Positions 1 to 64,000 of a stretch of 64,000 nucleotides of DNA are shown here, one piece after another. Source of the DNA: Bacillota bacterium (GTDB taxonomy: Bacteria > Bacillota > Sulfobacillia > JAJZYS01 > JAJYTV01); contig JAJZAT010000014.1 of NCBI GenBank assembly GCA_021799275.1, positions 1-64,000 on the forward strand, given 5' to 3'. Below the pieces are notes generated by a model. That model was not told the origin of the DNA and made no database searches. It saw nothing but the letters and a program-made list of their open reading frames with translations. Position 1 is the first letter of the stretch. Each line of letters begins with the position of its first letter. The position numbers were made by a program, and so were the translations under genes.

Positions 1-1
1 C

Positions 2-154
2 GGATCTCCCTATATATCCCATCACTTTCTGCGTGTGCTGGCCGACCTCGACATCCAGCCGATCCATGCAAGGCCGCGAGCACCGACTGGCAAGGGACGG
101 ATCGAGCGGCTCTTCAAGACCATTCAACCCGCATTTCGAAAGTGCGTGGCGTAG
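2..154 (+). pseudogene. C-terminal relic of a DDE integrase-core transposase
   Basis: The frame entering from the left edge reads about 50 residues and stops at 152-154. It contains the pattern typical of the end of an rve (integrase core) domain: a Tyr-Ile-Ser segment, then PTGKGRIERLFKTIQ, where the Glu would be the last acidic residue of the DDE triad. The start lies outside the window. The protein ends soon after this motif, without the C-terminal domain usual for such transposases, so I treat it as a remnant. An IS1380-type gene follows on the other strand. The exact IS family cannot be told. Confidence 0.5.
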
Positions 155-293
155 AGGCGTCCCTGACGGCGCTCTCTGGCACTCTCAGGGAATCGCGGAG
201 TCAGCCGAGGGGTAGCGGGTTTGTGAGACTCGGTCAAGTGCGGCGGGACCGAGGCCGCAAGCCGGTCGTCAGGCTATGGGTGCACGACAAGGG

Positions 294-314
294 CCCGCAG
301 CTTCAGGCTGCGGG
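294..314 (-). other. Hairpin downstream of the IS1380 transposase
   Basis: Perfect 8-bp stem (CCCGCAGC / GCTGCGGG) with a 5-nt loop, 27 nt past the transposase stop codon. No T-run follows it on the minus strand, so it could be a weak terminator or part of the element end. Confidence 0.3.
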
Positions 315-340
315 TTTCACGATGGTGGAATGGGGCTCGA

Positions 341-1651
341 TCAGAGTGGAAGCGTTCTCAGGCGCGCTCGCATTCGTTCGTGCTGCCCGTCGCGACGGTA
401 GTGGATGGCGAGCCGCAGGGTGTAGCCGCGGGCGTGACGGACGAGGAGCGCAGGGATGTTCAGGATCCACCGGCGCAGAGTGCGGGCGGTCTGCAAGGGC
501 GCGCCGCGCAGGGCCGAGAGGTCCCGCTGGAAGGCTAGGCCGAGGTTGTAGGAGATCGTCTTGAGCAGCAGGTCGGCGTAGTTCTCGCGATATCCGTGGC
601 TGCTGAACTCGTCGACGCCGTAGCCCTCCTTGGCTTCCCTGATCATGTTCTCCATGGCGCAGCGCTGATTGTAGAAGCGATAGACGTCAGCCGGCGAGGC
701 GGTGAGCGTCGTGGCGATCGCCTGCACGCCGTAGACGGCGCCAGCGCAGAGGCCCTCGCTGAGCCGCCGACGTACCACGACGACGCGCCGCTCCCGGCTC
801 CAGGTGCTACGGCGATGGGTGCCTTCCGCCACCTCGATCACTTCATCGCCGTCCTCGGCGATCTCCTCGAAGACCAGGTCCGTCGCCCAGGCCGAGAGCT
901 TCTCGTTCATGGAGATCTTGATCGCGTAGTCGATATGGAGCTGCTCGAGCAGGGAGAAGAAGTCATCGGACTGGAAGCCGCGGTCCGCACGCACGGCGAT
1001 GATCGTGGCGCCCAGCCGCTGCACTTCTTCGTATGCGCGCCAGAAGGACTCGATCAAGCCGGTCGCCGCCACCGTGTTGCCCGGCCGCAGCTCCATCCGG
1101 ATGGCGGCCCGCGTGATCCCGTCGAAGAAGGTCAGCGGGTGGAAGCTCGCCCTGCCGTGCTTGGTCGGGTTGTAGCCCACTGCCGCGCCCTCGAGCCCGC
1201 CGTAGACGGTCTCGACGGTGCTGTCGATGTCGAGGATGACCTGCTTGCCGACCACTCGGCGGGCAGGCACGCGGGAGATGCAGCGCAGCGCGTCCAGGGC
1301 CGCGTCGTCGGTCAGCCTGGCGATGTCCCTGTACAGTAGCGAGCTGTCCGGCAGATGGGGCAAGCCCACCTTCAGTGCGAGCAGCTCGTCGTTCTCCACC
1401 AGCGCAAAGTCGTGGACGCGGCTCAGGCCGAGTACACGTCCGCCGACCAGCAGTTCGGCCACCTTCGCGAGCGGATAGACGGCGTTGTAGCGCTTGGCGA
1501 ACGGGTACAGCTCCGCCTGGATCGCCTTGTGCAGGCCGATGCGGTGGATGTAGTCGAACAGCAGATTGGCGCCGCCGAACGCCGTGGCACCTTCGAGGTC
1601 GAACTTCTCCTGGACCGTTGCAGGGCGGGTCGAGGCTGTGCTACGCTTCAC
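341..1651 (-). CDS. IS1380-family transposase
   Basis: The 436-residue product is full length for the IS1380 family, a DDE group that moves by cut-and-paste. The acidic triad can be placed at about D143 (in LDIDSTVET), D223 (in RADRGF) and E334 (in AMENMIREAKEG). The family-typical stretch GYNPTKHGRASFHPL follows the first Asp. The start is GTG, with GGGGAGG about 10 nt upstream. The reading frame is intact, so the element may still be active. I could not define its terminal inverted repeats. Next to it are an integrase relic on one side and a truncated PaiB gene on the other, which suggests repeated insertion here. Confidence 0.9.
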   Translation of the reverse strand: MKRSTASTRPATVQEKFDLEGATAFGGANLLFDYIHRIGLHKAIQAELYPFAKRYNAVYPLAKVAELLVGGRVLGLSRVHDFALVENDELLALKVGLPHLPDSSLLYRDIARLTDDAALDALRCISRVPARRVVGKQVILDIDSTVETVYGGLEGAAVGYNPTKHGRASFHPLTFFDGITRAAIRMELRPGNTVAATGLIESFWRAYEEVQRLGATIIAVRADRGFQSDDFFSLLEQLHIDYAIKISMNEKLSAWATDLVFEEIAEDGDEVIEVAEGTHRRSTWSRERRVVVVRRRLSEGLCAGAVYGVQAIATTLTASPADVYRFYNQRCAMENMIREAKEGYGVDEFSSHGYRENYADLLLKTISYNLGLAFQRDLSALRGAPLQTARTLRRWILNIPALLVRHARGYTLRLAIHYRRDGQHERMRARLRTLPL

Positions 1652-1772
1652 CCAACGGGTGCCTCCCCAATTTGGTATTTGGCTATTTGCAATTCCATTT
1701 TACCAAAAGGAGACGCCCTATTTCCATACCTTTCTCGACTTTTAGGAACCCACGCCATCGGTAGATAGCGGC

Positions 1773-2201
1773 ATGCATCACGCAATACTCTCGGACATCG
1801 TAAATTCAGATGCGCATACTCCCTGGCGCTGCACCTGCGAAATCCGGGATGAAGACCCCATGGACGCCCCGACCTGGAACTACATCGCCGTCCACGTCCA
1901 CGGAAGGTGCCGGATCCTCAAGGAAGACGACGAGCTGCATGCCGTACTCCAGGATTTCCTGCGGGTTTACGAACCCGATTCGCCCCTGCTCGCCGACCAA
2001 GGCCTGCTTCGGCGCATGGCCGCAGGAGCGACGGCATTCGTCATGGATGTGACCTCCATCGAGGGCAAGGCCAAGGGCAGCCAGAACAAGACCATGGCCA
2101 CAAGGCTCAGCGTCATCGACCACCTGCGCCAATCCTCGGACGGGCGCGAGCGGGCGACGGCGGATTGGATGGAGGCGCTCGTTTCCCGGCACAGCCACTG
2201 A
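1773..2201 (+). pseudogene. 5'-truncated PaiB-type FMN-binding regulator
   Basis: From about position 1869 the frame matches the C-terminal two thirds of the PaiB family (FMN-binding split-barrel negative regulators, normally about 200 residues). Landmarks are PTWNYIAVHVHG, a helical stretch, then IEGKAKGSQN and a conserved end. The first 32 residues do not resemble the family, and the usual N-terminal part is absent. The open frame begins about 120 bp beyond the IS1380 transposase start, so the insertion is the probable cause of the loss. A small stable fragment could still be made, but the FMN site needs the missing part. Confidence 0.6.
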
Positions 2202-2240
2202 GGCTTTGCCGAATCCGGCCCGCAGAGGAGGTCCGTTGCG

Positions 2241-2885
2241 ATGCTAGGCATTTCGGCCGTGCACTTCGTGGCCTTCATCGTCACGGCAGTGGTCGTGGTG
2301 GTCATTCCGGGGCCAAGCGTACTCTTCATCGTTTCGCGGGCCCTCGCGAACGGCCGCAGGGTTGCGGTCTTGAGCGTGCTCGGGAACTCTGCCGGGGAAT
2401 ACGTGCAGGTCATCGCCGTGGCCTTCGGCATCGGAGCCATCGCCGAGCAGTCGGTTGCCCTGTTCACGGCGATCAAGCTTGTCGGAGGCCTATACCTCGT
2501 CTATTTGGGCGTCAAGACGTTTCGCGAGCGAGGCGGCATGGCAGAGGCCATGCAGGTCGTGTCCCAGGCGAAATCTGACCGGCAGGCTTTCCGCCAAGGT
2601 GTCATCGTCGGCGTCTCGAACCCGAAGACGGTCGTGTTCATGGCGGCGATCCTGCCGCAGTTCGTCAGCCCGACAGCGGGAAACGTGCCCGTCCAGATCC
2701 TGCTCCTTGGTCTCGTGTTCTCCTTGATCGCGGTCCTCTCGGACACGATATGGGCGCTGGCGGCCGGTGCGCTTCGGACCTGGTTCGAGTTCTCGCCCAG
2801 GCGACTCGAACTTGTCGGAGGGGCGGGCGGGCTGGCGATTGCCGCGATCGGCGCGGGCCTTCTGGCCACCGGACGCAAGCCATGA
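2241..2885 (+). CDS. LysE/RhtB family amino acid exporter
   Basis: Membrane protein of 214 residues, the usual length for LysE/RhtB exporters, which remove amino acids or related small molecules from the cytoplasm. It opens with a hydrophobic helix that ends in the family signature IPGPSVLFIVSRALANG (about residues 22-38). A second conserved block, LVGGLYLVYLGVKTF, lies near residue 80, and NPKTVVFMAAILPQF lies near residue 128. About six membrane segments are visible. The ATG has AGAGGAGG about 9 nt upstream. It lies 39 bp after the truncated PaiB gene on the same strand. The substrate cannot be deduced. Confidence 0.9.
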   Translation: MLGISAVHFVAFIVTAVVVVVIPGPSVLFIVSRALANGRRVAVLSVLGNSAGEYVQVIAVAFGIGAIAEQSVALFTAIKLVGGLYLVYLGVKTFRERGGMAEAMQVVSQAKSDRQAFRQGVIVGVSNPKTVVFMAAILPQFVSPTAGNVPVQILLLGLVFSLIAVLSDTIWALAAGALRTWFEFSPRRLELVGGAGGLAIAAIGAGLLATGRKP

Positions 2886-3239
2886 GCTCAGTCACCAGCG
2901 AGCAGCACTTACGCTGGGCCGACAGCGCCGTTGCGGTGCCCACGCCGGGCAGACCGGCTAGGCCTGCACGCGTTCGAAAACGCCACGTTGCCTGATCTTG
3001 CAGGAATCCCGCACGCTACAGCAGGCGGGACGACGCCACATTGTTCACGTGGACATGGCTCAAGACGTCGGTTCTGCCCTCGGAGCGCCAGGTTCGCGGT
3101 TGCGCGGATGGTCCCCGTTGACCTTGCGATAGGCCGAGATTGCGGGCAGGTACTGCGCCTTGTCCGACAATCCCGCTGTCCTTGAATCCAAGTACGTCAT
3201 CGGTATACCCGTACGGGTGCCCATGAAGTCGTTGCGTGC
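2886..3239. other. Intergenic stretch with no supported gene
   Basis: About 350 bp between the LysE-type gene and the terminator of the threonine dehydrogenase gene. The longest plausible frame is a 46-codon one on the minus strand (3060-3200), which matches no family I know. It could be a decayed gene end. I see no promoter or RNA signal. Confidence 0.4.
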
Positions 3240-3280
3240 AAAAAATTGACGCCCGGGGCCCCTCCGTGGTTCCGGGCGTC
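3240..3280 (-). terminator. Intrinsic terminator of the threonine 3-dehydrogenase gene
   Basis: On the minus strand a perfect 9-bp stem (GACGCCCGG / CCGGGCGTC) with a 15-nt loop is followed by AA and a run of six T. It lies 28 bp past the stop codon of the 3309-4256 gene. This is the clearest rho-independent terminator in the window. Confidence 0.85.
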
Positions 3281-3308
3281 CTCGCCAAAGCTGGTTCCCG
3301 GTTGGTCG

Positions 3309-4256
3309 CTAAAGCCTACTGGCCAACTTGCCAAGCATATCCTTGGTCATGGCGTCGAGGTCATACCGCGGCCTGAACCCCCACTCTTCCTCGGCGCACC
3401 TCGCGTCAATGGAATTGGGCCAACTCTCCGCAATCCTTTGTCTGACGGGATCCACATCGTACGTCAGTTCGAACTCCGGTACCCTTTCCCGGATCGCCGC
3501 CGCGACGTCCTCAGGCGCAAAACTCATCGCCGTGATATTGAATGCGTTGCGATGCACGAGCTTGGCCGGGTCGGCTTCCATCAGCTGAATGATTGCGTCG
3601 AGAGCATCCGGCATGTACATCATGTCCATCTTGGTCCCGGCTGCGATGTAGGAGGTGTACTTCTTCTCCCTTACCGCATGGTAGTAAATCTCCACCGCGT
3701 AGTCTGTCGTCCCGCCGCCAGGAGGCGTGACGTACGAGATCAGACCAGGGAACCGCACACCTCGCGTATCCACGCCGAACCGCTCGTGGTAATAATCACA
3801 AAGTAGTTCACCCGACACCTTCGTGACACCATAAATCGTATTAGGCCGCTGAATCGTGTCCTGCGGAGTTCGGTCTTTCGGCGTGGATGGACCGAAAGCC
3901 GCGATCGAGCTTGGAGTGAACATCTGGCATTTCAGTTGTCGCGCGGTTTCAAGCGCGTTGACGAGCCCAGACATGTTCAGGTGCCAGGCGAACTGCGGCT
4001 TCGCTTCGGCCGAGGCCGACAGCAACGCAGCCAAGTGAATGACTGCGTCTACTTGATACTTCTTGCCGATTTCGAGGAACCGCTCTCCATCTGTCACGTC
4101 AAGCGTTTCGAACGGCCCACCGCACGCAACGGGACTGTCGGCGTCCACGCGAATGTCTGTCCCGACGACGTGGTTTTCCCCGTACAGGCCCCGCAATTTC
4201 GCAACGAGTTCGGAGCCGATTTGGCCAAGCGCTCCGGTTACCAGAACTGTCTTCAT
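3309..4256 (-). CDS. tdh: L-threonine 3-dehydrogenase, short-chain (SDR) type
   Basis: Predicted to oxidise L-threonine to 2-amino-3-ketobutyrate with NAD+ in the cytoplasm. The product is normally split by the Kbl enzyme, encoded here at 43273-44445. The 315-residue protein belongs to the extended SDR/epimerase-like form of threonine dehydrogenase, not the zinc type. It has an N-terminal nucleotide motif TGALGQIG, an active-site region TPSSIAAFGPSTPKDRTPQ, the catalytic YGVTK, and the family segment VRFPGLISYVTPPGGGTTDYA. An upstream in-frame GTG at 4265 is possible. The ATG at 4256 is preferred because GAGGTGG lies 6-12 nt before it. The gene stands alone with its own terminator. Confidence 0.9.
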   Translation of the reverse strand: MKTVLVTGALGQIGSELVAKLRGLYGENHVVGTDIRVDADSPVACGGPFETLDVTDGERFLEIGKKYQVDAVIHLAALLSASAEAKPQFAWHLNMSGLVNALETARQLKCQMFTPSSIAAFGPSTPKDRTPQDTIQRPNTIYGVTKVSGELLCDYYHERFGVDTRGVRFPGLISYVTPPGGGTTDYAVEIYYHAVREKKYTSYIAAGTKMDMMYMPDALDAIIQLMEADPAKLVHRNAFNITAMSFAPEDVAAAIRERVPEFELTYDVDPVRQRIAESWPNSIDARCAEEEWGFRPRYDLDAMTKDMLGKLASRL

Positions 4257-4772
4257 GCCTGCCACCTCGCTTCAGAGCTGCACGAAAGTTCTGCTGAACC
4301 CCAGGCATAAGTACTCTAGATTTGCGAGCAGCATGCCAGCTTCCGTGTGAATGTTCCACAATGCCGAATGAGGCCATTGGTTATCAGCAGCCGTGCGCGC
4401 TGCTGCCGAGTAATGGTGGAATCCGATGTCTGCACATGACCACGGTTGTGCCTGTACTTGCCACTTGGCACTGCTACGTCTAACTAGAGAGCCCCGTTGG
4501 CGGCGTAGGCACGAGGGTTAGCATAGCATACGGCATGTCTGTTTCACACTGCCTCCTGGAGTGGGGCCCGGCAGCACATTTGACGGGTGCGGGGGCCCGA
4601 TTGCGCACCGTTGCCGCCGTTCCGTTCCGGTGCCGGTCAAGCCCCGGGCAGCGGGAGAGGCATACACCTTCACCTCCCGTCAGGGGCTTGATCGCCAAGT
4701 CTAACAACTGAACCACAGGGAGGACGTACCGAGGGCCGCCGCACTCGTCGCGCGGCGGCCCATCCAAATCCC
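4257..4772. other. Intergenic region with several stable inverted repeats
   Basis: No gene is supported in this roughly 500-bp stretch between tdh and the sigK 3' relic. Two dyads stand out. At 4637-4691, TCAAGCCCC pairs with GGGGCTTGA around an inner CGGGAG/CTCCCG stem. At 4733-4761, a perfect 10-bp stem (GGGCCGCCGC / GCGGCGGCCC) lies just beyond the relic's stop and may be its old terminator. Neither has a T-run. Confidence 0.4.
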
Positions 4773-5134
4773 CTACCTCAGGTCTTCCCGCGCCGCCTCG
4801 TCACGGCCCGCTTCTCGATCCGGGAGACGTAGCTCCGAGAGATCCCCAGCATGCGCGCGATCTCCCGCTGGGTCTTGCGCGGAGCGTTGCGCAAGCAAAG
4901 CGCAACTCCAGCACCTTGCGCTCCTTAGGCGCCAGGATGCGAAGCTCTTTGTGCAGGATCTCCACCTCTTCCCTCGCCACGACCTGGTCGGAGATGACGT
5001 TCGGCTCACTGCCCAGCACATCGATCAGCGTGATCTCGTTGCCTTCGCGGTCGTAGCCGAAGGGGTCATAGATGGACACTTCGTTCCTGCGGCGCTTGAT
5101 CACTAGAAGGTGCATGAGGATTTCGTTTTCGATG
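4773..5134 (-). pseudogene. Displaced, frameshifted 3' half of sigK
   Basis: Minus-strand copy of residues 112-230 of the neighbouring intact SigK (5496-6188). Similarity begins abruptly at the codons for Ile-Glu-Asn-Glu-Ile-Leu-Met-His; upstream sequence is unrelated. Residues such as SIYDPFGYDREGNEIT and the helix-turn-helix QREIARMLGISRSYVSRIEK are nearly identical to the intact copy. Two single-base deletions break the frame, near 4896 (after LRF) and near 4796 (after AVTR). Restoring both gives the full C-terminus, ending at 4773. No start codon or N-terminal half exists, so it cannot make a sigma factor alone. The position matches the spoIIIC half of a skin-split sigK. Confidence 0.85.
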
Positions 5135-5445
5135 ACAAAAAGAGTGCGTCGCATCCTTCCAGGTCGCCGAAGACTCAAGGGTCCGCCCCAGGCCAGGCTT
5201 CGCGCCCGAGCGTTCCTCCAGCAGTTTGCGCAGGAAGGGGACTTCTCCACCGGCAACCGCCCAAACCAGACCAAGACGCGAAGGCATCGCGTAGGACCGG
5301 ACCATCCGTCGGCATAGAAGCGGTTGCTAACTCTGGCTTTGGGTTCGCCGAGATGCACTCTGTCACTGATCCGGGCTCGGGGAAGTACGCATTCGCCAAA
5401 CCCTCCGGTCGGCTCAGCTCCTACTTGTCAGGGAGGTTCCGCGAC
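5135..5445. other. Spacer between intact sigK and its 3' relic
   Basis: About 310 bp, with no recognisable gene on either strand and no similarity seen to either sigma factor half. If the sigK arrangement came from an integrated element, this is what remains of it. I see no integrase signature. Confidence 0.4.
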
Positions 5446-5487
5446 AGCAGATGGCCGCCGCATCCGCAGATGCAACGGCCATCTGCT
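5446..5487 (-). terminator. Hairpin after sigK
   Basis: Perfect 11-bp outer stem (AGCAGATGGCC / GGCCATCTGCT) enclosing a second GCATC/GATGC hairpin, beginning 8 bp past the sigK stop. It has no T-run, so terminator function is inferred from position and stability. Confidence 0.5.
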
Positions 5488-5495
5488 TTGCTTCC

Positions 5496-6188
5496 CTAGC
5501 GCAACTCGTCCCTCGCCAGCCTCGTCACGGCACGCTTCTCGATGCGGGAGACGTAGCTTCGGGAGATCCCGAGCATCCTCGCGATCTCCCGCTGGGTCTT
5601 TCTTTCCTGCCGAAGCCCGAACCGAAGCTCCAGCACCTTGCGCTCCTTGGGTGGCAGAATCCGCAGTTCTTTGTGCAAGAGCTCCACCTCTTCCCTCGCC
5701 ACCACCTGGTCCGGGATGACATTCGGCTCGCTCCCGAGGACGTCCATCAAGGTGATCTCGTTGCCTTCCCTGTCGTAGCCGATGGGGTCGTAGATGGACA
5801 CTTCGCTCCTGCGTCGCTTGATCACACGAAGGTGCATGAGGATTTCGTTTTCGATGCAGCGGGCCGCATAGGTCGCAAGCCTCGTCCCTCGGTCCGGATT
5901 GAACGTATCGATGCCCTTGATCAGTCCCACGGTGCCGATCGAGATCAGGTCGTCCGTGTCTTCTCCTGTGTTGTCGAACTTTTTGACGATGTGGGCCACA
6001 AGACGCAGATTTCGCTCGATGAGCATCTGTCGTGCCCTCAGGTCGCCACTGCGCAGGCCCTTGAGCGCCGTCGCCTCTTCTGCTTCGGATAGGGGTTGGG
6101 GAAAGGCGTTGCCCGCCAGGTACCCCACGAGCAACCATACTCCGCGCAGAAGCGGCATCACGATCAGCGCGACGACATCGAAGTCCAT
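5496..6188 (-). CDS. sigK: Sporulation sigma factor SigK (pro-sigma-K)
   Basis: RNA polymerase sigma factor for late mother-cell transcription during sporulation. The 230-residue product begins with a hydrophobic segment (about residues 5-25), as expected for the pro-sequence cleaved by SpoIVFB. The conserved AFPQPLS follows at about 29-35. Region 2 includes NLRLVAHIVKKFDNTGED and LATYAARCIENEILMHL. Region 4 has the helix-turn-helix QREIARMLGISRSYVSRIEKRA. The early SigE paralogue is less likely because AFPQPLS is SigK-like. An AGGGGTGG ribosome binding site precedes the ATG. The gene is continuous, not split by a skin element, but a second copy of its 3' half lies 361 bp downstream. Confidence 0.9.
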   Translation of the reverse strand: MDFDVVALIVMPLLRGVWLLVGYLAGNAFPQPLSEAEEATALKGLRSGDLRARQMLIERNLRLVAHIVKKFDNTGEDTDDLISIGTVGLIKGIDTFNPDRGTRLATYAARCIENEILMHLRVIKRRRSEVSIYDPIGYDREGNEITLMDVLGSEPNVIPDQVVAREEVELLHKELRILPPKERKVLELRFGLRQERKTQREIARMLGISRSYVSRIEKRAVTRLARDELR

Positions 6189-6269
6189 GCGTCACCACCC
6201 CTGCCATGCGCGTGCCTTACCAGACTATGCTGGCAACGCCGGGGTGTTACGTGGATTCGACGTGAGTTT

Positions 6270-8651
6270 CTACACTAAGACAGCCGGAAGTGCCTCCGAA
6301 GCCTCGAGCGTCTCCTGGAACTGAGCGGCTTGGTAGCGCACCATGTCTTGGACACCGTCGAAACGTGGGTCCTTGTGCCGGCCGGAGAGGACAATCGCCC
6401 CGCCCTCAAGCTGCAGGGTGCCGCGGCCGAGCATGGCCGCGAGCGCCCGTCGCACAGTGGTATCCGGGTTTCCCCGCAGGTCGGCCGCGACAGCGGCCTT
6501 GCCTTCGACCAGGCGCAGATGTTCCATAGCCTGCCGAACGATCTCTTCCAGTCCTGCGGGCGACTCTTGCGCCAAAAGGGTCGCGGCAACGATCTGGCTC
6601 ACCGTCACGGTGCGTGCCGCCTTCAACTGGCGGCTGAGGTCGATACCCGAGCGCAGCGGCACGAGCCTTACCAGCAGGCGCAACCTGCCCGGCGCGAAGG
6701 GATCGTAGCTTACTCCGGACAGGATGACGTTCTCCGCATGCGGCAGAAGGCGCATCAGAGACTCCTTGAGGCGCCCAAGGGCGCCGTCCTCGGTGTAGCG
6801 GCCCTCGGGGGTCAGGTAGAGCGTTCCTCCCTGGTCGAGAATGGCGGTGAGGACGCCGATCTGCCCCTCCACCCTCTGGCGCACCCCGGCGCGAATCTCG
6901 CCCCGGTACGGTTCCTTGAGCGCCGTGAAGGGCAACGTCTCCTGCGCCACGCGCAGGAATCTGCGCCGCCAGACGTCCCGGAGGCGGACGTTCGACGCCC
7001 CGATCCCAAGCTGCCGAAGGGCATCCTCGGTGAAGACCTCCCTGACCGACAGGTCCCCATGCCGTTGCCACACGGCGTAGGCGAGCCCCACCAGCGGGCG
7101 GGACCGCGGCATGTTCTCGATCGGGCGTACACCGAGACGCCGCAGGATCCAGCCGAGGTGCACGCAGGCCAGGAGAGGCTGCAGCGACCGGGGGCCCCGC
7201 GTCGCAAGGAATCCTGGCTCGAACAGCCGCTCGGAACCCGCGGAATATACGGGCTGGGAAAGCCGACCCTGCCACTGCAGGCAGACCGGCAGGACCATGC
7301 CCTCGAGATCGTGGGCGTGGTTCGAGACGACCAGTGTCGAGCCGCGACCGCGTGGCAGTCTACCCTCGATCGAGACCCGGTAGGCGATCCGCACGTAGAC
7401 GAAGAGCAGGAGGGATACGGTCAGGCGGAACGCCGTCTCGGCAAACGACGTCCTGCGCTGGGTGCGCACGAAGAGCACGACGATGGCGCCGAGCAGCGTC
7501 ACCGCACCGGTAAGTAGGAAGAGATCACGGTACCCGGCGGCTGGCGTCAGGACCTGCGTCAGGATGAGGCCGCCCGCGACGGGCGCGAGCACTGCCGGCA
7601 GGTTCGAGGCGATGCCCCAGACACCCAGATCGCGCGCCACATTGCTGAGGTCGGGAATGGAGTCGAGGGCGAGGGCCCAGTCGACGGAGAGGTAGGCGCC
7701 GTAGCCGACACCGTAGAGAATGGCGAAGAGGAAGATCCAGTGTACGTTCTCCATGAGGCCGAAACCACCCACGGCGATCGCCATCGGTATACTCGCGAAG
7801 AAGACGATGCCTGGCCGGTCGGAGCGGTCGGAGAGATTACCCAGCAGGAACGCCGAAAGCACGGCGCCGACGAGGGCAAGCCCCGCGAGCAGGGCGGTCG
7901 AGCCCTGCGGGCTCGCGACATGCAGATCGTCCTGGAAGAAGTAGAGCACATACGTCATCAGGACCGCCTGGCCGAACATGACGCAAAAGCGGGCCGCGAA
8001 GACGAGGATGAAGTCCCGGCGGTTCCGGATCTTGGCCCGCGGCGCCGGCTCGTGCCGGACCGCTTCCTCGCCGTGCGCGGCGCTGGCGCTGTAGACCGCC
8101 CCCAACACTGCGACGACCGCCATCGCCCCGTAGGACACCCCCGACGGGAAGATACCGGCAACCGCCAGCCCGCCGATCGTGCCGAGAAGGCTCGCGACGC
8201 CCATGTAGCCCGACGCGAGGCCCCAGCCGTCCCGCGGCACGATGTCCGGCATCATCGCCTGATACGCCGCTCCCGCAAAGTTCTGGCCGATGACGGCGAG
8301 CAGGAATCCTCCGCCGAGACTGAGCACGCTGCCGGCTGACAGCATCCAGAAGAGGCCCAGCACATTGACGAGCGTGCCCCAGAGCAGCATCGGCCGCCGC
8401 TGGCCGCCGCGACGGTGGACCCGGTCCGAGAAGGCGCCTGCGAACGGCGGCAACAGCATCGCCACGACCGACCCGACCGCGGCGATGCGCCAGAGCATGG
8501 AGACGTGGTTCTGGAACGCGAGGCGGTCCAGGGCCGCGGGTATGACGATGGTCAGGAGGCTCGCGGACTCGAAGTTGAGAGAAAACCAATACGCCGAAAG
8601 AGCCACCTGACGACGGACAGGCAACGACTCGGATGCTGCCGGGCGCGACAC
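6270..8651 (-). CDS. MFS transporter fused to an acyltransferase-like domain
   Basis: The 793-residue protein joins two domains. Residues 1 to about 405 form a major facilitator transporter with about 12 hydrophobic helices and a loop motif DRVHRRGGQRR after helix 2. Residues about 430-793 resemble glycerolipid acyltransferases, with LTPEGRYTEDGALGRLK matching the FPEGTRS-type motif. The first acyltransferase motif reads SNHAHDLEG instead of NHxxxxD, so the usual catalytic Asp is not at the expected spacing. Fused lysophospholipid transporter and acyltransferase proteins are known, and a role in phospholipid remodelling is my best guess. The start is GTG, with GGGGTGAT upstream. It stands alone. 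Confidence 0.75.
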   Translation of the reverse strand: MSRPAASESLPVRRQVALSAYWFSLNFESASLLTIVIPAALDRLAFQNHVSMLWRIAAVGSVVAMLLPPFAGAFSDRVHRRGGQRRPMLLWGTLVNVLGLFWMLSAGSVLSLGGGFLLAVIGQNFAGAAYQAMMPDIVPRDGWGLASGYMGVASLLGTIGGLAVAGIFPSGVSYGAMAVVAVLGAVYSASAAHGEEAVRHEPAPRAKIRNRRDFILVFAARFCVMFGQAVLMTYVLYFFQDDLHVASPQGSTALLAGLALVGAVLSAFLLGNLSDRSDRPGIVFFASIPMAIAVGGFGLMENVHWIFLFAILYGVGYGAYLSVDWALALDSIPDLSNVARDLGVWGIASNLPAVLAPVAGGLILTQVLTPAAGYRDLFLLTGAVTLLGAIVVLFVRTQRRTSFAETAFRLTVSLLLFVYVRIAYRVSIEGRLPRGRGSTLVVSNHAHDLEGMVLPVCLQWQGRLSQPVYSAGSERLFEPGFLATRGPRSLQPLLACVHLGWILRRLGVRPIENMPRSRPLVGLAYAVWQRHGDLSVREVFTEDALRQLGIGASNVRLRDVWRRRFLRVAQETLPFTALKEPYRGEIRAGVRQRVEGQIGVLTAILDQGGTLYLTPEGRYTEDGALGRLKESLMRLLPHAENVILSGVSYDPFAPGRLRLLVRLVPLRSGIDLSRQLKAARTVTVSQIVAATLLAQESPAGLEEIVRQAMEHLRLVEGKAAVAADLRGNPDTTVRRALAAMLGRGTLQLEGGAIVLSGRHKDPRFDGVQDMVRYQAAQFQETLEASEALPAVLV

Positions 8652-8770
8652 GCGATCACCCCAGCCGGAAGCTATGCTTGCACGTCAAGCCTCTATCGCA
8701 GATGCTTGATGTTATGACAATTGTATGCCTGGGCCAATCTACCGTCAACGGCAGCTCGTCCCACCTTGGG

Positions 8771-10597
8771 TCAGGCGTCGGGGAGGCCCTCCCCGTAACC
8801 GCTGAGCAGCAGCGCAAGCCGCGCCAGCTCCGCCTGCGTCCCGAGCGCCGTCACCCGGTCACCGCGCATCACCCGTGTGTCGCCTCGGGGAAGCAGCCTC
8901 TCGCCGTCCCGTTCGAGCCCGATCAGCAGCAGCTCGCGCGGCAGGTCGAGTTCGCGCAGAGTCCTGCCATCCACGGCGGCCGCATCCACGCGCAACGTGC
9001 GGATTTCCGCACCACCGACTCCGCCGGACAGCATCTCCAGGACGAGCGGCGCTCGCGCCATTGCCTCCAGCACGACGAGCGGCGCCGTCCCCGGCAGGAA
9101 GCAGCCTATGCCTTCCTCGCGCAGGCTCTCCATCTCCGCCTCGTTCGCGATCGCCACGGTGCGGGGCAGGCCAAAGCGCTGCTGGGCCTTACGGCACATC
9201 TCCGCGTTGAACGAGAGGTCCGACGACAGGGCCAGCAGGGCGGCGGCCGTTTCGGCGTGGGCCGCCTCCAGCCGCTCGGCCATCCCCGCCCCCTCCCGTA
9301 CCCTCAGGACATGGACGCCGGCTGGAGCGTCATCAGGGTCGCCGAGCCAGCGCACCTCCTCGCCCCTCTCGCGCAGGTGCGCCGCGGCAAGCGAGGACCA
9401 GGTCGAACCGCCCTGGATGATCACGCCCGAGCGCTCGCGCGGGGGCGACGGCATAAGGCGCTGCGCCAGCGCCGGCCAGAGCAGGGAGGACACGATGCTC
9501 ATCAGGACGATGGCGATCATGGTGCCGGAGGCGATCGCGTGCGCTTCGTAGGCCACGGTTGCACCCGCGATGGTGACGGTGAGGCGGGTCGACAGGAGCA
9601 GAGCGCCAGAGAGGGCACTGCGCCAAGGCATCACGAAACGCAGAAGCAGCCCCGGGATCAGCGACGCCGCACTGGCCGCGACGAGCAGCAGGAGGGAGAG
9701 GGTGATGCCCTGCGGGTTGCCCAGGAATCCGCGCAGGTTGAGGCTCGACCCCACCTGAATGAAGAAGATCGGAACGAAAAAGCCATAGCCGATGCCATCG
9801 AGGGTGCGGCGCACCTCTTCAGACTCCCGCCCAGCGATGGCTGCGGCGATGACGCCGGCGAGGAAGCTGCCCAGCACCGCCTGGATGCCGACGAGCTGCG
9901 AGAGCGCGAGGAAGAGCACGATCAGCCCGAAGGCGCCGCGCACGCCCACCTGGGCGACCTGGCTCTCGGTACGGCGCCAGAGCTGGCGCAAGGCGGGCGC
10001 CAGCCGCAGCAGGACCGCGGCGAGCAGAAAGATGCCGCCGCCCAGAATGAGGCGCCAAGCCGCCCCCGCGCGTAGCGAGATGTCCACCGTCACCAGCAGC
10101 ATGCTGAGGAAGTCGAGCAGGATCGCTGCGGTCAGGACGACCTGTCCGTAATCGGTCTGCAGGAGGCCGCGCTCCTTGAGCACCGGAACGACGACGGTGA
10201 GCGCGGTGGATCCGATGATGAAGCCGACCAAAAGGCCGCTGTGCACTAGGCCGAGCCTCTGGAGATAGAACGCCGCGAGCACCGAGAGGGCCAGCACGCC
10301 GACGTACACGGCCACGGACGTCGCCGTACGCCCACGCTGCCGTCCGCCGCGGAAGATCTCGAGGTCGAGTTCCATGCCCGAGAGGAACATCAGGTACGAG
10401 AGGCCGAAGAGCGAGAAGAAGCTCAAAAGGCCCGTTTGCGGGATGATGTCGAAGCCGGTGCGCCCGAAGATCATACCCGCGATGAGCTCGCCCACCACCA
10501 CGGGGATCTGGAGCCGCCTGACCCGGCTAAGGCCAAGCGGAACGGCCACGGCGAGGAGAAGTACGAGCACGAGCGGGTACCAATCCCGGCCGTTCAT
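8771..10597 (-). CDS. CPA2-type cation:proton antiporter with C-terminal TrkA domains
   Basis: 608-residue membrane protein. Residues 1 to about 380 carry some 12 hydrophobic helices of the sodium/hydrogen exchanger fold, with PVVVGELIAGMIFG near the start and a mid-domain LDFLSMLLV corresponding to the ion-binding helix. About residues 390-510 form a soluble region resembling a degenerate TrkA-N (Rossmann) domain, and the last roughly 85 resemble TrkA-C, with DLPRELLLIGLERDGERLLPRGDTRVMRGDRV. Such proteins exchange potassium or sodium for protons and are gated by nucleotides. The start is an ATG with a G-rich Shine-Dalgarno sequence. A perfect TATAAT lies about 20 bp upstream on this strand. 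Confidence 0.88.
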   Translation of the reverse strand: MNGRDWYPLVLVLLLAVAVPLGLSRVRRLQIPVVVGELIAGMIFGRTGFDIIPQTGLLSFFSLFGLSYLMFLSGMELDLEIFRGGRQRGRTATSVAVYVGVLALSVLAAFYLQRLGLVHSGLLVGFIIGSTALTVVVPVLKERGLLQTDYGQVVLTAAILLDFLSMLLVTVDISLRAGAAWRLILGGGIFLLAAVLLRLAPALRQLWRRTESQVAQVGVRGAFGLIVLFLALSQLVGIQAVLGSFLAGVIAAAIAGRESEEVRRTLDGIGYGFFVPIFFIQVGSSLNLRGFLGNPQGITLSLLLLVAASAASLIPGLLLRFVMPWRSALSGALLLSTRLTVTIAGATVAYEAHAIASGTMIAIVLMSIVSSLLWPALAQRLMPSPPRERSGVIIQGGSTWSSLAAAHLRERGEEVRWLGDPDDAPAGVHVLRVREGAGMAERLEAAHAETAAALLALSSDLSFNAEMCRKAQQRFGLPRTVAIANEAEMESLREEGIGCFLPGTAPLVVLEAMARAPLVLEMLSGGVGGAEIRTLRVDAAAVDGRTLRELDLPRELLLIGLERDGERLLPRGDTRVMRGDRVTALGTQAELARLALLLSGYGEGLPDA

Positions 10598-10617
10598 TGC
10601 GCCCCTCCCTGTCCCCC

Positions 10618-10623
10618 ATTATA
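10618..10623 (-). promoter_or_regulatory. Candidate -10 box for the antiporter gene
   Basis: TATAAT on the minus strand, 21 bp upstream of the antiporter ATG. No good -35 hexamer lies at 16-18 bp, so only half of the promoter is visible. Confidence 0.4.
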
Positions 10624-10688
10624 CCGGGAGGCGCAAAGCCACACGGTCAGGCGTTGTGACGCATGGCGGCATGCACTAGCATAGCGGC

Positions 10689-11360
10689 ATGGACAAGCCA
10701 CGGTACGGCTTCGTGGATCCCCGCGCCTGGCCGATCGCCGTGGGATACCTGCCGGTCGCCTTCGCCTTCGGCCTTTCCGCCGTGGCCGTCCATCTGCCCG
10801 GCTGGTTCGCCGCCCTGCTCTCGCTGATGGTCTACGCGGGGGCCAGCCAGTTCGCGGCGCTGCACCTTCTCGCGAGCGGCACGCCGTTCCTGGCCGCCGT
10901 CGTGGCGATCTGGCTGATCAACCTGCGCATGGCCCTAGAAGGTCTGGCATTCTTCCGCCGCGTGGACTGGGGACGTCGTCAGCCCCACCTTGGCCTGCTG
11001 CTAACGGACGAGACGTTCGTGGCCGCGAGTCTTGGCGACGCGCTCGAGCCAAGAGGCTACCTGAAGCTCGTCTGGCTGCCCTACGTCACCTGGGTCGGGG
11101 GCAGCCTGCTCGGGGTGCTGGCGGGCAGCCTGCTTCCCACTCTGCTGCGGCATGCCTTCGGCATCGCGATCGACGCCCTCTTCGTCAGCCTTTTGGTCCA
11201 CGCGGTGAGATCCGATGCGAGAACGGCCTGGGCCGCGGGGGCCGGGGCCGCGGGGGCCTTTCTGGGCGCCCCGCTCGGCGGCTGGTCGCTCGTGGTCGGC
11301 ATGGCGTGCGGAGCCATCGTGTACCTGCTCGCCACGATGCGGTCGGCGAGGTCGGCATGA
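10689..11360 (+). CDS. azlC: AzlC family branched-chain amino acid exporter, large subunit
   Basis: Membrane protein of 223 residues with the AzlC N-terminal signature AVGYLPVAFAFGLSA and the motif YAGASQFAALHLL near residue 55. It is expected to act with the small partner AzlD in exporting branched-chain amino acids or analogues. About six to seven hydrophobic helices are visible. Its stop codon overlaps the ATG of azlD (ATGA), so the two are translationally coupled, as usual for this pair. The ATG at 10689 is the first in frame. No Lrp-type azlB regulator is adjacent, so regulation here is unknown. Confidence 0.9.
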   Translation: MDKPRYGFVDPRAWPIAVGYLPVAFAFGLSAVAVHLPGWFAALLSLMVYAGASQFAALHLLASGTPFLAAVVAIWLINLRMALEGLAFFRRVDWGRRQPHLGLLLTDETFVAASLGDALEPRGYLKLVWLPYVTWVGGSLLGVLAGSLLPTLLRHAFGIAIDALFVSLLVHAVRSDARTAWAAGAGAAGAFLGAPLGGWSLVVGMACGAIVYLLATMRSARSA

Positions 11361-11674
11361 GGCCCTTCGACCTCGTGCTCTTCGTGCTGGCGGCGGCACT
11401 GGGGACGGCCCTGATCCGGTATCTGCCCGCCCGCTATGCCCACCGCGCCGCCGACCCACGCCTTCAGCGGCTGTTGCAGGGGGTGCCCGCCGCCGCCCTC
11501 GGCGCCTTGCTCGTCACCAGCTTCAACTCTGCTCTGCCGCCACACTACCTTGTGACGACGGTGCTCGCGCTCGCGCTCGCCGCGCTGCTCTCCTGGCGGC
11601 CGGGCGGCGTGCTATGGCCTGTGGTCGGCGCGGTGGCCGTGGCGGCGGCCGGTCTCTGGCTGCACCTGGGCTAG
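11357..11674 (+). CDS. azlD: AzlD family branched-chain amino acid exporter, small subunit
   Basis: 105-residue membrane protein with four hydrophobic segments, typical for AzlD, the obligate partner of AzlC. The characteristic motif LIRYLPARYAHR lies near residue 20. The start ATG overlaps the azlC stop. Its 3' end overlaps by 4 bp the end of the convergent aldehyde-dehydrogenase-like gene, so the two transcripts meet tail to tail with no room for a separate terminator. Confidence 0.88.
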   Translation: MRPFDLVLFVLAAALGTALIRYLPARYAHRAADPRLQRLLQGVPAAALGALLVTSFNSALPPHYLVTTVLALALAALLSWRPGGVLWPVVGAVAVAAAGLWLHLG

Positions 11675-13101
11675 CCGCCGCGGTACCAGCCGGAGGGCTC
11701 GGGGTGATCCCTGCGGAGCAGTCTCGACGGCCCTGTGGCGAAGAGGCCGTCCACGTAATCCGGCCATGGGCCCGCCTCCGGCCAGTCCGCATTCCACGCG
11801 ACGGCCCGGGGGCCAGCGACCGACAGGACCTCGCGTGCGTGGGTCTCGCTCGGACTGATGACGGTGCAGGGCCCGCCGCTGCGCGCGGCGAGACCGAGAA
11901 GCTCATCGTCGTCGGCCGCTTCACGCACCTCCAGAAGAGCGCCCCATACGTCGGGGGATTCGCCGGCCTTGGCCTGCAGGAGCAGCGCCGGACGCCAGTA
12001 GGTCCCCCCTGTGAGTTCCGGCGTGGTCGGCTGGTCTCCGCCGTAGATCAGCGTTGCGCCTTCCGCCTGGCGGCGAGCCACATGCTCCTTGAGGCCCGCA
12101 AGCAGGGCCCTGCCGGGCACCGGACCGATCTCGGTGTCAAAATCGATCGGGTTGCCGATCTGGAGGCTGCTCAGCCTCGAGATGATGCGCAGGAGCAGGT
12201 GGTCATGGTTTTTGCGCGTGACGTAGAGCCTCTGCGCCGCCCACTCGGACCGCCCACCCCCAAAGGTCGCGGTGAGCACCGCCGAGGCGGCCGCCACGTC
12301 GAGATCCGCACCGTCGAAGACGGCGAGGCACCCCTTGACCCAGGGCCGCAGATAGCTTCGTCCACCGCCCGCCCGGCGCAGCGCCAGCCGGTCCTCCGGG
12401 CCGACGCAGGCCGTCAGGTCGACGCCCCGGTGACTCGCAAGGTCCTCTACGAGCTCCGGGCGACCGGCCAGCACCTGCACGGCCCCCGCCGGCAGGCCCC
12501 CGCGCGCCAGGTGTTCCGCGATGCGTAGCGGGAGCAGCGGCCGCTCTTCCCCGGCCAGCCAGATGACGGCGTTGCCGCGCGCGAGCGCGGCCAGGGCAAG
12601 CACGAACTCGTCGGTCGTCGTTCCGAACGCGGGTCCCAGGACGGCTGCCACCCCAAGCGAAGTCGGGCGCTCGAGGATCTCCCGGCCAAATCCTGCCGGC
12701 TGCCAGCTCCAGGGTCTGCCGGCCGTGGCCAAGGCCCGTTCGGACCAGAGCAGGGCGCGCCGCCAGGAAAGCTCCGCCTCACGCAGCGGCAGCCCGCTCT
12801 CGCGTGCCATAAGGCGTGCAAGCTCGGCCTGATCGCCCTCCATGTCGGCGAGGAGCCTGCGCAACTTCTCCGCCCTGGCCTCGGGCGTCATGCGCGGCCA
12901 GGGACCGGCCTGCGCAGCGTGACGTGCCGAGCGGACGGCCTCCTCGCCCTGCGCGGCCGTGGCCAGGGCGGCAACGCCCAGCGGACGGCCGGTCGCAGGT
13001 TCCACCACCACCGCCTTCGCCTGGTCCTGGGGCCTCAGGCGACCGTCGATCAGAGGCGGCCTCGGTTCGACCTGGCTGAGCCAGGCGTCGGTCGACAGCA
13101 A
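11671..13101 (-). CDS. Aldehyde-dehydrogenase-fold protein without catalytic residues
   Basis: The 476-residue protein aligns along its length with the aldehyde dehydrogenase superfamily, including ARLMARESGLPLREAE and FDGADLDVAAASA. The active site is gone. The nucleophile motif (SGQVCQAG in the sister enzyme at 47215-48711) reads GGRSEWAA, with Glu286 in place of Cys. The general-base motif LELGGKSP reads LRPWVKGC, with Arg252 in place of Glu. PWNFP reads GPAFG, and TGSTETG is replaced by ACVGPED. The frame is intact and long, so this is a conserved-fold pseudoenzyme, not a decayed gene. It lies 40 bp downstream of mltG on the same strand. Function unknown. Confidence 0.8.
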   Translation of the reverse strand: MLSTDAWLSQVEPRPPLIDGRLRPQDQAKAVVVEPATGRPLGVAALATAAQGEEAVRSARHAAQAGPWPRMTPEARAEKLRRLLADMEGDQAELARLMARESGLPLREAELSWRRALLWSERALATAGRPWSWQPAGFGREILERPTSLGVAAVLGPAFGTTTDEFVLALAALARGNAVIWLAGEERPLLPLRIAEHLARGGLPAGAVQVLAGRPELVEDLASHRGVDLTACVGPEDRLALRRAGGGRSYLRPWVKGCLAVFDGADLDVAAASAVLTATFGGGRSEWAAQRLYVTRKNHDHLLLRIISRLSSLQIGNPIDFDTEIGPVPGRALLAGLKEHVARRQAEGATLIYGGDQPTTPELTGGTYWRPALLLQAKAGESPDVWGALLEVREAADDDELLGLAARSGGPCTVISPSETHAREVLSVAGPRAVAWNADWPEAGPWPDYVDGLFATGPSRLLRRDHPEPSGWYRGG

Positions 13102-13141
13102 TAGAAGCTCCCCCTCATGGATGCCGCACCGACCGTCCGAC

Positions 13142-14176
13142 CTACGGGTGCGCCTTCTCCGCCGCCAACTGCTGCGGGTAGGTGTAGCTGAAGATGTGGC
13201 TGCCGTTCGGAAGACCGTAGAAGTAGAGGTAGCCCACCTTCGCCGGATGCAGCACGGCCTCGATCGAAGGCAGGCCGGGGTTGCAGATCGGTCCTGGCGG
13301 AAGTCCCTTGGCGTAGTACGTGTTGTAAGGCGAAGGGTAGTGCTCGTCCTTGATGCTGACGGCGTCGAGCGGCCGGCGGAGCGCGTAGGCGACCGTCGGG
13401 TCGGACTGCATTGGCATGCCGATACGCAGGCGGTTCAAAAAGACGGCGGCGATGAGTGGCCGCTCGCGCTCCAGCTTGGCCTCCCGCTCCACGAGTGAGG
13501 CCAGGGTCATCACCTGGTTGACGGTCAGATGCTCCTTGGCCGCCTGCTGCCGCATGGCCGGCGTGAACTCCCGCTCCCACTGGGCGAACAGGAGATCGGC
13601 GAGCTCCGTGGGCGTCGTCCGGTAGGGAATCTCATAGGTCGATGGGAAGGCATAGCCCTCCAGGCGGTAGCGCACCCCGCTGCCCTGCGGGATGAAGGGA
13701 TTGGGGAACGCCTTGGCCGCTGCGATGAACGCCGAGACCTTTGCGATGCCCTTGGCCTGCAGCAGAAAGGCGATGTCCGAGACGGTGTAGCCCTCGGGAA
13801 TGGTGAGCCTGCGTTCGGCCACCTCGCCCGCCACCAGCTTGTGCAGGATCTGGCTGGCGGACTGCCTGCCGGACAGCAGGTAGACGCCAGCCTGGATGTC
13901 GCTCGCATCGTGCCTCGAATCGGCATAGAGGCGCAAGTAGAGCGCGCTCCGGATGATGCCGAGCTTCTGCAGGTGCTGGGCTACGCTCGCCAGTGATGAT
14001 CCGTCCGCGACGCGCACCAGCACGCGCGCTGCCCCGGGCGACACGGGATCGCCCGCCGTGCCCCAGAAGGCAGCCCCCCAGGCGATGGCCGCAACCAGGA
14101 CCAACACAACGAGAAGGCCCAGGATCTTTCCTGGGCCCATTCTGCGCACGATGGCAAGCCAAGGCATCGGCATCAC
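13142..14176 (-). CDS. mltG: Endolytic murein transglycosylase MltG
   Basis: MltG (YceG-like) cleaves nascent peptidoglycan strands at the membrane and is thought to set glycan chain length. The 344-residue protein has one N-terminal membrane helix (about residues 18-38), then a LysM-like region (GSSLASVAQHLQKLGII, AGVYLL) and the catalytic YceG domain. The proposed catalytic Glu lies in ASLVEREAK, and the family segments LEGYAFPSTYEIP and SPYNTYYAKGLPPGPICNPG are present. The first codons offer GTG, ATG and ATG starts within 12 bp; the choice is uncertain. It follows DUF1292 by about 30 bp in a conserved Bacillota order. Confidence 0.93.
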   Translation of the reverse strand: MMPMPWLAIVRRMGPGKILGLLVVLVLVAAIAWGAAFWGTAGDPVSPGAARVLVRVADGSSLASVAQHLQKLGIIRSALYLRLYADSRHDASDIQAGVYLLSGRQSASQILHKLVAGEVAERRLTIPEGYTVSDIAFLLQAKGIAKVSAFIAAAKAFPNPFIPQGSGVRYRLEGYAFPSTYEIPYRTTPTELADLLFAQWEREFTPAMRQQAAKEHLTVNQVMTLASLVEREAKLERERPLIAAVFLNRLRIGMPMQSDPTVAYALRRPLDAVSIKDEHYPSPYNTYYAKGLPPGPICNPGLPSIEAVLHPAKVGYLYFYGLPNGSHIFSYTYPQQLAAEKAHP

Positions 14177-14207
14177 CGCCTACTTCGCGTCGGCGAGGTC
14201 GAACGAA

Positions 14208-14573
14208 CTACTCGTCCTCACCCTCGTCGTCGTCGTCAACGCCGTCCTCCTCGTCCAGCAGTTCCTCCCACGCCGTGGCGACACGCTCGAACTCGGCCTC
14301 GTCGTCGATGTCGACGAGCACCTCGTTGCCCTCGTCGTCTTCCTCCATACGCAGGATCACGGCCTCATCGGCCTCTTCCGCATCGCCGTCCTCGGCGGGG
14401 ATCAGGATGGCGTACTCGTTCTCATCGACCTCGATGACATCGAGCAAGGCGAACTGATGCTCCTTGCCGTCCTCGTCAACGAGCGTGATGACCTCGTCCT
14501 CGCTCAGGTGCTCGTGCTCGTCGTGGTCGTGGCCAGGGTGCATGTGCTCGCCCTTGTGCTCGTGATCTGCCAT
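14208..14573 (-). CDS. DUF1292 (YrzB-like) protein with a histidine-rich N-terminus
   Basis: 121-residue acidic protein of the DUF1292 family, which in Bacillota nearly always sits with ruvX and ireB. The family core is EVITLVDEDGKEHQFALLDVIEVDENEYAILIPAE, split here by usual variants. The first 22 residues are unusually rich in His (HEHKGEHMHPGHDHDEHEH) and could bind zinc, nickel or copper. The last 12 residues are almost all Asp and Glu. The start is ATG with GGAAAGGAAG upstream. The biochemical role of the family is unknown. Confidence 0.9.
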   Translation of the reverse strand: MADHEHKGEHMHPGHDHDEHEHLSEDEVITLVDEDGKEHQFALLDVIEVDENEYAILIPAEDGDAEEADEAVILRMEEDDEGNEVLVDIDDEAEFERVATAWEELLDEEDGVDDDDEGEDE

Positions 14574-14595
14574 GCTCTACTTCCTTTCCCATCGG

Positions 14596-15021
14596 CTATC
14601 TCGCGGGGCTGGGCCCCTGGTCGAGATAGCTCTGCAGAATCCACTGCGCCGCCTGTTGGTCGATGATGCGCCGCCTGCGCGCACGCGGCATGTCCGCCGC
14701 GATCAGCATGCGCTCGGCCCCCTTGGTGGTCAGGCGCTCATCCCACAGTATCACCGGCAGACCGGTTCGGGAAGCCAAGTTTTCGGCCAGCTTCCGCGCC
14801 GCCATCGCCCGCTCGCCTTCGCTGCCGTTCATGTGGCGCGGCAGCCCGACAACGATGCGTTCGACGTCCATGCTTCGCGCCAAATCGGCAAGCTCCTGCG
14901 CCCCGGAGTCTTCTCCCGCCGCATCGAGCGTCGCCACGCCGCGCGCCAACATGCCCAGCTCATCGGAAACGGCGACGCCGATGCGTTTCGTGCCGGGATC
15001 GACGCCCATCACCCTGGGCAA
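14596..15021 (-). CDS. ruvX: Putative pre-16S rRNA nuclease / Holliday junction resolvase, YqgF/RuvX family
   Basis: 141 residues with an RNase H-like fold. YqgF is implicated in 16S rRNA 5'-end maturation and, in other work, in recombination. The first acidic motif MGVDPGTKRIGVAVSD is at the N-terminus, VVGLPRHMNGSEG is near residue 60, and the third motif LWDERLTTKGAE lies near residue 95, followed by DQQAAQWILQSYL. The start ATG is 4 bp past the ireB stop. The gene lies between ireB and DUF1292, the standard arrangement. Confidence 0.93.
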   Translation of the reverse strand: MPRVMGVDPGTKRIGVAVSDELGMLARGVATLDAAGEDSGAQELADLARSMDVERIVVGLPRHMNGSEGERAMAARKLAENLASRTGLPVILWDERLTTKGAERMLIAADMPRARRRRIIDQQAAQWILQSYLDQGPSPAR

Positions 15022-15024
15022 GCG

Positions 15025-15270
15025 CTACTCGCCAAGATAACCGCGCACCAGCTCCTCGAGGAGCTCGTCGCGCTCGATCTGACGGATCAGGTTGCGCGCA
15101 TTGCGATGCGCGGTGATGTACGCGGGATCGCCCGAGAGCAGGTAGCCAACGAGTTGCACGACCGGATTGTACCCCTTCTCGCGAAGGGCCGCGTGCACCG
15201 TCCGCAGCACCTCGGCAGCGTCAGGACCTTCCGGCCGCACGTCAAACATGCGCGTCCTGTCGTCTGACAT
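15025..15270 (-). CDS. ireB: IreB family regulatory phosphoprotein
   Basis: 81-residue protein of the IreB family (formerly DUF965). In Enterococcus it is a substrate of the IreK serine/threonine kinase and affects cephalosporin resistance. The core [22 protein letters not shown] and the following [11 protein letters not shown] are typical. The ATG at 15270 is chosen because GGGAGGTAA lies 5 nt before it; a GTG five codons upstream lacks this. It is 27 bp downstream of alaS. Confidence 0.92.
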
Positions 15271-15297
15271 AGCCTTACCTCCCACCCGCGGCCCCTT

Positions 15298-17925
15298 TCA
15301 GGCCAAGGCCGCTCGCGCGGCTTCCTTGCCCGCCGCCAGCGCCGCTGGGGCGAGTTCCGGGTTCTTGGCGCCTCCCTGGGCGAGATCCGGGCGTCCACCG
15401 CCGCGACCCTGCGCAGCTTTGGCCATACGTCCCAGGATGTCTCCCGCCCGCACCCCACGCTGTACCTGGTCGGGACTGACCGCACAGAGCAGATGCAGGT
15501 TTCCGTCCAGCCGCGAGGCTAGGCATAGGATACCTCGTTTGCCCTGTGACCGCCACATGTCCGCCACCTCGCGAAGACCTGCGAGGTCGACGTCCGCCAC
15601 CTCGCCCGCGACGATGCCGACGGAGCCTACGGCCTCCTCGCCTTGCCAGAGACCCTGCAAAGAGTCGGCGAGGCCGCTGCGGCGGAGCCTTTCGATCTCG
15701 TCGCCGCGCCGCGCCACTTCCTCGCTGAGTTCGAGCGCCCGTGCTCCGAGCCCCTCGGGCGTCGTGCGCAGGCGTTCGCACGCCGCGGCCTGCAGGGACT
15801 CGATCTCCTGCCAGCGGGCAAGCGCCGCGGGCCCCGTCAGGGCTACGACCCGGCGGATGCCGGACCCGACCGAGCTCTCCTCGACGATCTTGAACGGTCC
15901 GATCTCCCCCGTGCGCCGCACATGCGTACCACCGCAGAGTTCGCGGGAGAACCCCTCGACCTCCACCATCCGGACGACATCGCCGTACTTCTCCTCGAAC
16001 AGGGCCATGGCCCCCAGCCGACGCGCCTCGGCGGGCGTCGTCTCGATCGTCCCGACCGGCTGGTCGCGGCAGATCTCCTCGGTCACGCGGCGCTCGACGG
16101 CCTGGATTTCCTCCGGCCGCATCGCCTCGTGGTGCAGGAAGTCGAAGCGCAGCCGCTCCGGTTCCACGACGGAACCCGCCTGGCGCACGTGCGGGCCGAG
16201 CACCTCGCGCAGTGCGGCATGCAGGAGATGCGTCGCCGTATGGTTGCGCATCGTGGCCCGCCGCCGACGCTCGTCCACCGTGGCGTGCAGCCGCTCGCCC
16301 ACCGAAATGCTGCCCTGGACCACCTCGCCGACATGCAGGATGCGACCGCCCGGCAGCTTGCGGGTATCGGAGACCTCCACCCTGCCCGACGGACCCATGA
16401 GGACGCCGCGATCGCCCACCTGGCCGCCTCCCTCGCCGTAGAACGGCGTGCGGCTGAGGAGCAGGCGCACCTCGCTGCCCTCGCCGGCCTCCTCGCTGCG
16501 CTGTTCGCCGACGAAGAGCGCCTGGATCTCTCCATCGTCCTCGAACGCCCCATAACCGCTGAACTCCGTGGCCGCAAGCGCGCTGGTGGCGGCTGCGATG
16601 GCGGCGAGCTCGCCTTCGCGCTGGCCACGGGCCGCGCGGGCCCTCTGCCGCTGCGCGGCCAAGGCTTGGTCGAAGCCCTCGCGGTCGAGCGTCAGACCCT
16701 CCTGCGCGACGATCTCTTCCGTCAGCTCGATCGGGAAGCCGTAAGTGTCGTAAAGGAGAAAGGCGGCGCTGCCCGGGAAGATGCCGCCTTCCGCTGCCCT
16801 GATCTGCTGCTCGAGGATGCGCCCGCCGTCCTCGAGCGTCTGCGAGAAGCGCTCCTCCTCGGCCGCGAGAGCCGCCTTGACGCTCTCCTGCCGCTCGACG
16901 AGTTCGGGGTAGGCCTCACCCAGGGACGCGATGACGGCCGGCAGCAGGTCTGGCAGGAACGGGCTCCTGAGCCCGAGCCCGCGGCCCATGCGCACCGCGC
17001 GCCGGATCAGGCGCCGCAGGACGTAGCCGCGACCCTCGTTGTCCGGCAGCACGCCGTCGACGACCAGGAACGCCGCCGCCCTCAGATGGTCCGCGATGAC
17101 GCGGAAGGGGAACCCCGCATCTCCGCGGTCGTACGCAACGCCGCTCTGCCGGACGATCTCGCCGATAATGCCCTGGAAGAGGTCCGTATCCCAGTTGCTC
17201 GGTACGCCCTGCAGCACCGAGACGACGCGTTCGAGTCCCATGCCGGTGTCGATCGACGGGCGCGGCAAGGGCGTGAGGTTGCCGTTCTTGTCGCGGTCGA
17301 ACTGCATGAAGACGAGGTTCCAGATCTCGAGATAGCGGTCGCAGGCGCACGTGACGAAGTCGCAGGCCGGCCCGCAGGCATGCTCAGGACCGCGGTCGTA
17401 GAAGATCTCCGCGGTCGGCCCGCAGGGACCAGTGTCGCCCATCGACCAGAAGTTGTCCTTCTCGCCGAAGCGGCCGATGCGCTCGGGGCCGACACCCGCC
17501 ACCTCCTGCCAGAGGGCGAACGCCTCGTCGTCCTGCTCATACACCGAGTAGTAGAGCCTGTCCTTGGGAATGCCGAGGCGCTCCATCAGAAGTTCGCAGG
17601 CGAACTGCATGGCCTCGCGCTTGAAGTAGTCACCGAAACTGAAGTTGCCGAGCATCTCGAAGAACGTGTGGTGGCGCAGGGTGCGCCCGACCTGATCGAG
17701 GTCGTTGTGCTTGCCGCTGACGCGCATGCAGCGCTGGGCCGTCGTCGCACGCCGGTAGGGACGCTGTTCGCGGCCAAGGAAGACATCCTTGAACTGGACC
17801 ATGCCGGCGTTCGTGAAGAGCAGCGTCGGATCGCCGTGCGGAACGAGCGAAGCGCTCTCCACGACGGCGTGGCCACGCTCCTTGAAGAACTCGAGAAAGG
17901 CGGCACGGACTTCCGCGGACAGCAA
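15298..17925 (-). CDS. alaS: Alanyl-tRNA synthetase
   Basis: Class II synthetase that charges tRNA-Ala and edits mischarged Ser/Gly. The 875-residue protein has the usual domain order: catalytic core (FTNAGMVQFKDVFLG near residue 50, then the G3U70-recognition region), the editing domain with zinc ligands in NHTATHLLHAAL and ELCGGTHV (about 560-670), and a C-terminal DHHA1 domain ending near GGGRPDLAQGG. Two TTG starts compete. TTG at 17946 has only GGGAG upstream. TTG at 17925 has GAGGAGG at 8-nt spacing and gives the normal N-terminus MLSAEVRAAFLEFFKERGH, so 17925 is chosen. It follows the AI-2E family gene, as in other Bacillota. Confidence 0.95.
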   Translation of the reverse strand: MLSAEVRAAFLEFFKERGHAVVESASLVPHGDPTLLFTNAGMVQFKDVFLGREQRPYRRATTAQRCMRVSGKHNDLDQVGRTLRHHTFFEMLGNFSFGDYFKREAMQFACELLMERLGIPKDRLYYSVYEQDDEAFALWQEVAGVGPERIGRFGEKDNFWSMGDTGPCGPTAEIFYDRGPEHACGPACDFVTCACDRYLEIWNLVFMQFDRDKNGNLTPLPRPSIDTGMGLERVVSVLQGVPSNWDTDLFQGIIGEIVRQSGVAYDRGDAGFPFRVIADHLRAAAFLVVDGVLPDNEGRGYVLRRLIRRAVRMGRGLGLRSPFLPDLLPAVIASLGEAYPELVERQESVKAALAAEEERFSQTLEDGGRILEQQIRAAEGGIFPGSAAFLLYDTYGFPIELTEEIVAQEGLTLDREGFDQALAAQRQRARAARGQREGELAAIAAATSALAATEFSGYGAFEDDGEIQALFVGEQRSEEAGEGSEVRLLLSRTPFYGEGGGQVGDRGVLMGPSGRVEVSDTRKLPGGRILHVGEVVQGSISVGERLHATVDERRRRATMRNHTATHLLHAALREVLGPHVRQAGSVVEPERLRFDFLHHEAMRPEEIQAVERRVTEEICRDQPVGTIETTPAEARRLGAMALFEEKYGDVVRMVEVEGFSRELCGGTHVRRTGEIGPFKIVEESSVGSGIRRVVALTGPAALARWQEIESLQAAACERLRTTPEGLGARALELSEEVARRGDEIERLRRSGLADSLQGLWQGEEAVGSVGIVAGEVADVDLAGLREVADMWRSQGKRGILCLASRLDGNLHLLCAVSPDQVQRGVRAGDILGRMAKAAQGRGGGRPDLAQGGAKNPELAPAALAAGKEAARAALA

Positions 17926-17982
17926 AGCGGTTTCCTCCTCGGACAATTTGCTCCCAGTATACCGCCACCTGTCCTACCGGCG

Positions 17983-19023
17983 TTAGCGCAGGGGCCGCGG
18001 CATCAGGAGGCGCCGGGCCAAGAGGCGGATGGTGGCGACGGCGATGCCCGTGACCGGAGCCGCCAGCAGCAGCCCTGGCACCCCCGCCACGTCGCCGCCG
18101 ATGAAGAGCGCCGCAACGATCAACACGGGATGGAGACCCATCTGCTCGCCGACGAGCCAGGGGGCGAGGAAGTTGCCCTCGGTCTCGTGGATCAAAAGGA
18201 AGGAGAGCGCCACCCAGCCCGCCGTCGCCAGCGAGCGGCCCGAGGCGATGGCGACCGCCGGCAGGGCCCCGAGGAATGGCCCCACGAACGGCACCATGTC
18301 CGTAAGCCCCGCCACGAGGCCGACCGTGACCCCGTAGCCCAGGTGGAAGGCGGTCATGACGCTGAAGGCCATGATGGCGACCACCGCGGCCACGACGAAC
18401 TGGCCGCGCAGGTATCCCGAAAGCACGCGGTCGACGGCCCTGAGCCAGGCTTCGGCTTCGCTCTGCGCCTTCGGCGGCAGGACACCCAGAACCGCCCTGC
18501 GGATGCGTGGCGCGTCCCGCAGAAAGTAGTAGCCGATCCACGGCGCCACGCCGACGGCGAGCAGCAGTGGAGCCGCGTCCAAGAGCCCCTGCGCCAGACC
18601 CTGCAGGCCGCCGACAACCCTCTGCTCGACCGCGCCGATAAAGGCATCGCCCGCGCGCCGGTAGGTCTCGGGCCAGGCGCCGCTGCGCGAAAGGTGGTCG
18701 TAGTCCGCCATCAGCATGTCGAGACCGTGCCCGATCTGCGGCAGCTGGCGCAAGAGATGGTTCGACTCCCGGCCGAGCTCCGGCACGGCCCAGACCCCGG
18801 CCAGGGCGATCAGGAGCAGCGCGAGGAAGAAGACGCCCTGCACGGCCCTGTGTCTTCGCACCCCGCGCGTGACGAGGTAGTGCACGGGGCCGCTCAGCAC
18901 GTACGCGAGAACCCCTGCAAGAATGATCGGCAAGAGAAAGCCTTGGGCAAGCCACAGAACGGCCGCGGCGGCAAGTGCCGCCGCGGCAGCGAACCAGAGG
19001 GTCCTAGCGGGTCGCGCGCGCAA
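17983..19023 (-). CDS. AI-2E family transporter (YrrI-like)
   Basis: 346-residue integral membrane protein of the AI-2E/PerM family, with about eight hydrophobic helices and the conserved C-terminal block DMVPFVGPFLGALPAVAIA followed by NFLAPWLVGEQMGLHPV. Members export autoinducer-2 or exchange sodium for protons; the substrate here is unknown. The family member at this place, just upstream of alaS, corresponds to B. subtilis yrrI. Its start overlaps the end of the small membrane protein gene by 20 bp. Confidence 0.88.
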   Translation of the reverse strand: MRARPARTLWFAAAAALAAAAVLWLAQGFLLPIILAGVLAYVLSGPVHYLVTRGVRRHRAVQGVFFLALLLIALAGVWAVPELGRESNHLLRQLPQIGHGLDMLMADYDHLSRSGAWPETYRRAGDAFIGAVEQRVVGGLQGLAQGLLDAAPLLLAVGVAPWIGYYFLRDAPRIRRAVLGVLPPKAQSEAEAWLRAVDRVLSGYLRGQFVVAAVVAIMAFSVMTAFHLGYGVTVGLVAGLTDMVPFVGPFLGALPAVAIASGRSLATAGWVALSFLLIHETEGNFLAPWLVGEQMGLHPVLIVAALFIGGDVAGVPGLLLAAPVTGIAVATIRLLARRLLMPRPLR

Positions 19024-19171
19024 GGAGGTGCCTTCCCTCGCTGGCCGCGTTGGCCGCGGCCTGGGCTCCGAGGCGCAGCCAGCGCCGACGCTGCCCGCGG
19101 CGCTGCAGCCACATCACGACGCCCGCCGCGAGGAGCCCGCCGGTGATCAGTCCCCGCATGTACCTGCCCAT
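19004..19171 (-). CDS. Small membrane protein of the yrrI-alaS cluster
   Basis: 55-residue protein. The ATG at 19171 has GGGAGG 9 nt upstream. It has one N-terminal hydrophobic helix (GLITGGLLAAGVVMWL) followed by a basic, glutamine- and arginine-rich tail. Short proteins of this type (YrzR/YtxH-like) are common beside yrrI. It lies 5 bp after the zinc-ribbon gene and overlaps the AI-2E gene, so it is clearly in the operon. Function unknown. Confidence 0.65.
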   Translation of the reverse strand: MGRYMRGLITGGLLAAGVVMWLQRRGQRRRWLRLGAQAAANAASEGRHLLARATR

Positions 19172-19176
19172 CCCTG

Positions 19177-19344
19177 TCAACCTCCCTCCTCGGAGTCCAT
19201 CGGAATGAGATCGCCTTCCTCGCCGATGAGGAAGAGTTGGCTGCCCGTCGGCGTGGCCTGCCATTCGATGCAGCAGTCCCAGCAGTAGTATTGGTCCGGG
19301 CCCACCTGCCCCGTGGCCCGGCTGCCGCAGCTAGGGCAGACCAT
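19177..19344 (-). CDS. Small zinc-ribbon protein
   Basis: 55-residue protein with two CxxC knuckles (MVCPSCGSR and YYCWDCCIEW) spaced 17 residues apart, as in a zinc ribbon. A short beta-rich tail follows (SQLFLIGEEGDLIPMD). Its ATG overlaps the last codons of the PRC-barrel gene. Proteins of this kind occur beside PRC-barrel genes in other Bacillota. The partner is unknown. Confidence 0.7.
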   Translation of the reverse strand: MVCPSCGSRATGQVGPDQYYCWDCCIEWQATPTGSQLFLIGEEGDLIPMDSEEGG

Positions 19345-19726
19345 GGCCGGACCTCGGCGACTCCACGCGGCTGGCCGGCACGACTTCGCGCCCATGCACG
19401 ACGTCGTGCCAAAGACCGCGCGAGACGACATAGAGCGGTGCCTCGAGCCCCTCCGAGAGCACCAGGTCGTAGACGCGCCACGTACCCTGTCGATCGAGCA
19501 AGGGATCCTCGCGCAGGAATGCATCGCTCGGCTGGGTGACCGCTCCGGCGACGAGGCGGTCGCCGACGCGGCGGAGCGCGGTGTAGACGCCGCGCTCCGT
19601 GCGCAGGCTCCTGATGCGGCCGTCACCGAAGCCGATGTCGCGGACATGGCCGATGCGGTGACCCCGCTCGTCGCGCACGGCGTGGCCGATCAGTTCTCGT
19701 GCGAGCAACTGCGTCACCCCCGTCAT
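19331..19726 (-). CDS. PRC-barrel domain protein (YrrD-like)
   Basis: About 131 residues with two PRC-barrel-like repeats: ELIGHAVRDERGHRIGHVRDIGF at the start and a second half beginning near DPLLDRQGTWRVYDLVLSEGLEAPLYVVS. PRC barrels are small beta-barrels that bind RNA or protein partners. The annotated ATG at 19726 lies in the loop of a strong inverted repeat and has no ribosome binding site. A TTG at 19711, just past the stem and preceded by GGGGGTGA, may be the true start and would begin with LARELIG. It follows mnmA. Confidence 0.75.
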   Translation of the reverse strand: MTGVTQLLARELIGHAVRDERGHRIGHVRDIGFGDGRIRSLRTERGVYTALRRVGDRLVAGAVTQPSDAFLREDPLLDRQGTWRVYDLVLSEGLEAPLYVVSRGLWHDVVHGREVVPASRVESPRSGHGLP

Positions 19727-19751
19727 GAGTTTCCGCAGACGGGGGTGACGC
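19711..19751 (-). repeat. 14-bp perfect inverted repeat over the PRC-barrel start
   Basis: GCGTCACCCCCGTC and its exact complement, separated by 13 nt, lie 67 bp beyond the mnmA stop codon. On the minus-strand RNA the loop holds an ATG and the 3' arm holds GGGGGTGA, a possible ribosome binding site. No T-run follows, so it could be a terminator, a processing site or a translational control hairpin. Confidence 0.6.
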
Positions 19752-19818
19752 AATACAGGGAGACCGGTTCTGAACGCACGAATTGTCGCCTTGACGGGGC
19801 CGCTTGGCCACGCCTCGC

Positions 19819-20892
19819 CTAGCTCGCCTCTGCGATGATGCCTCCGCCGAGACACTCGTCGCCCCGGTAGAAGACGGCCGACTGACCCGGCGCGATCGCG
19901 GTCTGCGCTTCGAGGAACGACACCTGCACCTGTCCCGGACCGGCTGGCAGCACCGTCGCCGGCGCCTCGCGGCCGTGGGCGCGGATGCGCACGGAGCACG
20001 TGAAAGCTTCGCCTGGCCAGTCGCCCGAGACGAAGTGCACGTCCTCGACGGTCATCCCCTGGCCGTCCAGTTCCTCGCGGTGACCGATCACGACGGTGTT
20101 CTCGCCCGGCCTCAGTTCGAGCACGTAGTAGGGACGGTCCGCCGCGATGCCGATGCCGCGCCGCTGCCCTACCGTGAAGTGGCTGATCGGCGGGCTCTCG
20201 CCGAGGTCGCGTCCCTCGCGATCGACGAAACGGCCGTTCGGCAGGGCCTCGGCGACCAGTTCGCGGTAATCGTCCGAGACGAAGCAGATCTCCTGCGAAT
20301 CCGGCTTGTCCCAGATGCGCAGGCCCAGCGACTGCGCCACCCGGCGGATCTCGGGCTTCTCGTAGCGGCCGACCGGAAACAGCACGCGTCCGAGCTCCGC
20401 CTGGCCGAGGCCCCAGAGCACGTACGTCTGGTCCTTGCGCGGGTCGGCCGCGCGCAGCAGCCGGTAGCCCTTCAGCCCGCCCTCGACCCTCGCGTAATGC
20501 CCAGTCGCCAGGTAGTCGGCGTCGAGCGCGGCGGCGCGGCGCAGCAGCTCCGAGAACTTCACCTCGCGGTTGCAGGCGATGCAGGGATTCGGCGTGCGTC
20601 CCCGCAGGTACTCGGACCTAAAGTTCTCGATCACCTGCCGCTCAAAACGCTCGCGCAGGTTCAGCACATAATGCGGAATGCCAAGGCTCGCGCAGACCGA
20701 GCGCGCATCCTCGACGGCCCCGATCGAGCAGCAGCCGCCCTGGTGCGCCATCTGCTCCTCGCTCATCTCGGGCCAGATCTCCATCGTGACGCCGATCACG
20801 TCGTAGCCTTCCTGCACCAGCAGGGCCGCCGCCACCGACGAGTCGACGCCGCCGCTCATGGCGCAGACGACACGCTTTCTTGCTTCAGCCAT
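19819..20892 (-). CDS. mnmA: tRNA-specific 2-thiouridylase MnmA
   Basis: Adds sulfur to U34 of tRNA for Lys, Glu and Gln, using persulfide from a cysteine desulfurase. The 357-residue protein has the PP-loop SGGVDSSVAA at residues 13-22. The first catalytic Cys lies in RTPNPCIACN (about residue 100), GHYARVEGG follows, and the second catalytic Cys in SQEICFVSDD (about 200). The start overlaps the end of iscS by 8 bp, coupling the sulfur donor and the thiolase as in B. subtilis, where the desulfurase beside mnmA serves this reaction. Confidence 0.95.
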   Translation of the reverse strand: MAEARKRVVCAMSGGVDSSVAAALLVQEGYDVIGVTMEIWPEMSEEQMAHQGGCCSIGAVEDARSVCASLGIPHYVLNLRERFERQVIENFRSEYLRGRTPNPCIACNREVKFSELLRRAAALDADYLATGHYARVEGGLKGYRLLRAADPRKDQTYVLWGLGQAELGRVLFPVGRYEKPEIRRVAQSLGLRIWDKPDSQEICFVSDDYRELVAEALPNGRFVDREGRDLGESPPISHFTVGQRRGIGIAADRPYYVLELRPGENTVVIGHREELDGQGMTVEDVHFVSGDWPGEAFTCSVRIRAHGREAPATVLPAGPGQVQVSFLEAQTAIAPGQSAVFYRGDECLGGGIIAEAS

Positions 20893-22033
20893 GGGACACC
20901 ATCAGTTCCCGCTGGCGCTCGACGATGCGGCGCAGCGCGGCGGCCGTCTCGTCAATCTCCCGTTTGGTGTTGCCCCGCCCCACCGTGAGGCGGAGTCCTT
21001 CGCGCGCCGCCTGCGGGTCGAGGCCGATCGCCGTCAGCACGTGCGACGCCTCTAGGGAACCGGAGCTGCAGGCGGAGCCCATCGAGGCACAGATGCCGTG
21101 CAGGTCGAGGTTCAGCACAAGGGCCTCGCCGTCGACGCCCCTGAAGCGGAGGAGGAGGTGCCCCGGCAGGCAGCGCTCGGGATCGCCAAGGCGCTCCGCG
21201 CCCGGCACGTCGCGGACGGCCCGCCACAGGCGGTCGCGCAGGGTCCGCGCATGGGCGGCTCTCGCCTCCATCTCCTCGAGCGCAAGGCGCGCCGCGGCTC
21301 CGAAACCGACGATGCTGGCGACGTTCTCCGTGCCGCCCCGGCGGCCACGCTCCTGCCCGCCGCCGACCTGCAAGGGGTCGAGCGCGACGCCGCGCCGGAG
21401 GTAGAGGGCGCCGACGCCCTTCGGACCGTAGAACTTGTGTGCCGTCAGGCTGAGGGCGTCCACCCCGAGTTCCTGCACGTCAATCGGCAGCTGGCCCGCC
21501 ACCTGCACCGCGTCGGTGTGCATGAGGGCTCCTCCCTCGTGCGCCAGCTCCGCGATCTCCCGCACCGGTTCGATCGTACCCAGTTCGTTGTTGGCCAGCA
21601 TCACGCTGACGAGCGCCGTGCGGTCGTCGATCGCGCCTTGGAACGCATGCGGGTCGACGTGCCCGCGCTCGTCCGGCCGAACGACCAGGAGCGGCGCGCC
21701 CCTGCTCTCCTGCGAGCGGCAGGCCTGCAGCACCGCGTGATGCTCGATCGCGGACGTCACGATGCCGCGGCGACGGCCCGGGTGCGCGGCCGGCAGTCCC
21801 CAGACCGCCAGGTTGTCGGCCTCCGTGCCGCCTGACGTGAAGATGATCTCGGCCGGTTCGGCGCCGATCAGCGCCGCCACCTCCTGACGCGCCTCATCGA
21901 CGGCGCGCCTGGCCGCCTGGCCCACGGCGTGCACGGAGGAGGCATTGCCATAACCGTCGCGAAGATAGGGCAGCATCGCTTCCAGCACCCGCTCGTCGAG
22001 CGGCGTGGTGGCCGCGTGGTCAAGATAGATCAA
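20885..22033 (-). CDS. iscS: Cysteine desulfurase, IscS/NifS (YrvO) class
   Basis: PLP enzyme that takes sulfur from cysteine as a protein persulfide. The 382-residue product begins MIYLDHAATTPLDERV from a TTG at 22033, with GGGGAG 6 nt upstream. The PLP lysine lies in LTAHKFYGPKG and the catalytic Cys in GSACSSGSLEASHVL, on the long loop of class I enzymes. GGTENVASIVG is also present. Its position between an Rrf2 regulator and mnmA suggests its main client is tRNA thiolation; the suf operon has its own SufS. Confidence 0.94.
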   Translation of the reverse strand: MIYLDHAATTPLDERVLEAMLPYLRDGYGNASSVHAVGQAARRAVDEARQEVAALIGAEPAEIIFTSGGTEADNLAVWGLPAAHPGRRRGIVTSAIEHHAVLQACRSQESRGAPLLVVRPDERGHVDPHAFQGAIDDRTALVSVMLANNELGTIEPVREIAELAHEGGALMHTDAVQVAGQLPIDVQELGVDALSLTAHKFYGPKGVGALYLRRGVALDPLQVGGGQERGRRGGTENVASIVGFGAAARLALEEMEARAAHARTLRDRLWRAVRDVPGAERLGDPERCLPGHLLLRFRGVDGEALVLNLDLHGICASMGSACSSGSLEASHVLTAIGLDPQAAREGLRLTVGRGNTKREIDETAAALRRIVERQRELMVSHG

Positions 22034-22055
22034 GGCTTCTCCCCCGCCCTTGTGA

Positions 22056-22499
22056 TCAGATGTCGTAGACGGGCGCCGCCGCGCTTTGCGCGGCCAGGGC
22101 CTCGTCGCGCAGGTCGGCGAGCGTCCTCGCCGCGAGAAAGTCGTCGACCGTCTGTTTGAGGCGGTGCCAGAGGGCGTGCTCGAGGCAGAAGCCGCGCAGG
22201 TGCGGCGCGCCATCGGGGCAGTCGCAGGCTTCGGTGGCAAAACTGCCCTCGACCGCCTCCACGACATCCTGGAGCGTGATCGCTTCGGCCGCCCGCGCGA
22301 GGACATAGCCGCCTTGCGCGCCGCGTGCGCTCTGCACCAGCCCCGCGCGCCGCAAGGGCGTGATCAGCTGCTCAAGGTAGTGCTCCGGGAGGCCCTGGCG
22401 CTCGGCGATCTGCTTGACCGAAAGCGGTGCGCTCCCTTGATCCAGGGCCAGGGCAAGCATCGCGCGCATGCCGTAGCGCGCACGCGTCGAAATGCGCAA
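22056..22499 (-). CDS. Rrf2 family regulator (IscR/CymR-like) upstream of iscS
   Basis: 147 residues with an N-terminal winged helix (STRARYGMRAMLALA, then IAERQGLPEHYLEQLITPLRRAGLVQSARGAQGGYVLA). Three cysteines lie in the Rrf2 region: CDCPDG (two) and GFCLEHALW (one). That spacing would allow a [2Fe-2S] cluster, which favours an IscR-like over a CymR-like protein, but this is not certain. The chosen start is TTG at 22499, 8 nt after GGAGG; an upstream in-frame ATG lacks a binding site. It heads the rrf2-iscS-mnmA operon. Confidence 0.88.
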   Translation of the reverse strand: MRISTRARYGMRAMLALALDQGSAPLSVKQIAERQGLPEHYLEQLITPLRRAGLVQSARGAQGGYVLARAAEAITLQDVVEAVEGSFATEACDCPDGAPHLRGFCLEHALWHRLKQTVDDFLAARTLADLRDEALAAQSAAAPVYDI

Positions 22500-22537
22500 G
22501 CACGGGTCCTCCAATTCCGATGAAATCACTAGAATTT

Positions 22538-22566
22538 AGGCTAACATCGGGTCGAAAGGCTGTCAA
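22538..22566 (-). promoter_or_regulatory. Candidate sigma-A promoter of the rrf2-iscS-mnmA operon
   Basis: Perfect TTGACA on the minus strand (22566-22561), 17 bp, then TAGCCT (22543-22538). The weak -10 is common in promoters controlled by Rrf2 proteins. An AAAT...ATTT dyad at 22523-22537, just downstream, may be an operator; this is only a guess. Confidence 0.5.
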
Positions 22567-22583
22567 ACGGGGGCGAGCGATGC

Positions 22584-23615
22584 ATGGAGATCGTCGGCGC
22601 GGTGCACGGCCATTCCACCTTTTCGGACGGCCGCGGAACGGTCCAGCAGATCCGCGACGCGGCGGCGGACGCGGGCCTCAACTTCCTCATCCTAACGGAC
22701 CACGACACCCTTGGCCCCCTCGCGGAGGTCGGTGAAGGTTTTCACCGCGGCACTCTCATGCTGTTCGGCTGCGAGGTGAGCCCGCCGACGAACCACCTGC
22801 TGGTCTTCGGCGCCGAGACCTGCCCGGACCGCTCCCAGGCGCCGCAGGCATACCTCGACGACGCGCGGAGCCAGGGCGCTCTCACCTTCCTCGCCCACCC
22901 GCACGACCGCGGGGTGCCGCTCGCGCGCATTCCTTCGTACCGCTGGGACGCCTGGCCGATCGAGGGCTACACGGGACTCGAGATCTGGAACCACCTCTCG
23001 GACTGGTCGGGTCACCTGCAGGGCATCGGCTCCGCCCTTCGGGCCTTGCGACGGCCGCTCCTCGCCCTGCACGGGCCGGACGACGAGACCCTGCGCCTTT
23101 GGGACGACGTCGGCCAAAGGCGCCGCGTCGTGGGCATCGCGGGGCTCGACGTGCACGACGTGCGGATCGGCAGACCGCCCTTCGCGGCCCACATCTTCCA
23201 CTACGCCTACGCGATGCGCACCCTGCTCTGCTACGTCGACGTGCCCCAGTGGAACGACGACCCCCAGGCGGCCAAGGCGGACCTTCTTGGCGCTTTCGCC
23301 GAGGGCCACCTCCACTTTGCGAACCGCGAGCTCGGGGATGCGCGGGGACTCGCGTTCCTCGGGCTGCGCCCCGGCGCTTCGCCCTTGTCGATGGGCGACG
23401 AAGGGCCGGCCGGCGACGTGCGGGAGTTCCGTCTCACCTCGCCTCAGCCGGCCGATCTGCGGGTACTCAAGGACGGCAGGACGATCGGGTCCACGTCCGG
23501 CCGCGAATTGCTCGTGCCCGCGAGCGGGCCGGGCGTCTACCGCGCGGAGCTTCGTCTGCGCCGCGGTGGCAGGTCCCTGCCCTGGGCCTTCACCAATCCG
23601 ATCTATCTGCGCTAG
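22584..23615 (+). CDS. PHP domain metal-dependent phosphoesterase
   Basis: 343-residue protein. The first roughly 230 residues form a PHP domain with the metal-ligand motifs HGHSTFSDG (8-16), LTDHDTLG (about 38), FLAHPHDRG (about 101) and GLDVHDVRIG near residue 193. Such enzymes hydrolyse phosphoesters or act as nucleases of small nucleotides. The last roughly 100 residues form a beta-rich domain (REFRLTSPQPADLRVLKDG) seen in PHP proteins of the histidinol-phosphatase-like group. It is the only plus-strand gene here, divergent from rrf2 and convergent with rarA. The substrate is unknown. Confidence 0.8.
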   Translation: MEIVGAVHGHSTFSDGRGTVQQIRDAAADAGLNFLILTDHDTLGPLAEVGEGFHRGTLMLFGCEVSPPTNHLLVFGAETCPDRSQAPQAYLDDARSQGALTFLAHPHDRGVPLARIPSYRWDAWPIEGYTGLEIWNHLSDWSGHLQGIGSALRALRRPLLALHGPDDETLRLWDDVGQRRRVVGIAGLDVHDVRIGRPPFAAHIFHYAYAMRTLLCYVDVPQWNDDPQAAKADLLGAFAEGHLHFANRELGDARGLAFLGLRPGASPLSMGDEGPAGDVREFRLTSPQPADLRVLKDGRTIGSTSGRELLVPASGPGVYRAELRLRRGGRSLPWAFTNPIYLR

Positions 23616-23628
23616 ATCCCCCGGGGAG

Positions 23629-25026
23629 CTAGCCGCGATGCGGCGTTCCCTTACCGGGCTCCTCCCGCCCGCCCCTGCGGCCCAGGCGCCCGAGGAGGTT
23701 CTGCCAGCGCTCCCCCAGCTCCGCCTCGCGCCCGAGCGCCGAAGGCAGGTAGTAACGCCGGCCTTTCAGATTGTCCGGCAGGTAGTCCTGCGTCACGACG
23801 CCCTCCGGATCGTCGTGCGCGTAGCGGTACCCCTTGCCGTAACCCAGCGAGCGCATCATGCCCGTGACCGCGTTGCGCAGGTGCAGCGGCACCGGCAGGC
23901 CGGGCTGCTTTCGCACATCCTCGGCGGCCGCGTCGTAGGCCCTGAGCCCTGAGTTGCTCTTCGGCGCCAAGGCAAGATAGATCACGGCTTCCGACAAAGG
24001 CAGTCGCGCCTCCGGAAGGCCGATCGACTGGGTCGCCTGGTAGGCGGCCATCGCGACGCCAAGCGCCGACGGGTCGGCAAGGCCCACATCCTCCGCGGCG
24101 GAAATGACGACGCGCCTCGCGACGAAGAGCGGATCCTCCCCCGCCTCGATCAAGCGCGCCAGCCAATAGACGGCGGCATCCGCGTCCGAGCCGCGGATGC
24201 TCTTGATCAGGGCGGAGGCGAGGTCGTAGTGCATGTCGCCCTGCCGGTCATGGCGCAAGGCGGGATGCAGCAGGGCCTCGCGCACCGCCTGGGCGCCGAT
24301 GGCCCGCCTGCCGCCGTCCGGAGCCGTTGCGCTCGCGGCAAGTTCCAGCGCGTTGAGCGCTGTGCGGGCGTCGCCGCCGGCGTAGCGCTCGAGCTCCGCA
24401 AAGGCCTCCTCGTCCACCTCGACGCCCAGCCGGCCGAGCCCGGCCTCGGCGTCGCGCACGGCGCGCTCGAGCACGACGCGCATCGCGTCCGGGGGCAGCG
24501 GCGCAAGCTGCACCACCTGGCAGCGCGACAGGAGGGCGTTGTTGATCGAAAGGCTCGGGTTCTCCGTCGTCGCCCCGATGAGCCGAACCGTGCCCGCCTC
24601 GACGTGCGGCAGGATGGCGTCCTGCTGGCTGCGGCTGAAGCGGTGCAGCTCGTCGATGAAGAGCACGGTGCGCACACCGTCCTGCAGGAGGCGCGATCGC
24701 GCCTCGGCCACCTCCGCCCGCAGCTCGGCGACACCCGCCGTCACCGCGGACAGCGCGACGAACCGTGCCCCGACGGCCTTCGCGATCAGTCTGGCCAGAG
24801 TCGTCTTGCCGCTGCCCGGCGGCCCCCAGATCAGGAGGGAGGGCAGTTCGCCCTGCGCGATGGCCCTGCGCAGCACACTGCCCTCACCGATCACCGCATC
24901 CTGGCCGACGAACTCGTCGAAGGACCGCGGCCGCATGCGCGCGGCCAGGGGCATGGCGGCACGGGCCCCTTCCGGATTCTCAAAGAGGCCCGGCCCGCCG
25001 CCCTCCCCGCTGCCCCTGCCTGGCAC
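23629..25026 (-). CDS. rarA: Replication-associated recombination protein RarA (MgsA)
   Basis: AAA+ ATPase that acts at stalled replication forks. The 465-residue protein has Walker A GPPGSGKTT, Walker B FIDELHRFS, an ATTENPS sensor and the conserved C-terminal domain (KSIRGSDADAAVYWLARLIEAGEDP). A GTG start at 25026 is chosen because GGAGGT lies 8 nt before it and because it keeps the N-terminal LFEN motif, the beta-clamp type signal usual in this family; an internal ATG would lose it. It starts 5 bp after the fchA stop, so it is probably read with the histidine genes. Confidence 0.93.
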   Translation of the reverse strand: MPGRGSGEGGGPGLFENPEGARAAMPLAARMRPRSFDEFVGQDAVIGEGSVLRRAIAQGELPSLLIWGPPGSGKTTLARLIAKAVGARFVALSAVTAGVAELRAEVAEARSRLLQDGVRTVLFIDELHRFSRSQQDAILPHVEAGTVRLIGATTENPSLSINNALLSRCQVVQLAPLPPDAMRVVLERAVRDAEAGLGRLGVEVDEEAFAELERYAGGDARTALNALELAASATAPDGGRRAIGAQAVREALLHPALRHDRQGDMHYDLASALIKSIRGSDADAAVYWLARLIEAGEDPLFVARRVVISAAEDVGLADPSALGVAMAAYQATQSIGLPEARLPLSEAVIYLALAPKSNSGLRAYDAAAEDVRKQPGLPVPLHLRNAVTGMMRSLGYGKGYRYAHDDPEGVVTQDYLPDNLKGRRYYLPSALGREAELGERWQNLLGRLGRRGGREEPGKGTPHRG

Positions 25027-25030
25027 GCCG

Positions 25031-25576
25031 CTAGACCTCCGGCAGCTGCCGCCGGATCGCGGCCCTGCGCTCTTCGAGCGACGCCCTGAGCTCGTCGGCG
25101 TCGGCGGCGCCATCGAGGTTGATCGCCACGTTCCGGCCCGCCACGTCTGCGGCGGCCAGTGCGAAGACGACCGCGCTCTCCCAGTCTGAGCGCGCCGAGT
25201 TCGGCACCACCGCCTCGGCCTTGCGGATCAGTTCCGAGAGCCTCAGCACGAGATCCATGGTCGCGAGGGGCGAGAGGGCCGCGCCCTTGAGCGCCTGCGC
25301 GATGCGCTCCTTCCGGCCCTCGGCATCCTTCGGCTCGCGATAGGCGGCCATCACCACCTCGAACGAGGCGGCGTCGAGGTCGGCCTGCCGCAGCATGGCC
25401 CCACGAAGCTCCTTGGCGGCCCCGAGGATCTCCTGCGCGCCAGGCTTCTCCTTCTTGGCGGCGAGGCCGGCGCACATCTCCACGAGCGCCGCCGACACCG
25501 CACCGGCGTAGCACGCCGCCGATCCGCCACCGGGCGCGGCGGTCGGCGCGGCGAGAGCCTCTAGGAATCGATCCAT
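25031..25576 (-). CDS. fchA: Formiminotetrahydrofolate cyclodeaminase
   Basis: Converts 5-formimino-tetrahydrofolate to methenyl-tetrahydrofolate and ammonia. At 181 residues it is a stand-alone all-helical cyclodeaminase, not fused to the formiminotransferase as in animals. The N-terminal motif APGGGSAACYAGAVSAALVEM is the family hallmark. A second conserved part is NVAINLDGAADA. It overlaps hutI by 16 bp. It completes a pathway in which the formimino group from histidine enters the folate pool. Confidence 0.92.
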   Translation of the reverse strand: MDRFLEALAAPTAAPGGGSAACYAGAVSAALVEMCAGLAAKKEKPGAQEILGAAKELRGAMLRQADLDAASFEVVMAAYREPKDAEGRKERIAQALKGAALSPLATMDLVLRLSELIRKAEAVVPNSARSDWESAVVFALAAADVAGRNVAINLDGAADADELRASLEERRAAIRRQLPEV

Positions 25577-26844
25577 GCCTTTACCTCCTCCGTCATGCGG
25601 CCGGCGCTCGCCACGAGGCGGCCCGCCGCGTACGCGGCATGCACGGGATTCATGCCGAAACTGTACATCAGGATGCGGTAGTCCGGGTCGTCCAGGAGGA
25701 CGAAGTCCGCCCTGAAGCCGGGAGCGATCTGCCCGCGGGAACCCTGGAGCCCGAGCGCCAGCGCGCTGCCGCGCGTGGCGGCCACGAGCGCCTCGGCGGG
25801 CGTGAAGCCCGCCCGATGCATCGCGAGCGCCATCGCCATCGGCATGGAGAACGTCGGACTCGAACCGGGATTGTGGTCGGTCGCAAGGGCTGCCACAACA
25901 CCGGCCTCCCGCTGGCGGGCCGCGGAAAGCGCCTGCTCGTGCAGGAAGAACGCGGTACCGGGCAGGTTCACGGCCACGACGCCCTTGGCCGCCATCGCCC
26001 CGAGGCCCTCGTCCGTCGCGGCCAGCAGGTGGTCGGCGCAGAGGGCGCCGATCTCGGCCGCCAATTCCGCCCCGTCGCTCGGCCTCAGCTCGTCGGCGTG
26101 GAGCCGCACGGCAAGGCCCGCCGCGCGGGCGGCGTCGAGGTGGCGCCGGGTGTCCTCCGGCGAGAAGACCCCCTGCTCGCAGAAGACGTCCACCGCATCG
26201 GCGAGATCCCGCTTCTTCACGTCGGCGAGCAGGCCGTCCATGGCGAGGAGATGTGCTTCGCGGTCCGCCTCGCCCTGCGGCCAGGCGTGCAGGCCGAGGA
26301 AGGTGCGGTAGATCTCGACGGGGGCACGCCGGCGCACCTGCGCGAGCACGCGCAGAAGCCGCATCTCTCGCTCCGGCGTCAGCCCGTAGCCCGTCTTCAC
26401 CTCGACGGTTGTCGTGCCGTAGGTCACGGCCTCGGCGATGCGCCGCCGCGTCTCGCGGGCCAAAGTGTCATCGTCCACCGCCGCGGTCTGGCGCACGGTC
26501 TCCTGGATGCCGCCACCCGCGTCGAGGATCTCGAGGTAGCCCTTGCCCTGCTGTCTGAGCTGCATCTCGGGGATCCGGCGCCCGTGGTAGAGGGCATGGG
26601 TGTGCGGATCGATGAAGCCTGGCACGAGCGCGCGGCCCTGCGCGTCGAGCAGCACGGTATCCGGGCCGAGCGTCGTCTGGGCGAGAACCTCCTCGGTCTT
26701 GCCGATGCGCTCGATCCGGCCGCCTTCGACCACTATGGCCCCGTCGTCGATCTCGCTTAGCTCCCCGAGCCTGCCCATGGCGATCTCGACTTCGCTGCAG
26801 GGCACGAGGCGCGCGTGGAAGACGATGAGGTCGGGCGCGCTCAA
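25561..26844 (-). CDS. hutI: Imidazolonepropionase
   Basis: Third enzyme of histidine breakdown, hydrolysing imidazolone-5-propionate to N-formimino-L-glutamate with a metal ion. The 427-residue protein is an amidohydrolase with the metal-binding motif GFIDPHTHALYHG (about 78), a later HADE (VRLHADELRPSDG), and ATDHNPGSSPTFSMP. The TTG start overlaps the ftcD stop (TTGA). Urocanase (hutU), the second step, is not in this window. Confidence 0.94.
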   Translation of the reverse strand: MSAPDLIVFHARLVPCSEVEIAMGRLGELSEIDDGAIVVEGGRIERIGKTEEVLAQTTLGPDTVLLDAQGRALVPGFIDPHTHALYHGRRIPEMQLRQQGKGYLEILDAGGGIQETVRQTAAVDDDTLARETRRRIAEAVTYGTTTVEVKTGYGLTPEREMRLLRVLAQVRRRAPVEIYRTFLGLHAWPQGEADREAHLLAMDGLLADVKKRDLADAVDVFCEQGVFSPEDTRRHLDAARAAGLAVRLHADELRPSDGAELAAEIGALCADHLLAATDEGLGAMAAKGVVAVNLPGTAFFLHEQALSAARQREAGVVAALATDHNPGSSPTFSMPMAMALAMHRAGFTPAEALVAATRGSALALGLQGSRGQIAPGFRADFVLLDDPDYRILMYSFGMNPVHAAYAAGRLVASAGRMTEEVKAWIDS

Positions 26845-27749
26845 GACTTCTCCGCCTCCTGCATGAGACGGACCTCGAGCACCTGCCCCGCCTCGAAGCC
26901 CTTGAGACGCAGGCTGCGCTCGGCGACCGCCAGCATGGCCCCGAGCGGCACGAGACCGACGATCTCCGCATGCGACACCGCGACGCCGTACTGCGCGGCC
27001 TCGCGTTCGACGAACTCGTAGGCCCTGTAGATCGGCGTCGCCTCGATGTCCACGAGGTTCATCGAAACCTGCACCGCTCCCTGCGCCGTCGTGTCGATCG
27101 CAAGGGCACGCACGTTCTTGAGACCGCCGGAGCTTTCGCGCACCGCCTTGGCGACGCGCTTCGCGATGTCGAGGTCCAGGGTGCGCAGGTAGACGTTGAA
27201 CGCGACGAGCGGCTTGCGCGCGCCGATCACCGACGCGCCGAACGTTGGGTGCAGCTCAGGCCCGCCAACGTCGGGACGCCGCGAGGGGTCCTCGCGCACG
27301 ATCTCGCGCAGGCCCTCATAGTTACCCTTGCGGATCGCGGGCAAGAGCTTCTTCGCCCCGATCGATGCCTCCTCGTAGAAGTAGACCGGCACGGAGAGCT
27401 CGTGCCACAGCCGCTCGGCAAGCTCGTGCGCGGCGGCGACGGCATCCTCCATCGTCGCGTCGTCGAGCGGCAGGAAGGGCAGCACATCCATGGCGCCGAT
27501 GCGGGGGTGCTCGCCCTGGTGGTGGTTGAGGTCGATCTCGCGCATCGCCACCCGGCAGGCGGCGATGGTCGCGTCGATGAGGTCCTCGGCCGAGCCGACA
27601 GCCGTCAGCACGCAGCGATTGTGGTCGGGGTCCGCCTCATGATCGAGCAGGACGACGCCCCTGGCGTCCGAGTAGCTGCGGTAGAGCGCCTCCAGCACCT
27701 CGGCCCGGCGACCTTCGCTGAAGTTCGGTACGATCTCGAATCGCTTCAA
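26841..27749 (-). CDS. ftcD: Glutamate formimidoyltransferase
   Basis: Transfers the formimino group of formiminoglutamate to tetrahydrofolate. The 302-residue protein begins KRFEIVPNFSEGRRAEV, the family start. It contains DHEADPDHNRCVLTAVG (about 35) and ALAIDTTAQGAVQVSMNLVDIEATP. The length fits the transferase alone; the cyclodeaminase is the separate fchA gene. A TTG start follows AGGAGGG at 7 nt. It is 3 bp from hutH. Confidence 0.93.
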   Translation of the reverse strand: MKRFEIVPNFSEGRRAEVLEALYRSYSDARGVVLLDHEADPDHNRCVLTAVGSAEDLIDATIAACRVAMREIDLNHHQGEHPRIGAMDVLPFLPLDDATMEDAVAAAHELAERLWHELSVPVYFYEEASIGAKKLLPAIRKGNYEGLREIVREDPSRRPDVGGPELHPTFGASVIGARKPLVAFNVYLRTLDLDIAKRVAKAVRESSGGLKNVRALAIDTTAQGAVQVSMNLVDIEATPIYRAYEFVEREAAQYGVAVSHAEIVGLVPLGAMLAVAERSLRLKGFEAGQVLEVRLMQEAEKS

Positions 27750-27752
27750 GAC

Positions 27753-29255
27753 TTAACCCTCCTGCGCCGCTGCGAGCAGAGCGCCCGAGCGGCAAAGTTC
27801 CTCGCCGGCCCCGAGATCCAGGGACAGCACGGTGTCGTCGTAGTACGCGATGCGCCCGCGCACGAGATCGTAGGCGCGCTTGCCCGCGGGCGAGAGGTCC
27901 CTGGGACCCGCGAGGTCCAGCGCCTGGCAGGCGGCCACGAGTTCGATGCCAAGCACCTGCCAGCTCTGGCGCAGCACCTCGCGCAGTTTCAAAGCGCCCA
28001 CCGAGCCCATCGACACGAAGTCCTCCTGGTTGCCTGAGGTGGGGATCGAGTCGACGGAGGCGGGATGGCAGAGCACCTTGTTGTGGGACACCAGCGCGGC
28101 GGACGTGTACTGCGCGATCATGAGTCCGGAGGAGATGCCGCCATGGTCGCTGAGGAACGGCGGCAGCCCGCTCAGGTGCGGGTTGACCATGCGTTCCGTG
28201 CGGCGCTCGGAGATGGACGCGAGTTCGGCCACGGCGATCGCTAGGTAGTCGAGAGCCACCGCGAGCGGCTCGCCGTGGAAGTTGCCGCCGGAGCGGACCT
28301 GCTGCTCGTCGGGGAAGACGAGGGGGTTGTCGGTCGCGCTGTTGACCTCGATCTCCAGCACCGAGCGGACGTGCGCGAAGGCCTGCCGGCTCGCCCCATG
28401 CGCCTGCGGTATGCAGCGCAGGCTGTAGGGATCCTGCATCCGGAGCTGTCCGGGTGAGGTCGTCAGCTTGGAGCCCGCGAGCCAGGTCCTGAGATTGCGC
28501 GCGGAAAGGATCGCCCCGGGATGCGGGCGCGCCCGCACGATCGACTCGTCGTACGCGTCGGGGATGCCGTGCAGGGCCTGCACGGTCAGGCTGGCGACGA
28601 CGTCCGCGGTGTCGGCCATCAGCTCGGCCTCGAGCAATCCGAGGGTGCCGATCGAGGCCATCAACTGCGTGCCGTTCGTGAGGGCGAGGCCCTCCTTGGC
28701 CTGGAGCCGCATCGGCTGAAGGCCGATCCTGGCCTGGGCCTCCTTGGCCGGCAGCCGCTCGCCGCGCAGGCGCATCTCACTGAGCCCCAGAAGCGGCAGC
28801 GCGAGGTGCGCCAAGGGCGCAAGGTCTCCACTCGCCCCGACGGAGCCCTGGCTAGGCACCACCGGCAGGCAGTCCTCGCGAATCCAAGTGAGCAGGCGCT
28901 CCACAAGGTCGATGCGGACGCCCGAGTACCCCTTCGCCAAGGCGTTGGCGCGCAGCAGGAGCATGGCCCGCACGATCTCCGGCGGAAGTTCGGGTCCGAC
29001 GCCCGCCGCGTGGTTCTTGAGCAGGTTCTCCTGCAGGATCTCCCGGTCCTCCGGCGGGATCGGCACCCTGGCGAGGTCGCCGAACCCGGTCGTCACGCCG
29101 TAGACGGCCCTGCCCTCGCGCATGGCCTCCTCGACCATGTCGCGGCTGTCCTTGAGCTGGCGTGCGGCTTTCGCGGTGAGCCTCGGCGCCTCGACGCCAT
29201 ACGCCACCGACCTGACATCCTCCAGCGTAAGATGATGCCCGTCGATCTCGAGCAA
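27753..29255 (-). CDS. hutH: Histidine ammonia-lyase
   Basis: Deaminates L-histidine to urocanate. The 500-residue protein carries the MIO prosthetic-group motif GSVGASGDLAPLAHLA, YGVTTGFGDLARV near residue 55, and the late motif SIPTSGNQEDFVSMG. The start is TTG at 29255, with AGGAGG 7 nt upstream; upstream in-frame codons extend into the promoter. It is the first gene of hutH-ftcD-hutI-fchA-rarA. No HutP-type antiterminator or CcpA site was recognised. Confidence 0.95.
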   Translation of the reverse strand: MLEIDGHHLTLEDVRSVAYGVEAPRLTAKAARQLKDSRDMVEEAMREGRAVYGVTTGFGDLARVPIPPEDREILQENLLKNHAAGVGPELPPEIVRAMLLLRANALAKGYSGVRIDLVERLLTWIREDCLPVVPSQGSVGASGDLAPLAHLALPLLGLSEMRLRGERLPAKEAQARIGLQPMRLQAKEGLALTNGTQLMASIGTLGLLEAELMADTADVVASLTVQALHGIPDAYDESIVRARPHPGAILSARNLRTWLAGSKLTTSPGQLRMQDPYSLRCIPQAHGASRQAFAHVRSVLEIEVNSATDNPLVFPDEQQVRSGGNFHGEPLAVALDYLAIAVAELASISERRTERMVNPHLSGLPPFLSDHGGISSGLMIAQYTSAALVSHNKVLCHPASVDSIPTSGNQEDFVSMGSVGALKLREVLRQSWQVLGIELVAACQALDLAGPRDLSPAGKRAYDLVRGRIAYYDDTVLSLDLGAGEELCRSGALLAAAQEG

Positions 29256-29303
29256 TCGATCGCCTCCTGGTTCAAAAGCGGCCTCTGGCCGCCTTCTGCC
29301 CCC

Positions 29304-29332
29304 GTTATACCCGCGACCCGCAAGGGTGTCCA
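29304..29332 (-). promoter_or_regulatory. Sigma-A promoter of the hut operon
   Basis: TGGACA (29332-29327), a 17-bp spacer and TATAAC (29309-29304) on the minus strand; each hexamer matches consensus at five of six positions. The transcript would start about 40 nt before the hutH TTG. Confidence 0.7.
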
Positions 29333-29385
29333 CGCTGGCGCACTAGCATGGTAGAGCACCTGGCCCAAGGAGACCAGGGCCGTTC

Positions 29386-29694
29386 TCAGTCGGCGGCAGA
29401 CACGATGGTGGCGAGCACCGTGAAACGTCCCTTCGGGGCCTTCATCGCGTGCGGCACTTCCGGCGGTACCAGGACCAGATCTCCCGCCTTCGCCTCGACC
29501 GCCTCGTCTCCAGAGACGAGCACGCCCTCGCCAGAGAAGGCCTGCATCACCACCGTTGCGGCCGCCGTGTGCTGGGGGATCTCCTGGCCCGCGTCAAGGC
29601 AGAACAAGACCAGTTGCAGCCTGCCCTGCCGGGCGATCGGGACGCGCACCGGACTTGCCGGGTCGAAGCGGACCTTGTCTTGGGGACGTTCCAT
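29386..29694 (-). CDS. Small single-domain cupin protein
   Basis: 102-residue cupin with both half-motifs: QEIPQHTAAATVVMQAFSGEG and DLVLVPPEVPHAMKAP. One of the usual metal-binding His positions (HxH) reads QHT, so metal binding may be reduced. The ATG at 29694 follows GGAGGA at good spacing. It lies 54 bp upstream of the hut promoter on the same strand. Small cupins of this type are often linked to quercetinase-like or sensory roles; no substrate can be named. Confidence 0.8.
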   Translation of the reverse strand: MERPQDKVRFDPASPVRVPIARQGRLQLVLFCLDAGQEIPQHTAAATVVMQAFSGEGVLVSGDEAVEAKAGDLVLVPPEVPHAMKAPKGRFTVLATIVSAAD

Positions 29695-29911
29695 GACCAT
29701 TCCTCCGTTCAGCTGTTTGCCCGCCAGCGCGAGCCTTCCGGTGCCGAGCCTACCTCGCGCCACATGTCCGGGTGGTGATGGGGGCCACCGAAACCAAGTC
29801 TGCGCCACCCGCGACGTTTCTCCTTCGCGGCCTGCCCCGTCCCCTCGCCTCCCGACCAGACCCCCGGAAAATCCCCGCGCGGCGGCGAAACTCTCTGGCG
29901 GAGGTGGACGA
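29695..29911. other. Divergent intergenic region
   Basis: About 215 bp between the cupin gene (minus) and a secreted-protein gene (plus). It is very GC-rich, and I see no convincing promoter hexamers on either strand. Confidence 0.4.
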
Positions 29912-30424
29912 ATGCTGGTGAAGCTCCTCGCCACCACGGCTATCACCGCTCTGCTCTCCGCAGGTGGCACGCTCTACACGCGGACCGGCTTGATCGCATC
30001 CCTGCTGTTGCTGGGAACTACCCAAATGCACGCTGCCCTCCCCTTGCGTACGGCGACCCTGGTGATCACGTCGGATGGCACGGTCCCGCCATCGGCGAGC
30101 GCGGATTTGATGGCCGGCGCCGAGGTGACGGCGCCGAAGGTCCTGGACCGGGGCCTCTTAGGCGCTGACACGTCGTCCGGCCAGGGCGTTTCGGTGGTGC
30201 CCGCCATCGTGACGTCCGATCTGAACGGGAGCCTCACCGTCCAGCCGATCTCGGCCTCCGCCTGGTCGAGCGCCGGACTCGGCGACGACCCGAGTCTGAC
30301 CCTGCCGGTCACGCAGTCGCTCGCCGGCACAGCCATCGACGGGCTGTCCGCCGGGCAGCACGTTCTGTTGCGGATCGCGAAGGGCGCGGCCGCCTCCGGG
30401 CAGCCGACCAAGATAGCGAGGTAA
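29912..30424 (+). CDS. Putative exported protein, no known family
   Basis: 170 residues, not recognised. The ATG at 29912 follows GGAGGTGG at 3-9 nt. The N-terminus has two hydrophobic stretches (about residues 4-18 and 27-41), ending near MHAALP, which may be a signal-peptide cleavage region or a membrane anchor. The rest is low in charge and rich in Ala, Ser, Thr and Val, with repeated small-residue beta-like segments. It stands alone, and a strong hairpin follows 25 bp past the stop. Confidence 0.6.
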   Translation: MLVKLLATTAITALLSAGGTLYTRTGLIASLLLLGTTQMHAALPLRTATLVITSDGTVPPSASADLMAGAEVTAPKVLDRGLLGADTSSGQGVSVVPAIVTSDLNGSLTVQPISASAWSSAGLGDDPSLTLPVTQSLAGTAIDGLSAGQHVLLRIAKGAAASGQPTKIAR

Positions 30425-30449
30425 AGAGCGCGAAGGTTCCGAGCAGCTT

Positions 30450-30477
30450 CAGCGGGGCGCCACAAGGCGCCCCGCTG
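30450..30477 (+). terminator. Hairpin terminator between the exported protein gene and hisS
   Basis: Perfect 12-bp stem CAGCGGGGCGCC / GGCGCCCCGCTG with loop ACAA, 25 bp past the stop. Only a poor T-tract follows, but the stem is very stable. Confidence 0.65.
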
Positions 30478-30541
30478 ACCGTTCTGCCACCAGGGTTTCC
30501 GTCGGCGGGTGAGGTGGTCTTGGGTGGCCGCCAGCTTGTCT

Positions 30542-30571
30542 TTGACAGGCCTCGAACAGGGCACCTACAAT
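30542..30571 (+). promoter_or_regulatory. Sigma-A promoter of hisS-aspS
   Basis: Perfect TTGACA (30542-30547), an 18-bp spacer and TACAAT (30566-30571). The transcript would begin near 30578, giving a leader of about 28 nt, so there is no room for a T-box. Confidence 0.8.
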
Positions 30572-30605
30572 GGAATGAACTTTGGTAAAGGACAGGTGGC
30601 CCACC

Positions 30606-31865
30606 GTGGATCTCCAGCGCCCTCGCGGCACCCAGGACATCCTTCCCGCCGAGACGCCGATCTGGCACCGCGTCGAGGCCGCCGCCCATAGGGTCGCGCA
30701 GTCGTACGGCTACCGCGAGATCCGCACGCCGGTCTTCGAGCACGTCGAGGTCTTCCAGCGCGGCGTGGGCGACGCGACGGACATCGTCGAGAAAGAAATG
30801 TACGAATTCGAGGACCGCGGCGGGCGCAGACTCGTCCTGCGGCCGGAAAGCACCGCGGCGGTGGCTCGCGCCCTGCAGCAGACCTCCTTGCTCGCGGAGC
30901 CGCCCGTCCGGCTCTACTACATCCAGTCCCACTTCCGCTACGAGCGTCCGCAATCCGGGCGTCTGCGCCAGCACACGCAGTTCGGCGTCGAGGTGTGGGG
31001 CGTTCTTGGTCCCCTCGCGGACGCCGAGGTGATCGCCCTGGCCGAGAGCCTGCTCACGGAGCTTGGTTTGAAGAGTCTCGTCGTGCGCCTGAACTCGATC
31101 GGCTGCACCGACTGCCGCCCGCGCTACCGCGAGGCCCTCGTCACCTACCTGAGCGGCCATCGCGGGGAACTCTGCGGCGACTGCCAGCGCAGGCTCGAAC
31201 GCAACCCCCTGCGCGTCCTGGACTGCAAAGTTCCGGGCTGCCAAGCCGTGGTGGCCGGGGGGCCGAAGCCGCTCGACCATCTCTGTGAAGCCTGCGAGAC
31301 GCACCTTGCGGGTGTGGAGTCGGCGCTCGAGGCGCTTGGCATCACGTACGAGTGCGACGGTTCACTCGTGCGCGGTCTGGACTACTACAGCCGCACCGTG
31401 TTCGAGATCGGCTACGAAAAGCTGGGCGCCCAGTCGACGGTCTGCGGCGGCGGGCGCTACGACGGACTGATGGAGTCCCTTGGCGGCAAGCCCCAACCGG
31501 CGGTCGGGTTTGGCCTCGGCCTCGAGCGGCTCATCCTGACGCTGGCGGGAGAAGGGCTCCTGCCACCCGGCGAGTCGCCCGTCGACGTCTATGTCGCCTA
31601 CCTCGGAGAAGATCTGGGCCCCGAGGCGATGCGCCTCGCGCGCATGCTGCGCGAGGCCGGGCAGCGGGTCGAGATGGAGGCTCTCGGACGCAGCCTCAAG
31701 GCGCAGCTGCGCCGCGCGCAGAAGCTGCTCGCGCCCTTTGTGGTCATCCTCGGCCCCCAGGAGCTCGCGCGCGGCGTCGTGATGGTGCGAAATATGAAGA
31801 CCTCCGCACAGGCGGAGGTCCCGATCGAACAACTCGCGGCAGCCTTCGAGAACCAGACTGCCTGA
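30606..31865 (+). CDS. hisS: Histidyl-tRNA synthetase
   Basis: Class II synthetase charging tRNA-His. The 419-residue product starts MDLQRPRGTQDILPAE from GTG at 30606, with AGGTGG 6 nt upstream; earlier in-frame codons lie across the promoter start region. Motif 2 is YYIQSHFRYERPQSGRLRQHTQFG. The histidine-A motif is LVRGLDYYSRTVFEI and motif 3 is GVGFGLGLERL-like (AVGFGLGLERLILTL). The C-terminal anticodon-binding domain begins near DVYVAYLGEDLG. aspS follows 24 bp downstream, the usual Bacillota pair. Confidence 0.95.
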   Translation: MDLQRPRGTQDILPAETPIWHRVEAAAHRVAQSYGYREIRTPVFEHVEVFQRGVGDATDIVEKEMYEFEDRGGRRLVLRPESTAAVARALQQTSLLAEPPVRLYYIQSHFRYERPQSGRLRQHTQFGVEVWGVLGPLADAEVIALAESLLTELGLKSLVVRLNSIGCTDCRPRYREALVTYLSGHRGELCGDCQRRLERNPLRVLDCKVPGCQAVVAGGPKPLDHLCEACETHLAGVESALEALGITYECDGSLVRGLDYYSRTVFEIGYEKLGAQSTVCGGGRYDGLMESLGGKPQPAVGFGLGLERLILTLAGEGLLPPGESPVDVYVAYLGEDLGPEAMRLARMLREAGQRVEMEALGRSLKAQLRRAQKLLAPFVVILGPQELARGVVMVRNMKTSAQAEVPIEQLAAAFENQTA

Positions 31866-31889
31866 ACGCGGAAAGGAGTTCCCTTAGGC

Positions 31890-33643
<1,754 letters not shown>

Positions 33644-33647
<4 letters not shown>

Positions 33648-33976
33648 CGGATCGCCGTGGGAATCAGGAGATCGACGACGCCGATGACGAACGCAGCGAG
33701 CAGGGCGCCGATCGCCGAGACGTGCATGCCTGGCACGACGAACTGCACAAGCCAGATCACGACCGCCGATACCAGGAAGCCGACGATGCCCCGGCCGTAC
33801 GTCGAGTTGCGCCGACCCAGCATCAGCTCGATCAGGTAGCTCACCGCCGCGATCACAAGCGCGGCCACGAGCGCCTCTCCGAACGTCAGGTGGCTGAACC
33901 CCGGCACGATGTAGCCGACCAGCATCAGGACGATCGCCGCGACGATAAATCGGACGACGGTGCCCATAAAGCGCAT
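33644..33976 (-). CDS. Four-helix membrane protein of the phage_holin_4_2 (YvlD) family
   Basis: 110 residues with four hydrophobic helices separated by short loops. The pattern LMLVGYIVPGFSHLTFGEALVAAL and VVPGMHVSAIGALLAAFVIGV matches the family once named mycobacterial-type holin. These are chromosomal membrane proteins in many Bacillota, in envelope-stress operons in some; a lytic role is not implied. The ATG follows GGAGGTG at 6 nt. It converges with aspS. Confidence 0.85.
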
Positions 33977-34079
33977 GCCGACACCTCCGGCATCTAGTTT
34001 TGCGTGTGCGGGCCGATGCTATGCGCCTCTTTGCTCGCGGGAACGCGGCCGCACGGCCCGTCAAGGTGCCAACGGCGCT

Positions 34080-34107
34080 TTGAACGGCCCGAGGGCGGTG
34101 CTATACT
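34080..34107 (+). promoter_or_regulatory. Sigma-A promoter of the ltaE leader RNA
   Basis: TTGAAC (34080-34085), a 16-bp spacer and TATACT (34102-34107), each five of six to consensus. The predicted start is near 34114, about 250 nt before the ltaE start codon. Confidence 0.7.
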
Positions 34108-34113
34108 GACCAA

Positions 34114-34330
34114 CGCAGCACCCGACCATGTGCGACCCCTTATAAGCAGTTTTGAGCCAACACCAAAACTGCGGGAGCCAGGATTCTCGAGGCGGGAATG
34201 GCACGCCCCCATTGCGGGGAACCTCGATGTCCCGAGGCCGGCACCCACCTGCCTGAGGCAGGTTCAAAACGCGAGCGGGAACGGCATGGTGGGGTCTTCG
34301 GAACCTCCGCGCAAGCGGAGGTTCTTCGCT
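34114..34330 (+). ncRNA. Structured RNA between aspS and ltaE (6S-like RNA or cis-regulatory leader)
   Basis: A good promoter and a terminator bracket about 215 nt without a gene. The ends pair: ACCCGACCATG (34120-34130) with CATGGTGGGGT (34285-34295), 10 of 11 positions. Inside are a perfect 8-bp hairpin (GCAGTTTT 34146-34153 with AAAACTGC 34165-34172) and a 7-bp hairpin (ACCTGCC / GGCAGGT near 34247-34263). The 3' arm of the closing stem runs into GGGGTC-TTCG-GA(A)CC, which could form an alternative stem with the 5' half of the terminator. 6S RNA lies beside aspS in B. subtilis, as I recall, and has this long-hairpin shape. A switch controlling ltaE is equally open. Confidence 0.5.
34301..34330 (+). 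terminator. Terminator at the end of the leader RNA
   Basis: Perfect 10-bp stem GAACCTCCGC / GCGGAGGTTC with loop GCAA, followed by the pyrimidine-rich TTCGCTTTCCC. It lies 43 bp before the ltaE start, so ltaE needs read-through or antitermination unless it has its own promoter. Confidence 0.65.
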
Positions 34331-34366
34331 TTCCCTGGGCGAACTCCTTAGGCGGAGGGATCTCCT

Positions 34367-35383
34367 TTGATAGACTTGCGCAGCGACACCGTGACCAAAC
34401 CGACCGACGAAATGCGCGCCGCCATGGCTTCGGCCGAGGTCGGCGACGACGTCTGGGGCAACGACCCGACGGTCAACCGGCTCGAGACCGTGGCGGCCGA
34501 GTGGCTCGGCAAGGAGGCGGCGCTCTTCGTCCCGAGCGGCACCATGGGCAACCAGGTGGCTGTCATGACCCACTGCCGGCCAGGCGACGAGGTCCTGGTG
34601 GAAGCCGAGGCCCACATCTACTGGTACGAGGTCGGGGGCATCGCCCGCCTCGCCGGAGCGCAGCCCCGCACCATCCTCACGCCGGACGGCATCCTGACGC
34701 CGGATCTGGTCCGCAGCGCCGTGCGGGAGGAGAACATCCACTACCCGACGCCGCGCCTGCTGTGCCTCGAAAACACGCACAACCGCGCGGGCGGAAAAGT
34801 GCACCCGCTCGCGGAGTTCAGGGCCGTCACCGATCTGGCGCATAGCCTTGGGCTCAAGGTGCACCTGGACGGCGCACGCCTCGCGAACGCCTCGGTGGCC
34901 CAGGGAATCACGATGGCCGAGGCGGCGGTGGGGGCCGACAGCGTGATGTGCTGCCTCTCGAAGGGGCTCTGCGCGCCGGTGGGCTCCGTGCTGGCCGGTA
35001 CGCGCGACTTCATCGCGGAGGCGCGCAAGAACCGCAAGGTCCTGGGCGGCGGCATGCGGCAGGCGGGCATTCTGGCGGCGGCCGGCCTGATTTCCATTGA
35101 GAAGATGGTGGGACGGCTGCGTGAGGACCACCAACTCGCGAAGGATATCGCGGCGGTCCTGCAGGACGTGCCACATGTCACGTGCGATCTGACGAAGGTC
35201 GAGACCAACATGGTGCAGGTGGACCTCGACCGCCCCGCCGGACCTGTCGTCGACGCCCTTGCCCGCGAAGGCGTGCTCTGCGGCACGTCCGGTCCGACGC
35301 GGATTCGCCTCGTCACCCACCATGACGTGTCCGGCACCCGTCCTGCGGATGTCGCCAAGGCATTCAGCGTCGCCCTGGCCTGA
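34367..35383 (+). CDS. ltaE: Low-specificity L-threonine aldolase
   Basis: PLP enzyme that splits L-threonine (and allo-threonine) into glycine and acetaldehyde. The 338-residue protein starts [20 protein letters not shown], the family hallmark, from a TTG with GGAGG 9 nt upstream. The substrate- and PLP-binding parts are [21 protein letters not shown] and [10 protein letters not shown]. The PLP lysine lies in [18 protein letters not shown] structured, terminated leader RNA precedes it. A convergent selenoprotein gene follows, with one shared hairpin between them. Confidence 0.94.
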
Positions 35384-35479
35384 CCCGGGTCCGCATCCGC
35401 CTGCCTTAGGGCAAGACGGGGCCGCCCGGAGGATTTCAGCCCAGGGCCCGGTAGGCCGCAGGAGTGAACGCGTCAAGAC

Positions 35480-35509
35480 CAAGGCCACGCCGAGCACGGC
35501 GTGGCCTTG
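35480..35509. terminator. Bidirectional hairpin between ltaE and the selenoprotein gene
   Basis: Perfect 13-bp stem CAAGGCCACGCCG / CGGCGTGGCCTTG with loop AGCA. It lies about 95 bp past ltaE and 3 bp past the minus-strand selenoprotein stop codon, so it probably serves both. T-tracts are short. Confidence 0.6.
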
Positions 35510-35512
35510 TAT

Positions 35513-36322
35513 TCAGGATCGGGCGGGACAGGAGCGCAGCACCCATCCTTCGTCCCCGGCAGCGTCGTCCAGCATCCCGAGGGCCTGGCGCAACACGAAG
35601 ACCTGTTCGTCGGGTTGGTGCACGAGGCCGATCATCTGGCCGTTCTGGGGGCGCACCCTGAGGGCCCGCGGCGGCCGGATCAGTTCCATGCGCCTCGGCA
35701 TGTTGCCCAGCATCACCGTGGCGATGCCGCGAGCTTCGAGCAGCCTTGCGATCAGTCCGCCGGACTGATGGCAAAGCGGTCAGACGGGTACGATCAGGGC
35801 GATATCGACGCCCTCCTCGCGCATGCCGCAGTAGATCGCCTCGCCGGCCTCGCGCACGAGCCCGATCGCGTCGGTGCAGTAGCCGTCGATCACGTAGCCG
35901 CTGGCTGCAAGGGACCCGATCTCCCCGAGCCGCACGAGCTCGGCGAGGCGTTCGGCCGGCCAAAGCACATTCTGATCTTGGCGCACCGGCCCCTCGTCGT
36001 AGTGGCCATGCGCGATCGAGTACCCTTCGAGCGGCCGAAGTGGCAGGGTGCGCACGCCCGTGTCGCCGAAGAGTCCCTGCCAGCGGAACGGCGCCTGGGC
36101 GGGCAGGTAGAGGCCGGCGGTGCTTACGATGCCAACGCGGCTCTCGGACGGCACCGGCGGCGGTGTCACGAATGGCGGTGGACCGTTCACCACCCGCGGA
36201 TAGGTTTTGAAAAAGAGATCCGAGTCTTCGGTCGCGATGGCCCTCTGCACCTCAGGCTGGGCCAGAAACGCCTGATAGCGCCCCTCCCAATCCTCGGGCA
36301 GCACATCGCGGTAGTCGTCCAT
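35513..36322 (-). CDS. Selenoprotein of the glycine/sarcosine/betaine/D-proline reductase component B family
   Basis: The frame has 269 sense codons if the UGA at 35782-35780 is read as selenocysteine 181. The segment before it has GrdB/PrdB (PF07355-type) features: GIVSTAGLYLP, HGHYDEGPVRQDQNVLWPAERL, LGEIGSLA and DIALIVPV. Directly after the UGA the same frame continues PLCHQSGGLIARLLEARGIAT and PPRALRV, also family-typical, for 88 residues to a UGA stop. The resulting U-P-L-C is a redox motif at the place where relatives carry Sec or Cys. A hairpin fitting the bacterial SECIS rules begins 10 nt after the UGA. The ATG follows AGGAGGG. No GrdA, GrdC or PrdA partner is nearby, so the substrate is unknown. 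A nonsense mutation of a Cys codon is the alternative. Confidence 0.8.
35751..35782 (-). promoter_or_regulatory. UGA selenocysteine codon and SECIS-like hairpin
   Basis: On the minus-strand RNA, UGA is followed by 10 nt and then AUCAGUCC-GGC-GGACUGAU, an 8-bp perfect stem whose loop begins with G. The apical loop starts 18 nt after the UGA. As I recall, bacterial SECIS elements have a 4-16 bp stem, a loop of 3-14 nt with a G at position 1 or 2, and a spacing of 16-37 nt; this fits all three. Confidence 0.65.
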
Positions 36323-36385
36323 GAAGTTCCCTCCTGCCGATGTACGCGTCGAGAAGTATGCGCACTTGCACGCGGCCACAACGCA

Positions 36386-36416
36386 TGCAGGCCGGGGCCT
36401 CTGGCCCCGGCCTGCA
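36386..36416 (-). terminator. Hairpin at the end of the suf operon
   Basis: Perfect 14-bp stem TGCAGGCCGGGGCC / GGCCCCGGCCTGCA with a 3-nt loop, 14 bp past the stop of the last suf-cluster gene (Rrf2). No T-run follows, but its position and stability suggest a terminator. Confidence 0.6.
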
Positions 36417-36430
36417 CGTCCATCGCAAAG

Positions 36431-36841
36431 TCAAGCGGGCTCCGACGCCGCCTCCGCGAGCGACATCTGGCCAAGGGTGTCCTCGATCGAGTCTTGCAGC
36501 TTCTGCCACACCCTGCGCGTGTAGCAGCGGTCCTGCTTGCCACAGCCGGGGCCCTCGCCGTCGAGGCAGTCGTAGGGCGCGAGCGAACCCTCGAGCAGCC
36601 GGATCACGTCCCCGACCCGGATGTCCTCCGACGGCCGCGCCAAGCGATAGCCGCCCTTCGCTCCGCGTACGCTCAGGACGAAGCCGGCACGTCGCAGTTC
36701 CACAAAGATCTGCTCCAGATACTGCTCGGAAATCCCTTCGTCCTCCGCGATCACCCGCAGCGGCACCGGTTGGTCTCCTTGCCGGTGCACGAGCGACACC
36801 AGAGCCCGCAGCCCGTATTCGCTGCGCGTACTCAGTCGCAT
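36431..36841 (-). CDS. Rrf2 family regulator of the suf cluster
   Basis: 136 residues. The winged-helix part is STRSEYGLRALVSLVH, then DEGISEQYLEQIFVELRRAGFVLSVRGAKGGYRLA. Four cysteines follow: YDCLDGEGPGCGKQDRCYTRRVW contains three and could hold an Fe-S cluster, as in IscR/SufR. Being the last gene of the suf cluster, it may sense cluster status and repress the operon from its promoter near 42.3 kb. It is distinct from the Rrf2 beside iscS (22056-22499). The ATG has a GAGGGGGGAG site upstream. Confidence 0.88.
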   Translation of the reverse strand: MRLSTRSEYGLRALVSLVHRQGDQPVPLRVIAEDEGISEQYLEQIFVELRRAGFVLSVRGAKGGYRLARPSEDIRVGDVIRLLEGSLAPYDCLDGEGPGCGKQDRCYTRRVWQKLQDSIEDTLGQMSLAEAASEPA

Positions 36842-36860
36842 GGCGCTCCCCCCTCGTTCC

Positions 36861-37193
36861 CTACTCGTAGTCGTCGTCCTCGTCGGGTTCGTAGCCGACC
36901 AGGACCTGGCCGTCCTCGACCCGCACGGGATGCGTGTCCGCCGCTTCCACCACTGGCAGGTGGACCGGCCTGCCGGTAGGGATGTCGAATTGGCCGCCAT
37001 GCAGTGGACAGGTGACAATGCGTCCGTCCACCTTGCCTTCCGAAAGCGACGCGTAGGCGTGGGTGCAGGTGTCGTCGAGACAGTAGATCTGCCCCGCCAC
37101 GCGGAAGAGCGCCACCGGTACCCCGCCGACGCTGCGGCGCAGGGCGTGCCCCTCCTGGACCTCCTCGTCACGCGCTACCGCCTTGAACTCCAT
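36861..37193 (-). CDS. Rieske-type [2Fe-2S] ferredoxin
   Basis: 110 residues with the two Rieske ligand boxes: CTHAYASLS (Cys-x-His) and CPLHGGQFD (Cys-x2-His), 17 residues apart. This spacing is that of small ferredoxin components and NirD-like proteins. The tail is acidic (EPDEDDDYE). It lies 16 bp past sufB and ahead of the Rrf2 gene. Rieske ferredoxins are frequent beside suf genes; it could pass electrons during cluster assembly or to an unseen oxygenase. The ATG follows AGGAGG. Confidence 0.88.
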   Translation of the reverse strand: MEFKAVARDEEVQEGHALRRSVGGVPVALFRVAGQIYCLDDTCTHAYASLSEGKVDGRIVTCPLHGGQFDIPTGRPVHLPVVEAADTHPVRVEDGQVLVGYEPDEDDDYE

Positions 37194-37208
37194 CGTAGGC
37201 CTCCTGCC

Positions 37209-38612
37209 TTAGCCGACCGATCCCACCATCTCGAGCTTGATCAGGCGGTTCATCTCCACCGCGTACTCCATCGGCAGTTCCTTGGTGAACGGCTCGATAA
37301 AGCCCATCACGATCATGCGCGTGGCCTCCTCCTCCGTCAGCCCGCGGCTGCGCAGATAGAAGAGCTGCTCCTCGGAGACACGGGAGACGGTGGCCTCGTG
37401 CTCCATCGTGACGCGGTTGTCGAGTACCTCGTTGGTCGGCACGGTGTCAGCCTGCGAACCCTCGTCGAAGATCAGGGTGTCGCAGTTCACCTTGGCCTTC
37501 GACCCCTTGACCTCCTTGCCGAAGTGGACGAGACCACGGTAGGTGGTCTTGCCGCCGCCGCGGGAGATCGACTTTGAGATGATGGTCGAGGTGGTGTTCG
37601 GCGCAAGGTGGACCGCCTTCGCGCCGGCGTCCTGGTGCTGGCCCTTGCCGGCGACCGCGATCGAGAGGACGTGGGCGTGGGCCCCTTCCCCGACCATGTA
37701 GACCGACGGGTACTTCATGGTCAGCTGCGAGCCGATGTTGCCGTCGATCCATTCCATCGTGGCGTGCTCGTGGGCCACGGCGCGCTTCGTCACAAGGTTG
37801 TAGACGTTCGGGGCCCAGTTCTGGATCGTCGTGTAGCGGCAGCGGCCGCCCTTCTTGACGACGATCTCGACCACCGCCGAGTGCAGGCTGGACTCCGTGT
37901 AGATCGGCGCCGTGCAGCCCTCGACGTAGTGCACCATCGCGTCCTCGTCGACGATGATCAAGGTGCGCTCGAACTGTCCCATCTGCGAGGCGTTGATGCG
38001 GAAGTAGGCCTGCAGCGGCACCTTCGCCTCGACGCCCTTCGGCACGTAGATGAAACTGCCGCCGGACCAGACGGCCGAGTTGAGGGCCGCGAACTTGTTG
38101 TCTTCGGGCGGCACGATGGTGCCGAAATACTCCTTGAAGAGGTCCGGGTACTCGCGCAGGGCGGAATCCGTGTCGAGGAAGATGATGCCCATCTCCTCGA
38201 GGTCCTGGCGGATGTTGTGGTAGACGACCTCCGAGTCGTACTGGGCCGACACGCCGGCGAGGAACTTGCGCTCCGCCTCGGGGATGCCCAGCTTCTCGAA
38301 CGTGTCCTTGATCTCTTGCGGCACGTCCTCCCACGTCCGGCCCTTCTCGTCCATCGGCCGCACGTAGTAGGTGATGTCGTCGAAGTTGAGCCCGGAGAGG
38401 TCCCCGCCCCACTTCGGCATCGACTTCTGCTGGAAGAGTTCGAGACTCCGCAGGCGGAAGTCACGCATCCAGTCCGGCTCGCCCTTCATCTCCGAGATCG
38501 CCTCGACGACCTTGCGCGTGAGACCCTTCTCGGTGCGGAACACCGAAATGTCGCGCTCGTGGAACCCGTACTGGTATTCCTCGACGCCAGTGATGTCTGG
38601 CCGCTCACTCAC
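37209..38612 (-). CDS. sufB: Fe-S cluster assembly protein SufB
   Basis: 467-residue scaffold subunit of the SufBCD complex. Typical parts are [28 protein letters not shown] at the N-terminus (divided by usual variants), [22 protein letters not shown]-like text and, in the beta-helix, [24 protein letters not shown] with a conserved Cys. A late [12 protein letters not shown] and a C-terminal [20 protein letters not shown] complete it. The GTG start overlaps the sufU stop (GTGA). Confidence 0.96.
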
Positions 38613-39055
38613 TTCGGATCTCCCCCTTCAGCCTGAATCCGGTCGATCGCCTGTTCAAAGGCGTTCATGATAAGCGTTGCGCACTTGACGCGCGCCGGGA
38701 ACTGCGAGACGCCCTCCAGGGCCTCGAGGTCGCCAAGGACGCTCCTGTCGGCCTCTCTGCGCCTCAAAAGATCCTTGAAGGTCTCCGCGATGCGGCGCGC
38801 TTCCGCGATCTTCTTGCCGCGCACGCGGTCGACGAACATGGAGGCCGCCGCCATGCTGATCGAGCAGCCCTGCCCTTCGAACGCGGCGTCCCGCACGACG
38901 CCGTCCTCGTCGACCAGCACGTCGAGATGCAGTTCGTCGCCGCAGCTCGGGTTGTGCAGGCCGACCGACAGGGTGGGATGCGCGAGATGCCCATGATGAC
39001 GCGGGTTCTGGTAGTGGTCCATGACCACCTGGCGGTAGACGTCATCCAGCGACAC
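38609..39055 (-). CDS. sufU: SUF sulfur-transfer protein SufU
   Basis: 148-residue zinc-bound partner that accepts persulfide sulfur from SufS. Its three conserved cysteines lie in [25 protein letters not shown] and [16 protein letters not shown], and the 18-residue insertion typical of SufU versus IscU is present. A GTG start with AAGGAG upstream overlaps the sufS end by 14 bp. SufU is characteristic of Bacillota and Actinobacteria. Confidence 0.95.
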
Positions 39056-40268
39056 GGCGGAAGAACTCCTTTGCGGCCGCGACGGCGGCGAGAAGCTGCT
39101 GCACGTCGTCGGCGTCGTTGTAGAGGTAGAACGATGCGCGGGCCGTCGACGTGGCGCCGAGCCGGCGCATCAGGGGCTGGCAGCAGTGGTGGCCGGCCCG
39201 CACGCAGACGCCGTCCGCGTCGAGGGCCGTGGCGACGTCGTGCGCGTGCACGCCATCGATGTTGAAGGTGACGACGCCGCTCTCGCGGTGTCCCGTCGGC
39301 CCGTAGACCCGCACGCCCTCGATGCGTCGCAGGCCGTCGGCCGCCATGTTGGCGAGTTCGACGTCGCGGCGGTGGATCTCCTCGAGGCCGATGCTCATGA
39401 GGAAGCGGGCAGCGGCGCCCATGCCGACGGCGCCGGCGACGTTCGGCGTGCCACCTTCGAACCTGTACGGCGCCTCCTTGAAGGTCGCGCCGGTGAGCGT
39501 GACCTCCTCGATCATCTCACCGCCGAAATAGACGGGAGGCATCCGCCCGAGAAGTTCCTTTCGGCCGTAGAGTGCGCCGATGCCGGTCGGGCCGCACATC
39601 TTGTGGCCGGAGAAGGCGAGGAAGTCGACGCCGAGTGCCTTGACGTCGATGGGCATGTGCGGCACGGACTGCGCGCCGTCCACGACCAGCACCGCACCCG
39701 CCGCGTGGGCGATCTCGGCGATGCGCGCGACGTCCGTCACGGTGCCGAGCACATTCGAGACGTGCGCGACGGCGATGACGCGCGTGCCCTGATCGACCAC
39801 GGCGGCCACGGCCTCCGGTGTCACCTGGCCGTCCTCTCCCAGCTCCACGAAGCGGAGTTCGGCGCCACGACCGAGCGCGACCTGCTGCCACGGCAGGAGG
39901 TTCGAATGGTGCTCGGCGGGGCTTGTGACGACGTTCGTGCCCGGCCCGAGCACCAGTTCGCCGTAGCTGCGCGCGAGCAGGTTCAAGGACTCCGTCGTGC
40001 CGCGCGTGAAGATGATCTCTTCGGGTTCCGCGTTCACGAGGGCGGCCACGTCGGCGCGCGCGTCCTCGTAGTCCTGCGTGGCGCGCGCCGCCAGGGCGTA
40101 GACCCCGCGGTAGACGTTCGCGTTGTCCTCGACGTAGTAGCGCCGCACGGCGTCCAGAACCACCTGCGGCTTCTGCGCGGTGGCCGCGGAATCTACGTAG
40201 CAGAGGCGCTTGCCGTTTTCGGTGCGCCCCAGCAGGGGGAATTCCGAACGCAATGCGGCGAGGTTCAT
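39042..40268 (-). CDS. sufS: Cysteine desulfurase SufS
   Basis: 408-residue class II cysteine desulfurase that supplies sulfur through SufU. The start MNLAALRSEFPLLGR is from ATG at 40268, overlapping the sufD stop. PLP lysine: FSGHKMCGPTGIGAL. Catalytic Cys: RAGHHCCQPLMRRLG. AEHHSNLLPWQQVA and RFEGGTPNVAGAVG are also typical. Confidence 0.95.
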   Translation of the reverse strand: MNLAALRSEFPLLGRTENGKRLCYVDSAATAQKPQVVLDAVRRYYVEDNANVYRGVYALAARATQDYEDARADVAALVNAEPEEIIFTRGTTESLNLLARSYGELVLGPGTNVVTSPAEHHSNLLPWQQVALGRGAELRFVELGEDGQVTPEAVAAVVDQGTRVIAVAHVSNVLGTVTDVARIAEIAHAAGAVLVVDGAQSVPHMPIDVKALGVDFLAFSGHKMCGPTGIGALYGRKELLGRMPPVYFGGEMIEEVTLTGATFKEAPYRFEGGTPNVAGAVGMGAAARFLMSIGLEEIHRRDVELANMAADGLRRIEGVRVYGPTGHRESGVVTFNIDGVHAHDVATALDADGVCVRAGHHCCQPLMRRLGATSTARASFYLYNDADDVQQLLAAVAAAKEFFRRVAG

Positions 40269-41446
40269 AGCTCTACCTTCTCCTGGAAGATGTCGGCAAT
40301 GCGCTCGCGGACCGACGCGAGCGGGATGTCCTGCAGGAGCGACGCGAGGAAGCCGGCGACGATGAGGCGCCTCGACTCCACCGGCGAGATGCCGCGGGAC
40401 TCCATGTAGTGGACCTGGATCGGGTCCACGGGTCCGGCGGACGCGGCGTGCCCGGCGCTCACTTCCCACTCCGAGATCTCGAGTTCCGGGATGAGGTCGG
40501 CGCGCGCCTCCTCGGACAGCATCAGGGTGTGCTCGTGCTGCCAGCCGCTCGCGCCCTTGGCCTGCTTGCGGATCAGGCTATTCGCGTTGTAGACCGCCCT
40601 CGCCCTGCCTTGCAGCACGCCGCGCGCCTCGATGTCGCTCGTCGTGTGCTGGCCCTCGTGGACCATCACGTGGTTGAAGTCGAAGTGCTGGCGACGTCCA
40701 CCGAAGAAGCTCGCCAGGACCCTGGCCTCCGCCCCGTTGCCGCGCAGGTAGGTGCGCGTGTCCGCAACGGCGAGCCTTGCGCCGACATCGGCGAGGATCC
40801 AGTGGAGCTTCGCGTCGCGGCCGAGTTCGGCGCGCCGCGGCCAGTAGGTCTGCGTGCGGCCCGGGACGCGCTGGAATTCGGTGTAGTTGAGAGCGGCGTT
40901 GTCGCCCAGCACGATCTCTACCGCGCCGCGGACGGCCGCCTCGGTGCCGGCCTCGCCCCGCAGCTCGACGATCAGGTCGGCCCGGGCCCCTTCCTCGAGC
41001 ACCACGAGCAGATGCGGCGCATAGAGCGCACCGCTCTCGAGTTCCACCGTCAGCTGCAGGGGTTCCTGGAGTTCGACGCCCCTCTCGACCCGACAGAAGG
41101 CACCACCCGCGAAGGTCGCGAGGTGCAGCGCGTGCAGCCGGTCCTCACCCTCCGTGAACAGGCGGCCAAGATGCTGCTGCACTTCTAGGCGACCTTCTTG
41201 GATCGCCGTCCTGAGGTCCACCAGCTCGACGCCGGCCGGCACGGCACCTGCAGTGACGCTTGGTGCCTGCGCGAGATCAAGCGCCATGAAGGGTGCCGTC
41301 TCGAAAGGGGTCTGCTTGGACTGCCGGAGCGGCAGTTCCGACACGCGCCCGAGCGCCCCGAGGCGCCGCTCCAGGAGCCAGGAGGGCTCGTCGGCCGCGA
41401 AGGCCGCGATCTGCTCAGGGGTGAGTTCCACGAGCGTGCCCGCCAT
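40265..41446 (-). CDS. sufD: Fe-S cluster assembly protein SufD
   Basis: 393-residue partner of SufB in the SufBCD scaffold, with the shared beta-helix core (VLLASFFGGRRQHFDFNHVMVHEGQHTTSDI region) and the C-terminal ESRGISPVESRRLIVAGFLAS. The start is ATG at 41446, after GAGGAGG at 6 nt; a longer in-frame extension would overlap sufC. SufD is the least conserved Suf subunit, and the N-terminal 150 residues are divergent here, as usual. Confidence 0.93.
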   Translation of the reverse strand: MAGTLVELTPEQIAAFAADEPSWLLERRLGALGRVSELPLRQSKQTPFETAPFMALDLAQAPSVTAGAVPAGVELVDLRTAIQEGRLEVQQHLGRLFTEGEDRLHALHLATFAGGAFCRVERGVELQEPLQLTVELESGALYAPHLLVVLEEGARADLIVELRGEAGTEAAVRGAVEIVLGDNAALNYTEFQRVPGRTQTYWPRRAELGRDAKLHWILADVGARLAVADTRTYLRGNGAEARVLASFFGGRRQHFDFNHVMVHEGQHTTSDIEARGVLQGRARAVYNANSLIRKQAKGASGWQHEHTLMLSEEARADLIPELEISEWEVSAGHAASAGPVDPIQVHYMESRGISPVESRRLIVAGFLASLLQDIPLASVRERIADIFQEKVEL

Positions 41447-41447
41447 G

Positions 41448-42230
<783 letters not shown>

Positions 42231-42270
42231 GTCACAAGTCGCTCCCCTCGGACGTCTAATCCCTACTCAA

Positions 42271-43269
42271 TCAGTCATCTTTCGGACCCATCTTACACAT
42301 GGCCTCTTGCCCTGTCAAACGGCCATCGGGCCATTCGGATGGGGGCAATTGTTCGTCCTCCGCAAGCGTCGCCCTGGGCGTCAGCGCCGCCTGCGGCAGA
42401 CTGCCGACGCGCGCCAGATAGACGCCTGTCAGGGAAAGGAGGCCGCCGAGCCCAACCCAGACGGTGAGCGGCGCCCCGAGGAGCCAGGCGGCGGCCACCG
42501 CCGCGATCACAGGCTCCGCATTCAGGTAGACGAGCACGCGGCTCGGCCCTAGTCTCCCCGTTGCGCCCTGCCAGAACGTCAAGCCGAACACCGTGACGGG
42601 CAGGGCCGAATAGAGCACCGTGAGCGCTGGCCAGCCGATATGCGTCTCGGGCAGCCCCGTGATCGCTGCGGGGATCAGGAGCGCAAGCCCGAAAAGCGAT
42701 TGCCAGGCCGTCACCGTGAACGGCGGAAGACGTCGCACAAGCGGTGCCGAGAGGACGCCATACACGGCCCAGAGCAGGGCCGCGCCCAAGGCGGCCAGGT
42801 CCCCGAGCAGGGGATGCGGCGCCACCGCGCCCGCGTGGCCGCGGCCAGCCAGGATGACGATCGTCGCGCCGACCGTGCCCAGCGCAACGCCGAGCCAGTT
42901 GCCCGCTCGCAGCCTGTCCGCGCCGCCGAGGTGGCCCCAGACCGCACCGATGGCAGGCGAAAGCGTCATCAGGACAGCCGCGGAGGCCACGTCGGTCCAG
43001 GCGATCGAACTTGTGAAAAGATATTGGTACAGGGAGATCCCGACGACGCCGCTCAGGGCTAGCGGCCAGTAATCCCCAGGCGCGATCCTGGTGCCACCCT
43101 GCCGCGCCGCCAGAAGCCAGAGCGCGGGAACGGCCACGATGAAGCGAAGGGCGGTGAAGACCGTCGGCGGCAAGTCGCCGACGCCGATCTTCACCGCCAG
43201 GAAATTGAGGCTCCAGATCAGGATCGTCAGCCAGAGGCCAGCTTCCTGCCAGACGCCTCGGCGCGCCAT
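42271..43269 (-). CDS. EamA/DMT family transporter
   Basis: 332-residue membrane protein with two EamA repeats of five helices each (about 10-140 and 155-290), the usual drug/metabolite transporter build. It has WSLNFLAVKIGVGDLPPTVFTALRF at the start and an aromatic-rich second repeat. The start codon lies 3 bp past the kbl stop, so it is read with kbl. Substrates of this family vary widely (amino acids, nucleosides, metabolites); export of an amino acid is possible but unproven. Confidence 0.88.
   Translation of the reverse strand: MARRGVWQEAGLWLTILIWSLNFLAVKIGVGDLPPTVFTALRFIVAVPALWLLAARQGGTRIAPGDYWPLALSGVVGISLYQYLFTSSIAWTDVASAAVLMTLSPAIGAVWGHLGGADRLRAGNWLGVALGTVGATIVILAGRGHAGAVAPHPLLGDLAALGAALLWAVYGVLSAPLVRRLPPFTVTAWQSLFGLALLIPAAITGLPETHIGWPALTVLYSALPVTVFGLTFWQGATGRLGPSRVLVYLNAEPVIAAVAAAWLLGAPLTVWVGLGGLLSLTGVYLARVGSLPQAALTPRATLAEDEQLPPSEWPDGRLTGQEAMCKMGPKDD
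42290..42318 (-). promoter_or_regulatory. Sigma-A promoter of the suf operon
   Basis: Perfect TTGACA (42318-42313), 17 bp, TAAGAT (42295-42290) on the minus strand, inside the last codons of the upstream transporter gene. The leader to sufC is about 55 nt and includes an A/T-richer stretch at 42256-42285 that could be an Rrf2 operator. Confidence 0.7.
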
Positions 43270-43272
43270 CTC

Positions 43273-44445
<1,173 letters not shown>

Positions 44446-44492
44446 GTGTGACGCTCCCTTCTACGGATTTCCTTCACTACGCTGACCCTACC

Positions 44493-45272
44493 TCACGCCT
44501 CCGCGAGGTACTGGCGAAGGTCCCCGGCCGCGAGCCTCATGCCCACGAAGAAGGAGCCGAAGAGCGCGTATACGGCGCTGACTTCGTCGAAGCGCATCTC
44601 ATAGATGATCTTCTTGAACTGCAGAGGATCGTCGGAAAAGAGATCGACGCCCCACTCCCAGTCGTCGAGGCCCATGGAGCCCGTGATGATCTGCCGCACC
44701 CGATCGGCGTAGCTGTGGCCGATGACGCCATGGCTGCGCATCAGGTCCCGGCGCGCCGCGGCGTCGAGCATGTACCAGTTGTGCTGCTCGCCGCGCAGCT
44801 TGCTCATCGGGTAGAAGCAGATGTACCGGCTTTGGGGAAGATCGGGCTCGAGCCGGTGGCGCAGGGCCGCCTCCGCCTCGCGAGCCGCCTCCTCGGTGCG
44901 TGGCGCCGACGTATGGGTCGAGAGCTCCACGACGGAGAAGTAGGAATAGGCCGGAATGAGGCAGCTGCCGAGCTCGGTCTTCGCCCAGGCATTCTCGATG
45001 GCCGCGAGTTCCTCGATGGTCGGCCGGAAGTGCACGCCCATGAGATCCGCCTTATGACCGAGGAGCCAGTAGTGGCCGCTCGAGCCCAGGTGATCGGCCT
45101 CTTTCGCCTGTTCTCTCGCCATCAGGCCTTCCGCCTCAGCCAGCATCAGCTCCTTGCGGTCCTGCGCCATCGCCTGCCAGCGGGGCCAGTCGACGCGGTA
45201 GAGGCTATGCAGGCAGAACCAGCCGTCGAGCGTCTCCGGTGCCTTTGCCACCTTGATCTTCACCCCGTTCAT
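44493..45272 (-). CDS. hemQ: Coproheme decarboxylase HemQ (ChdC), chlorite-dismutase-like
   Basis: Last step of the coproporphyrin-dependent haem pathway of Bacillota and Actinobacteria: decarboxylation of coproheme to haem b with peroxide. The 259-residue protein has GWFCLHSLYRVDW at the N-terminus, the catalytic tyrosine motif CFYPMSKLRGEQHNWY, the haem-ligand His region SHGVIGHSYADRV, and GLDDWEWGVDLFSDDPLQFKKIIYEMRFDEVS (read in parts). The ATG is at 45272 with only a weak GAGATG upstream. It lies divergently from an epimerase gene. Confidence 0.93.
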   Translation of the reverse strand: MNGVKIKVAKAPETLDGWFCLHSLYRVDWPRWQAMAQDRKELMLAEAEGLMAREQAKEADHLGSSGHYWLLGHKADLMGVHFRPTIEELAAIENAWAKTELGSCLIPAYSYFSVVELSTHTSAPRTEEAAREAEAALRHRLEPDLPQSRYICFYPMSKLRGEQHNWYMLDAAARRDLMRSHGVIGHSYADRVRQIITGSMGLDDWEWGVDLFSDDPLQFKKIIYEMRFDEVSAVYALFGSFFVGMRLAAGDLRQYLAEA

Positions 45273-45393
45273 TGTACATCTCGCTGCAAGCAGGTCAGCC
45301 TGCGCAAAGGCCCTCCTCGCTGGCCGATCGGGCCTCAGGCAGGGACGGCCGCAGCGCGTGGACAAACCTCTCTGGGAAGAAGGAGTGCAAGCC

Positions 45394-46407
45394 ATGCGCA
45401 TGCTGGTGATCGGCGGATCGGGACTGATCGGGCGTCAGCTCGTGCCGCATCTCCTCGCCAAGGGGCACGACGTCGTCGTGCTGTCGCGCGGCAACCGCAG
45501 GATCGAGGCATCCGGGGCGCGCCACGTGCTCGCGGACCGCCGCGATCCGGCGGCGGTGCGAAAGGCCGCGCAGGGCACGTTCGACGCCCTGATTGACAAT
45601 GTCGCCTATGTCCCCGAGGACGCACGGTCCGTGCTAGGAGCCCTCGAAGGTCGCATCGGACATTATGTGCTGACGAGCACGGCCTTTGTCTACCCGGCGC
45701 TCGACGCGGGGGAGTTCGGGCCGTCCGCGCCGCTCAGGGAACAGGACGCCCCGCCGGCTTCTCTCGCCACGTGGGGGCAGGACGACTCGCCGCACGGCCG
45801 CTACGTGCAGGGCAAGCGACTTCTGGAGCGCAGCCTCTACGAGGACTGTCTCGAGCTCGGGCTGCCGCTCACGATCATCCGGCCGGCACCGCAGATCATG
45901 GGCCCTTACACCGAAGACGGGCGCTTCGCCTGGTTCTGGCTGCGCACCGCCGACGGCGGTGCGATCTGGCTGCCGATGGAAGCCCGCGTGCACGCGGGTC
46001 CCTGCCAGGTCGCCTATTCGGGCGACGTCGCCCGCATCCTCGCGGCGGCCGCGGCCAGGCCACCAAAGACGTACGCGGTGCACAACGCGGCACAGCCGGA
46101 ACTCTGGTCCTACGAGGAGTACCTCGGCCTCATGGCCGAGATTGTCGGCAGGCGGGCCGACGTCCGCTACGCGACACGAGACGCCCTCGACCGCTCTTCC
46201 TTCGCGGTCGAAGGCGTCTACCGCCTGCCACTCCCCTATCGCGTCGCGCTCGAGGTCTCGAGCGTCGCCGACCGGCTCACGTTCTCCTGGACTCCGATGC
46301 GCTCCTGGATGGCCCAGACCGGAGACTGGGTCGGCCGCTACTACGTCGGCCGGCAGGAACCCTGGTACCGCCTGCGGTCCGAGGAGATCGCCTGGCCGGG
46401 TTTCTGA
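45394..46407 (+). CDS. NAD-dependent epimerase/dehydratase (extended SDR)
   Basis: 337 residues, with an N-terminal Rossmann motif VIGGSGLIGRQL. A YVQGKRLLE at about residue 135 stands in for the usual YxxxK, and the substrate-binding region follows. Proteins of this group (UDP-glucose epimerase or plastid RNA-binding-like) often have no sugar role. The ATG at 45394 follows AAGGAG at 7 nt. It is monocistronic, between hemQ (divergent) and the HAD gene (convergent). The substrate is unknown. Confidence 0.85.
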   Translation: MRMLVIGGSGLIGRQLVPHLLAKGHDVVVLSRGNRRIEASGARHVLADRRDPAAVRKAAQGTFDALIDNVAYVPEDARSVLGALEGRIGHYVLTSTAFVYPALDAGEFGPSAPLREQDAPPASLATWGQDDSPHGRYVQGKRLLERSLYEDCLELGLPLTIIRPAPQIMGPYTEDGRFAWFWLRTADGGAIWLPMEARVHAGPCQVAYSGDVARILAAAAARPPKTYAVHNAAQPELWSYEEYLGLMAEIVGRRADVRYATRDALDRSSFAVEGVYRLPLPYRVALEVSSVADRLTFSWTPMRSWMAQTGDWVGRYYVGRQEPWYRLRSEEIAWPGF

Positions 46408-46447
46408 CGGCGGGGCCCCAGGGTCTTCGGCACCGTCGGTCGCGGCT

Positions 46448-47149
46448 TCAGGCGAGAGCGTCCGCCCAGATGGTCGGCAGATCGGTGATGCTGCCGAAGC
46501 GCAGGCGCTCCGTCGGTTCGGGCTTGCCGCGCGGCGGTGCGAGGAGGTGCACCGCCATGCCGGCCGAGAGCGCCGGCATGTCCTGATCCTCGTCGTCGCC
46601 CACCATCAGGCACTCGTCCGCCGGGGCACCCACCGCGTCCGCCATCTCGAGGAAGTAGGAGCGATGCGGCTTCGCGCTGCGGTTGGCCTCGAGGCAGGCG
46701 ACATGGTCGATCCAGTCCGATTTCACGCCCGCCCAGCGCAGGCGCTCGAGCATGACATCGCGCGGGTAGATCGGCATCGTGGCCACGACCACCTTGAGAC
46801 CGCGCTCGTGCATGGCCCGCACGACGTCCGCAGCCCCCGCGATCGGCTTCGCCATCGCCCTCAGCCCCGGCAGGATCTCCTTCGAGGCATGGTGGATGGC
46901 GCGCCAGAGGTCCGCCGGCGACCGGTCCAGGGTGTCGCTCAGCTTGCGCAGGAGGCAGACCTGGTTCGAATCCTCGTTCACCTCGGGTGCCAGCATGGCG
47001 TAGGTGGAACCGGCCAGCACCGCGAGCCCGCGTTCCTGGTCGTCCGGCATCAGCCGCTCCGCGACCGACCGGGTGTACGTCTCGATGAAGTTGTCGACGT
47101 CGATGTCGAGCAGCGTGCCATCGAGGTCGAAGAGAACCGCGCGAATCAT
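46448..47149 (-). CDS. HAD superfamily hydrolase
   Basis: 233 residues. HAD motif I is VLFDLDGTLLDID at the N-terminus, motif II is VVATMPIYPRD, the lysine lies in NRSAKPHRSYFLEM, and motif IV is MVGDDEDQDMPALSAG. The cap is helical (C1 type). The ATG follows GGAGGTCTTCC. It is the last gene of the catabolic operon, 65 bp after the aldehyde dehydrogenase. It would remove phosphate from a small metabolite; which one is not clear. Confidence 0.88.
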   Translation of the reverse strand: MIRAVLFDLDGTLLDIDVDNFIETYTRSVAERLMPDDQERGLAVLAGSTYAMLAPEVNEDSNQVCLLRKLSDTLDRSPADLWRAIHHASKEILPGLRAMAKPIAGAADVVRAMHERGLKVVVATMPIYPRDVMLERLRWAGVKSDWIDHVACLEANRSAKPHRSYFLEMADAVGAPADECLMVGDDEDQDMPALSAGMAVHLLAPPRGKPEPTERLRFGSITDLPTIWADALA

Positions 47150-47214
47150 GGAAGACCTCCTTCGCTTGCTGGTCTCGGCCTCAGCTCCGTTGGGCGTCCG
47201 CAAGCCGCGGCCGA

Positions 47215-48711
47215 TCAGAAATACTGCATCGGCTGATCGTTGAGATCGGCGATGACGGTCTTCGTCTCGAGGAAGGCCTCCACGCCCTCGACGCCGAGAT
47301 CGCGGCCGTAGCCGCTCTGCTTGAAGCCGCCAAAGGGCGCGGTGGGCGTCAGGACCTGGTAGGCGTTGAGCCAGATCGTGCCGGCGTCGAGCTGCTGCGA
47401 CAGGCGCAGGGCCCTGCGCACGTCCTGCGTCCAGACCGCCGCCGCGAGGCCATACATCGTGCCGTTCGCGATCTCGAGGGCTTCCTCGTCACGGTCGAAG
47501 GGGATGATGGCGGCCACCGGGCCAAAGATCTCCTCCTGGGCGATGACCGACTCCGCCGCGACGTCCCGGAACACGGTGGGCTGAAAGAAGTAGCCGCCCG
47601 CCTCGCGTTGCTGCGCTCCGCCGAGGACGGGGCGAAGGCCCGAGTCCACGGCCTGCCCGACGTAGCCGGCGACACGCCCGTACTGCGCCTGGCTCACCAG
47701 GGGGCCAAGGTCCGTCATCTGGTCCTCGGCGTCGCCCACGATGAGGTCGCCGGCCCGCTCTACGACCGCCTCGACGAAGCGGTCGTAGAGCGGACGCTGC
47801 ACGAGGATGCGGCTGCCCGCCTGGCAGACCTGGCCCGAGTTGAAGAAGATGCCGAAGAGCGCGCCTGAGACGGCATCGTCGAGGTTCGCGTCGGCGAATA
47901 CGATGTTGGGAGACTTGCCGCCGAGCTCGAGCGAAACGCGCTTGAGGCTTCTCGCCGCCTCGGCGGCCACGACCCGCCCCGTCTCCGTGCTGCCCGTCAG
48001 GGCGATCTTCGCCACCTTGGGGTGGCGGACGAGCGCCGCCCCGACCGCGTCACCGCCCGGAAGAACCGAAAGCGTGCCTTCCGGCAGTCCGGCGTCCCGT
48101 GCCGCGTCGGCGAGCGCCAGAGCCACGAGCGGGGTCTCGGGAGCCGGCTTGAGGATCGCCGTCGCCCCCGCGGCCAGACACGCCGCCACCTTCCACGCCG
48201 GCATCAGCAGGGGAAAGTTCCACGGCGTGATCAGGGCCGCCACCCCGACCGGCTGCTTCTGCGTCCACGTCATGTAGCGGGTGGTGGCGCCTTGCAGGCT
48301 GAAGGGCAGCGTCCGCCCGTGCACCAGCGTACCGGCCGCGGCGAAGTAGTCGAAGGCGTCGGCGGCCATCGGTATCTCGATGAAGCGCGCGGCGGAGAGG
48401 GGCATGCCGCTCTCGCGCGCCACGAGGCGTGCGAGCTCGATCGTGCGCTCGCGCAGCCTCGTCGCGATGCCCGCGAGAATGCGTTGCCGCTCCAGCACCG
48501 GCAGGCTGCGCCACACCCCCGTCTCATGCGCCGCGGACGCTGCCGCCACCGCGGCGTCGACATCCTGCTCGCCGCTCTCCGCCACCTCCGCGAACGGTTC
48601 GCCCGTGGAGGGGCTCAGGTCCGGCGACATGGCGCCGCCTGCGGCGGGACGTCGCTCGCCGCCGAGCGAGAGCCGCCCGTCCAGCAGATCGGCCTTGATC
48701 TCGACGCTCAA
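47215..48711 (-). CDS. NAD(P)-dependent aldehyde dehydrogenase
   Basis: 498-residue ALDH with every catalytic element: ITPWNFPLLMPAWK (oxyanion Asn), ILKPAPETPL (cofactor Lys), ALTGSTETGR (NAD site), SLELGGKSPN (general-base Glu) and FNSGQVCQAGSR (nucleophile Cys). A TTG start overlaps the SCP2 stop. The closest general group is betaine-aldehyde or phenylacetaldehyde-like dehydrogenases. In this operon it probably oxidises an aldehyde made by the neighbouring alcohol dehydrogenase or aldolase. Confidence 0.93.
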   Translation of the reverse strand: MSVEIKADLLDGRLSLGGERRPAAGGAMSPDLSPSTGEPFAEVAESGEQDVDAAVAAASAAHETGVWRSLPVLERQRILAGIATRLRERTIELARLVARESGMPLSAARFIEIPMAADAFDYFAAAGTLVHGRTLPFSLQGATTRYMTWTQKQPVGVAALITPWNFPLLMPAWKVAACLAAGATAILKPAPETPLVALALADAARDAGLPEGTLSVLPGGDAVGAALVRHPKVAKIALTGSTETGRVVAAEAARSLKRVSLELGGKSPNIVFADANLDDAVSGALFGIFFNSGQVCQAGSRILVQRPLYDRFVEAVVERAGDLIVGDAEDQMTDLGPLVSQAQYGRVAGYVGQAVDSGLRPVLGGAQQREAGGYFFQPTVFRDVAAESVIAQEEIFGPVAAIIPFDRDEEALEIANGTMYGLAAAVWTQDVRRALRLSQQLDAGTIWLNAYQVLTPTAPFGGFKQSGYGRDLGVEGVEAFLETKTVIADLNDQPMQYF

Positions 48712-49136
48712 GGCAGCACCAGATCCTCTCGGCCGATGCTGCGGACGTGGTCAGGGTAGAGAGGGTAGATCTCATCCAGGCTCGGCAGAAGCTTCATGGC
48801 GCGCGACAGCGGCCCCGTGGCCCGGATCTGCTGGCGCGAGAGCGCCTGGGCGAGGTCGAGCTGGCCCTGCCAGAAGCGGTTCGCGAGGTCCGCCGCCTGA
48901 TCGAAGATCAGCGTGGCTTCGGGCTGGTCGGGTCCTATGACGACGTGGAAGTCCTTGCCCGTTTCGGCCGGGTCTTCCGGTACCCAGCTCACGAACGCGT
49001 CGGGATCGTGGAACTGGAACCGCACCGTCCCCCCGACCTTGTGGATCAGGCTGGCCTGCGGCAGCGGGATGAGCGACTCGAAAAAGCTGCCGAGCACACG
49101 GTAGACTTCATCCGCGTCCTGGAAGTAGGCACCCAT
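48708..49136 (-). CDS. SCP2 sterol-binding domain protein
   Basis: 142 residues with a single SCP-2 lipid-binding domain (LIHKVGGTVRFQFHDPDAFVSWV and VIGPDQPEATLIFDQAADLANRFWQGQLDLAQALSR, read in parts). SCP2 proteins bind hydrophobic ligands or acyl groups. Between an alcohol dehydrogenase and an aldehyde dehydrogenase it may carry a hydrophobic substrate, as in operons for terpenoid or long-chain alcohol oxidation. The start is ATG at 49136. Confidence 0.8.
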   Translation of the reverse strand: MGAYFQDADEVYRVLGSFFESLIPLPQASLIHKVGGTVRFQFHDPDAFVSWVPEDPAETGKDFHVVIGPDQPEATLIFDQAADLANRFWQGQLDLAQALSRQQIRATGPLSRAMKLLPSLDEIYPLYPDHVRSIGREDLVLP

Positions 49137-49156
49137 GCGGCGGTTTCCCCCTGTCC

Positions 49157-50275
49157 TTAGCGGTCGTCCGAGATGCGCAGGAGAGGCCGCCCGGCCCTGC
49201 CTTGGCGCATGGCGTCGAACGCCTCGTTGATCTCCTCGAGTTTGAAGGTCGGGCCTGCCAGGGCGCGGAGGTCGAACGTGCCCTGGCGGTAGGCCTCGAA
49301 CAACTGCGGCGCGTCGTCCCTCAGCACCCCTCCGCCGTACCACGTGCCCGTCAGCGTCTTCTGCTGCGATGGGAACGTGAACGCGTTGAGCGAGACGTCG
49401 AGGTGCGGCGGGCTCACCCCGACCACCACCGCGGTGCCCCCTGGCCGCAGGGCGTTGAACGCCTGCGCGATCGTGTCCGGCGTACCCACCACCTCGAAGG
49501 CCTGATCGACGCCGTATCCGTCCGTCAGGTCGAGAATGGCCTGCAAGGGATCCTGCGCTCCGGCCTGTACGACGTCCGTGGCGCCGTGCCGCTTCGCCTC
49601 CTCGAGGCGCTCGGGGGAGCGGTCGACGGCGATGATCCGCTCGGCTCCTTGCATGCGAGCCGCCATCACGACGCTCTGGCCGACGCCACCGACGCCGATC
49701 ACCGCCACCTGCACGCCGGCCGGCATCTTGGCCGCATGGGCGACGGCGCCGTAGCCCGTGGTGGCGCTGCAGCCGATCAGGGCCGCAAGCTCGAGCGGGA
49801 TGTCGTCCGGAACCGGCACGACGCCGCCCGCAGGCACCAAGGCATACTGCGCGAACGCGCCGACGAGGCTCATGACGTGCATCTCCTCGCCCTGCCTGTG
49901 GACACCCCTGCGTCCGCGCCAGAGCGTCCCCTTCTCCGCGGCCTTCTTCGTCGTCTCGCACATCCCGGTCCAGCCATGCCGGCAGGGGACACACTCCTTG
50001 CACTCGGGCAGCCACGACAGCACCACGCGGTCGCCCGCCGCGACGCCTGTCACACCCTCGCCGACGGCTGCGACGACGCCCGCGCCCTCGTGCCCCAGGA
50101 CCATGGGCACCGGCAGCGGCAGGTCGCCGGTGATCACGTGCTCGTCCGTATGGCAGATCCCCGCGACCGCGATCCGCACCAGCACCTCGCCAGGCCCCGG
50201 CTCATCCACCTCGACTTCCTCGATCCGCAGCGGCTCCTCGTAATCCCAGAGCACGGCCGCCAACGCCTTGGGCAC
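49157..50275 (-). CDS. Zinc-dependent alcohol dehydrogenase
   Basis: 372-residue medium-chain dehydrogenase. Catalytic zinc ligands: GICHTDEHV and GHEGAGVV. Structural zinc: PECKECVPCRHGWTGMCE (four Cys). The NAD site is VIGVGGVGQSVV. It resembles class III-like enzymes that take aryl or long-chain alcohols. The GTG start at 50275 follows GGAAGGA at 10 nt; a second GTG three codons upstream lies too close to that site. It is the second gene of the operon, 54 bp after the aldolase-like gene. Confidence 0.92.
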   Translation of the reverse strand: MPKALAAVLWDYEEPLRIEEVEVDEPGPGEVLVRIAVAGICHTDEHVITGDLPLPVPMVLGHEGAGVVAAVGEGVTGVAAGDRVVLSWLPECKECVPCRHGWTGMCETTKKAAEKGTLWRGRRGVHRQGEEMHVMSLVGAFAQYALVPAGGVVPVPDDIPLELAALIGCSATTGYGAVAHAAKMPAGVQVAVIGVGGVGQSVVMAARMQGAERIIAVDRSPERLEEAKRHGATDVVQAGAQDPLQAILDLTDGYGVDQAFEVVGTPDTIAQAFNALRPGGTAVVVGVSPPHLDVSLNAFTFPSQQKTLTGTWYGGGVLRDDAPQLFEAYRQGTFDLRALAGPTFKLEEINEAFDAMRQGRAGRPLLRISDDR

Positions 50276-50329
50276 CTTACGCACTTCCTTCCGGCCAACC
50301 GCACCGCCCAGGAGCGGAGACACAAACCT

Positions 50330-51406
50330 TCAGGCCATCGGGACACGCGAGACAATCCTGCCGTCGACCCGCTCCATGATGTCGTCGAGGTCGCGGCCGG
50401 TGATCGTCAGTCCGTGGTTCTTGAGCCCGACGACCGCCTGGGCGGGGTCGTCCGCCTCGCGCACCGCCTCCGCCACCGCCTGGGCGAGCTCGATCGTGCC
50501 GCAGGGGTAATTGATCTCGGTCGAGCGCACGCCGTCCATCCAGGCGTGGACGTGAATGATCGCCCCGACGTCGGGATGTTCGCGGTAGATGATGTGGTGC
50601 TCGATGGCGTCCACCGACACCCGGCGCCCCTTGATCCCCGGTGGCTGCGACAGGCGCATCGCCTTGACGTCGGGGTCGAACGTCTTGACCATCTGGACGT
50701 CCTTGCCGACCTCGCGCAAATGCGACTTGTCCACGCCGCTCGCGGACATCCAGAAGCGGCGTGCGTCGTGGCGCATGCTCAGGTTGCCGTAGGAGAGACC
50801 GCCGAGCTGGAACAGAAGCTGCACGTGCCGCCACTCGTCCGGAGGCAGGATCTCCTCGATCGGGAACGGCGTCGGGAGGACGCCCCAGCCGTCCAGGGTC
50901 TTGCCCGCACGGTCCAGCTGGTCGATCTCGCGCCCCCCGCCCCAGAGGTCCTCCTCGAGGTCCGGGTCGAAGACGTTGTCCACGATCAGGTGCGACGCCG
51001 CGAGCGGCGTCAGCCGCTCGACGAGCTCCTGCATGTGTCGCTCGGACTCGTACGGCGCCTTGGTCTCGTAATAGCCGCGCTCGAGCGTGATGAAGTAGGT
51101 CTTCGGATTCCGCTCATCGCCGACCACCGCGATCATCAGGTTGGCGAGCGAGCGGATCATCCAGGCGTAGGCGCCGCGCAGGATGTCCTCCGGGCTCTCC
51201 TGCAGGCGCAGGAGAGCAATGACATAGGTCGCCTGCGCCCGCCGCCTGAACGGGCGCGGCCTGTCCTGATCGACGAACGAGAGGATCAGCTTGGCCTGTT
51301 GTTGAGGTCCCTGCACATGTCCGGCCCCCACGAGCGCCTGCGATAGCCTCTCGGAAAACCCCTGCATGCAAGCGTCCGGCGGAGAACCATAGAAGCTGAA
51401 TTCCAA
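50330..51406 (-). CDS. Class II aldolase/adducin domain protein with a long N-terminal extension
   Basis: 358 residues. The C-terminal half (about 190-358) is a class II aldolase domain with SYGNLSMRHDARRFWMSASG, the metal-binding His pair in AIIHVHAWMDG and LKNHGLTITG. The first roughly 185 residues have no family I recognise; they include LERGYYETKAPYESERHMQELVERL. TTG at 51406 is proposed as the start, after GAAGGGGG; the frame stays open further upstream but has no likeness to anything. It is the first gene of the operon with the alcohol dehydrogenase. Retro-aldol cleavage of a phosphorylated or hydroxylated compound is plausible. Confidence 0.75.
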   Translation of the reverse strand: MEFSFYGSPPDACMQGFSERLSQALVGAGHVQGPQQQAKLILSFVDQDRPRPFRRRAQATYVIALLRLQESPEDILRGAYAWMIRSLANLMIAVVGDERNPKTYFITLERGYYETKAPYESERHMQELVERLTPLAASHLIVDNVFDPDLEEDLWGGGREIDQLDRAGKTLDGWGVLPTPFPIEEILPPDEWRHVQLLFQLGGLSYGNLSMRHDARRFWMSASGVDKSHLREVGKDVQMVKTFDPDVKAMRLSQPPGIKGRRVSVDAIEHHIIYREHPDVGAIIHVHAWMDGVRSTEINYPCGTIELAQAVAEAVREADDPAQAVVGLKNHGLTITGRDLDDIMERVDGRIVSRVPMA

Positions 51407-51789
51407 CGACGCACCCCCTTCTGGCGCCTCCCCACGCACGTGCCCCGAACGCCGCCCTCTCCGGCCGGGTCCGGCCGAGGCGACGCTGCACGGATCGACG
51501 TAGGAAAGGACGGCACGCCAAAGATCATGCGGGCCGTCCAATGCGCGCGGAGGGGGAGCCGCCGAGACGTTAGATATGCCTTGTCGAGGTGCGTGATGCG
51601 CACCGCGTGATGGTGCAGGTGTGGGCTCAGGGCGTCGGCAGCGATCGCCTGGCGCCCGCAGGATGCAGGCGTAGGTAGACGCATGACGCACCGGATCGGC
51701 CGGAACGCGGTCCCCGGCGTCAGTCCGAGCAGCGTCCCATGTCCGCTTTGCACGTTGCGCCAAGGCCGCACCTCCGCCACTAGGAAGAA
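51407..51789. other. Intergenic region upstream of the catabolic operon
   Basis: About 380 bp, with no supported gene. It must hold the promoter of the aldolase operon, but I found no convincing sigma-A hexamers. A GCATATCTAAC at 51567-51577 (minus) faintly resembles a sporulation sigma -10 and is not claimed. Confidence 0.3.
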
Positions 51790-51819
51790 CTCGGCGAACC
51801 TCCGAGGGCGTTCACCGAG
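51790..51819 (-). terminator. Terminator after the metallo-hydrolase gene
   Basis: 10-bp stem (CTCGGTGAAC / GTTCGCCGAG on the minus strand, with one G-U pair), loop of 10 nt, followed by TTCTTCCT. It lies about 100 bp past the stop of the 51922-52524 gene. Confidence 0.55.
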
Positions 51820-51921
51820 ATGTTATTTCGTTCCATGGCAGGCAAGTCCCTATGTCCATTTGTACCGATCGATCGTGGCCAAGCCTTCGGGACAGGACCG
51901 TAAGTAGCAAAGGCGTCGCAC

Positions 51922-52524
51922 TCAGAGGCCGGCCAGGAACGGGTTCTCCTCGCGCTCGCGGCCGATCGTCGTCCCGGGGCCGTGGCCTGGATGCACCCGC
52001 GTCTCGGCCGGGAGTTCCAAAAGGCTGGCCAGGGAACGGTAAAGGGTCTCGGTGTCCCCGCCTTCGAGGTCGGTGCGGCCGATCGAGTCGTAGAAGAGGC
52101 AGTCGCCCGCGAAGAGATCGTCGCCGATGCGGAAGGCAAGGTGCCCCGGCGTGTGACCGGGCACCGCCAGCACGTCGATCTCGAGGCCGCAAAGCTCGAG
52201 CCTTTCGCCCCCGCGCAGTAGGTGATCCGGCTGAGGCACCGGATAGGTTTCGCCCAGGAACTCGCCGGTCGCGTACGGCAGGTCCCTTTCGGGATAGTAA
52301 AGCGGGCAACCGAGCATCTGCCGCAGCACCTCGGCCCCCAGCATGTGGTCACCGTGCCCATGGGTGATCAGGATGGCGTCGATGTGCAGACCGAGGGAGC
52401 GCGCCTTGGCCGCGATGGCCTCCGGCAGGTAGCCGGCGTCGATCAGGGTCGCGTGCGCTGGGTCCGGCCAAACGAGATAGCAGTTCGTCGAGAACGGGCC
52501 GAAGGTCGCATTGCGGATCTCCAC
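51922..52524 (-). CDS. MBL-fold metallo-hydrolase, glyoxalase II-like
   Basis: 200-residue beta-lactamase fold with the dinuclear metal motif ITHGHGDHMLGAE, the further ligands VPGHTPGHLAFR and GDCLFYDSIGRTDLEGGD, and HPGHGPGTTIGRE. It resembles the hydroxyacylglutathione hydrolase-like YqgX group. A GTG start at 52524 follows GGGAGG at 9 nt. It lies about 50 bp past dtd on the same strand, an arrangement often seen near relA and hisS. Confidence 0.9.
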   Translation of the reverse strand: MEIRNATFGPFSTNCYLVWPDPAHATLIDAGYLPEAIAAKARSLGLHIDAILITHGHGDHMLGAEVLRQMLGCPLYYPERDLPYATGEFLGETYPVPQPDHLLRGGERLELCGLEIDVLAVPGHTPGHLAFRIGDDLFAGDCLFYDSIGRTDLEGGDTETLYRSLASLLELPAETRVHPGHGPGTTIGREREENPFLAGL

Positions 52525-52575
52525 CTGGGTACCGCCTCCCAAAAGACGCTGGATGGTCGAAGCTGCCGACCGCGG

Positions 52576-53019
52576 CTAGCGCAAACGGCCGCATCGGGAG
52601 TCGATCAGAATGGTCAAGGGCCCGTCGTTCTCGGATAGGAAGCGCATGTCCGCAGCGAACACGCCGCACTCGGCCGCGCCGAAGCGAGCGAGAAACTCCT
52701 GCCACATGGCCTTCGCGTCGTCTGGAGGCAGCGCCGGAGCGAAGTCCGGTCGGTGGCCCTTGGAGACATCGCCGTACAGCGTGAACTGCGGCACCAGGAG
52801 GTGCCCGAGGCCGAGTTCATCGGCGCTGTGGCGCAGCCTCCCCGTCTCGTCGGGAAAGATGCGCAGGGCACGGAGCTTCCGCACCATCCAGTCGACGTCC
52901 GTGGAGCCATCCTCCCGGCCGAAGCCGACGAGCGCGGCCTGACCAGGTCCGATGGCGGCGACCGTCTCGCCGCCGACACGCACCTCGGCACGCAGGACGC
53001 GCATAGCGACGGCCCGCAA
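52576..53019 (-). CDS. dtd: D-aminoacyl-tRNA deacylase
   Basis: Removes D-amino acids from mischarged tRNA. The 147-residue protein has the family signatures KLRALRIFPDE, LLVPQFTLYGDVSKGHRPDF (with the SQxT-like catalytic region as PQFT) and the C-terminal ENDGPLTILID for the Gly-cisPro-like loop. A TTG start follows GGGGAGGA at 6 nt. In B. subtilis dtd lies directly after relA; here about 2.7 kb of other genes has been inserted between them. Confidence 0.93.
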   Translation of the reverse strand: MRAVAMRVLRAEVRVGGETVAAIGPGQAALVGFGREDGSTDVDWMVRKLRALRIFPDETGRLRHSADELGLGHLLVPQFTLYGDVSKGHRPDFAPALPPDDAKAMWQEFLARFGAAECGVFAADMRFLSENDGPLTILIDSRCGRLR

Positions 53020-53283
53020 GCGGATTCCTCCCCTGGCATGTGAGACTGTGGATCTCCCTGGCAGGCATCATACCACCGGCCGCCGCGTCGCAGGATCCGC
53101 CTTCGACTGCCGGCCGGGCCTCGACCCACACGGGCTGGCTGCCGCGCATCGGAATGACCGTTCCTGAGGACGACTGCGGCGACTGTTCAGGCCGGTGGGT
53201 GCTGAATCGCCCCGCCGCCCACCGGCCTTGTACACCAACCCCTCCTTCGTCAGGGGTCTGGCGATGGTCCGGCGCAGCCTGCT
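53020..53283. other. Intergenic region with a strong hairpin at 53190-53227
   Basis: No gene is supported. A perfect 10-bp stem (GGCCGGTGGG / CCCACCGGCC) with an 18-nt loop lies between dtd and the broken lipoprotein gene and may be the old terminator of that gene. Confidence 0.45.
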
Positions 53284-53898
53284 TCAGCCATCGTTGGCCG
53301 GCAAGCCCTGGGCCTCGAGCAGCCAGGTCGCGCCGCCGTCGTCCGTGCCGTAGACGAGCATCGTGACATGGCCGTGCAGCGTGCCGCGGATCTTGAGGGT
53401 GCCCTGGCGAGCGTTCTGGAACACGGGCGGCAGGGCTACGCCCTTGCCGAGCTGCGTCGCGTACCGGGCCGGCACGCTGAACGCCGTGAGGCTCCAGGAC
53501 TGGCCGCCGTCCGCGGTGCGGTACACCTCCATCCTGGGCGCCCCGTAGAACGTGTTGAGGCCGGTGATCCAGCCGTCCTGGCCTGAACTGAACTTCATGC
53601 GCAGTTGGACATTGGAACGCGGGAGCGCACTACCTTGGCCGGCTGGTTGGGGCGGCCACGTCTTGCCTCCATCCCGGCTGCGGAAGAGGAACGCAGATGC
53701 CTGACCAGATGTCGCTCGGCCCGCTCGTGGCCAGTTGCAGGGAGCTCACGCCGTTGCCGCCCGATGCGTCGGCCGCAACGAGATGCGCCTGCCATCCCCG
53801 GCCGCCCCACGGGCCTCGGATCGCGCGACCTCTGCTCCGCAGCCTGCCGTGTACAGCAGGGCCACCAGCAGGGACGCGATCCCCATGAACCGCTTCAC
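53284..53898 (-). pseudogene. Lipoprotein with a BNR/YCF48-like beta-propeller segment, two frameshifts
   Basis: A GTG at 53898 after GGAGGGAG begins VKRFMGIASLLVALLYTAGCGAE, a lipoprotein signal with the lipobox TAGC. That frame ends at a stop, but the next frame continues GWQAHLVAADASGGNGVSSLQLA and SGPSDIWSG, and a third frame continues SAFLFRSRDGGKTWPPQ and then MKFSSGQDGWITGL to 53284. The repeated DGGKTW and DGGQSW motifs are those of YCF48/BNR propeller repeats. Two small indels (near 53790 and near 53700) have broken what was a roughly 200-residue exported protein. Confidence 0.75.
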
Positions 53899-54078
53899 GG
53901 TTCTCCCTCCAGAAACGTGCGCCCTTTTGCCTCTTTGAACATCGCACCTCGACCCATGGTTCCGTAGCGAAGGCACGAGTCGGATCGGATGGCCAGGCGC
54001 CCGGTGATGCCCGTCACGGCCGGCCGGGGCCGAGCGGCGCATGATGGACGCGCCAGTTCGGCCCGAGGAGGCTCAGCC

Positions 54079-55206
54079 ATGCCCAGCTCCCCGTACAGCG
54101 AGGCGCCCTTCATTGTGATCTGGGAAACGACCCGCGCTTGCGACCTCGCCTGCAAGCACTGTCGCGCCGCGGCGATCCCCATGCGCAACCCGGAGGAGCT
54201 CAGCACCGACGAGGCGAGGCGCCTGATCGATGACGTGGCGACCATGCGGCCGCAGCCGAACTTCGTCCTCACCGGCGGCGACCCGATGAAGCGGCCCGAT
54301 CTCGAGGAGATCATCCGCTACGCCGCGAGAGAGCGCGGCGTGCGCATCTCCATCACGCCGTCCGCCACGCCACTCGTGACCCCCGAGCGCATCAGGGCCT
54401 GCGCCGAGGCCGGTCTTGCCCGCTGGGCGTTCTCGATCGACGGCGCCACGGCCGAGGCCCACGACTTCTTCCGCGGGCAGGAGGGTTCCTTCGCGATCAC
54501 CCTCGCGGCGGTCCAGGAACTCAAGCGCCTGCAGCTGCCGCTGCAGGTCAACACGACCGTCTCGCGCTACAACCTCGATTCCCTGCCCGAGATCGGCCGC
54601 CTCGTCGAAGGACTCGGCGCGGTGCTCTGGAGCGTCTTCTTCCTGGTGCCTGTAGGCCGAGGGCGCGCCGACGACGCGCTCGGGCCGCACGAGACCGAAC
54701 GGGTACTCCAGTGGCTCGAGGAGTTCGCGCGCACGTCGGCCTGCGACGTCAAGACGACCGAGGCGCCGCAGTGGCGGCGCGTGCTGCGCGAGCGCCGCGG
54801 TGACGCCCCTGCGCCCCTGGGCGATCGCGGGGGTCGCGTCGGCCGTGCGCCGCGGCCGGTCACCGACGGCGACGGCTTCATCTTCGTGAGCCACAAGGGC
54901 GAGGTCTATCCGAGCGGCTTCCTGCCGCTCGTACTCGGCAACGTGCGAGAGATGCCGCTCTCCGAGATCTATCGAAGCTCCGAGGTGCTGCTGGCCCTGC
55001 GGGACCGCAGCCGCCTGCGCGGCAAGTGCCGCATCTGCGAGTACCGGGAGGTCTGCGGCGGTTCCCGCAGCCGCGCCTACGCCATCACCGGCGACTACCT
55101 CGAAAGCGACCCCTACTGTCCGCACCAGCCGGATCCGGCGGCGGGCTACCGCCAGATCCGCTCGGATGCCCGCGAGCGGCGTACGGCCATCGCCGCATCG
55201 CGCTAA
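54079..55206 (+). CDS. Radical SAM/SPASM protein, haem-biosynthesis-like group
   Basis: 375 residues. The radical SAM cluster motif is CDLACKHC (residues 18-25, in IWETTRACDLACKHCRAAA), with TGGDPMKRPDLEEI following. The C-terminal SPASM region has CRICEYREVCGG and DPYC, which can bind a further Fe-S cluster. It resembles the group that includes NirJ/AhbD-type haem-side-chain enzymes and the Bacillus BA_1875-like family (from memory TIGR04053). The substrate is unknown; with hemQ in the genome an alternative haem step is possible but unproven. The ATG at 54079 follows GAGGAGG. Confidence 0.82.
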   Translation: MPSSPYSEAPFIVIWETTRACDLACKHCRAAAIPMRNPEELSTDEARRLIDDVATMRPQPNFVLTGGDPMKRPDLEEIIRYAARERGVRISITPSATPLVTPERIRACAEAGLARWAFSIDGATAEAHDFFRGQEGSFAITLAAVQELKRLQLPLQVNTTVSRYNLDSLPEIGRLVEGLGAVLWSVFFLVPVGRGRADDALGPHETERVLQWLEEFARTSACDVKTTEAPQWRRVLRERRGDAPAPLGDRGGRVGRAPRPVTDGDGFIFVSHKGEVYPSGFLPLVLGNVREMPLSEIYRSSEVLLALRDRSRLRGKCRICEYREVCGGSRSRAYAITGDYLESDPYCPHQPDPAAGYRQIRSDARERRTAIAASR

Positions 55207-55209
55207 GGA

Positions 55210-55569
55210 TCAGTCTGCGGGCTCCCTCTCGAGGACTTCCCGCAACACCGGCACCTGGCAGTGCGTGAGGTCGCGGGTGGCGGTGAGAAGAGCGATGGGA
55301 CGCTCGGCGCCGCGGCGCCTCAGCTCCGCCAGCGCGGCACGGCCGGCGGGGCCCTTCAGCTCCTCGAGGTAACGGCGGCGGAACTCGCCCTGCTCCTCGG
55401 GGTTGGCGTGGTACCAGTTGCGCAGGTCGCGGGACGGCGCGGCCTCCTTCAGCCAGACATCCCAGGGCGCCCCTTCCTTGCGCACGCCGCGCGGCCAGAG
55501 CCGATCCACCAGGACGCGCAACGCGCCCGGCGGTGTCTCGTCGTAGATACGGCCGATCAGGACCACCAA
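55210..55569 (-). CDS. DUF488 family protein
   Basis: 119 residues of the DUF488 (YeaO-like) family. The hallmarks are RIYDETPPGALRVLVDRLWPRGVRKE and APSRDLRNWYHANPEEQGEFRRRYLEEL (read in parts), with ALLTATRDLTHCQVPVL near the end. The function of the family is not established. A TTG at 55569, 7 nt after GAGGGGG, is chosen because it gives the usual N-terminus. It lies 3 bp from the convergent radical SAM gene. Confidence 0.8.
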   Translation of the reverse strand: MVVLIGRIYDETPPGALRVLVDRLWPRGVRKEGAPWDVWLKEAAPSRDLRNWYHANPEEQGEFRRRYLEELKGPAGRAALAELRRRGAERPIALLTATRDLTHCQVPVLREVLEREPAD

Positions 55570-55597
55570 AGGGTCGTCCCCCTCGCAATTCAAGATT

Positions 55598-55629
55598 GGA
55601 GGTGCAGCGCGCTTGGCCGCTGCACCTCC
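55598..55629 (-). terminator. Hairpin after relA
   Basis: Perfect 12-bp stem GGAGGTGCAGCG / CGCTGCACCTCC with an 8-nt loop, about 60 bp past the relA stop and ahead of the DUF488 gene. A short T-containing stretch follows on the minus strand. Confidence 0.6.
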
Positions 55630-55690
55630 ATCATCGTTCTCCTCCGCGGGGCAGTACGGTCGTGCGTCACCGCATGAGGACCGACGCCGT

Positions 55691-57841
55691 CTAGGCCCGC
55701 TTGGCCGAGACGACCCGCTCGACCGAATAGACGTCGGGCAGATGGCGCAGTCGCTCGATGATGCCGCGCAGTTCGCCGAGGTGATGGATCTCCATGACCA
55801 CCTGGACGAGGGCGGTGCGGTTGCGGTAGCCGCGGGCGCGGGCCGAGAGGATGTTGAGCCTCGTCTCCGCCACCGCCTGCGCGACATCCGCCAGAAGTCC
55901 GGCGCGGTCCAGGGCGTGCACCTCGATCTCGACGGGGTAGTTCTGCTGCAGGCCCTGGTCCCAGGTCACCTCGACGATGCGGTCCTGCTCCGAGAGGAGC
56001 GCCTTCGCGTTCGGGCATTCGGCCCGGTGCACCGTCACGCCCTTGCCGCGCGTCACGTAGCCGATGATCGGGTCGCCCGGCACCGGCGTGCAGCAGCGCG
56101 AGAAGCGCACCAGGAGATTGTCCGCGCCGCGCACGCGTACGCCGTTCATCGGCTTGCCGTAGTCGGCGAACGCCTGCTTGTCTTCGTCCGGAATTGCGAT
56201 CGGCGGCTCCGGCAGCCTGTCCTTGAGCCGCGTCACCACCTGTGGCGCCGAGAGGCCGCCGTAGCCGACGGCGGCAAAGAGGTCGTCGACGCCGCCGTAG
56301 TGCAGGCGCCTCGCCATGTCGTCGAGCCATTCAGCCTTCAGCAGTTCCGCCGGATCGAGGTTGACGCGCCGAGCCTCGCGCTCGACCATGTCGCGTCCGA
56401 GCTTCGCGTTCTCCTCGCGGTTCTTGGCCTTGAACCAGGAGCGGATGCGCGAGCGCGCCGACGAGGTCTGCACGAACTGCAGCCAGTCGAGCGACGGTCC
56501 CTGGCTGGACTTCGACGTCAGGATCTCGACGATGTCGCCGTTTTCGAGCTTGTGGTCGAGCGGCATGATGCGACCGTTGATGCGCGCTCCGACGCAGTGG
56601 TGGCCGATGTCGGTGTGGATGCGGTAGGCGAAGTCGACGGGCGTGGCGCCGGCAGGAAGGTTGTGCACCTGGCCCTTCGGCGTGAAGACGAAGACCTCGT
56701 CCGCGAAGAGGTCGATCTTGAGCGTCTCCAGGAACTCGCGGGCGTCGCGCAGATCTCCCTGCCACTCGAGCAGCTGGCGCAACCAGCCGAGCTTCTGGTC
56801 GAAGCTCGGATCGGATCGCCCCTCCTTGTAGACCCAGTGCGCCGCGATGCCGAACTCCGCCGTGCGGTGCATCTCCTGCGTGCGGATCTGCACCTCCACC
56901 GGCAACCCGCCTGGCCCGACCACCGTCGTGTGCAGGCTCTGGTACAGGTTCGGCTTCGGCATGGCGATGTAGTCCTTGAAACGGCCGGGGATCGGCGTGT
57001 ACATGGTGTGGACGATGCCGAGCACGCCGTAGCAGTCCTTGACCGATTCGACGATGACGCGCAGGGCGACGAGGTCGTAGATCTCGCTGAAGTCCTTGCC
57101 CTGCTTCAGCTTGTTGTAGATGCTGTAAAAACTCTTGGGCCGCCCGGAGATGTCGGCCTGCACGCCATGCTCCAGCAACTGGCGCAGGATCTCCTGCGCC
57201 ACCTGCTCGATGTAGCGCTCGCGATCGCCGCGTCGCTGGCGTACGAGTTCCGCGATGGTCTGGTAGGCCTCCGGCTCGAGATAGCGGAGCGAGAGGTCCT
57301 CGAGTTCCCACTTGAGCCGGTAAATGCCGAGTCGATGCGCCAAGGGCGCGTAGATTTCGAGCGTCTCCTGGGCGATCCGCCGCTGGCGCGCGGCCTGGAG
57401 GTGCTTCAGGGTGCGCAGGTTGTGCAGACGGTCCGCGAGTTTGATCAGGATGACGCGTACGTCCTGCGCCATCGCGAGGAACATCTTGCGCAGATTCTCG
57501 GCTTCCTGCTCGAGCTGCGAGCGGTCCTCGAGCAGCGAGAGCTTGGTCACGCCATCGACGAGCTGGGCCACCTCCGGCCCGAACGTGCGGCCGATCTCCT
57601 CGAGACTGGCCGACGTGTCCTCGACCACGTCGTGGAGAAAGGCGGCCTGAAGCGTCACGGCGTCCATCTCGAGATCCGCCAGGATCTCCGCCACCGCCTC
57701 CGGGTGGATGATGTAGGGCTCTCCGGACTGTCTCAGTTGCCCCTCGTGGAAATGCGCAGCGAAGGTGTGGGCACGCGCGACCTCCTCCCGCTCGTGCGGC
57801 GTCAGGTACTCGAGCTTTGAAGCCACGTCGCTCCAGGGCAA
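55691..57841 (-). CDS. relA: Bifunctional (p)ppGpp synthetase/hydrolase
   Basis: 716-residue Rel enzyme of the stringent response. The HD hydrolase domain has AAFLHDVVEDTSASLEEI (about 70). The synthetase domain (about 220-330) has LVALRVIVESVKDCYGVLGIVH and DYIAMPKPNLYQSLHTTV. The TGS domain has VFTPKGQVHNLPAGATPVDFAYRIHT. The zinc-finger region includes FSRCCTPVPGDPI, and a C-terminal ACT domain follows. The hydrolase residues (HD, ED) are intact, so it can both make and break (p)ppGpp. A TTG start has AAAGGTGGTG upstream. Confidence 0.96.
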   Translation of the reverse strand: MPWSDVASKLEYLTPHEREEVARAHTFAAHFHEGQLRQSGEPYIIHPEAVAEILADLEMDAVTLQAAFLHDVVEDTSASLEEIGRTFGPEVAQLVDGVTKLSLLEDRSQLEQEAENLRKMFLAMAQDVRVILIKLADRLHNLRTLKHLQAARQRRIAQETLEIYAPLAHRLGIYRLKWELEDLSLRYLEPEAYQTIAELVRQRRGDRERYIEQVAQEILRQLLEHGVQADISGRPKSFYSIYNKLKQGKDFSEIYDLVALRVIVESVKDCYGVLGIVHTMYTPIPGRFKDYIAMPKPNLYQSLHTTVVGPGGLPVEVQIRTQEMHRTAEFGIAAHWVYKEGRSDPSFDQKLGWLRQLLEWQGDLRDAREFLETLKIDLFADEVFVFTPKGQVHNLPAGATPVDFAYRIHTDIGHHCVGARINGRIMPLDHKLENGDIVEILTSKSSQGPSLDWLQFVQTSSARSRIRSWFKAKNREENAKLGRDMVEREARRVNLDPAELLKAEWLDDMARRLHYGGVDDLFAAVGYGGLSAPQVVTRLKDRLPEPPIAIPDEDKQAFADYGKPMNGVRVRGADNLLVRFSRCCTPVPGDPIIGYVTRGKGVTVHRAECPNAKALLSEQDRIVEVTWDQGLQQNYPVEIEVHALDRAGLLADVAQAVAETRLNILSARARGYRNRTALVQVVMEIHHLGELRGIIERLRHLPDVYSVERVVSAKRA

Positions 57842-57876
57842 GGTCGCACCACCTTTCGAAGCCGGTTTCTAAGAGA

Positions 57877-58395
57877 CTACGCGTCGATCTGCACGAGCGT
57901 CCTCAAAGGCATCTCGCCGAGCTGCTGCCTGCCGCCGAGAAAGCTGAGTTCCACCAGGAAGCCTAGCCCTACCGGCACGCCGCCGACGCTGCGGATCAGT
58001 TCCATCGTTGCCAGGACCGTCCCGCCGGTCGCAAGGAGGTCGTCGACGACCAGCACACGCTGGCCGGGCCGGATGGCATCCACGTGCAGTTCAAGTGCCG
58101 CCGAGCCGTATTCGAGCTCGTAGTCCTGCCGGATCGACTGGTAGGGCAGACGACCCGGCTTGCGCACGGGAGCGAAGCCGATGCCGAGCTCGGCCGCGAT
58201 CGGCGCCCCGACCAGGAATCCGCGCGCCTCGGGGGCAGCGACCACTTCGGCGCCGAGTTCCCGCGCAAAGCCCGCGAGTTCCTCGATCGCCTCCCGGTAG
58301 CTTGGACCATCCGCAAGCCAGGGCGTGATGTCGATGAACTGGATGCCCGCACGCGGAAAATCTGGCACGGTACGCAGCGGTGGACGTCCTTGCAT
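57877..58395 (-). CDS. apt: Adenine phosphoribosyltransferase
   Basis: 172 residues, converting adenine and PRPP to AMP. The PRPP motif VLVVDDLLATGGTVLATMEL lies near residue 115, and the N-terminus DFPRAGIQFIDITPWLADG and EARGFLVGAPIAAELG are typical. The ATG at 58395 has no clear ribosome binding site. It lies between recJ and relA, as in B. subtilis. Confidence 0.93.
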   Translation of the reverse strand: MQGRPPLRTVPDFPRAGIQFIDITPWLADGPSYREAIEELAGFARELGAEVVAAPEARGFLVGAPIAAELGIGFAPVRKPGRLPYQSIRQDYELEYGSAALELHVDAIRPGQRVLVVDDLLATGGTVLATMELIRSVGGVPVGLGFLVELSFLGGRQQLGEMPLRTLVQIDA

Positions 58396-58553
58396 GCACA
58401 GTGGCCCCCGGCTTGCGCCGGCAGGCCGCGCCCCCTTCGCTCGAATCTCTCGCATGGCCGAACATACAAAGTGCAGGCCCGAGTCGAACGGCCCGGACAA
58501 GCGTCTGACGGCATTCTCAGAATAGCCGAATTGGCCACCGCAAGGGAATCGTG

Positions 58554-60890
58554 TCAGCCCACGCCCAAGGCCTCGGCGTCCGAAAGCAGCCGGCAAAGTT
58601 CTTCGAATTGGCCGTACCATACGCCGGCGCTTTCGGCGAATGCCTGGGCCCGCTGCCGGAATGCCGCCAGCAGTCGCGAGTCCTCGAGCCTGACGGGATG
58701 TGGCGTCATGCCGTCTGGCGCTACGAGGCCCAGTTCCCGAAAGACGAGGTACGGGACAAGCTCCGTCGGCCCCTCGGGCGGCAGCGCGAGCTTCTGCGCG
58801 GGCCATAGCCGCATCTGCCGGTACGCCTGCCTGAGGTCGTCGTCCGTCGGCGCCCAGACGGCAGCCGCCTGCGCGAGGCTGTGCTCGTCGAGCGGCCTGT
58901 AGCCGAGCACCAGACGGCGACCGGAGGCCACGGCGCGCAGCTCCATGGGGGACGCCGCCCGCTCCATCGCGACCACGGTCTGGATCGGCAGGAACGGGAC
59001 CGGATGCGGCCCCACCACGCCCCGCAGGCGACCGCTGCGGTAGAGCGCCATAAGCTCCTCGGGGGCGTCGGCGCTCGGGTAGAAGCCCTCGCCGAACGCC
59101 GCCGCCGACCGCCCCACCGTCAGCCCATCCAGGGTGTAGTAGTGGCAGAGCCCCGCGACTTCTCCCGGACCCATGCCGCGCCGGTCGAGCACCTCGGCCG
59201 CCCCGGGACCGGGCACGATCCGCGGCGGCAGGGCCGCCTGCCGGCGCAGCTCGGCCATGGCGCTCGGCGCCCGCTCCACGACGCGCAGGCGCGCCCTGCG
59301 CTCGCCCTGGAACGTATCCGCCTCCAGCGCGGCGACGAGGTCCACGCGATCCACGCCGACCTCGCCGGCCCGCCAATGCAGCGCGACGCTCTCGCCAGAA
59401 CGGTCGCGCAGGCGCAGGCGTCGATGCCGGCCGTCACCGATCGCCCTGTCCTCGAGCACTTCCGCGTCCTCGATCAACCATTGCGGCTGAGGCTGTCCCG
59501 GCCCGAACGGTCGCAGGCGCTCCAGCCCGTCGACCACGGCGAGCGACGCGTCGCCCAGCCGCAGGCGCGCGTCCACGAGCCTTGGCTCCGCTACCGGCGG
59601 GTGGCTGCGGTAGTAGGTCTCGAGCGCCCCCTTGAGTCCCTCGACCGCACCCGCACCGAGATGAAACCCCGCCGCGCCCGGATGGCCGCCGAACTCCGCA
59701 AGCCAGCCTCGAGCCGCCGTCAGGGCCTCGAGCAGCGGCGCCCCGGCGGGCGCGCGGGCACTCCCGTATGCGACGCCGCCTTCGACGCTCATGACGAAGG
59801 CCGGCAGCGAGAACTCGTCCACCAGGCGGGCGGCGACGATGCCGATGACGCCACGATGCCAGCCCTCGCCGTGGACGACGACGCAGGACGCCCCTGGTGG
59901 AACCTGCGCCATGGCCTCGCGCGAGACCTCCTGCTCCAAGGTGCGGCGCTGGCGGTTCAGCGACTCGAGGCGCTGCGCGATCTCCCCGGCCTCACCGAGT
60001 CCGGCCTGCAGGAGGTGCAAGGCGAGATCGGGATGGTCCAGCCGGCCACTCGCGTTGAGGCGCGGCGCCAGCACGAAGGCCGCTGCCTCCTCGTCGATCG
60101 GCCCCTGGAAGCGGGCGACCTGCAGGAGGGCGGCAATGCCGGGCCGAGGATGCTCGCCCATGCGACGCAGGCCCGTTCGAGCGATCCGCCGGTTCTCACC
60201 GAGGAGGGGCACCTGATCGGCGAGTGTGCCAAGCGCGGCAAGATCGAGGAGCTCCTCGCTCCGGCTTCCGAGCCACGCCCGCGCCAGCTGCAAGGCGACG
60301 CCTGCGCCGGAGAGCCAGCGCAAGGGGTGCTCCCTGTCGAGGCTGCCCGGATGCGCCATCGGCGCCTCGGGCAGAACGTCGCCTTGCAGGTGGTGATCGG
60401 TGATCCAGAGCCGCACGCCGAGCTCCGCCGCGACCTGGGCGGCCGCATGCGCCGACACGCCGCAGTCGATCGTCAGGATGCCGCCGATCCCGCCCTCCTG
60501 AAGGCGCCGCACCGTCTCGCTCTTGAGTCCGTAGCCGTCCCGCAGCCGATGCGGCAGGAACACCTCCGGCCTGTGCCCGAGAGACTCCACGGCCCGGGCG
60601 GCGATCGCCGCGCCGGTGATGCCGTCGACGTCGTAGTCGCCGTGGATCGCGAGCCGTCCGCCGCGGCGCAAAAACTCCGCCACTTCCTCGACGATCTGCG
60701 TGATCCCGGGCAGATCCTGCCAGGGCGGCGCCGCCGCCTCATCCGCGAGCCGCGGCAGGTCCTCGGGCAAGAGACCCCGCGCTGCCAGCAGGCGCCCTAC
60801 CGCAGGCTCTTCCCCATTGGCGACGTGCCGCAGCAGGAGATCCTGCGGCAAATCGGCAAGGCGGACCCGCAGGAGCCCCTCCCTGGTCAC
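58554..60890 (-). CDS. recJ: Single-stranded-DNA-specific exonuclease RecJ
   Basis: 778 residues with the DHH phosphoesterase motifs AIHGDYDVDGITGAAIAARA, ILTIDCGVSA and ITDHHLQGD, the DHHA1 region VVHGEGWHRGVIGIVAARLV and GGHPGAAGFHLGAG, and the long C-terminal extension found in Bacillota RecJ. A GTG start overlaps the stop of the cation transporter gene (GTGA). It acts in recombination repair and mismatch repair. Confidence 0.94.
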   Translation of the reverse strand: MTREGLLRVRLADLPQDLLLRHVANGEEPAVGRLLAARGLLPEDLPRLADEAAAPPWQDLPGITQIVEEVAEFLRRGGRLAIHGDYDVDGITGAAIAARAVESLGHRPEVFLPHRLRDGYGLKSETVRRLQEGGIGGILTIDCGVSAHAAAQVAAELGVRLWITDHHLQGDVLPEAPMAHPGSLDREHPLRWLSGAGVALQLARAWLGSRSEELLDLAALGTLADQVPLLGENRRIARTGLRRMGEHPRPGIAALLQVARFQGPIDEEAAAFVLAPRLNASGRLDHPDLALHLLQAGLGEAGEIAQRLESLNRQRRTLEQEVSREAMAQVPPGASCVVVHGEGWHRGVIGIVAARLVDEFSLPAFVMSVEGGVAYGSARAPAGAPLLEALTAARGWLAEFGGHPGAAGFHLGAGAVEGLKGALETYYRSHPPVAEPRLVDARLRLGDASLAVVDGLERLRPFGPGQPQPQWLIEDAEVLEDRAIGDGRHRRLRLRDRSGESVALHWRAGEVGVDRVDLVAALEADTFQGERRARLRVVERAPSAMAELRRQAALPPRIVPGPGAAEVLDRRGMGPGEVAGLCHYYTLDGLTVGRSAAAFGEGFYPSADAPEELMALYRSGRLRGVVGPHPVPFLPIQTVVAMERAASPMELRAVASGRRLVLGYRPLDEHSLAQAAAVWAPTDDDLRQAYRQMRLWPAQKLALPPEGPTELVPYLVFRELGLVAPDGMTPHPVRLEDSRLLAAFRQRAQAFAESAGVWYGQFEELCRLLSDAEALGVG

Positions 60891-61759
60891 TCGGCCTCGT
60901 CCTCCGGGTTCACATGCACGTGCACCGCGACCACCTCGGGATGATGCGCCATGATGGCCTCCTTCACATCGGTCGCGACGTCGTGTCCCGCGCGCACCGT
61001 AAGGTCGCCGCGCACGGCGATCTCCATGTCCACCAGCACCTGCGCGCCCATGTAGCGCCCGCGGATGCCGTTGACACGGCGAACCTCATGCCGCGCCACG
61101 GCGTCGCCACGCAGGGCGTCCAGGAGTGCGCGGTCGTCGAAACGGTCCATCAGGTCGGCGACTGCCTGGTTCACCAGTTCCCAGCCGCTGTAGATCACGA
61201 GCAGCGAAACGATCATCGCGAGCAGGGGGTCGAAGTAGGTGGCGACGGTCCTCGCGAGCAGGATGCCGGCCAGCGCCGCAACCGAGCCGAAGACATCCAT
61301 GCGGTGGTCCACCACCGAGGCGCGCAGGGCTTTCGAGTGGTTGAGATCCGCCGCGCGCTGGCTGAGCCAGACCATTCCTTCTTTAAGCACGAGGGAGATG
61401 CCTGCCACGTAGGCCGCGATCAGCCCCGGGACCGGCTGGTGCCCGACGTAGAGCGCCTTTGCGGACTCGTAGAAGATTTCGACGCCGGCCAAGAGCAGCA
61501 GGATACCCACGATCTTCGCGGCGACGGACTCCGCCTTCTGGTGTCCGTAGGGATGCTCGAAATCGGGCGGCACATGGCCGACGCGCACGCCGATGGCCAC
61601 GGCCAAGCTTGCGCCGACGTCCGCCAGATTGTGCAGGCCATCCGCCAGCAGAACCTGCGCCTGCGCCACGATGCCGATCACGATCTTCAGAACCGACAGC
61701 ACGACGTTGACGGCTACCCCCAGGCCGCCCGCCAGGCGACCCAGGCGCTCCGGCCGCAT
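60887..61759 (-). CDS. Cation diffusion facilitator (CDF) transporter
   Basis: 290-residue metal/proton antiporter. The metal site in helix 2 is LLADGLHNLADVGASLAV, and a second one in helix 5 is ASVVDHRMDVFGSVAAL. The linker HPYGHQKAES is typical, as is a cytoplasmic domain ending VAVHVHVNPEDEAE. The HxxxD/DxxxD set (L-D-G-H-N-D) resembles manganese- or iron-type members. The start is ATG at 61759 after GAGGTGG; a longer extension has no binding site. Confidence 0.9.
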   Translation of the reverse strand: MRPERLGRLAGGLGVAVNVVLSVLKIVIGIVAQAQVLLADGLHNLADVGASLAVAIGVRVGHVPPDFEHPYGHQKAESVAAKIVGILLLLAGVEIFYESAKALYVGHQPVPGLIAAYVAGISLVLKEGMVWLSQRAADLNHSKALRASVVDHRMDVFGSVAALAGILLARTVATYFDPLLAMIVSLLVIYSGWELVNQAVADLMDRFDDRALLDALRGDAVARHEVRRVNGIRGRYMGAQVLVDMEIAVRGDLTVRAGHDVATDVKEAIMAHHPEVVAVHVHVNPEDEAE

Positions 61760-61816
61760 GCAGCCACCTCCACCCCATGAATTTAGTCGAAGTGTGGAGG
61801 GAGAGCCAAGGTGCAA

Positions 61817-62212
61817 CTAGCCGCGCAGCCCTGCCGCCGCACAGGCCAGGACCGCCAGAAGGCCCAGTACGCGCGCCGCGCGGGCCATCGCGCTGCCGCG
61901 CACTGCCGCCGGCACCTCGGCCGGATCGGCCGCGAGCCACCACGCGCCCGCCCCCAGCCACGGTCCCAGGACACGCCCGAATACGACGATCGAGAGACCT
62001 TCGGCGATACCTCCGCGGGTGCCCGCAAAGTGAAATGCGAGCCCTTCGCTGAGGACGCCCGCGGCCAGCGCGGCGGCTGCCCAGAGCACCGAGCCCTGGG
62101 CGAGGGCCAGCGTCAGGGCGGCGCCGGCTCCGGCCAGAAGGCCCGTCAGCGGCACCCCGAGCAGGGTCAGAAAGGTAAGGACGAAGCCGAATGCGGCTGC
62201 GGCGAGGTTCAT
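61817..62212 (-). CDS. Small integral membrane protein, DUF456-like
   Basis: 131 residues, with three or four hydrophobic segments, rich in Ala, Gly and Leu. The repeated small-residue helices (GVPLTGLLAGAGAALTLALAQG, then GGIAEGLSIVVFGRVLGPWLGAG) are like DUF456 proteins, though the match is weak. It lies between an MBL hydrolase and the CDF transporter on the same strand. Function unknown. Confidence 0.6.
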   Translation of the reverse strand: MNLAAAAFGFVLTFLTLLGVPLTGLLAGAGAALTLALAQGSVLWAAAALAAGVLSEGLAFHFAGTRGGIAEGLSIVVFGRVLGPWLGAGAWWLAADPAEVPAAVRGSAMARAARVLGLLAVLACAAAGLRG

Positions 62213-62241
62213 GGTGCGAGCATCCCACCTGGGGCCAGAGC

Positions 62242-63198
62242 CTATGAGTGCGAAAACTGAAGTCGCATGCCGTCGCGTGCCGCCAGGACCTCGGCACCGC
62301 TCTCCGACGCGACGAAGGCCGCGATCTCGTCCGCGTCCGGGCCGGCGCTCTGGTCGAAGTGGGTGATGACAGCCCGCTTCACTCCTGAACGGCGAAGGAG
62401 GTCCGCCGCGCCGATCGCCGTCAGGTGCCGGTGGGCGTGCTGCCAGAAGAAGCTTATGTTGAGCACCGCGAGGTCTGCACCGCGCATCGCCTGCACGAGC
62501 TCCTCGCGCACCGCCACGACCGCACTCGGCAGGGCAAGAGCTTCCCCGCCCCGCACCTCCCGCAAGGCACCCGACGCGTCGCGATAGCTGCGCACGTAGG
62601 AGGCGTCGGAGCTGTAGGCGATGGTCATGCCGCCGCCGCGCACCACGAGACCGTAGTTCTCGGGCCCGTGCTCGACGCGGAACGGCGTGACCGAAAGCGG
62701 GCCGATCGGAAGCGCGACACCTTCCCGCCACGTGGCGATGTCCGGCCCCCCCTGATACCAGGGACTCGGCTCCTCGCCGCGATGGAACCGCCCGACCAGC
62801 CCGCCGCGCAGGGCCTCGCCCGGCAGCGCGAGGATGCCCTGGCGCCGCGACATGCCCCGGCACATGCCTTCGATCAGCGCGCCGGCGGCGAGATAGTGGT
62901 CCGTGTGGCCGTGCGAGATCAGGACGGCGGAGAGCCGCCTGCTGTCGAGGTGCGCCCGGGCCGCGTGGTACGCGGCGCCCGGCCCCGGATCGATGGCGAC
63001 CGCGCAGCCGTCAAGGTTCAGCCAGAGGCCTCCCGTGCGCCGTCTCTGTCCGATCACCCCCGAGGGGTTGCCACCCGTGCCGAGAAAGTGCAGGAAGTCT
63101 CCCCGCTCGGGGGAGACTTCCTCGCTGCGCAGCCAGTGGGCAACCCGCCGCGTGCGGGCCTGGCTGCGCTCAAAGAGGCGCTTCGCGTCGGGGGTCAC
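62242..63198 (-). CDS. MBL-fold metallo-hydrolase, RNase Z/PhnP-like
   Basis: 318 residues. The metal motif is ISHGHTDHYLAAGALIEG. Further ligands are VEHGPENYGL, YSSDASYV and VITHFDQ. The N-terminal FLGTGGNPSG is the glycine-rich turn seen in the RNase Z/ElaC and PhnP group. The N-terminal 40 residues are a basic extension. A GTG start overlaps the secF stop (GTGA), so it is translated with secF. Its substrate (RNA, cyclic nucleotide or other phosphoester) is not known. Confidence 0.82.
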   Translation of the reverse strand: MTPDAKRLFERSQARTRRVAHWLRSEEVSPERGDFLHFLGTGGNPSGVIGQRRRTGGLWLNLDGCAVAIDPGPGAAYHAARAHLDSRRLSAVLISHGHTDHYLAAGALIEGMCRGMSRRQGILALPGEALRGGLVGRFHRGEEPSPWYQGGPDIATWREGVALPIGPLSVTPFRVEHGPENYGLVVRGGGMTIAYSSDASYVRSYRDASGALREVRGGEALALPSAVVAVREELVQAMRGADLAVLNISFFWQHAHRHLTAIGAADLLRRSGVKRAVITHFDQSAGPDADEIAAFVASESGAEVLAARDGMRLQFSHS

Positions 63199-64000
63199 CG
63201 TTCGGCCTTGGCGGTCCTGCGCGCGGCGGGTGCGGACGCGCGCTCATTCGCGTCGACCCAGATGTACCAGAGGGGGCTCGCAAACAGGATCGAGGAGTAG
63301 GCGCCGAACACGACGCCGATCAGGATGGCCGCCGAGAGGTCCTGCGTCGTCGCGCCGCCGAAGATCAGCAGCGCGAGCATGGCGAGGATCACGACGACCG
63401 CCGTGATGATCGATCTGGCCAAGGTCTGGTTGAGCGAGCGGTTGGTAAGGTCCTTGAGAGGCTCGCCGCGCTTTCTGAGGCGCATGTTCTCGCGGATCCG
63501 GTCGAAGATGATGATTCGGTCGTTCAGAGAGTAGCCGATGATGATCAGCACGGCCGGCACAATGTTCTGACTGATCTGGAAGTGGATCAGCGCGACGAGT
63601 CCGATCGTCACGATGGCATCGTAGAAGATGGCCGCGATGCCGGTGAGGGCGAAGCGGAAGTCGAAGCGGATCATCATGTAGATGACGATCGCGAGCGAAG
63701 CGATCAAGACGGCCAGGATACCGGCCTTGACGAGTTCGTTCGAGAAGGTGCCGGTCACCTTGTTGAGGCCGGTGATCTGGTACTTGCCCACCTGCGACGT
63801 CAGCGCGTTCTGCAGGTTGTAGCGCGCGTGCTCGGTGAGAGACGGGGTCTCGAGCAGCACCGTCCGCGAGGTTTTCCCGGTCTCGGTGCCGACGAGCTGG
63901 ATCACCGAGTTGCCGATGTGCTGCTTTTCGAGCACGCTTCGGAGCTGCTCCGCGCTCACCGGCTTCTGGAACGTCAGGTTGTAGGTGATGCCACCGGTGA
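63195..64000 (-). CDS. secF: Protein translocase subunit SecF (partial, N-terminus beyond window)
   Basis: The frame runs off the window edge upstream. About 268 residues are visible, starting GGITYNLTFQKPVSAEQLRSVL in the periplasmic P1 domain. Later helices include FAGVLA-like segments, the signature NIVPAVLIIIGYSLNDRIIIFDRIRENM, and a C-terminal GVVFGAYSSILFASPLWYIW. SecF works with SecD to use the proton gradient in late steps of protein export. secD presumably lies just outside the window. Confidence 0.93.
   Translation of the reverse strand, partial: TGGITYNLTFQKPVSAEQLRSVLEKQHIGNSVIQLVGTETGKTSRTVLLETPSLTEHARYNLQNALTSQVGKYQITGLNKVTGTFSNELVKAGILAVLIASLAIVIYMMIRFDFRFALTGIAAIFYDAIVTIGLVALIHFQISQNIVPAVLIIIGYSLNDRIIIFDRIRENMRLRKRGEPLKDLTNRSLNQTLARSIITAVVVILAMLALLIFGGATTQDLSAAILIGVVFGAYSSILFASPLWYIWVDANERASAPAARRTAKAER

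Follow-up and report, generated by a model that had tools for sequence, protein, structure and literature searches.

Known 6S RNAs and leader RNAs

Small RNAs of the widespread 6S kind resemble an open promoter and keep the main RNA polymerase parked. The known members (RF00013; SsrS; 6S-1 or BsrA in B. subtilis) form a rod consisting of a closing stem, a central bubble and an apical arm. Their genes carry a sigma-A/sigma-70 promoter and a 3' terminator of their own, and the RNAs bind the holoenzyme of the housekeeping RNA polymerase, serve as templates for pRNA and are abundant in stationary phase. The pRNA of B. subtilis 6S-1 has the sequence GUUCGGUCAAAACUA (PMC12005410), and a hairpin lies opposite the 5' bulge in the same RNA (PMC8414754). 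The hallmarks of a 6S pRNA are an upstream A, GG at positions 4/5 or 5/6 and AA at positions 9/10 (PMC8414754). Competing pairings of the collar/bubble kind are used in the pRNA-induced release of known 6S RNAs (PMC4227106; PMC12005410). The B. subtilis 6S RNA occupies a position between aspS and yrvM, according to a reference cited in PMC12005410, and in E. coli the 6S gene belongs to a processed dicistronic ssrS-ygfA (FAU1) transcript (PMC7641849). Attenuation riboswitches and T-box leaders have an arrangement of their own, in which a promoter, a structured RNA, a terminator-like hairpin and a metabolic gene follow one another.

Identity of the RNA

The window, the whole 64-kb stretch of DNA that was analyzed, comes from an uncultured Bacillota bacterium whose close relatives are metagenome-assembled Bacillota. 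The structured RNA encoded between aspS and ltaE is almost certainly the product of a single 6S RNA (ssrS) gene. This assignment is based on the fit of its sequence and structure to the 6S family and on covariation across the class. The Rfam covariance search with 6S models, which the preliminary description had called for, matched RF00013 to positions 34117-34299 (+) with a score of 69.7 bits (E 1.1e-11), the cut-off being 46.4. The alignment is full length, covering model positions 1-187 (187/187), and the score is modest beside those of other class members, which reach 111 bits. It is the sole gathering-level Rfam match in the window and the only 6S match in its own genome. The true 5' end is probably a few bases upstream of 34117, near 34112-34115. 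Four features that mark a 6S RNA are present: a full-length match above the gathering cut-off, a covarying rod, a pRNA template, and the gene's own promoter and 3' hairpin.

Counting its own, 56 of the 61 genomes searched gave a match to the 6S model, and in 55 of these the match exceeds the cut-off. Two genomes (G026 and G053) have two matches each, possibly reflecting a duplication of the 6S-1/6S-2 kind or mixed bins. A sub-threshold match of 28.5 bits in a further genome (G029:C1:122710-122811) lies 109 bp upstream of ltaE and, backed by this gene order, is probably a diverged 6S RNA.

The upstream neighbor aspS is shared with B. subtilis. In the window, hisS and aspS precede the 6S gene, with aspS at 31890-33647 (+; NF001750, 777 bits). 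Across the class, 40 of 51 loci have aspS ahead of the 6S gene in the same orientation; at the others it is either absent or outside the flanking sequence. The resemblance to B. subtilis that had been pointed out at this position extends to the same upstream neighbor at 40 loci. The downstream gene differs, ltaE here and yrvM there, as does the number of 6S copies, one here and two there. A gene for a 110-aa membrane protein of the Phage_holin_4_2 type is located between aspS and the 6S gene (33644-33976, -); family members retain it, as do some of the more distant members of the class (L045, L049 and L050).

Promoter, rod and covariation

A sigma-A-type promoter is located at 34080-34107 (+). 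It consists of TTGAAC (34080-34085), a 16-nt spacer and TATACT (34102-34107), with TG ahead of the TATACT. One such motif was found where 0.2 were expected in shuffles, and 8/8 family members examined have the extended -10 (TGCTATACT) preserved. The fold of the whole transcript has an energy of -103.2 kcal/mol, compared to -83.0 +/- 5.1 kcal/mol for shuffled sequences (z = -3.9), and 0/200 shuffles were as good. The closing stem, 34120-34130 with 34285-34295, has 10 of its 11 positions paired, the exception being a G34124-G34291 mismatch; in full, its 5' arm extends over 34120-34134 (+) and its 3' arm over 34282-34295 (+). Internal perfect hairpins had also been noted from the sequence. One, formed by 34146-34154 and 34164-34172, has 9 bp, and another, 34247-34254 with 34256-34263, has 8 bp as a string match, its innermost pairs being unable to close a 1-nt loop. 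Promoter, closing stem and internal hairpins hold as first described.

The rod was examined in an alignment of 51 class sequences made with MAFFT by sequence, not fitted to structure; its members had been collected with the 6S model, which favors sequences that pair. It has 22 invariant positions and a mean column identity of 60%. The closing stem is paired in 88.7% of the cells and 5 of its pairs are changed on both sides. Its covariation score is above that of all slid registers and was reached by 0/500 shuffles, controls that leave relatedness in place. A collar helix, formed by 34149-34158 (GUUUUGAGCC, +) and 34261-34270 (GGUUCAAAAC, +), is paired in 89.6% of the cells, and in 7 of its 10 pairs both sides are changed. 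Its score is likewise above the slid and the shuffled controls (0/500 reach it). In the apical arm (34173-34246, +) many pairs are changed on both sides, for example columns 66-158, 67-157, 77-151, 79-149 and 82-145. The consensus fold has 38 pairs, 22 of them with compensatory changes, and forms the 6S rod. The covariation test on orthologous leaders proposed earlier has given compensatory changes in the closing stem, the collar and the apical arm.

Central bubble and predicted pRNA

The putative pRNA template is at 34147-34161 (+), with the start opposite C34161. Copying from 34161 back to 34147 gives the predicted pRNA 5'-GUUGGCUCAAAACUG, with the first bases GUUGGCUC, which is identical to the B. 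subtilis 6S-1 pRNA at 12/15 positions. All the hallmarks are present: the template is flanked by A34162, and the pRNA has GG at 4/5 and AA at 9/10. Of 45 class members with a placeable start, 40 have the same hallmarks. With the RF00013 match, the covarying rod, these hallmarks and the aspS synteny, the suggestion of a 6S RNA, which the preliminary description had carried as its competing idea, is borne out. The window adds to the family a 6S RNA with a predicted pRNA from an uncultured Bacillota lineage.

Each side of the central bubble can fold on itself. The 5' side (34146-34172, +) can give a hairpin of 9 bp whose loop contains the pRNA start, and the 3' side (34247-34263, +) can give the hairpin ACCUGCCU/AGGCAGGU (columns 163-168 with 176-181), which like that of B. 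subtilis 6S-1 lies opposite the 5' bulge. The collar excludes both hairpins. In the energy minimum the two hairpins beat the collar by about 4 kcal/mol, and the 5' hairpin, extended by G+C pairs to 9 bp, has a probability of about 0.99 in the energy models. The potential for such a G+C-extended hairpin around the pRNA start sets the RNA apart from B. subtilis 6S-1. It is conserved in the family and partial in the class, where 65.8% of its cells are paired. In two class members (L051 and L053) the collar strand is replaced with compensatory changes; the 34146-34172 hairpin is perfect in the window.

By analogy with 6S RNAs already studied, the rod of roughly 185 nt would mimic an open promoter and, once growth has ceased, bind the sigma-A RNA polymerase holoenzyme. 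At outgrowth the polymerase would copy the short pRNA 5'-GUUGGCUCAAAACUG... from the central bubble and be released. The pRNA would disrupt the collar (34149-34158/34261-34270), whose freed 3' strand could then form the ACCUGCCU/AGGCAGGU hairpin. The predicted pRNA did not open the bubble hairpins in a simple cofold, so the refolding mechanism rests on the literature and not on the energy models. The hairpin at 34301-34324 may end the 6S transcript or mark its 3' end, and some readthrough past it may feed ltaE.

The terminator-like hairpin and ltaE

The terminator-like hairpin (34301-34324, +) is formed by 34301-34310 and 34315-34324. It has 10 perfect pairs and an energy of -20.7 kcal/mol, with a poor U-tract (TTCGCTTTCCC). 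Of the 10-bp terminator first placed 43 bp before the ltaE start codon, the pairs stand, while the gap to the TTG at 34367 is 42 nt and the U-tract is weak. The hairpin is kept in 8/8 family members, one of which (L043) has a compensatory change from A-T to G-C. Its sequence is family-specific; other class members have downstream hairpins unrelated to it or lack an obvious one. The hairpin is unique in the genome, and a repeated genomic element was rejected. Rfam matches to it (CRISPR-DR57, BSnc120, BjrC68 and Arrc08) are below cut-off and merely fit a perfect hairpin. A pairing between its 5' half and the ribosome-binding site of ltaE (34304-34315/34347-34358) was judged a trivial CCUCC/GGAGG complementarity because the flanking bases vary in relatives.

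The ltaE-like gene (34367-35383, +; TTG start) encodes a PLP-dependent aldolase (Pfam Beta_elim_lyase). The protein scores 431.8 bits with NF041359 (GntG family aldolase) and 316.8 bits with NF007825 (L-threonine aldolase, low-specificity), both over cut-off. Since the GntG-family model outscores the threonine aldolase model, the substrate may be other than threonine. In 44/44 genomes that have both genes on one contig (34117-35383 in the window and 43 relatives), ltaE is downstream of the 6S gene on the same strand. The distance lies between 62 bp and 29 kb, being within 4 kb in 41 genomes, within 1 kb in 31 and within 100 bp in 14.

This order raises the tentative possibility, one that falls somewhat short of an even chance, that 6S and ltaE share a transcript with 6S at its 5' end, ltaE being expressed by readthrough of a weak, leaky terminator and the 6S RNA being processed out. 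Such a transcript would add to the 6S assignment rather than replace it. The 42-nt gap is without a promoter match, the U-tract at the hairpin is weak and the same-strand order recurs in all 44 genomes. By analogy with the processed ssrS-ygfA transcript of E. coli (PMC7641849), readthrough into ltaE would be plausible. Against it stands the strong hairpin that separates the two genes. In many relatives the distance to ltaE amounts to hundreds of bases or to kilobases, which leaves space for other genes or promoters, and the 6S RNAs of lactic acid bacteria are described as monocistronic (PMC8414754).

In both the E. coli locus and this one, the 6S gene is followed by a same-strand gene linked to one-carbon metabolism. 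The downstream product is an aldolase (glycine/threonine) here and 5-formyltetrahydrofolate cyclo-ligase in E. coli, and co-transcription is putative here. It is rather unlikely, if conceivable, that 6S and the threonine-aldolase-like gene make up a conserved transcriptional unit in the class, an independent counterpart of the proteobacterial ssrS-ygfA. If true, the unit would link the parking of the polymerase with glycine/one-carbon metabolism. No mention of 6S RNA together with threonine aldolase was found in the literature searched. The recurrent 6S-ltaE order is a minor point, apparently unreported, and a small testable observation on genes that share a transcript with 6S RNA.

The riboswitch reading

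The preliminary description preferred a new riboswitch, in which the 3' arm of the closing stem would supply an antiterminator, and the choice between this and the terminator would control ltaE. The layout lends itself to this reading, with a structured RNA followed by a terminator-like hairpin and then a metabolic gene, and an alternative of 6 pairs can be drawn across a C(UUCG)G turn. The 3' arm can indeed be written as a partner of the 5' half of the terminator, in a duplex of about -10.5 kcal/mol, but this is far weaker than the terminator and negligible in the ensemble. No antiterminator pair exceeds a probability of about 1e-5, and a fold made to contain the antiterminator has -85.1 instead of -103.2 kcal/mol, a cost of about 18 kcal/mol. 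An attenuation leader has an antiterminator of stability similar to that of its terminator; the one drawn here has no such stability.

Closing stem and antiterminator do exclude one another in a formal sense, but this has no bearing here, since the closing stem is compatible with the terminator and occurs together with it. In the minimum-energy fold both are present, with probabilities of about 0.98-1.0 save at the G-G mismatch, and the closing stem persists in the fold of an RNA that ends in the terminator loop (34314). The comparative data also argue against control of ltaE by such a switch, the terminator sequence being limited to the family and the 6S-ltaE distance varying from 62 bp to several kb. 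The conserved core is the 6S core, without a separate ligand-binding core. That the RNA matches no known aptamer or T-box core was correctly observed: at Rfam gathering thresholds the window has neither, and 6S is the sole match.

A strong 6S covariance match together with an abundant discrete RNA had been named beforehand as decisive against the riboswitch; with the first of these found, at full length, the riboswitch retains next to no probability. A 6S gene upstream of ltaE is ordinary in kind, not a new riboswitch, and the identity is settled for a structured RNA that could pass as one. The real alternative pairings of this 6S RNA are those of the central bubble, not of the terminator.

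Follow-up and report, generated by a model that had tools for sequence, protein, structure and literature searches.

The DNA analysed here, referred to as the window, is a stretch of 64,000 nucleotides corresponding to positions 1–64000 of one contig (C11) in a draft genome (G000) of 3.14 Mb, 61 contigs and 97.5% completeness. A gene of the PrdB/GrdB (PF07355) superfamily occupies positions 35513–36322 of its minus strand and is predicted to encode a selenoprotein of 269 amino acids with Sec181 upon read-through of an in-frame UGA. The ATG start (36322–36320) is preceded by a ribosome binding site, AGGAGGG, at 36329–36335, and the UGA, codon 181, is found at 35780–35782, where it opens a U-P-L-C motif (Sec181, Cys184). 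Behind it the frame runs on for 88 sense codons (PLCHQSGG...) and ends with a TGA stop at 35513–35515. The first-pass annotation had described such an arrangement, namely a minus-strand frame with an AGGAGGG site, interrupted by UGA at codon 181 and resuming with PLCHQSGG and 88 residues, and its coordinates hold. It had also noted a terminator hairpin 3 bp behind the stop. A perfect 12-bp palindrome with a 4-nt loop is present on the same strand (35481–35508), but it follows the stop at a distance of 4 nt, and because it has no good T-run a role as terminator is merely plausible. The openness of the downstream frame is not the evidence on which we rely, because 88 codons without a stop are in themselves nothing unusual at 68% GC (chance about 15%, a rough estimate).

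The upstream gene (36431–36841, minus strand) encodes a Rrf2-family regulator that matches TIGR00738 with 134.7 bits but stays short of the cut-offs for the CymR and IscR equivalogs. Beyond it lies what we take, from its translation, to be sufB (37209–38612, minus strand), the end of a presumed suf operon sufC-D-S-U-B at 37209–42230 named in the same way. This gene order was found in two congeners (L058, L059) and in none of 10 other relatives checked, and an assignment of function from the suf/Rrf2 context was rejected. Elsewhere in the window, a 6S RNA (RF00013, 69.7 bits) is located at 34117–34299 on the plus strand, flanked by aspS and a gene for threonine aldolase, and a radical SAM/SPASM protein of the TIGR04053 family is encoded at 53989–55206 on the plus strand (462.9 bits, above cut-off).

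For comparison, GTDB species genomes were searched with a motif beginning after the UGA, which returned 407 relatives, of which the closest 80 were kept. The codon preceding the motif, excluded from the search pattern, was TGA in 80 of these 80, and a Cys form was found in none of the 80 nearest of the 407. Homology was found on both sides of the UGA. Ka/Ks values against two congeners were 0.12–0.26 after the UGA and 0.15–0.17 before it, and the 88 downstream codons are under purifying selection. Going by record titles, the relatives include Bacillota MAGs as well as the isolate Sulfobacillus harzensis, Rokubacteria, SAR324, SAR202/Chloroflexi, Poribacteria, Acidobacteriota, Myxococcota, Binatota and Gammaproteobacteria; anaerobes, among them Halanaerobiales and Acidaminobacter, are represented too. 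The gene was not found in the near-complete genome of a member of the same genus (G005) and is therefore accessory.

A SECIS-like hairpin with an 8-bp stem and a 3-nt loop, GGC, lies within the coding sequence at 35751–35769 (minus strand) and begins 13 nt downstream from the U of the UGA. Including its lower stem, it extends over 35743–35777, and the window sequence folds with z = −3.3. Across the 80 relatives the stem was paired in 97.2% of 640 cells, and both sides were changed in 32 cells. This covariation exceeded all 500 shuffles and every slid register; relatedness of the sequences inflates such counts, but the slid-register control failed to reproduce them. Codon usage points the same way: the codons of Gln186 and Leu190 occur as CAG-CTG in 62, CAA-TTG in 17 and CAG-TTG in only one of the 80 genes. 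Gly189 is encoded by GGA in 72 of 80 (15.8% of Gly codons elsewhere in the same genes) and Ser187 by TCC, again in 72 of 80 (22.8% elsewhere). The hairpin is a probable bacterial SECIS element and is kept through synonymous and compensatory changes.

All four components of the selenocysteine machinery searched for are present in the genome. These are a tRNA-Sec (selC; anticodon UCA, 68.7 bits), selA (522.9 bits; C45:5847–7172), selB (327.7 bits combined; C11:67208–69073, 3 kb past the window end) and two copies of selD, at C45:7269–8192, adjoining selA, and at C59:11824–12750. The two selD genes (L057, L056; one directly downstream of selA) differ from each other, and each has one in-frame TGA of its own with UGCK as the context; selenocysteine is thus apparently used by the organism in other proteins as well. 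The co-occurrence of selB with the gene is just mildly informative: of 30 genomes having strong TGA-type matches, 26 carry selB above cut-off, but so do 137 of 201 relatives regardless. The earlier proposal that the UGA encodes selenocysteine is borne out by this machinery, by the TGA in every close relative and by the covarying hairpin, and sequence data could hardly give the decoding of UGA 181 as Sec better support.

The proposed kinship with PrdB/GrdB likewise stands. The closest profile was TIGR04483 (PrdB), matched over residues 48–253 (205 residues) with 85 bits and E = 5e-24, so that the curated cut-off of 300 was not reached. PF07355 gave 21.6 bits for the window protein, at the threshold of 22, and all 53 aligned family members matched it with E ≤ 0.01 (best 1e-19) and matched TIGR04483 as well. 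GrdB-type profiles matched around the active site only, at profile positions ~235–374. In a tree of 60 rows, with authentic PrdB taken from three genomes in which PrdA adjoins PrdB (G189, G158, G195), the window protein falls within the stand-alone U-P-x-C proteins (100/93, 100/100, 99/88). PrdB with its UGTCHRS motif formed a clade of its own (99/95), as did GrdB (100/100); the deep branch that divides the stand-alone group from PrdB plus GrdB was weak (66/52). Sister forms carry UPMC, UPEC and UPLCHRT motifs. A wider profile search of the phylum yielded chiefly true PrdB and GrdB and told little more about the stand-alone clade. A paralogous clade without Sec was also observed, in which two proteins (L041, L050) have Ser in place of Sec (SPLCHQT) and two others (L051, L052) lack both Sec and Cys, which suggests that the fold can also do something that needs no selenol.

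The first-pass annotation had seen no GrdA, GrdC or PrdA partners. No match to PF09338 (PrdA/GrdE-type subunits), PF04723 (GrdA) or TIGR04480 (PrdA) was found genome-wide in the 97.5% complete draft; in a draft of 61 contigs such a lack is not absolute. PrdA, PF09338 and GrdA were also not found in close relatives. The partner profiles were found in four positive-control genomes (G189, G158, G195, G170), and in the first three PrdA adjoins PrdB. An aerobic lifestyle had been suggested from the neighbouring genes. Aerobic capacity is indeed indicated by two haem-copper oxidases of COX1 type (subunit I) in the genome, but the suf context is confined to the genus and says little on function.

The wider neighbourhoods of the relatives were rejected as a guide to function as well, since clusters recur within single lineages only and no partner emerges. 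Rokubacteria presumably have rplU/obgE-like genes nearby and SAR202/Chloroflexi what looks by eye like a pantothenate-kinase gene. The remaining neighbours are scattered (M81/MlrC peptidase, D-serine dehydratase-like, CMD, HAD, glyoxalase, PALP) and point in no common direction. In one relative, a gene for an M81/MlrC-type metallopeptidase (L133:8840–10366, plus strand) overlaps the end of the selenoprotein gene.

The predicted model (pLDDT 96.3, pTM 0.94) consists of a single Rossmann-like alpha/beta domain. Sec181 is placed between a strand (174–178) and a helix (184–197), at the N-terminal end of the helix, with Cys184 following. Residues invariant across the 53 members include D87, R91, D116, G147, position 181, P182, C184, Q186, S187, G189, L190, T202 and R219. 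Foldseek searches with the model never gave E below 0.027, and no relative was found in the PDB by sequence, the single match being a designed protein (E 0.008). The VIA-align hits, with microcystinase C as the best (Z 8.5) and the metallopeptidase-like 3iuu at Z 6.8, were near the background of common Rossmann-like arrangements and were not used as functional relatives, even though L133 has the M81 gene mentioned above. Relatives in Pseudomonadota, Myxococcota and Binatota, together with a small number of further MAGs (L098, L101, L104, L106, L108, L110, L114, L118, L119, L124, L127, L131–L134, L137), are extended at the C-terminus by a stretch that holds a PQYQ segment and, close to its end, a conserved CxxC.

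Taken together, these sequence features make it likely that the product of the gene is a true selenoprotein, a stand-alone selenol redox enzyme of the Sec-x-x-Cys type, with UGA 181 read via the SECIS hairpin. In proline and glycine reductases the pyruvoyl group of a partner subunit activates the amine. As neither PrdA nor GrdE was found, no Schiff-base activation of an amine is expected and the substrate should be one that needs none. SelB and tRNA(Sec) would decode UGA 181, helped by the hairpin downstream within the coding sequence. The selenolate of Sec181 would then attack an electrophilic substrate and, upon departure of the product, Cys184 might resolve the adduct, giving a Sec-Cys selenenylsulfide. 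Re-reduction of this pair could be accomplished by a thioredoxin-like donor or, in the relatives from Pseudomonadota, Myxococcota and Binatota, possibly by the C-terminal CxxC tail. A redox reaction different from those of the Stickland reductases, as suggested earlier, is the best reading.

Other explanations were considered. If codon 181 were an ordinary stop, the protein would be complete with codon 180, and the frame behind it would be the relic of a pseudogene. The patchy occurrence of the gene within the genus resembles that of decaying genes, but the invariant TGA with conserved sequence behind it, the purifying selection after the UGA, the covarying hairpin and the complete Sec machinery reduce this possibility to practically nil; chance read-through was ruled out by conservation and SECIS covariation. 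It is also very improbable that the protein is the PrdB of a D-proline reductase, or the B component of a glycine, betaine or sarcosine reductase, acting with an unrecognised partner. Such an assignment would accord with the top family match, TIGR04483, and with the marine surveys that file UxxC sequences of this kind from oxic water under PrdB (PMC1088965, PMC2398784). Against it stand the profile score, far below the cut-off, the lack of PrdA, PF09338 and GrdA in the genome and its close relatives while the controls were positive, and the separate clade formed by the UGTCHRS proteins. Identity as a D-proline, glycine or betaine reductase was rejected on the missing partners, the profile score and the tree.

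For the stand-alone selenol enzyme that we prefer, two types of chemistry can be envisaged. One is the reductive cleavage of a carbon-heteroatom bond, for example in an alpha-halo or alpha-hetero acid, through an attack on carbon of the GrdB/PrdB type that proceeds without a pyruvoyl subunit. The Sec of GrdB/PrdB-type subunits is regarded as acting on carbon, and the homology to these subunits, together with the lack of a detected pyruvoyl partner and a HAD-type hydrolase gene adjoining one relative, speaks for this chemistry. A GrdB-type operon has been proposed for fluoroacetate reduction in Synergistota, but that proposed system retains two substrate-binding protein B components (PMC12366334). 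The gene neighbours are otherwise mixed, and we hold carbon-heteroatom cleavage to be a reasonable proposal whose chances fall somewhat short of even. The other is a general thiol-disulfide or peroxide reductase using U-x-x-C in the manner of thioredoxin- or peroxiredoxin-type selenoproteins. The position of the motif at a helix N-terminus in the predicted model, the CxxC tails of one subclade, the presence in organisms from oxic settings and a gene of the CMD family (AhpD-type) directly upstream in two Acidobacteriota are consistent with it. Yet the conserved D87, R91, H105, D116, N118 and G147 outside the motif suggest a defined substrate pocket, the CMD link is confined to one lineage and, in the predicted model, strands and helices follow one another in a different order from that in a thioredoxin fold; this chemistry is rather unlikely.

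The context of the gene had been called unusual. Listings of 'PrdB' selenoproteins in oxic environments go back to 2005, and the context is less unusual than claimed. A survey of the Sargasso Sea listed 42 'PrdB' UxxC selenoproteins from oxic sea water (PMC1088965), the GOS survey of 2008 counted 235 Sec 'PrdB' against 110 Cys homologues (PMC2398784), and in a 2026 review the family appears under D-proline reductase (TIGR04483, UxxC; PMC13188914). The gene is hence a soundly supported member of an already catalogued PrdB-like variant and not of a new kind; what the present analysis adds is the genome-wide lack of a detected partner, the separation of the clade, the covariation of the SECIS hairpin and the CxxC tails. 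The marine 'PrdB' probably belong for the most part to the stand-alone clade lacking PrdA. We put at about even the chances that the U-P-x-C clade is a separate, widespread and nearly Sec-obligate enzyme class of many oxygen-exposed bacteria, with a reaction of its own and no pyruvoyl partner, and that the 'proline reductase' label in the oxic ocean is a misannotation. In the surveys 'PrdB' is one of the most frequent selenoproteins of oxic sea water. Should these sequences be the clade lacking PrdA, oxygen-exposed bacteria would share a common selenium-dependent reaction without an assigned substrate, and the usual name would probably be wrong. The question is directly testable, the small gene and its predicted fold of high confidence making a practical target for expression and assays.

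Compared with known systems, the window protein shares with PrdB (TIGR04483) homology over residues 48–253, a length of ~240–270 amino acids and a UxxC site with Sec from UGA. However, authentic PrdB adjoins PrdA and has the sequence TAGUGTCHRS, whereas the window protein has U-P-L-C-H-Q-S and no PrdA was found in its genome. With GrdB, GrdF and GrdH (PF07355, TIGR01918) it has the C-terminal domain and the UxxC site in common; GrdB, in contrast to its 269 residues, is ~435–450 amino acids long, with an extra N-terminal domain and the motif UGTCTRCG, and works with GrdE and GrdA. The active site here reads U-P-[LVI]-C-H/N-Q-S as opposed to U-G-T-C in the reductases. The non-Sec paralogues have the same domain and come from the same bacterial class, but have Ser or have lost the motif and contain no UGA. 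The 'PrdB' of the Sargasso and GOS surveys resemble the window protein in their UxxC site, their membership in PF07355 and their abundance in oxic surface water; they differ in being named for D-proline reductase and in the Cys homologues present in GOS, as opposed to none among the 80 nearest relatives here.
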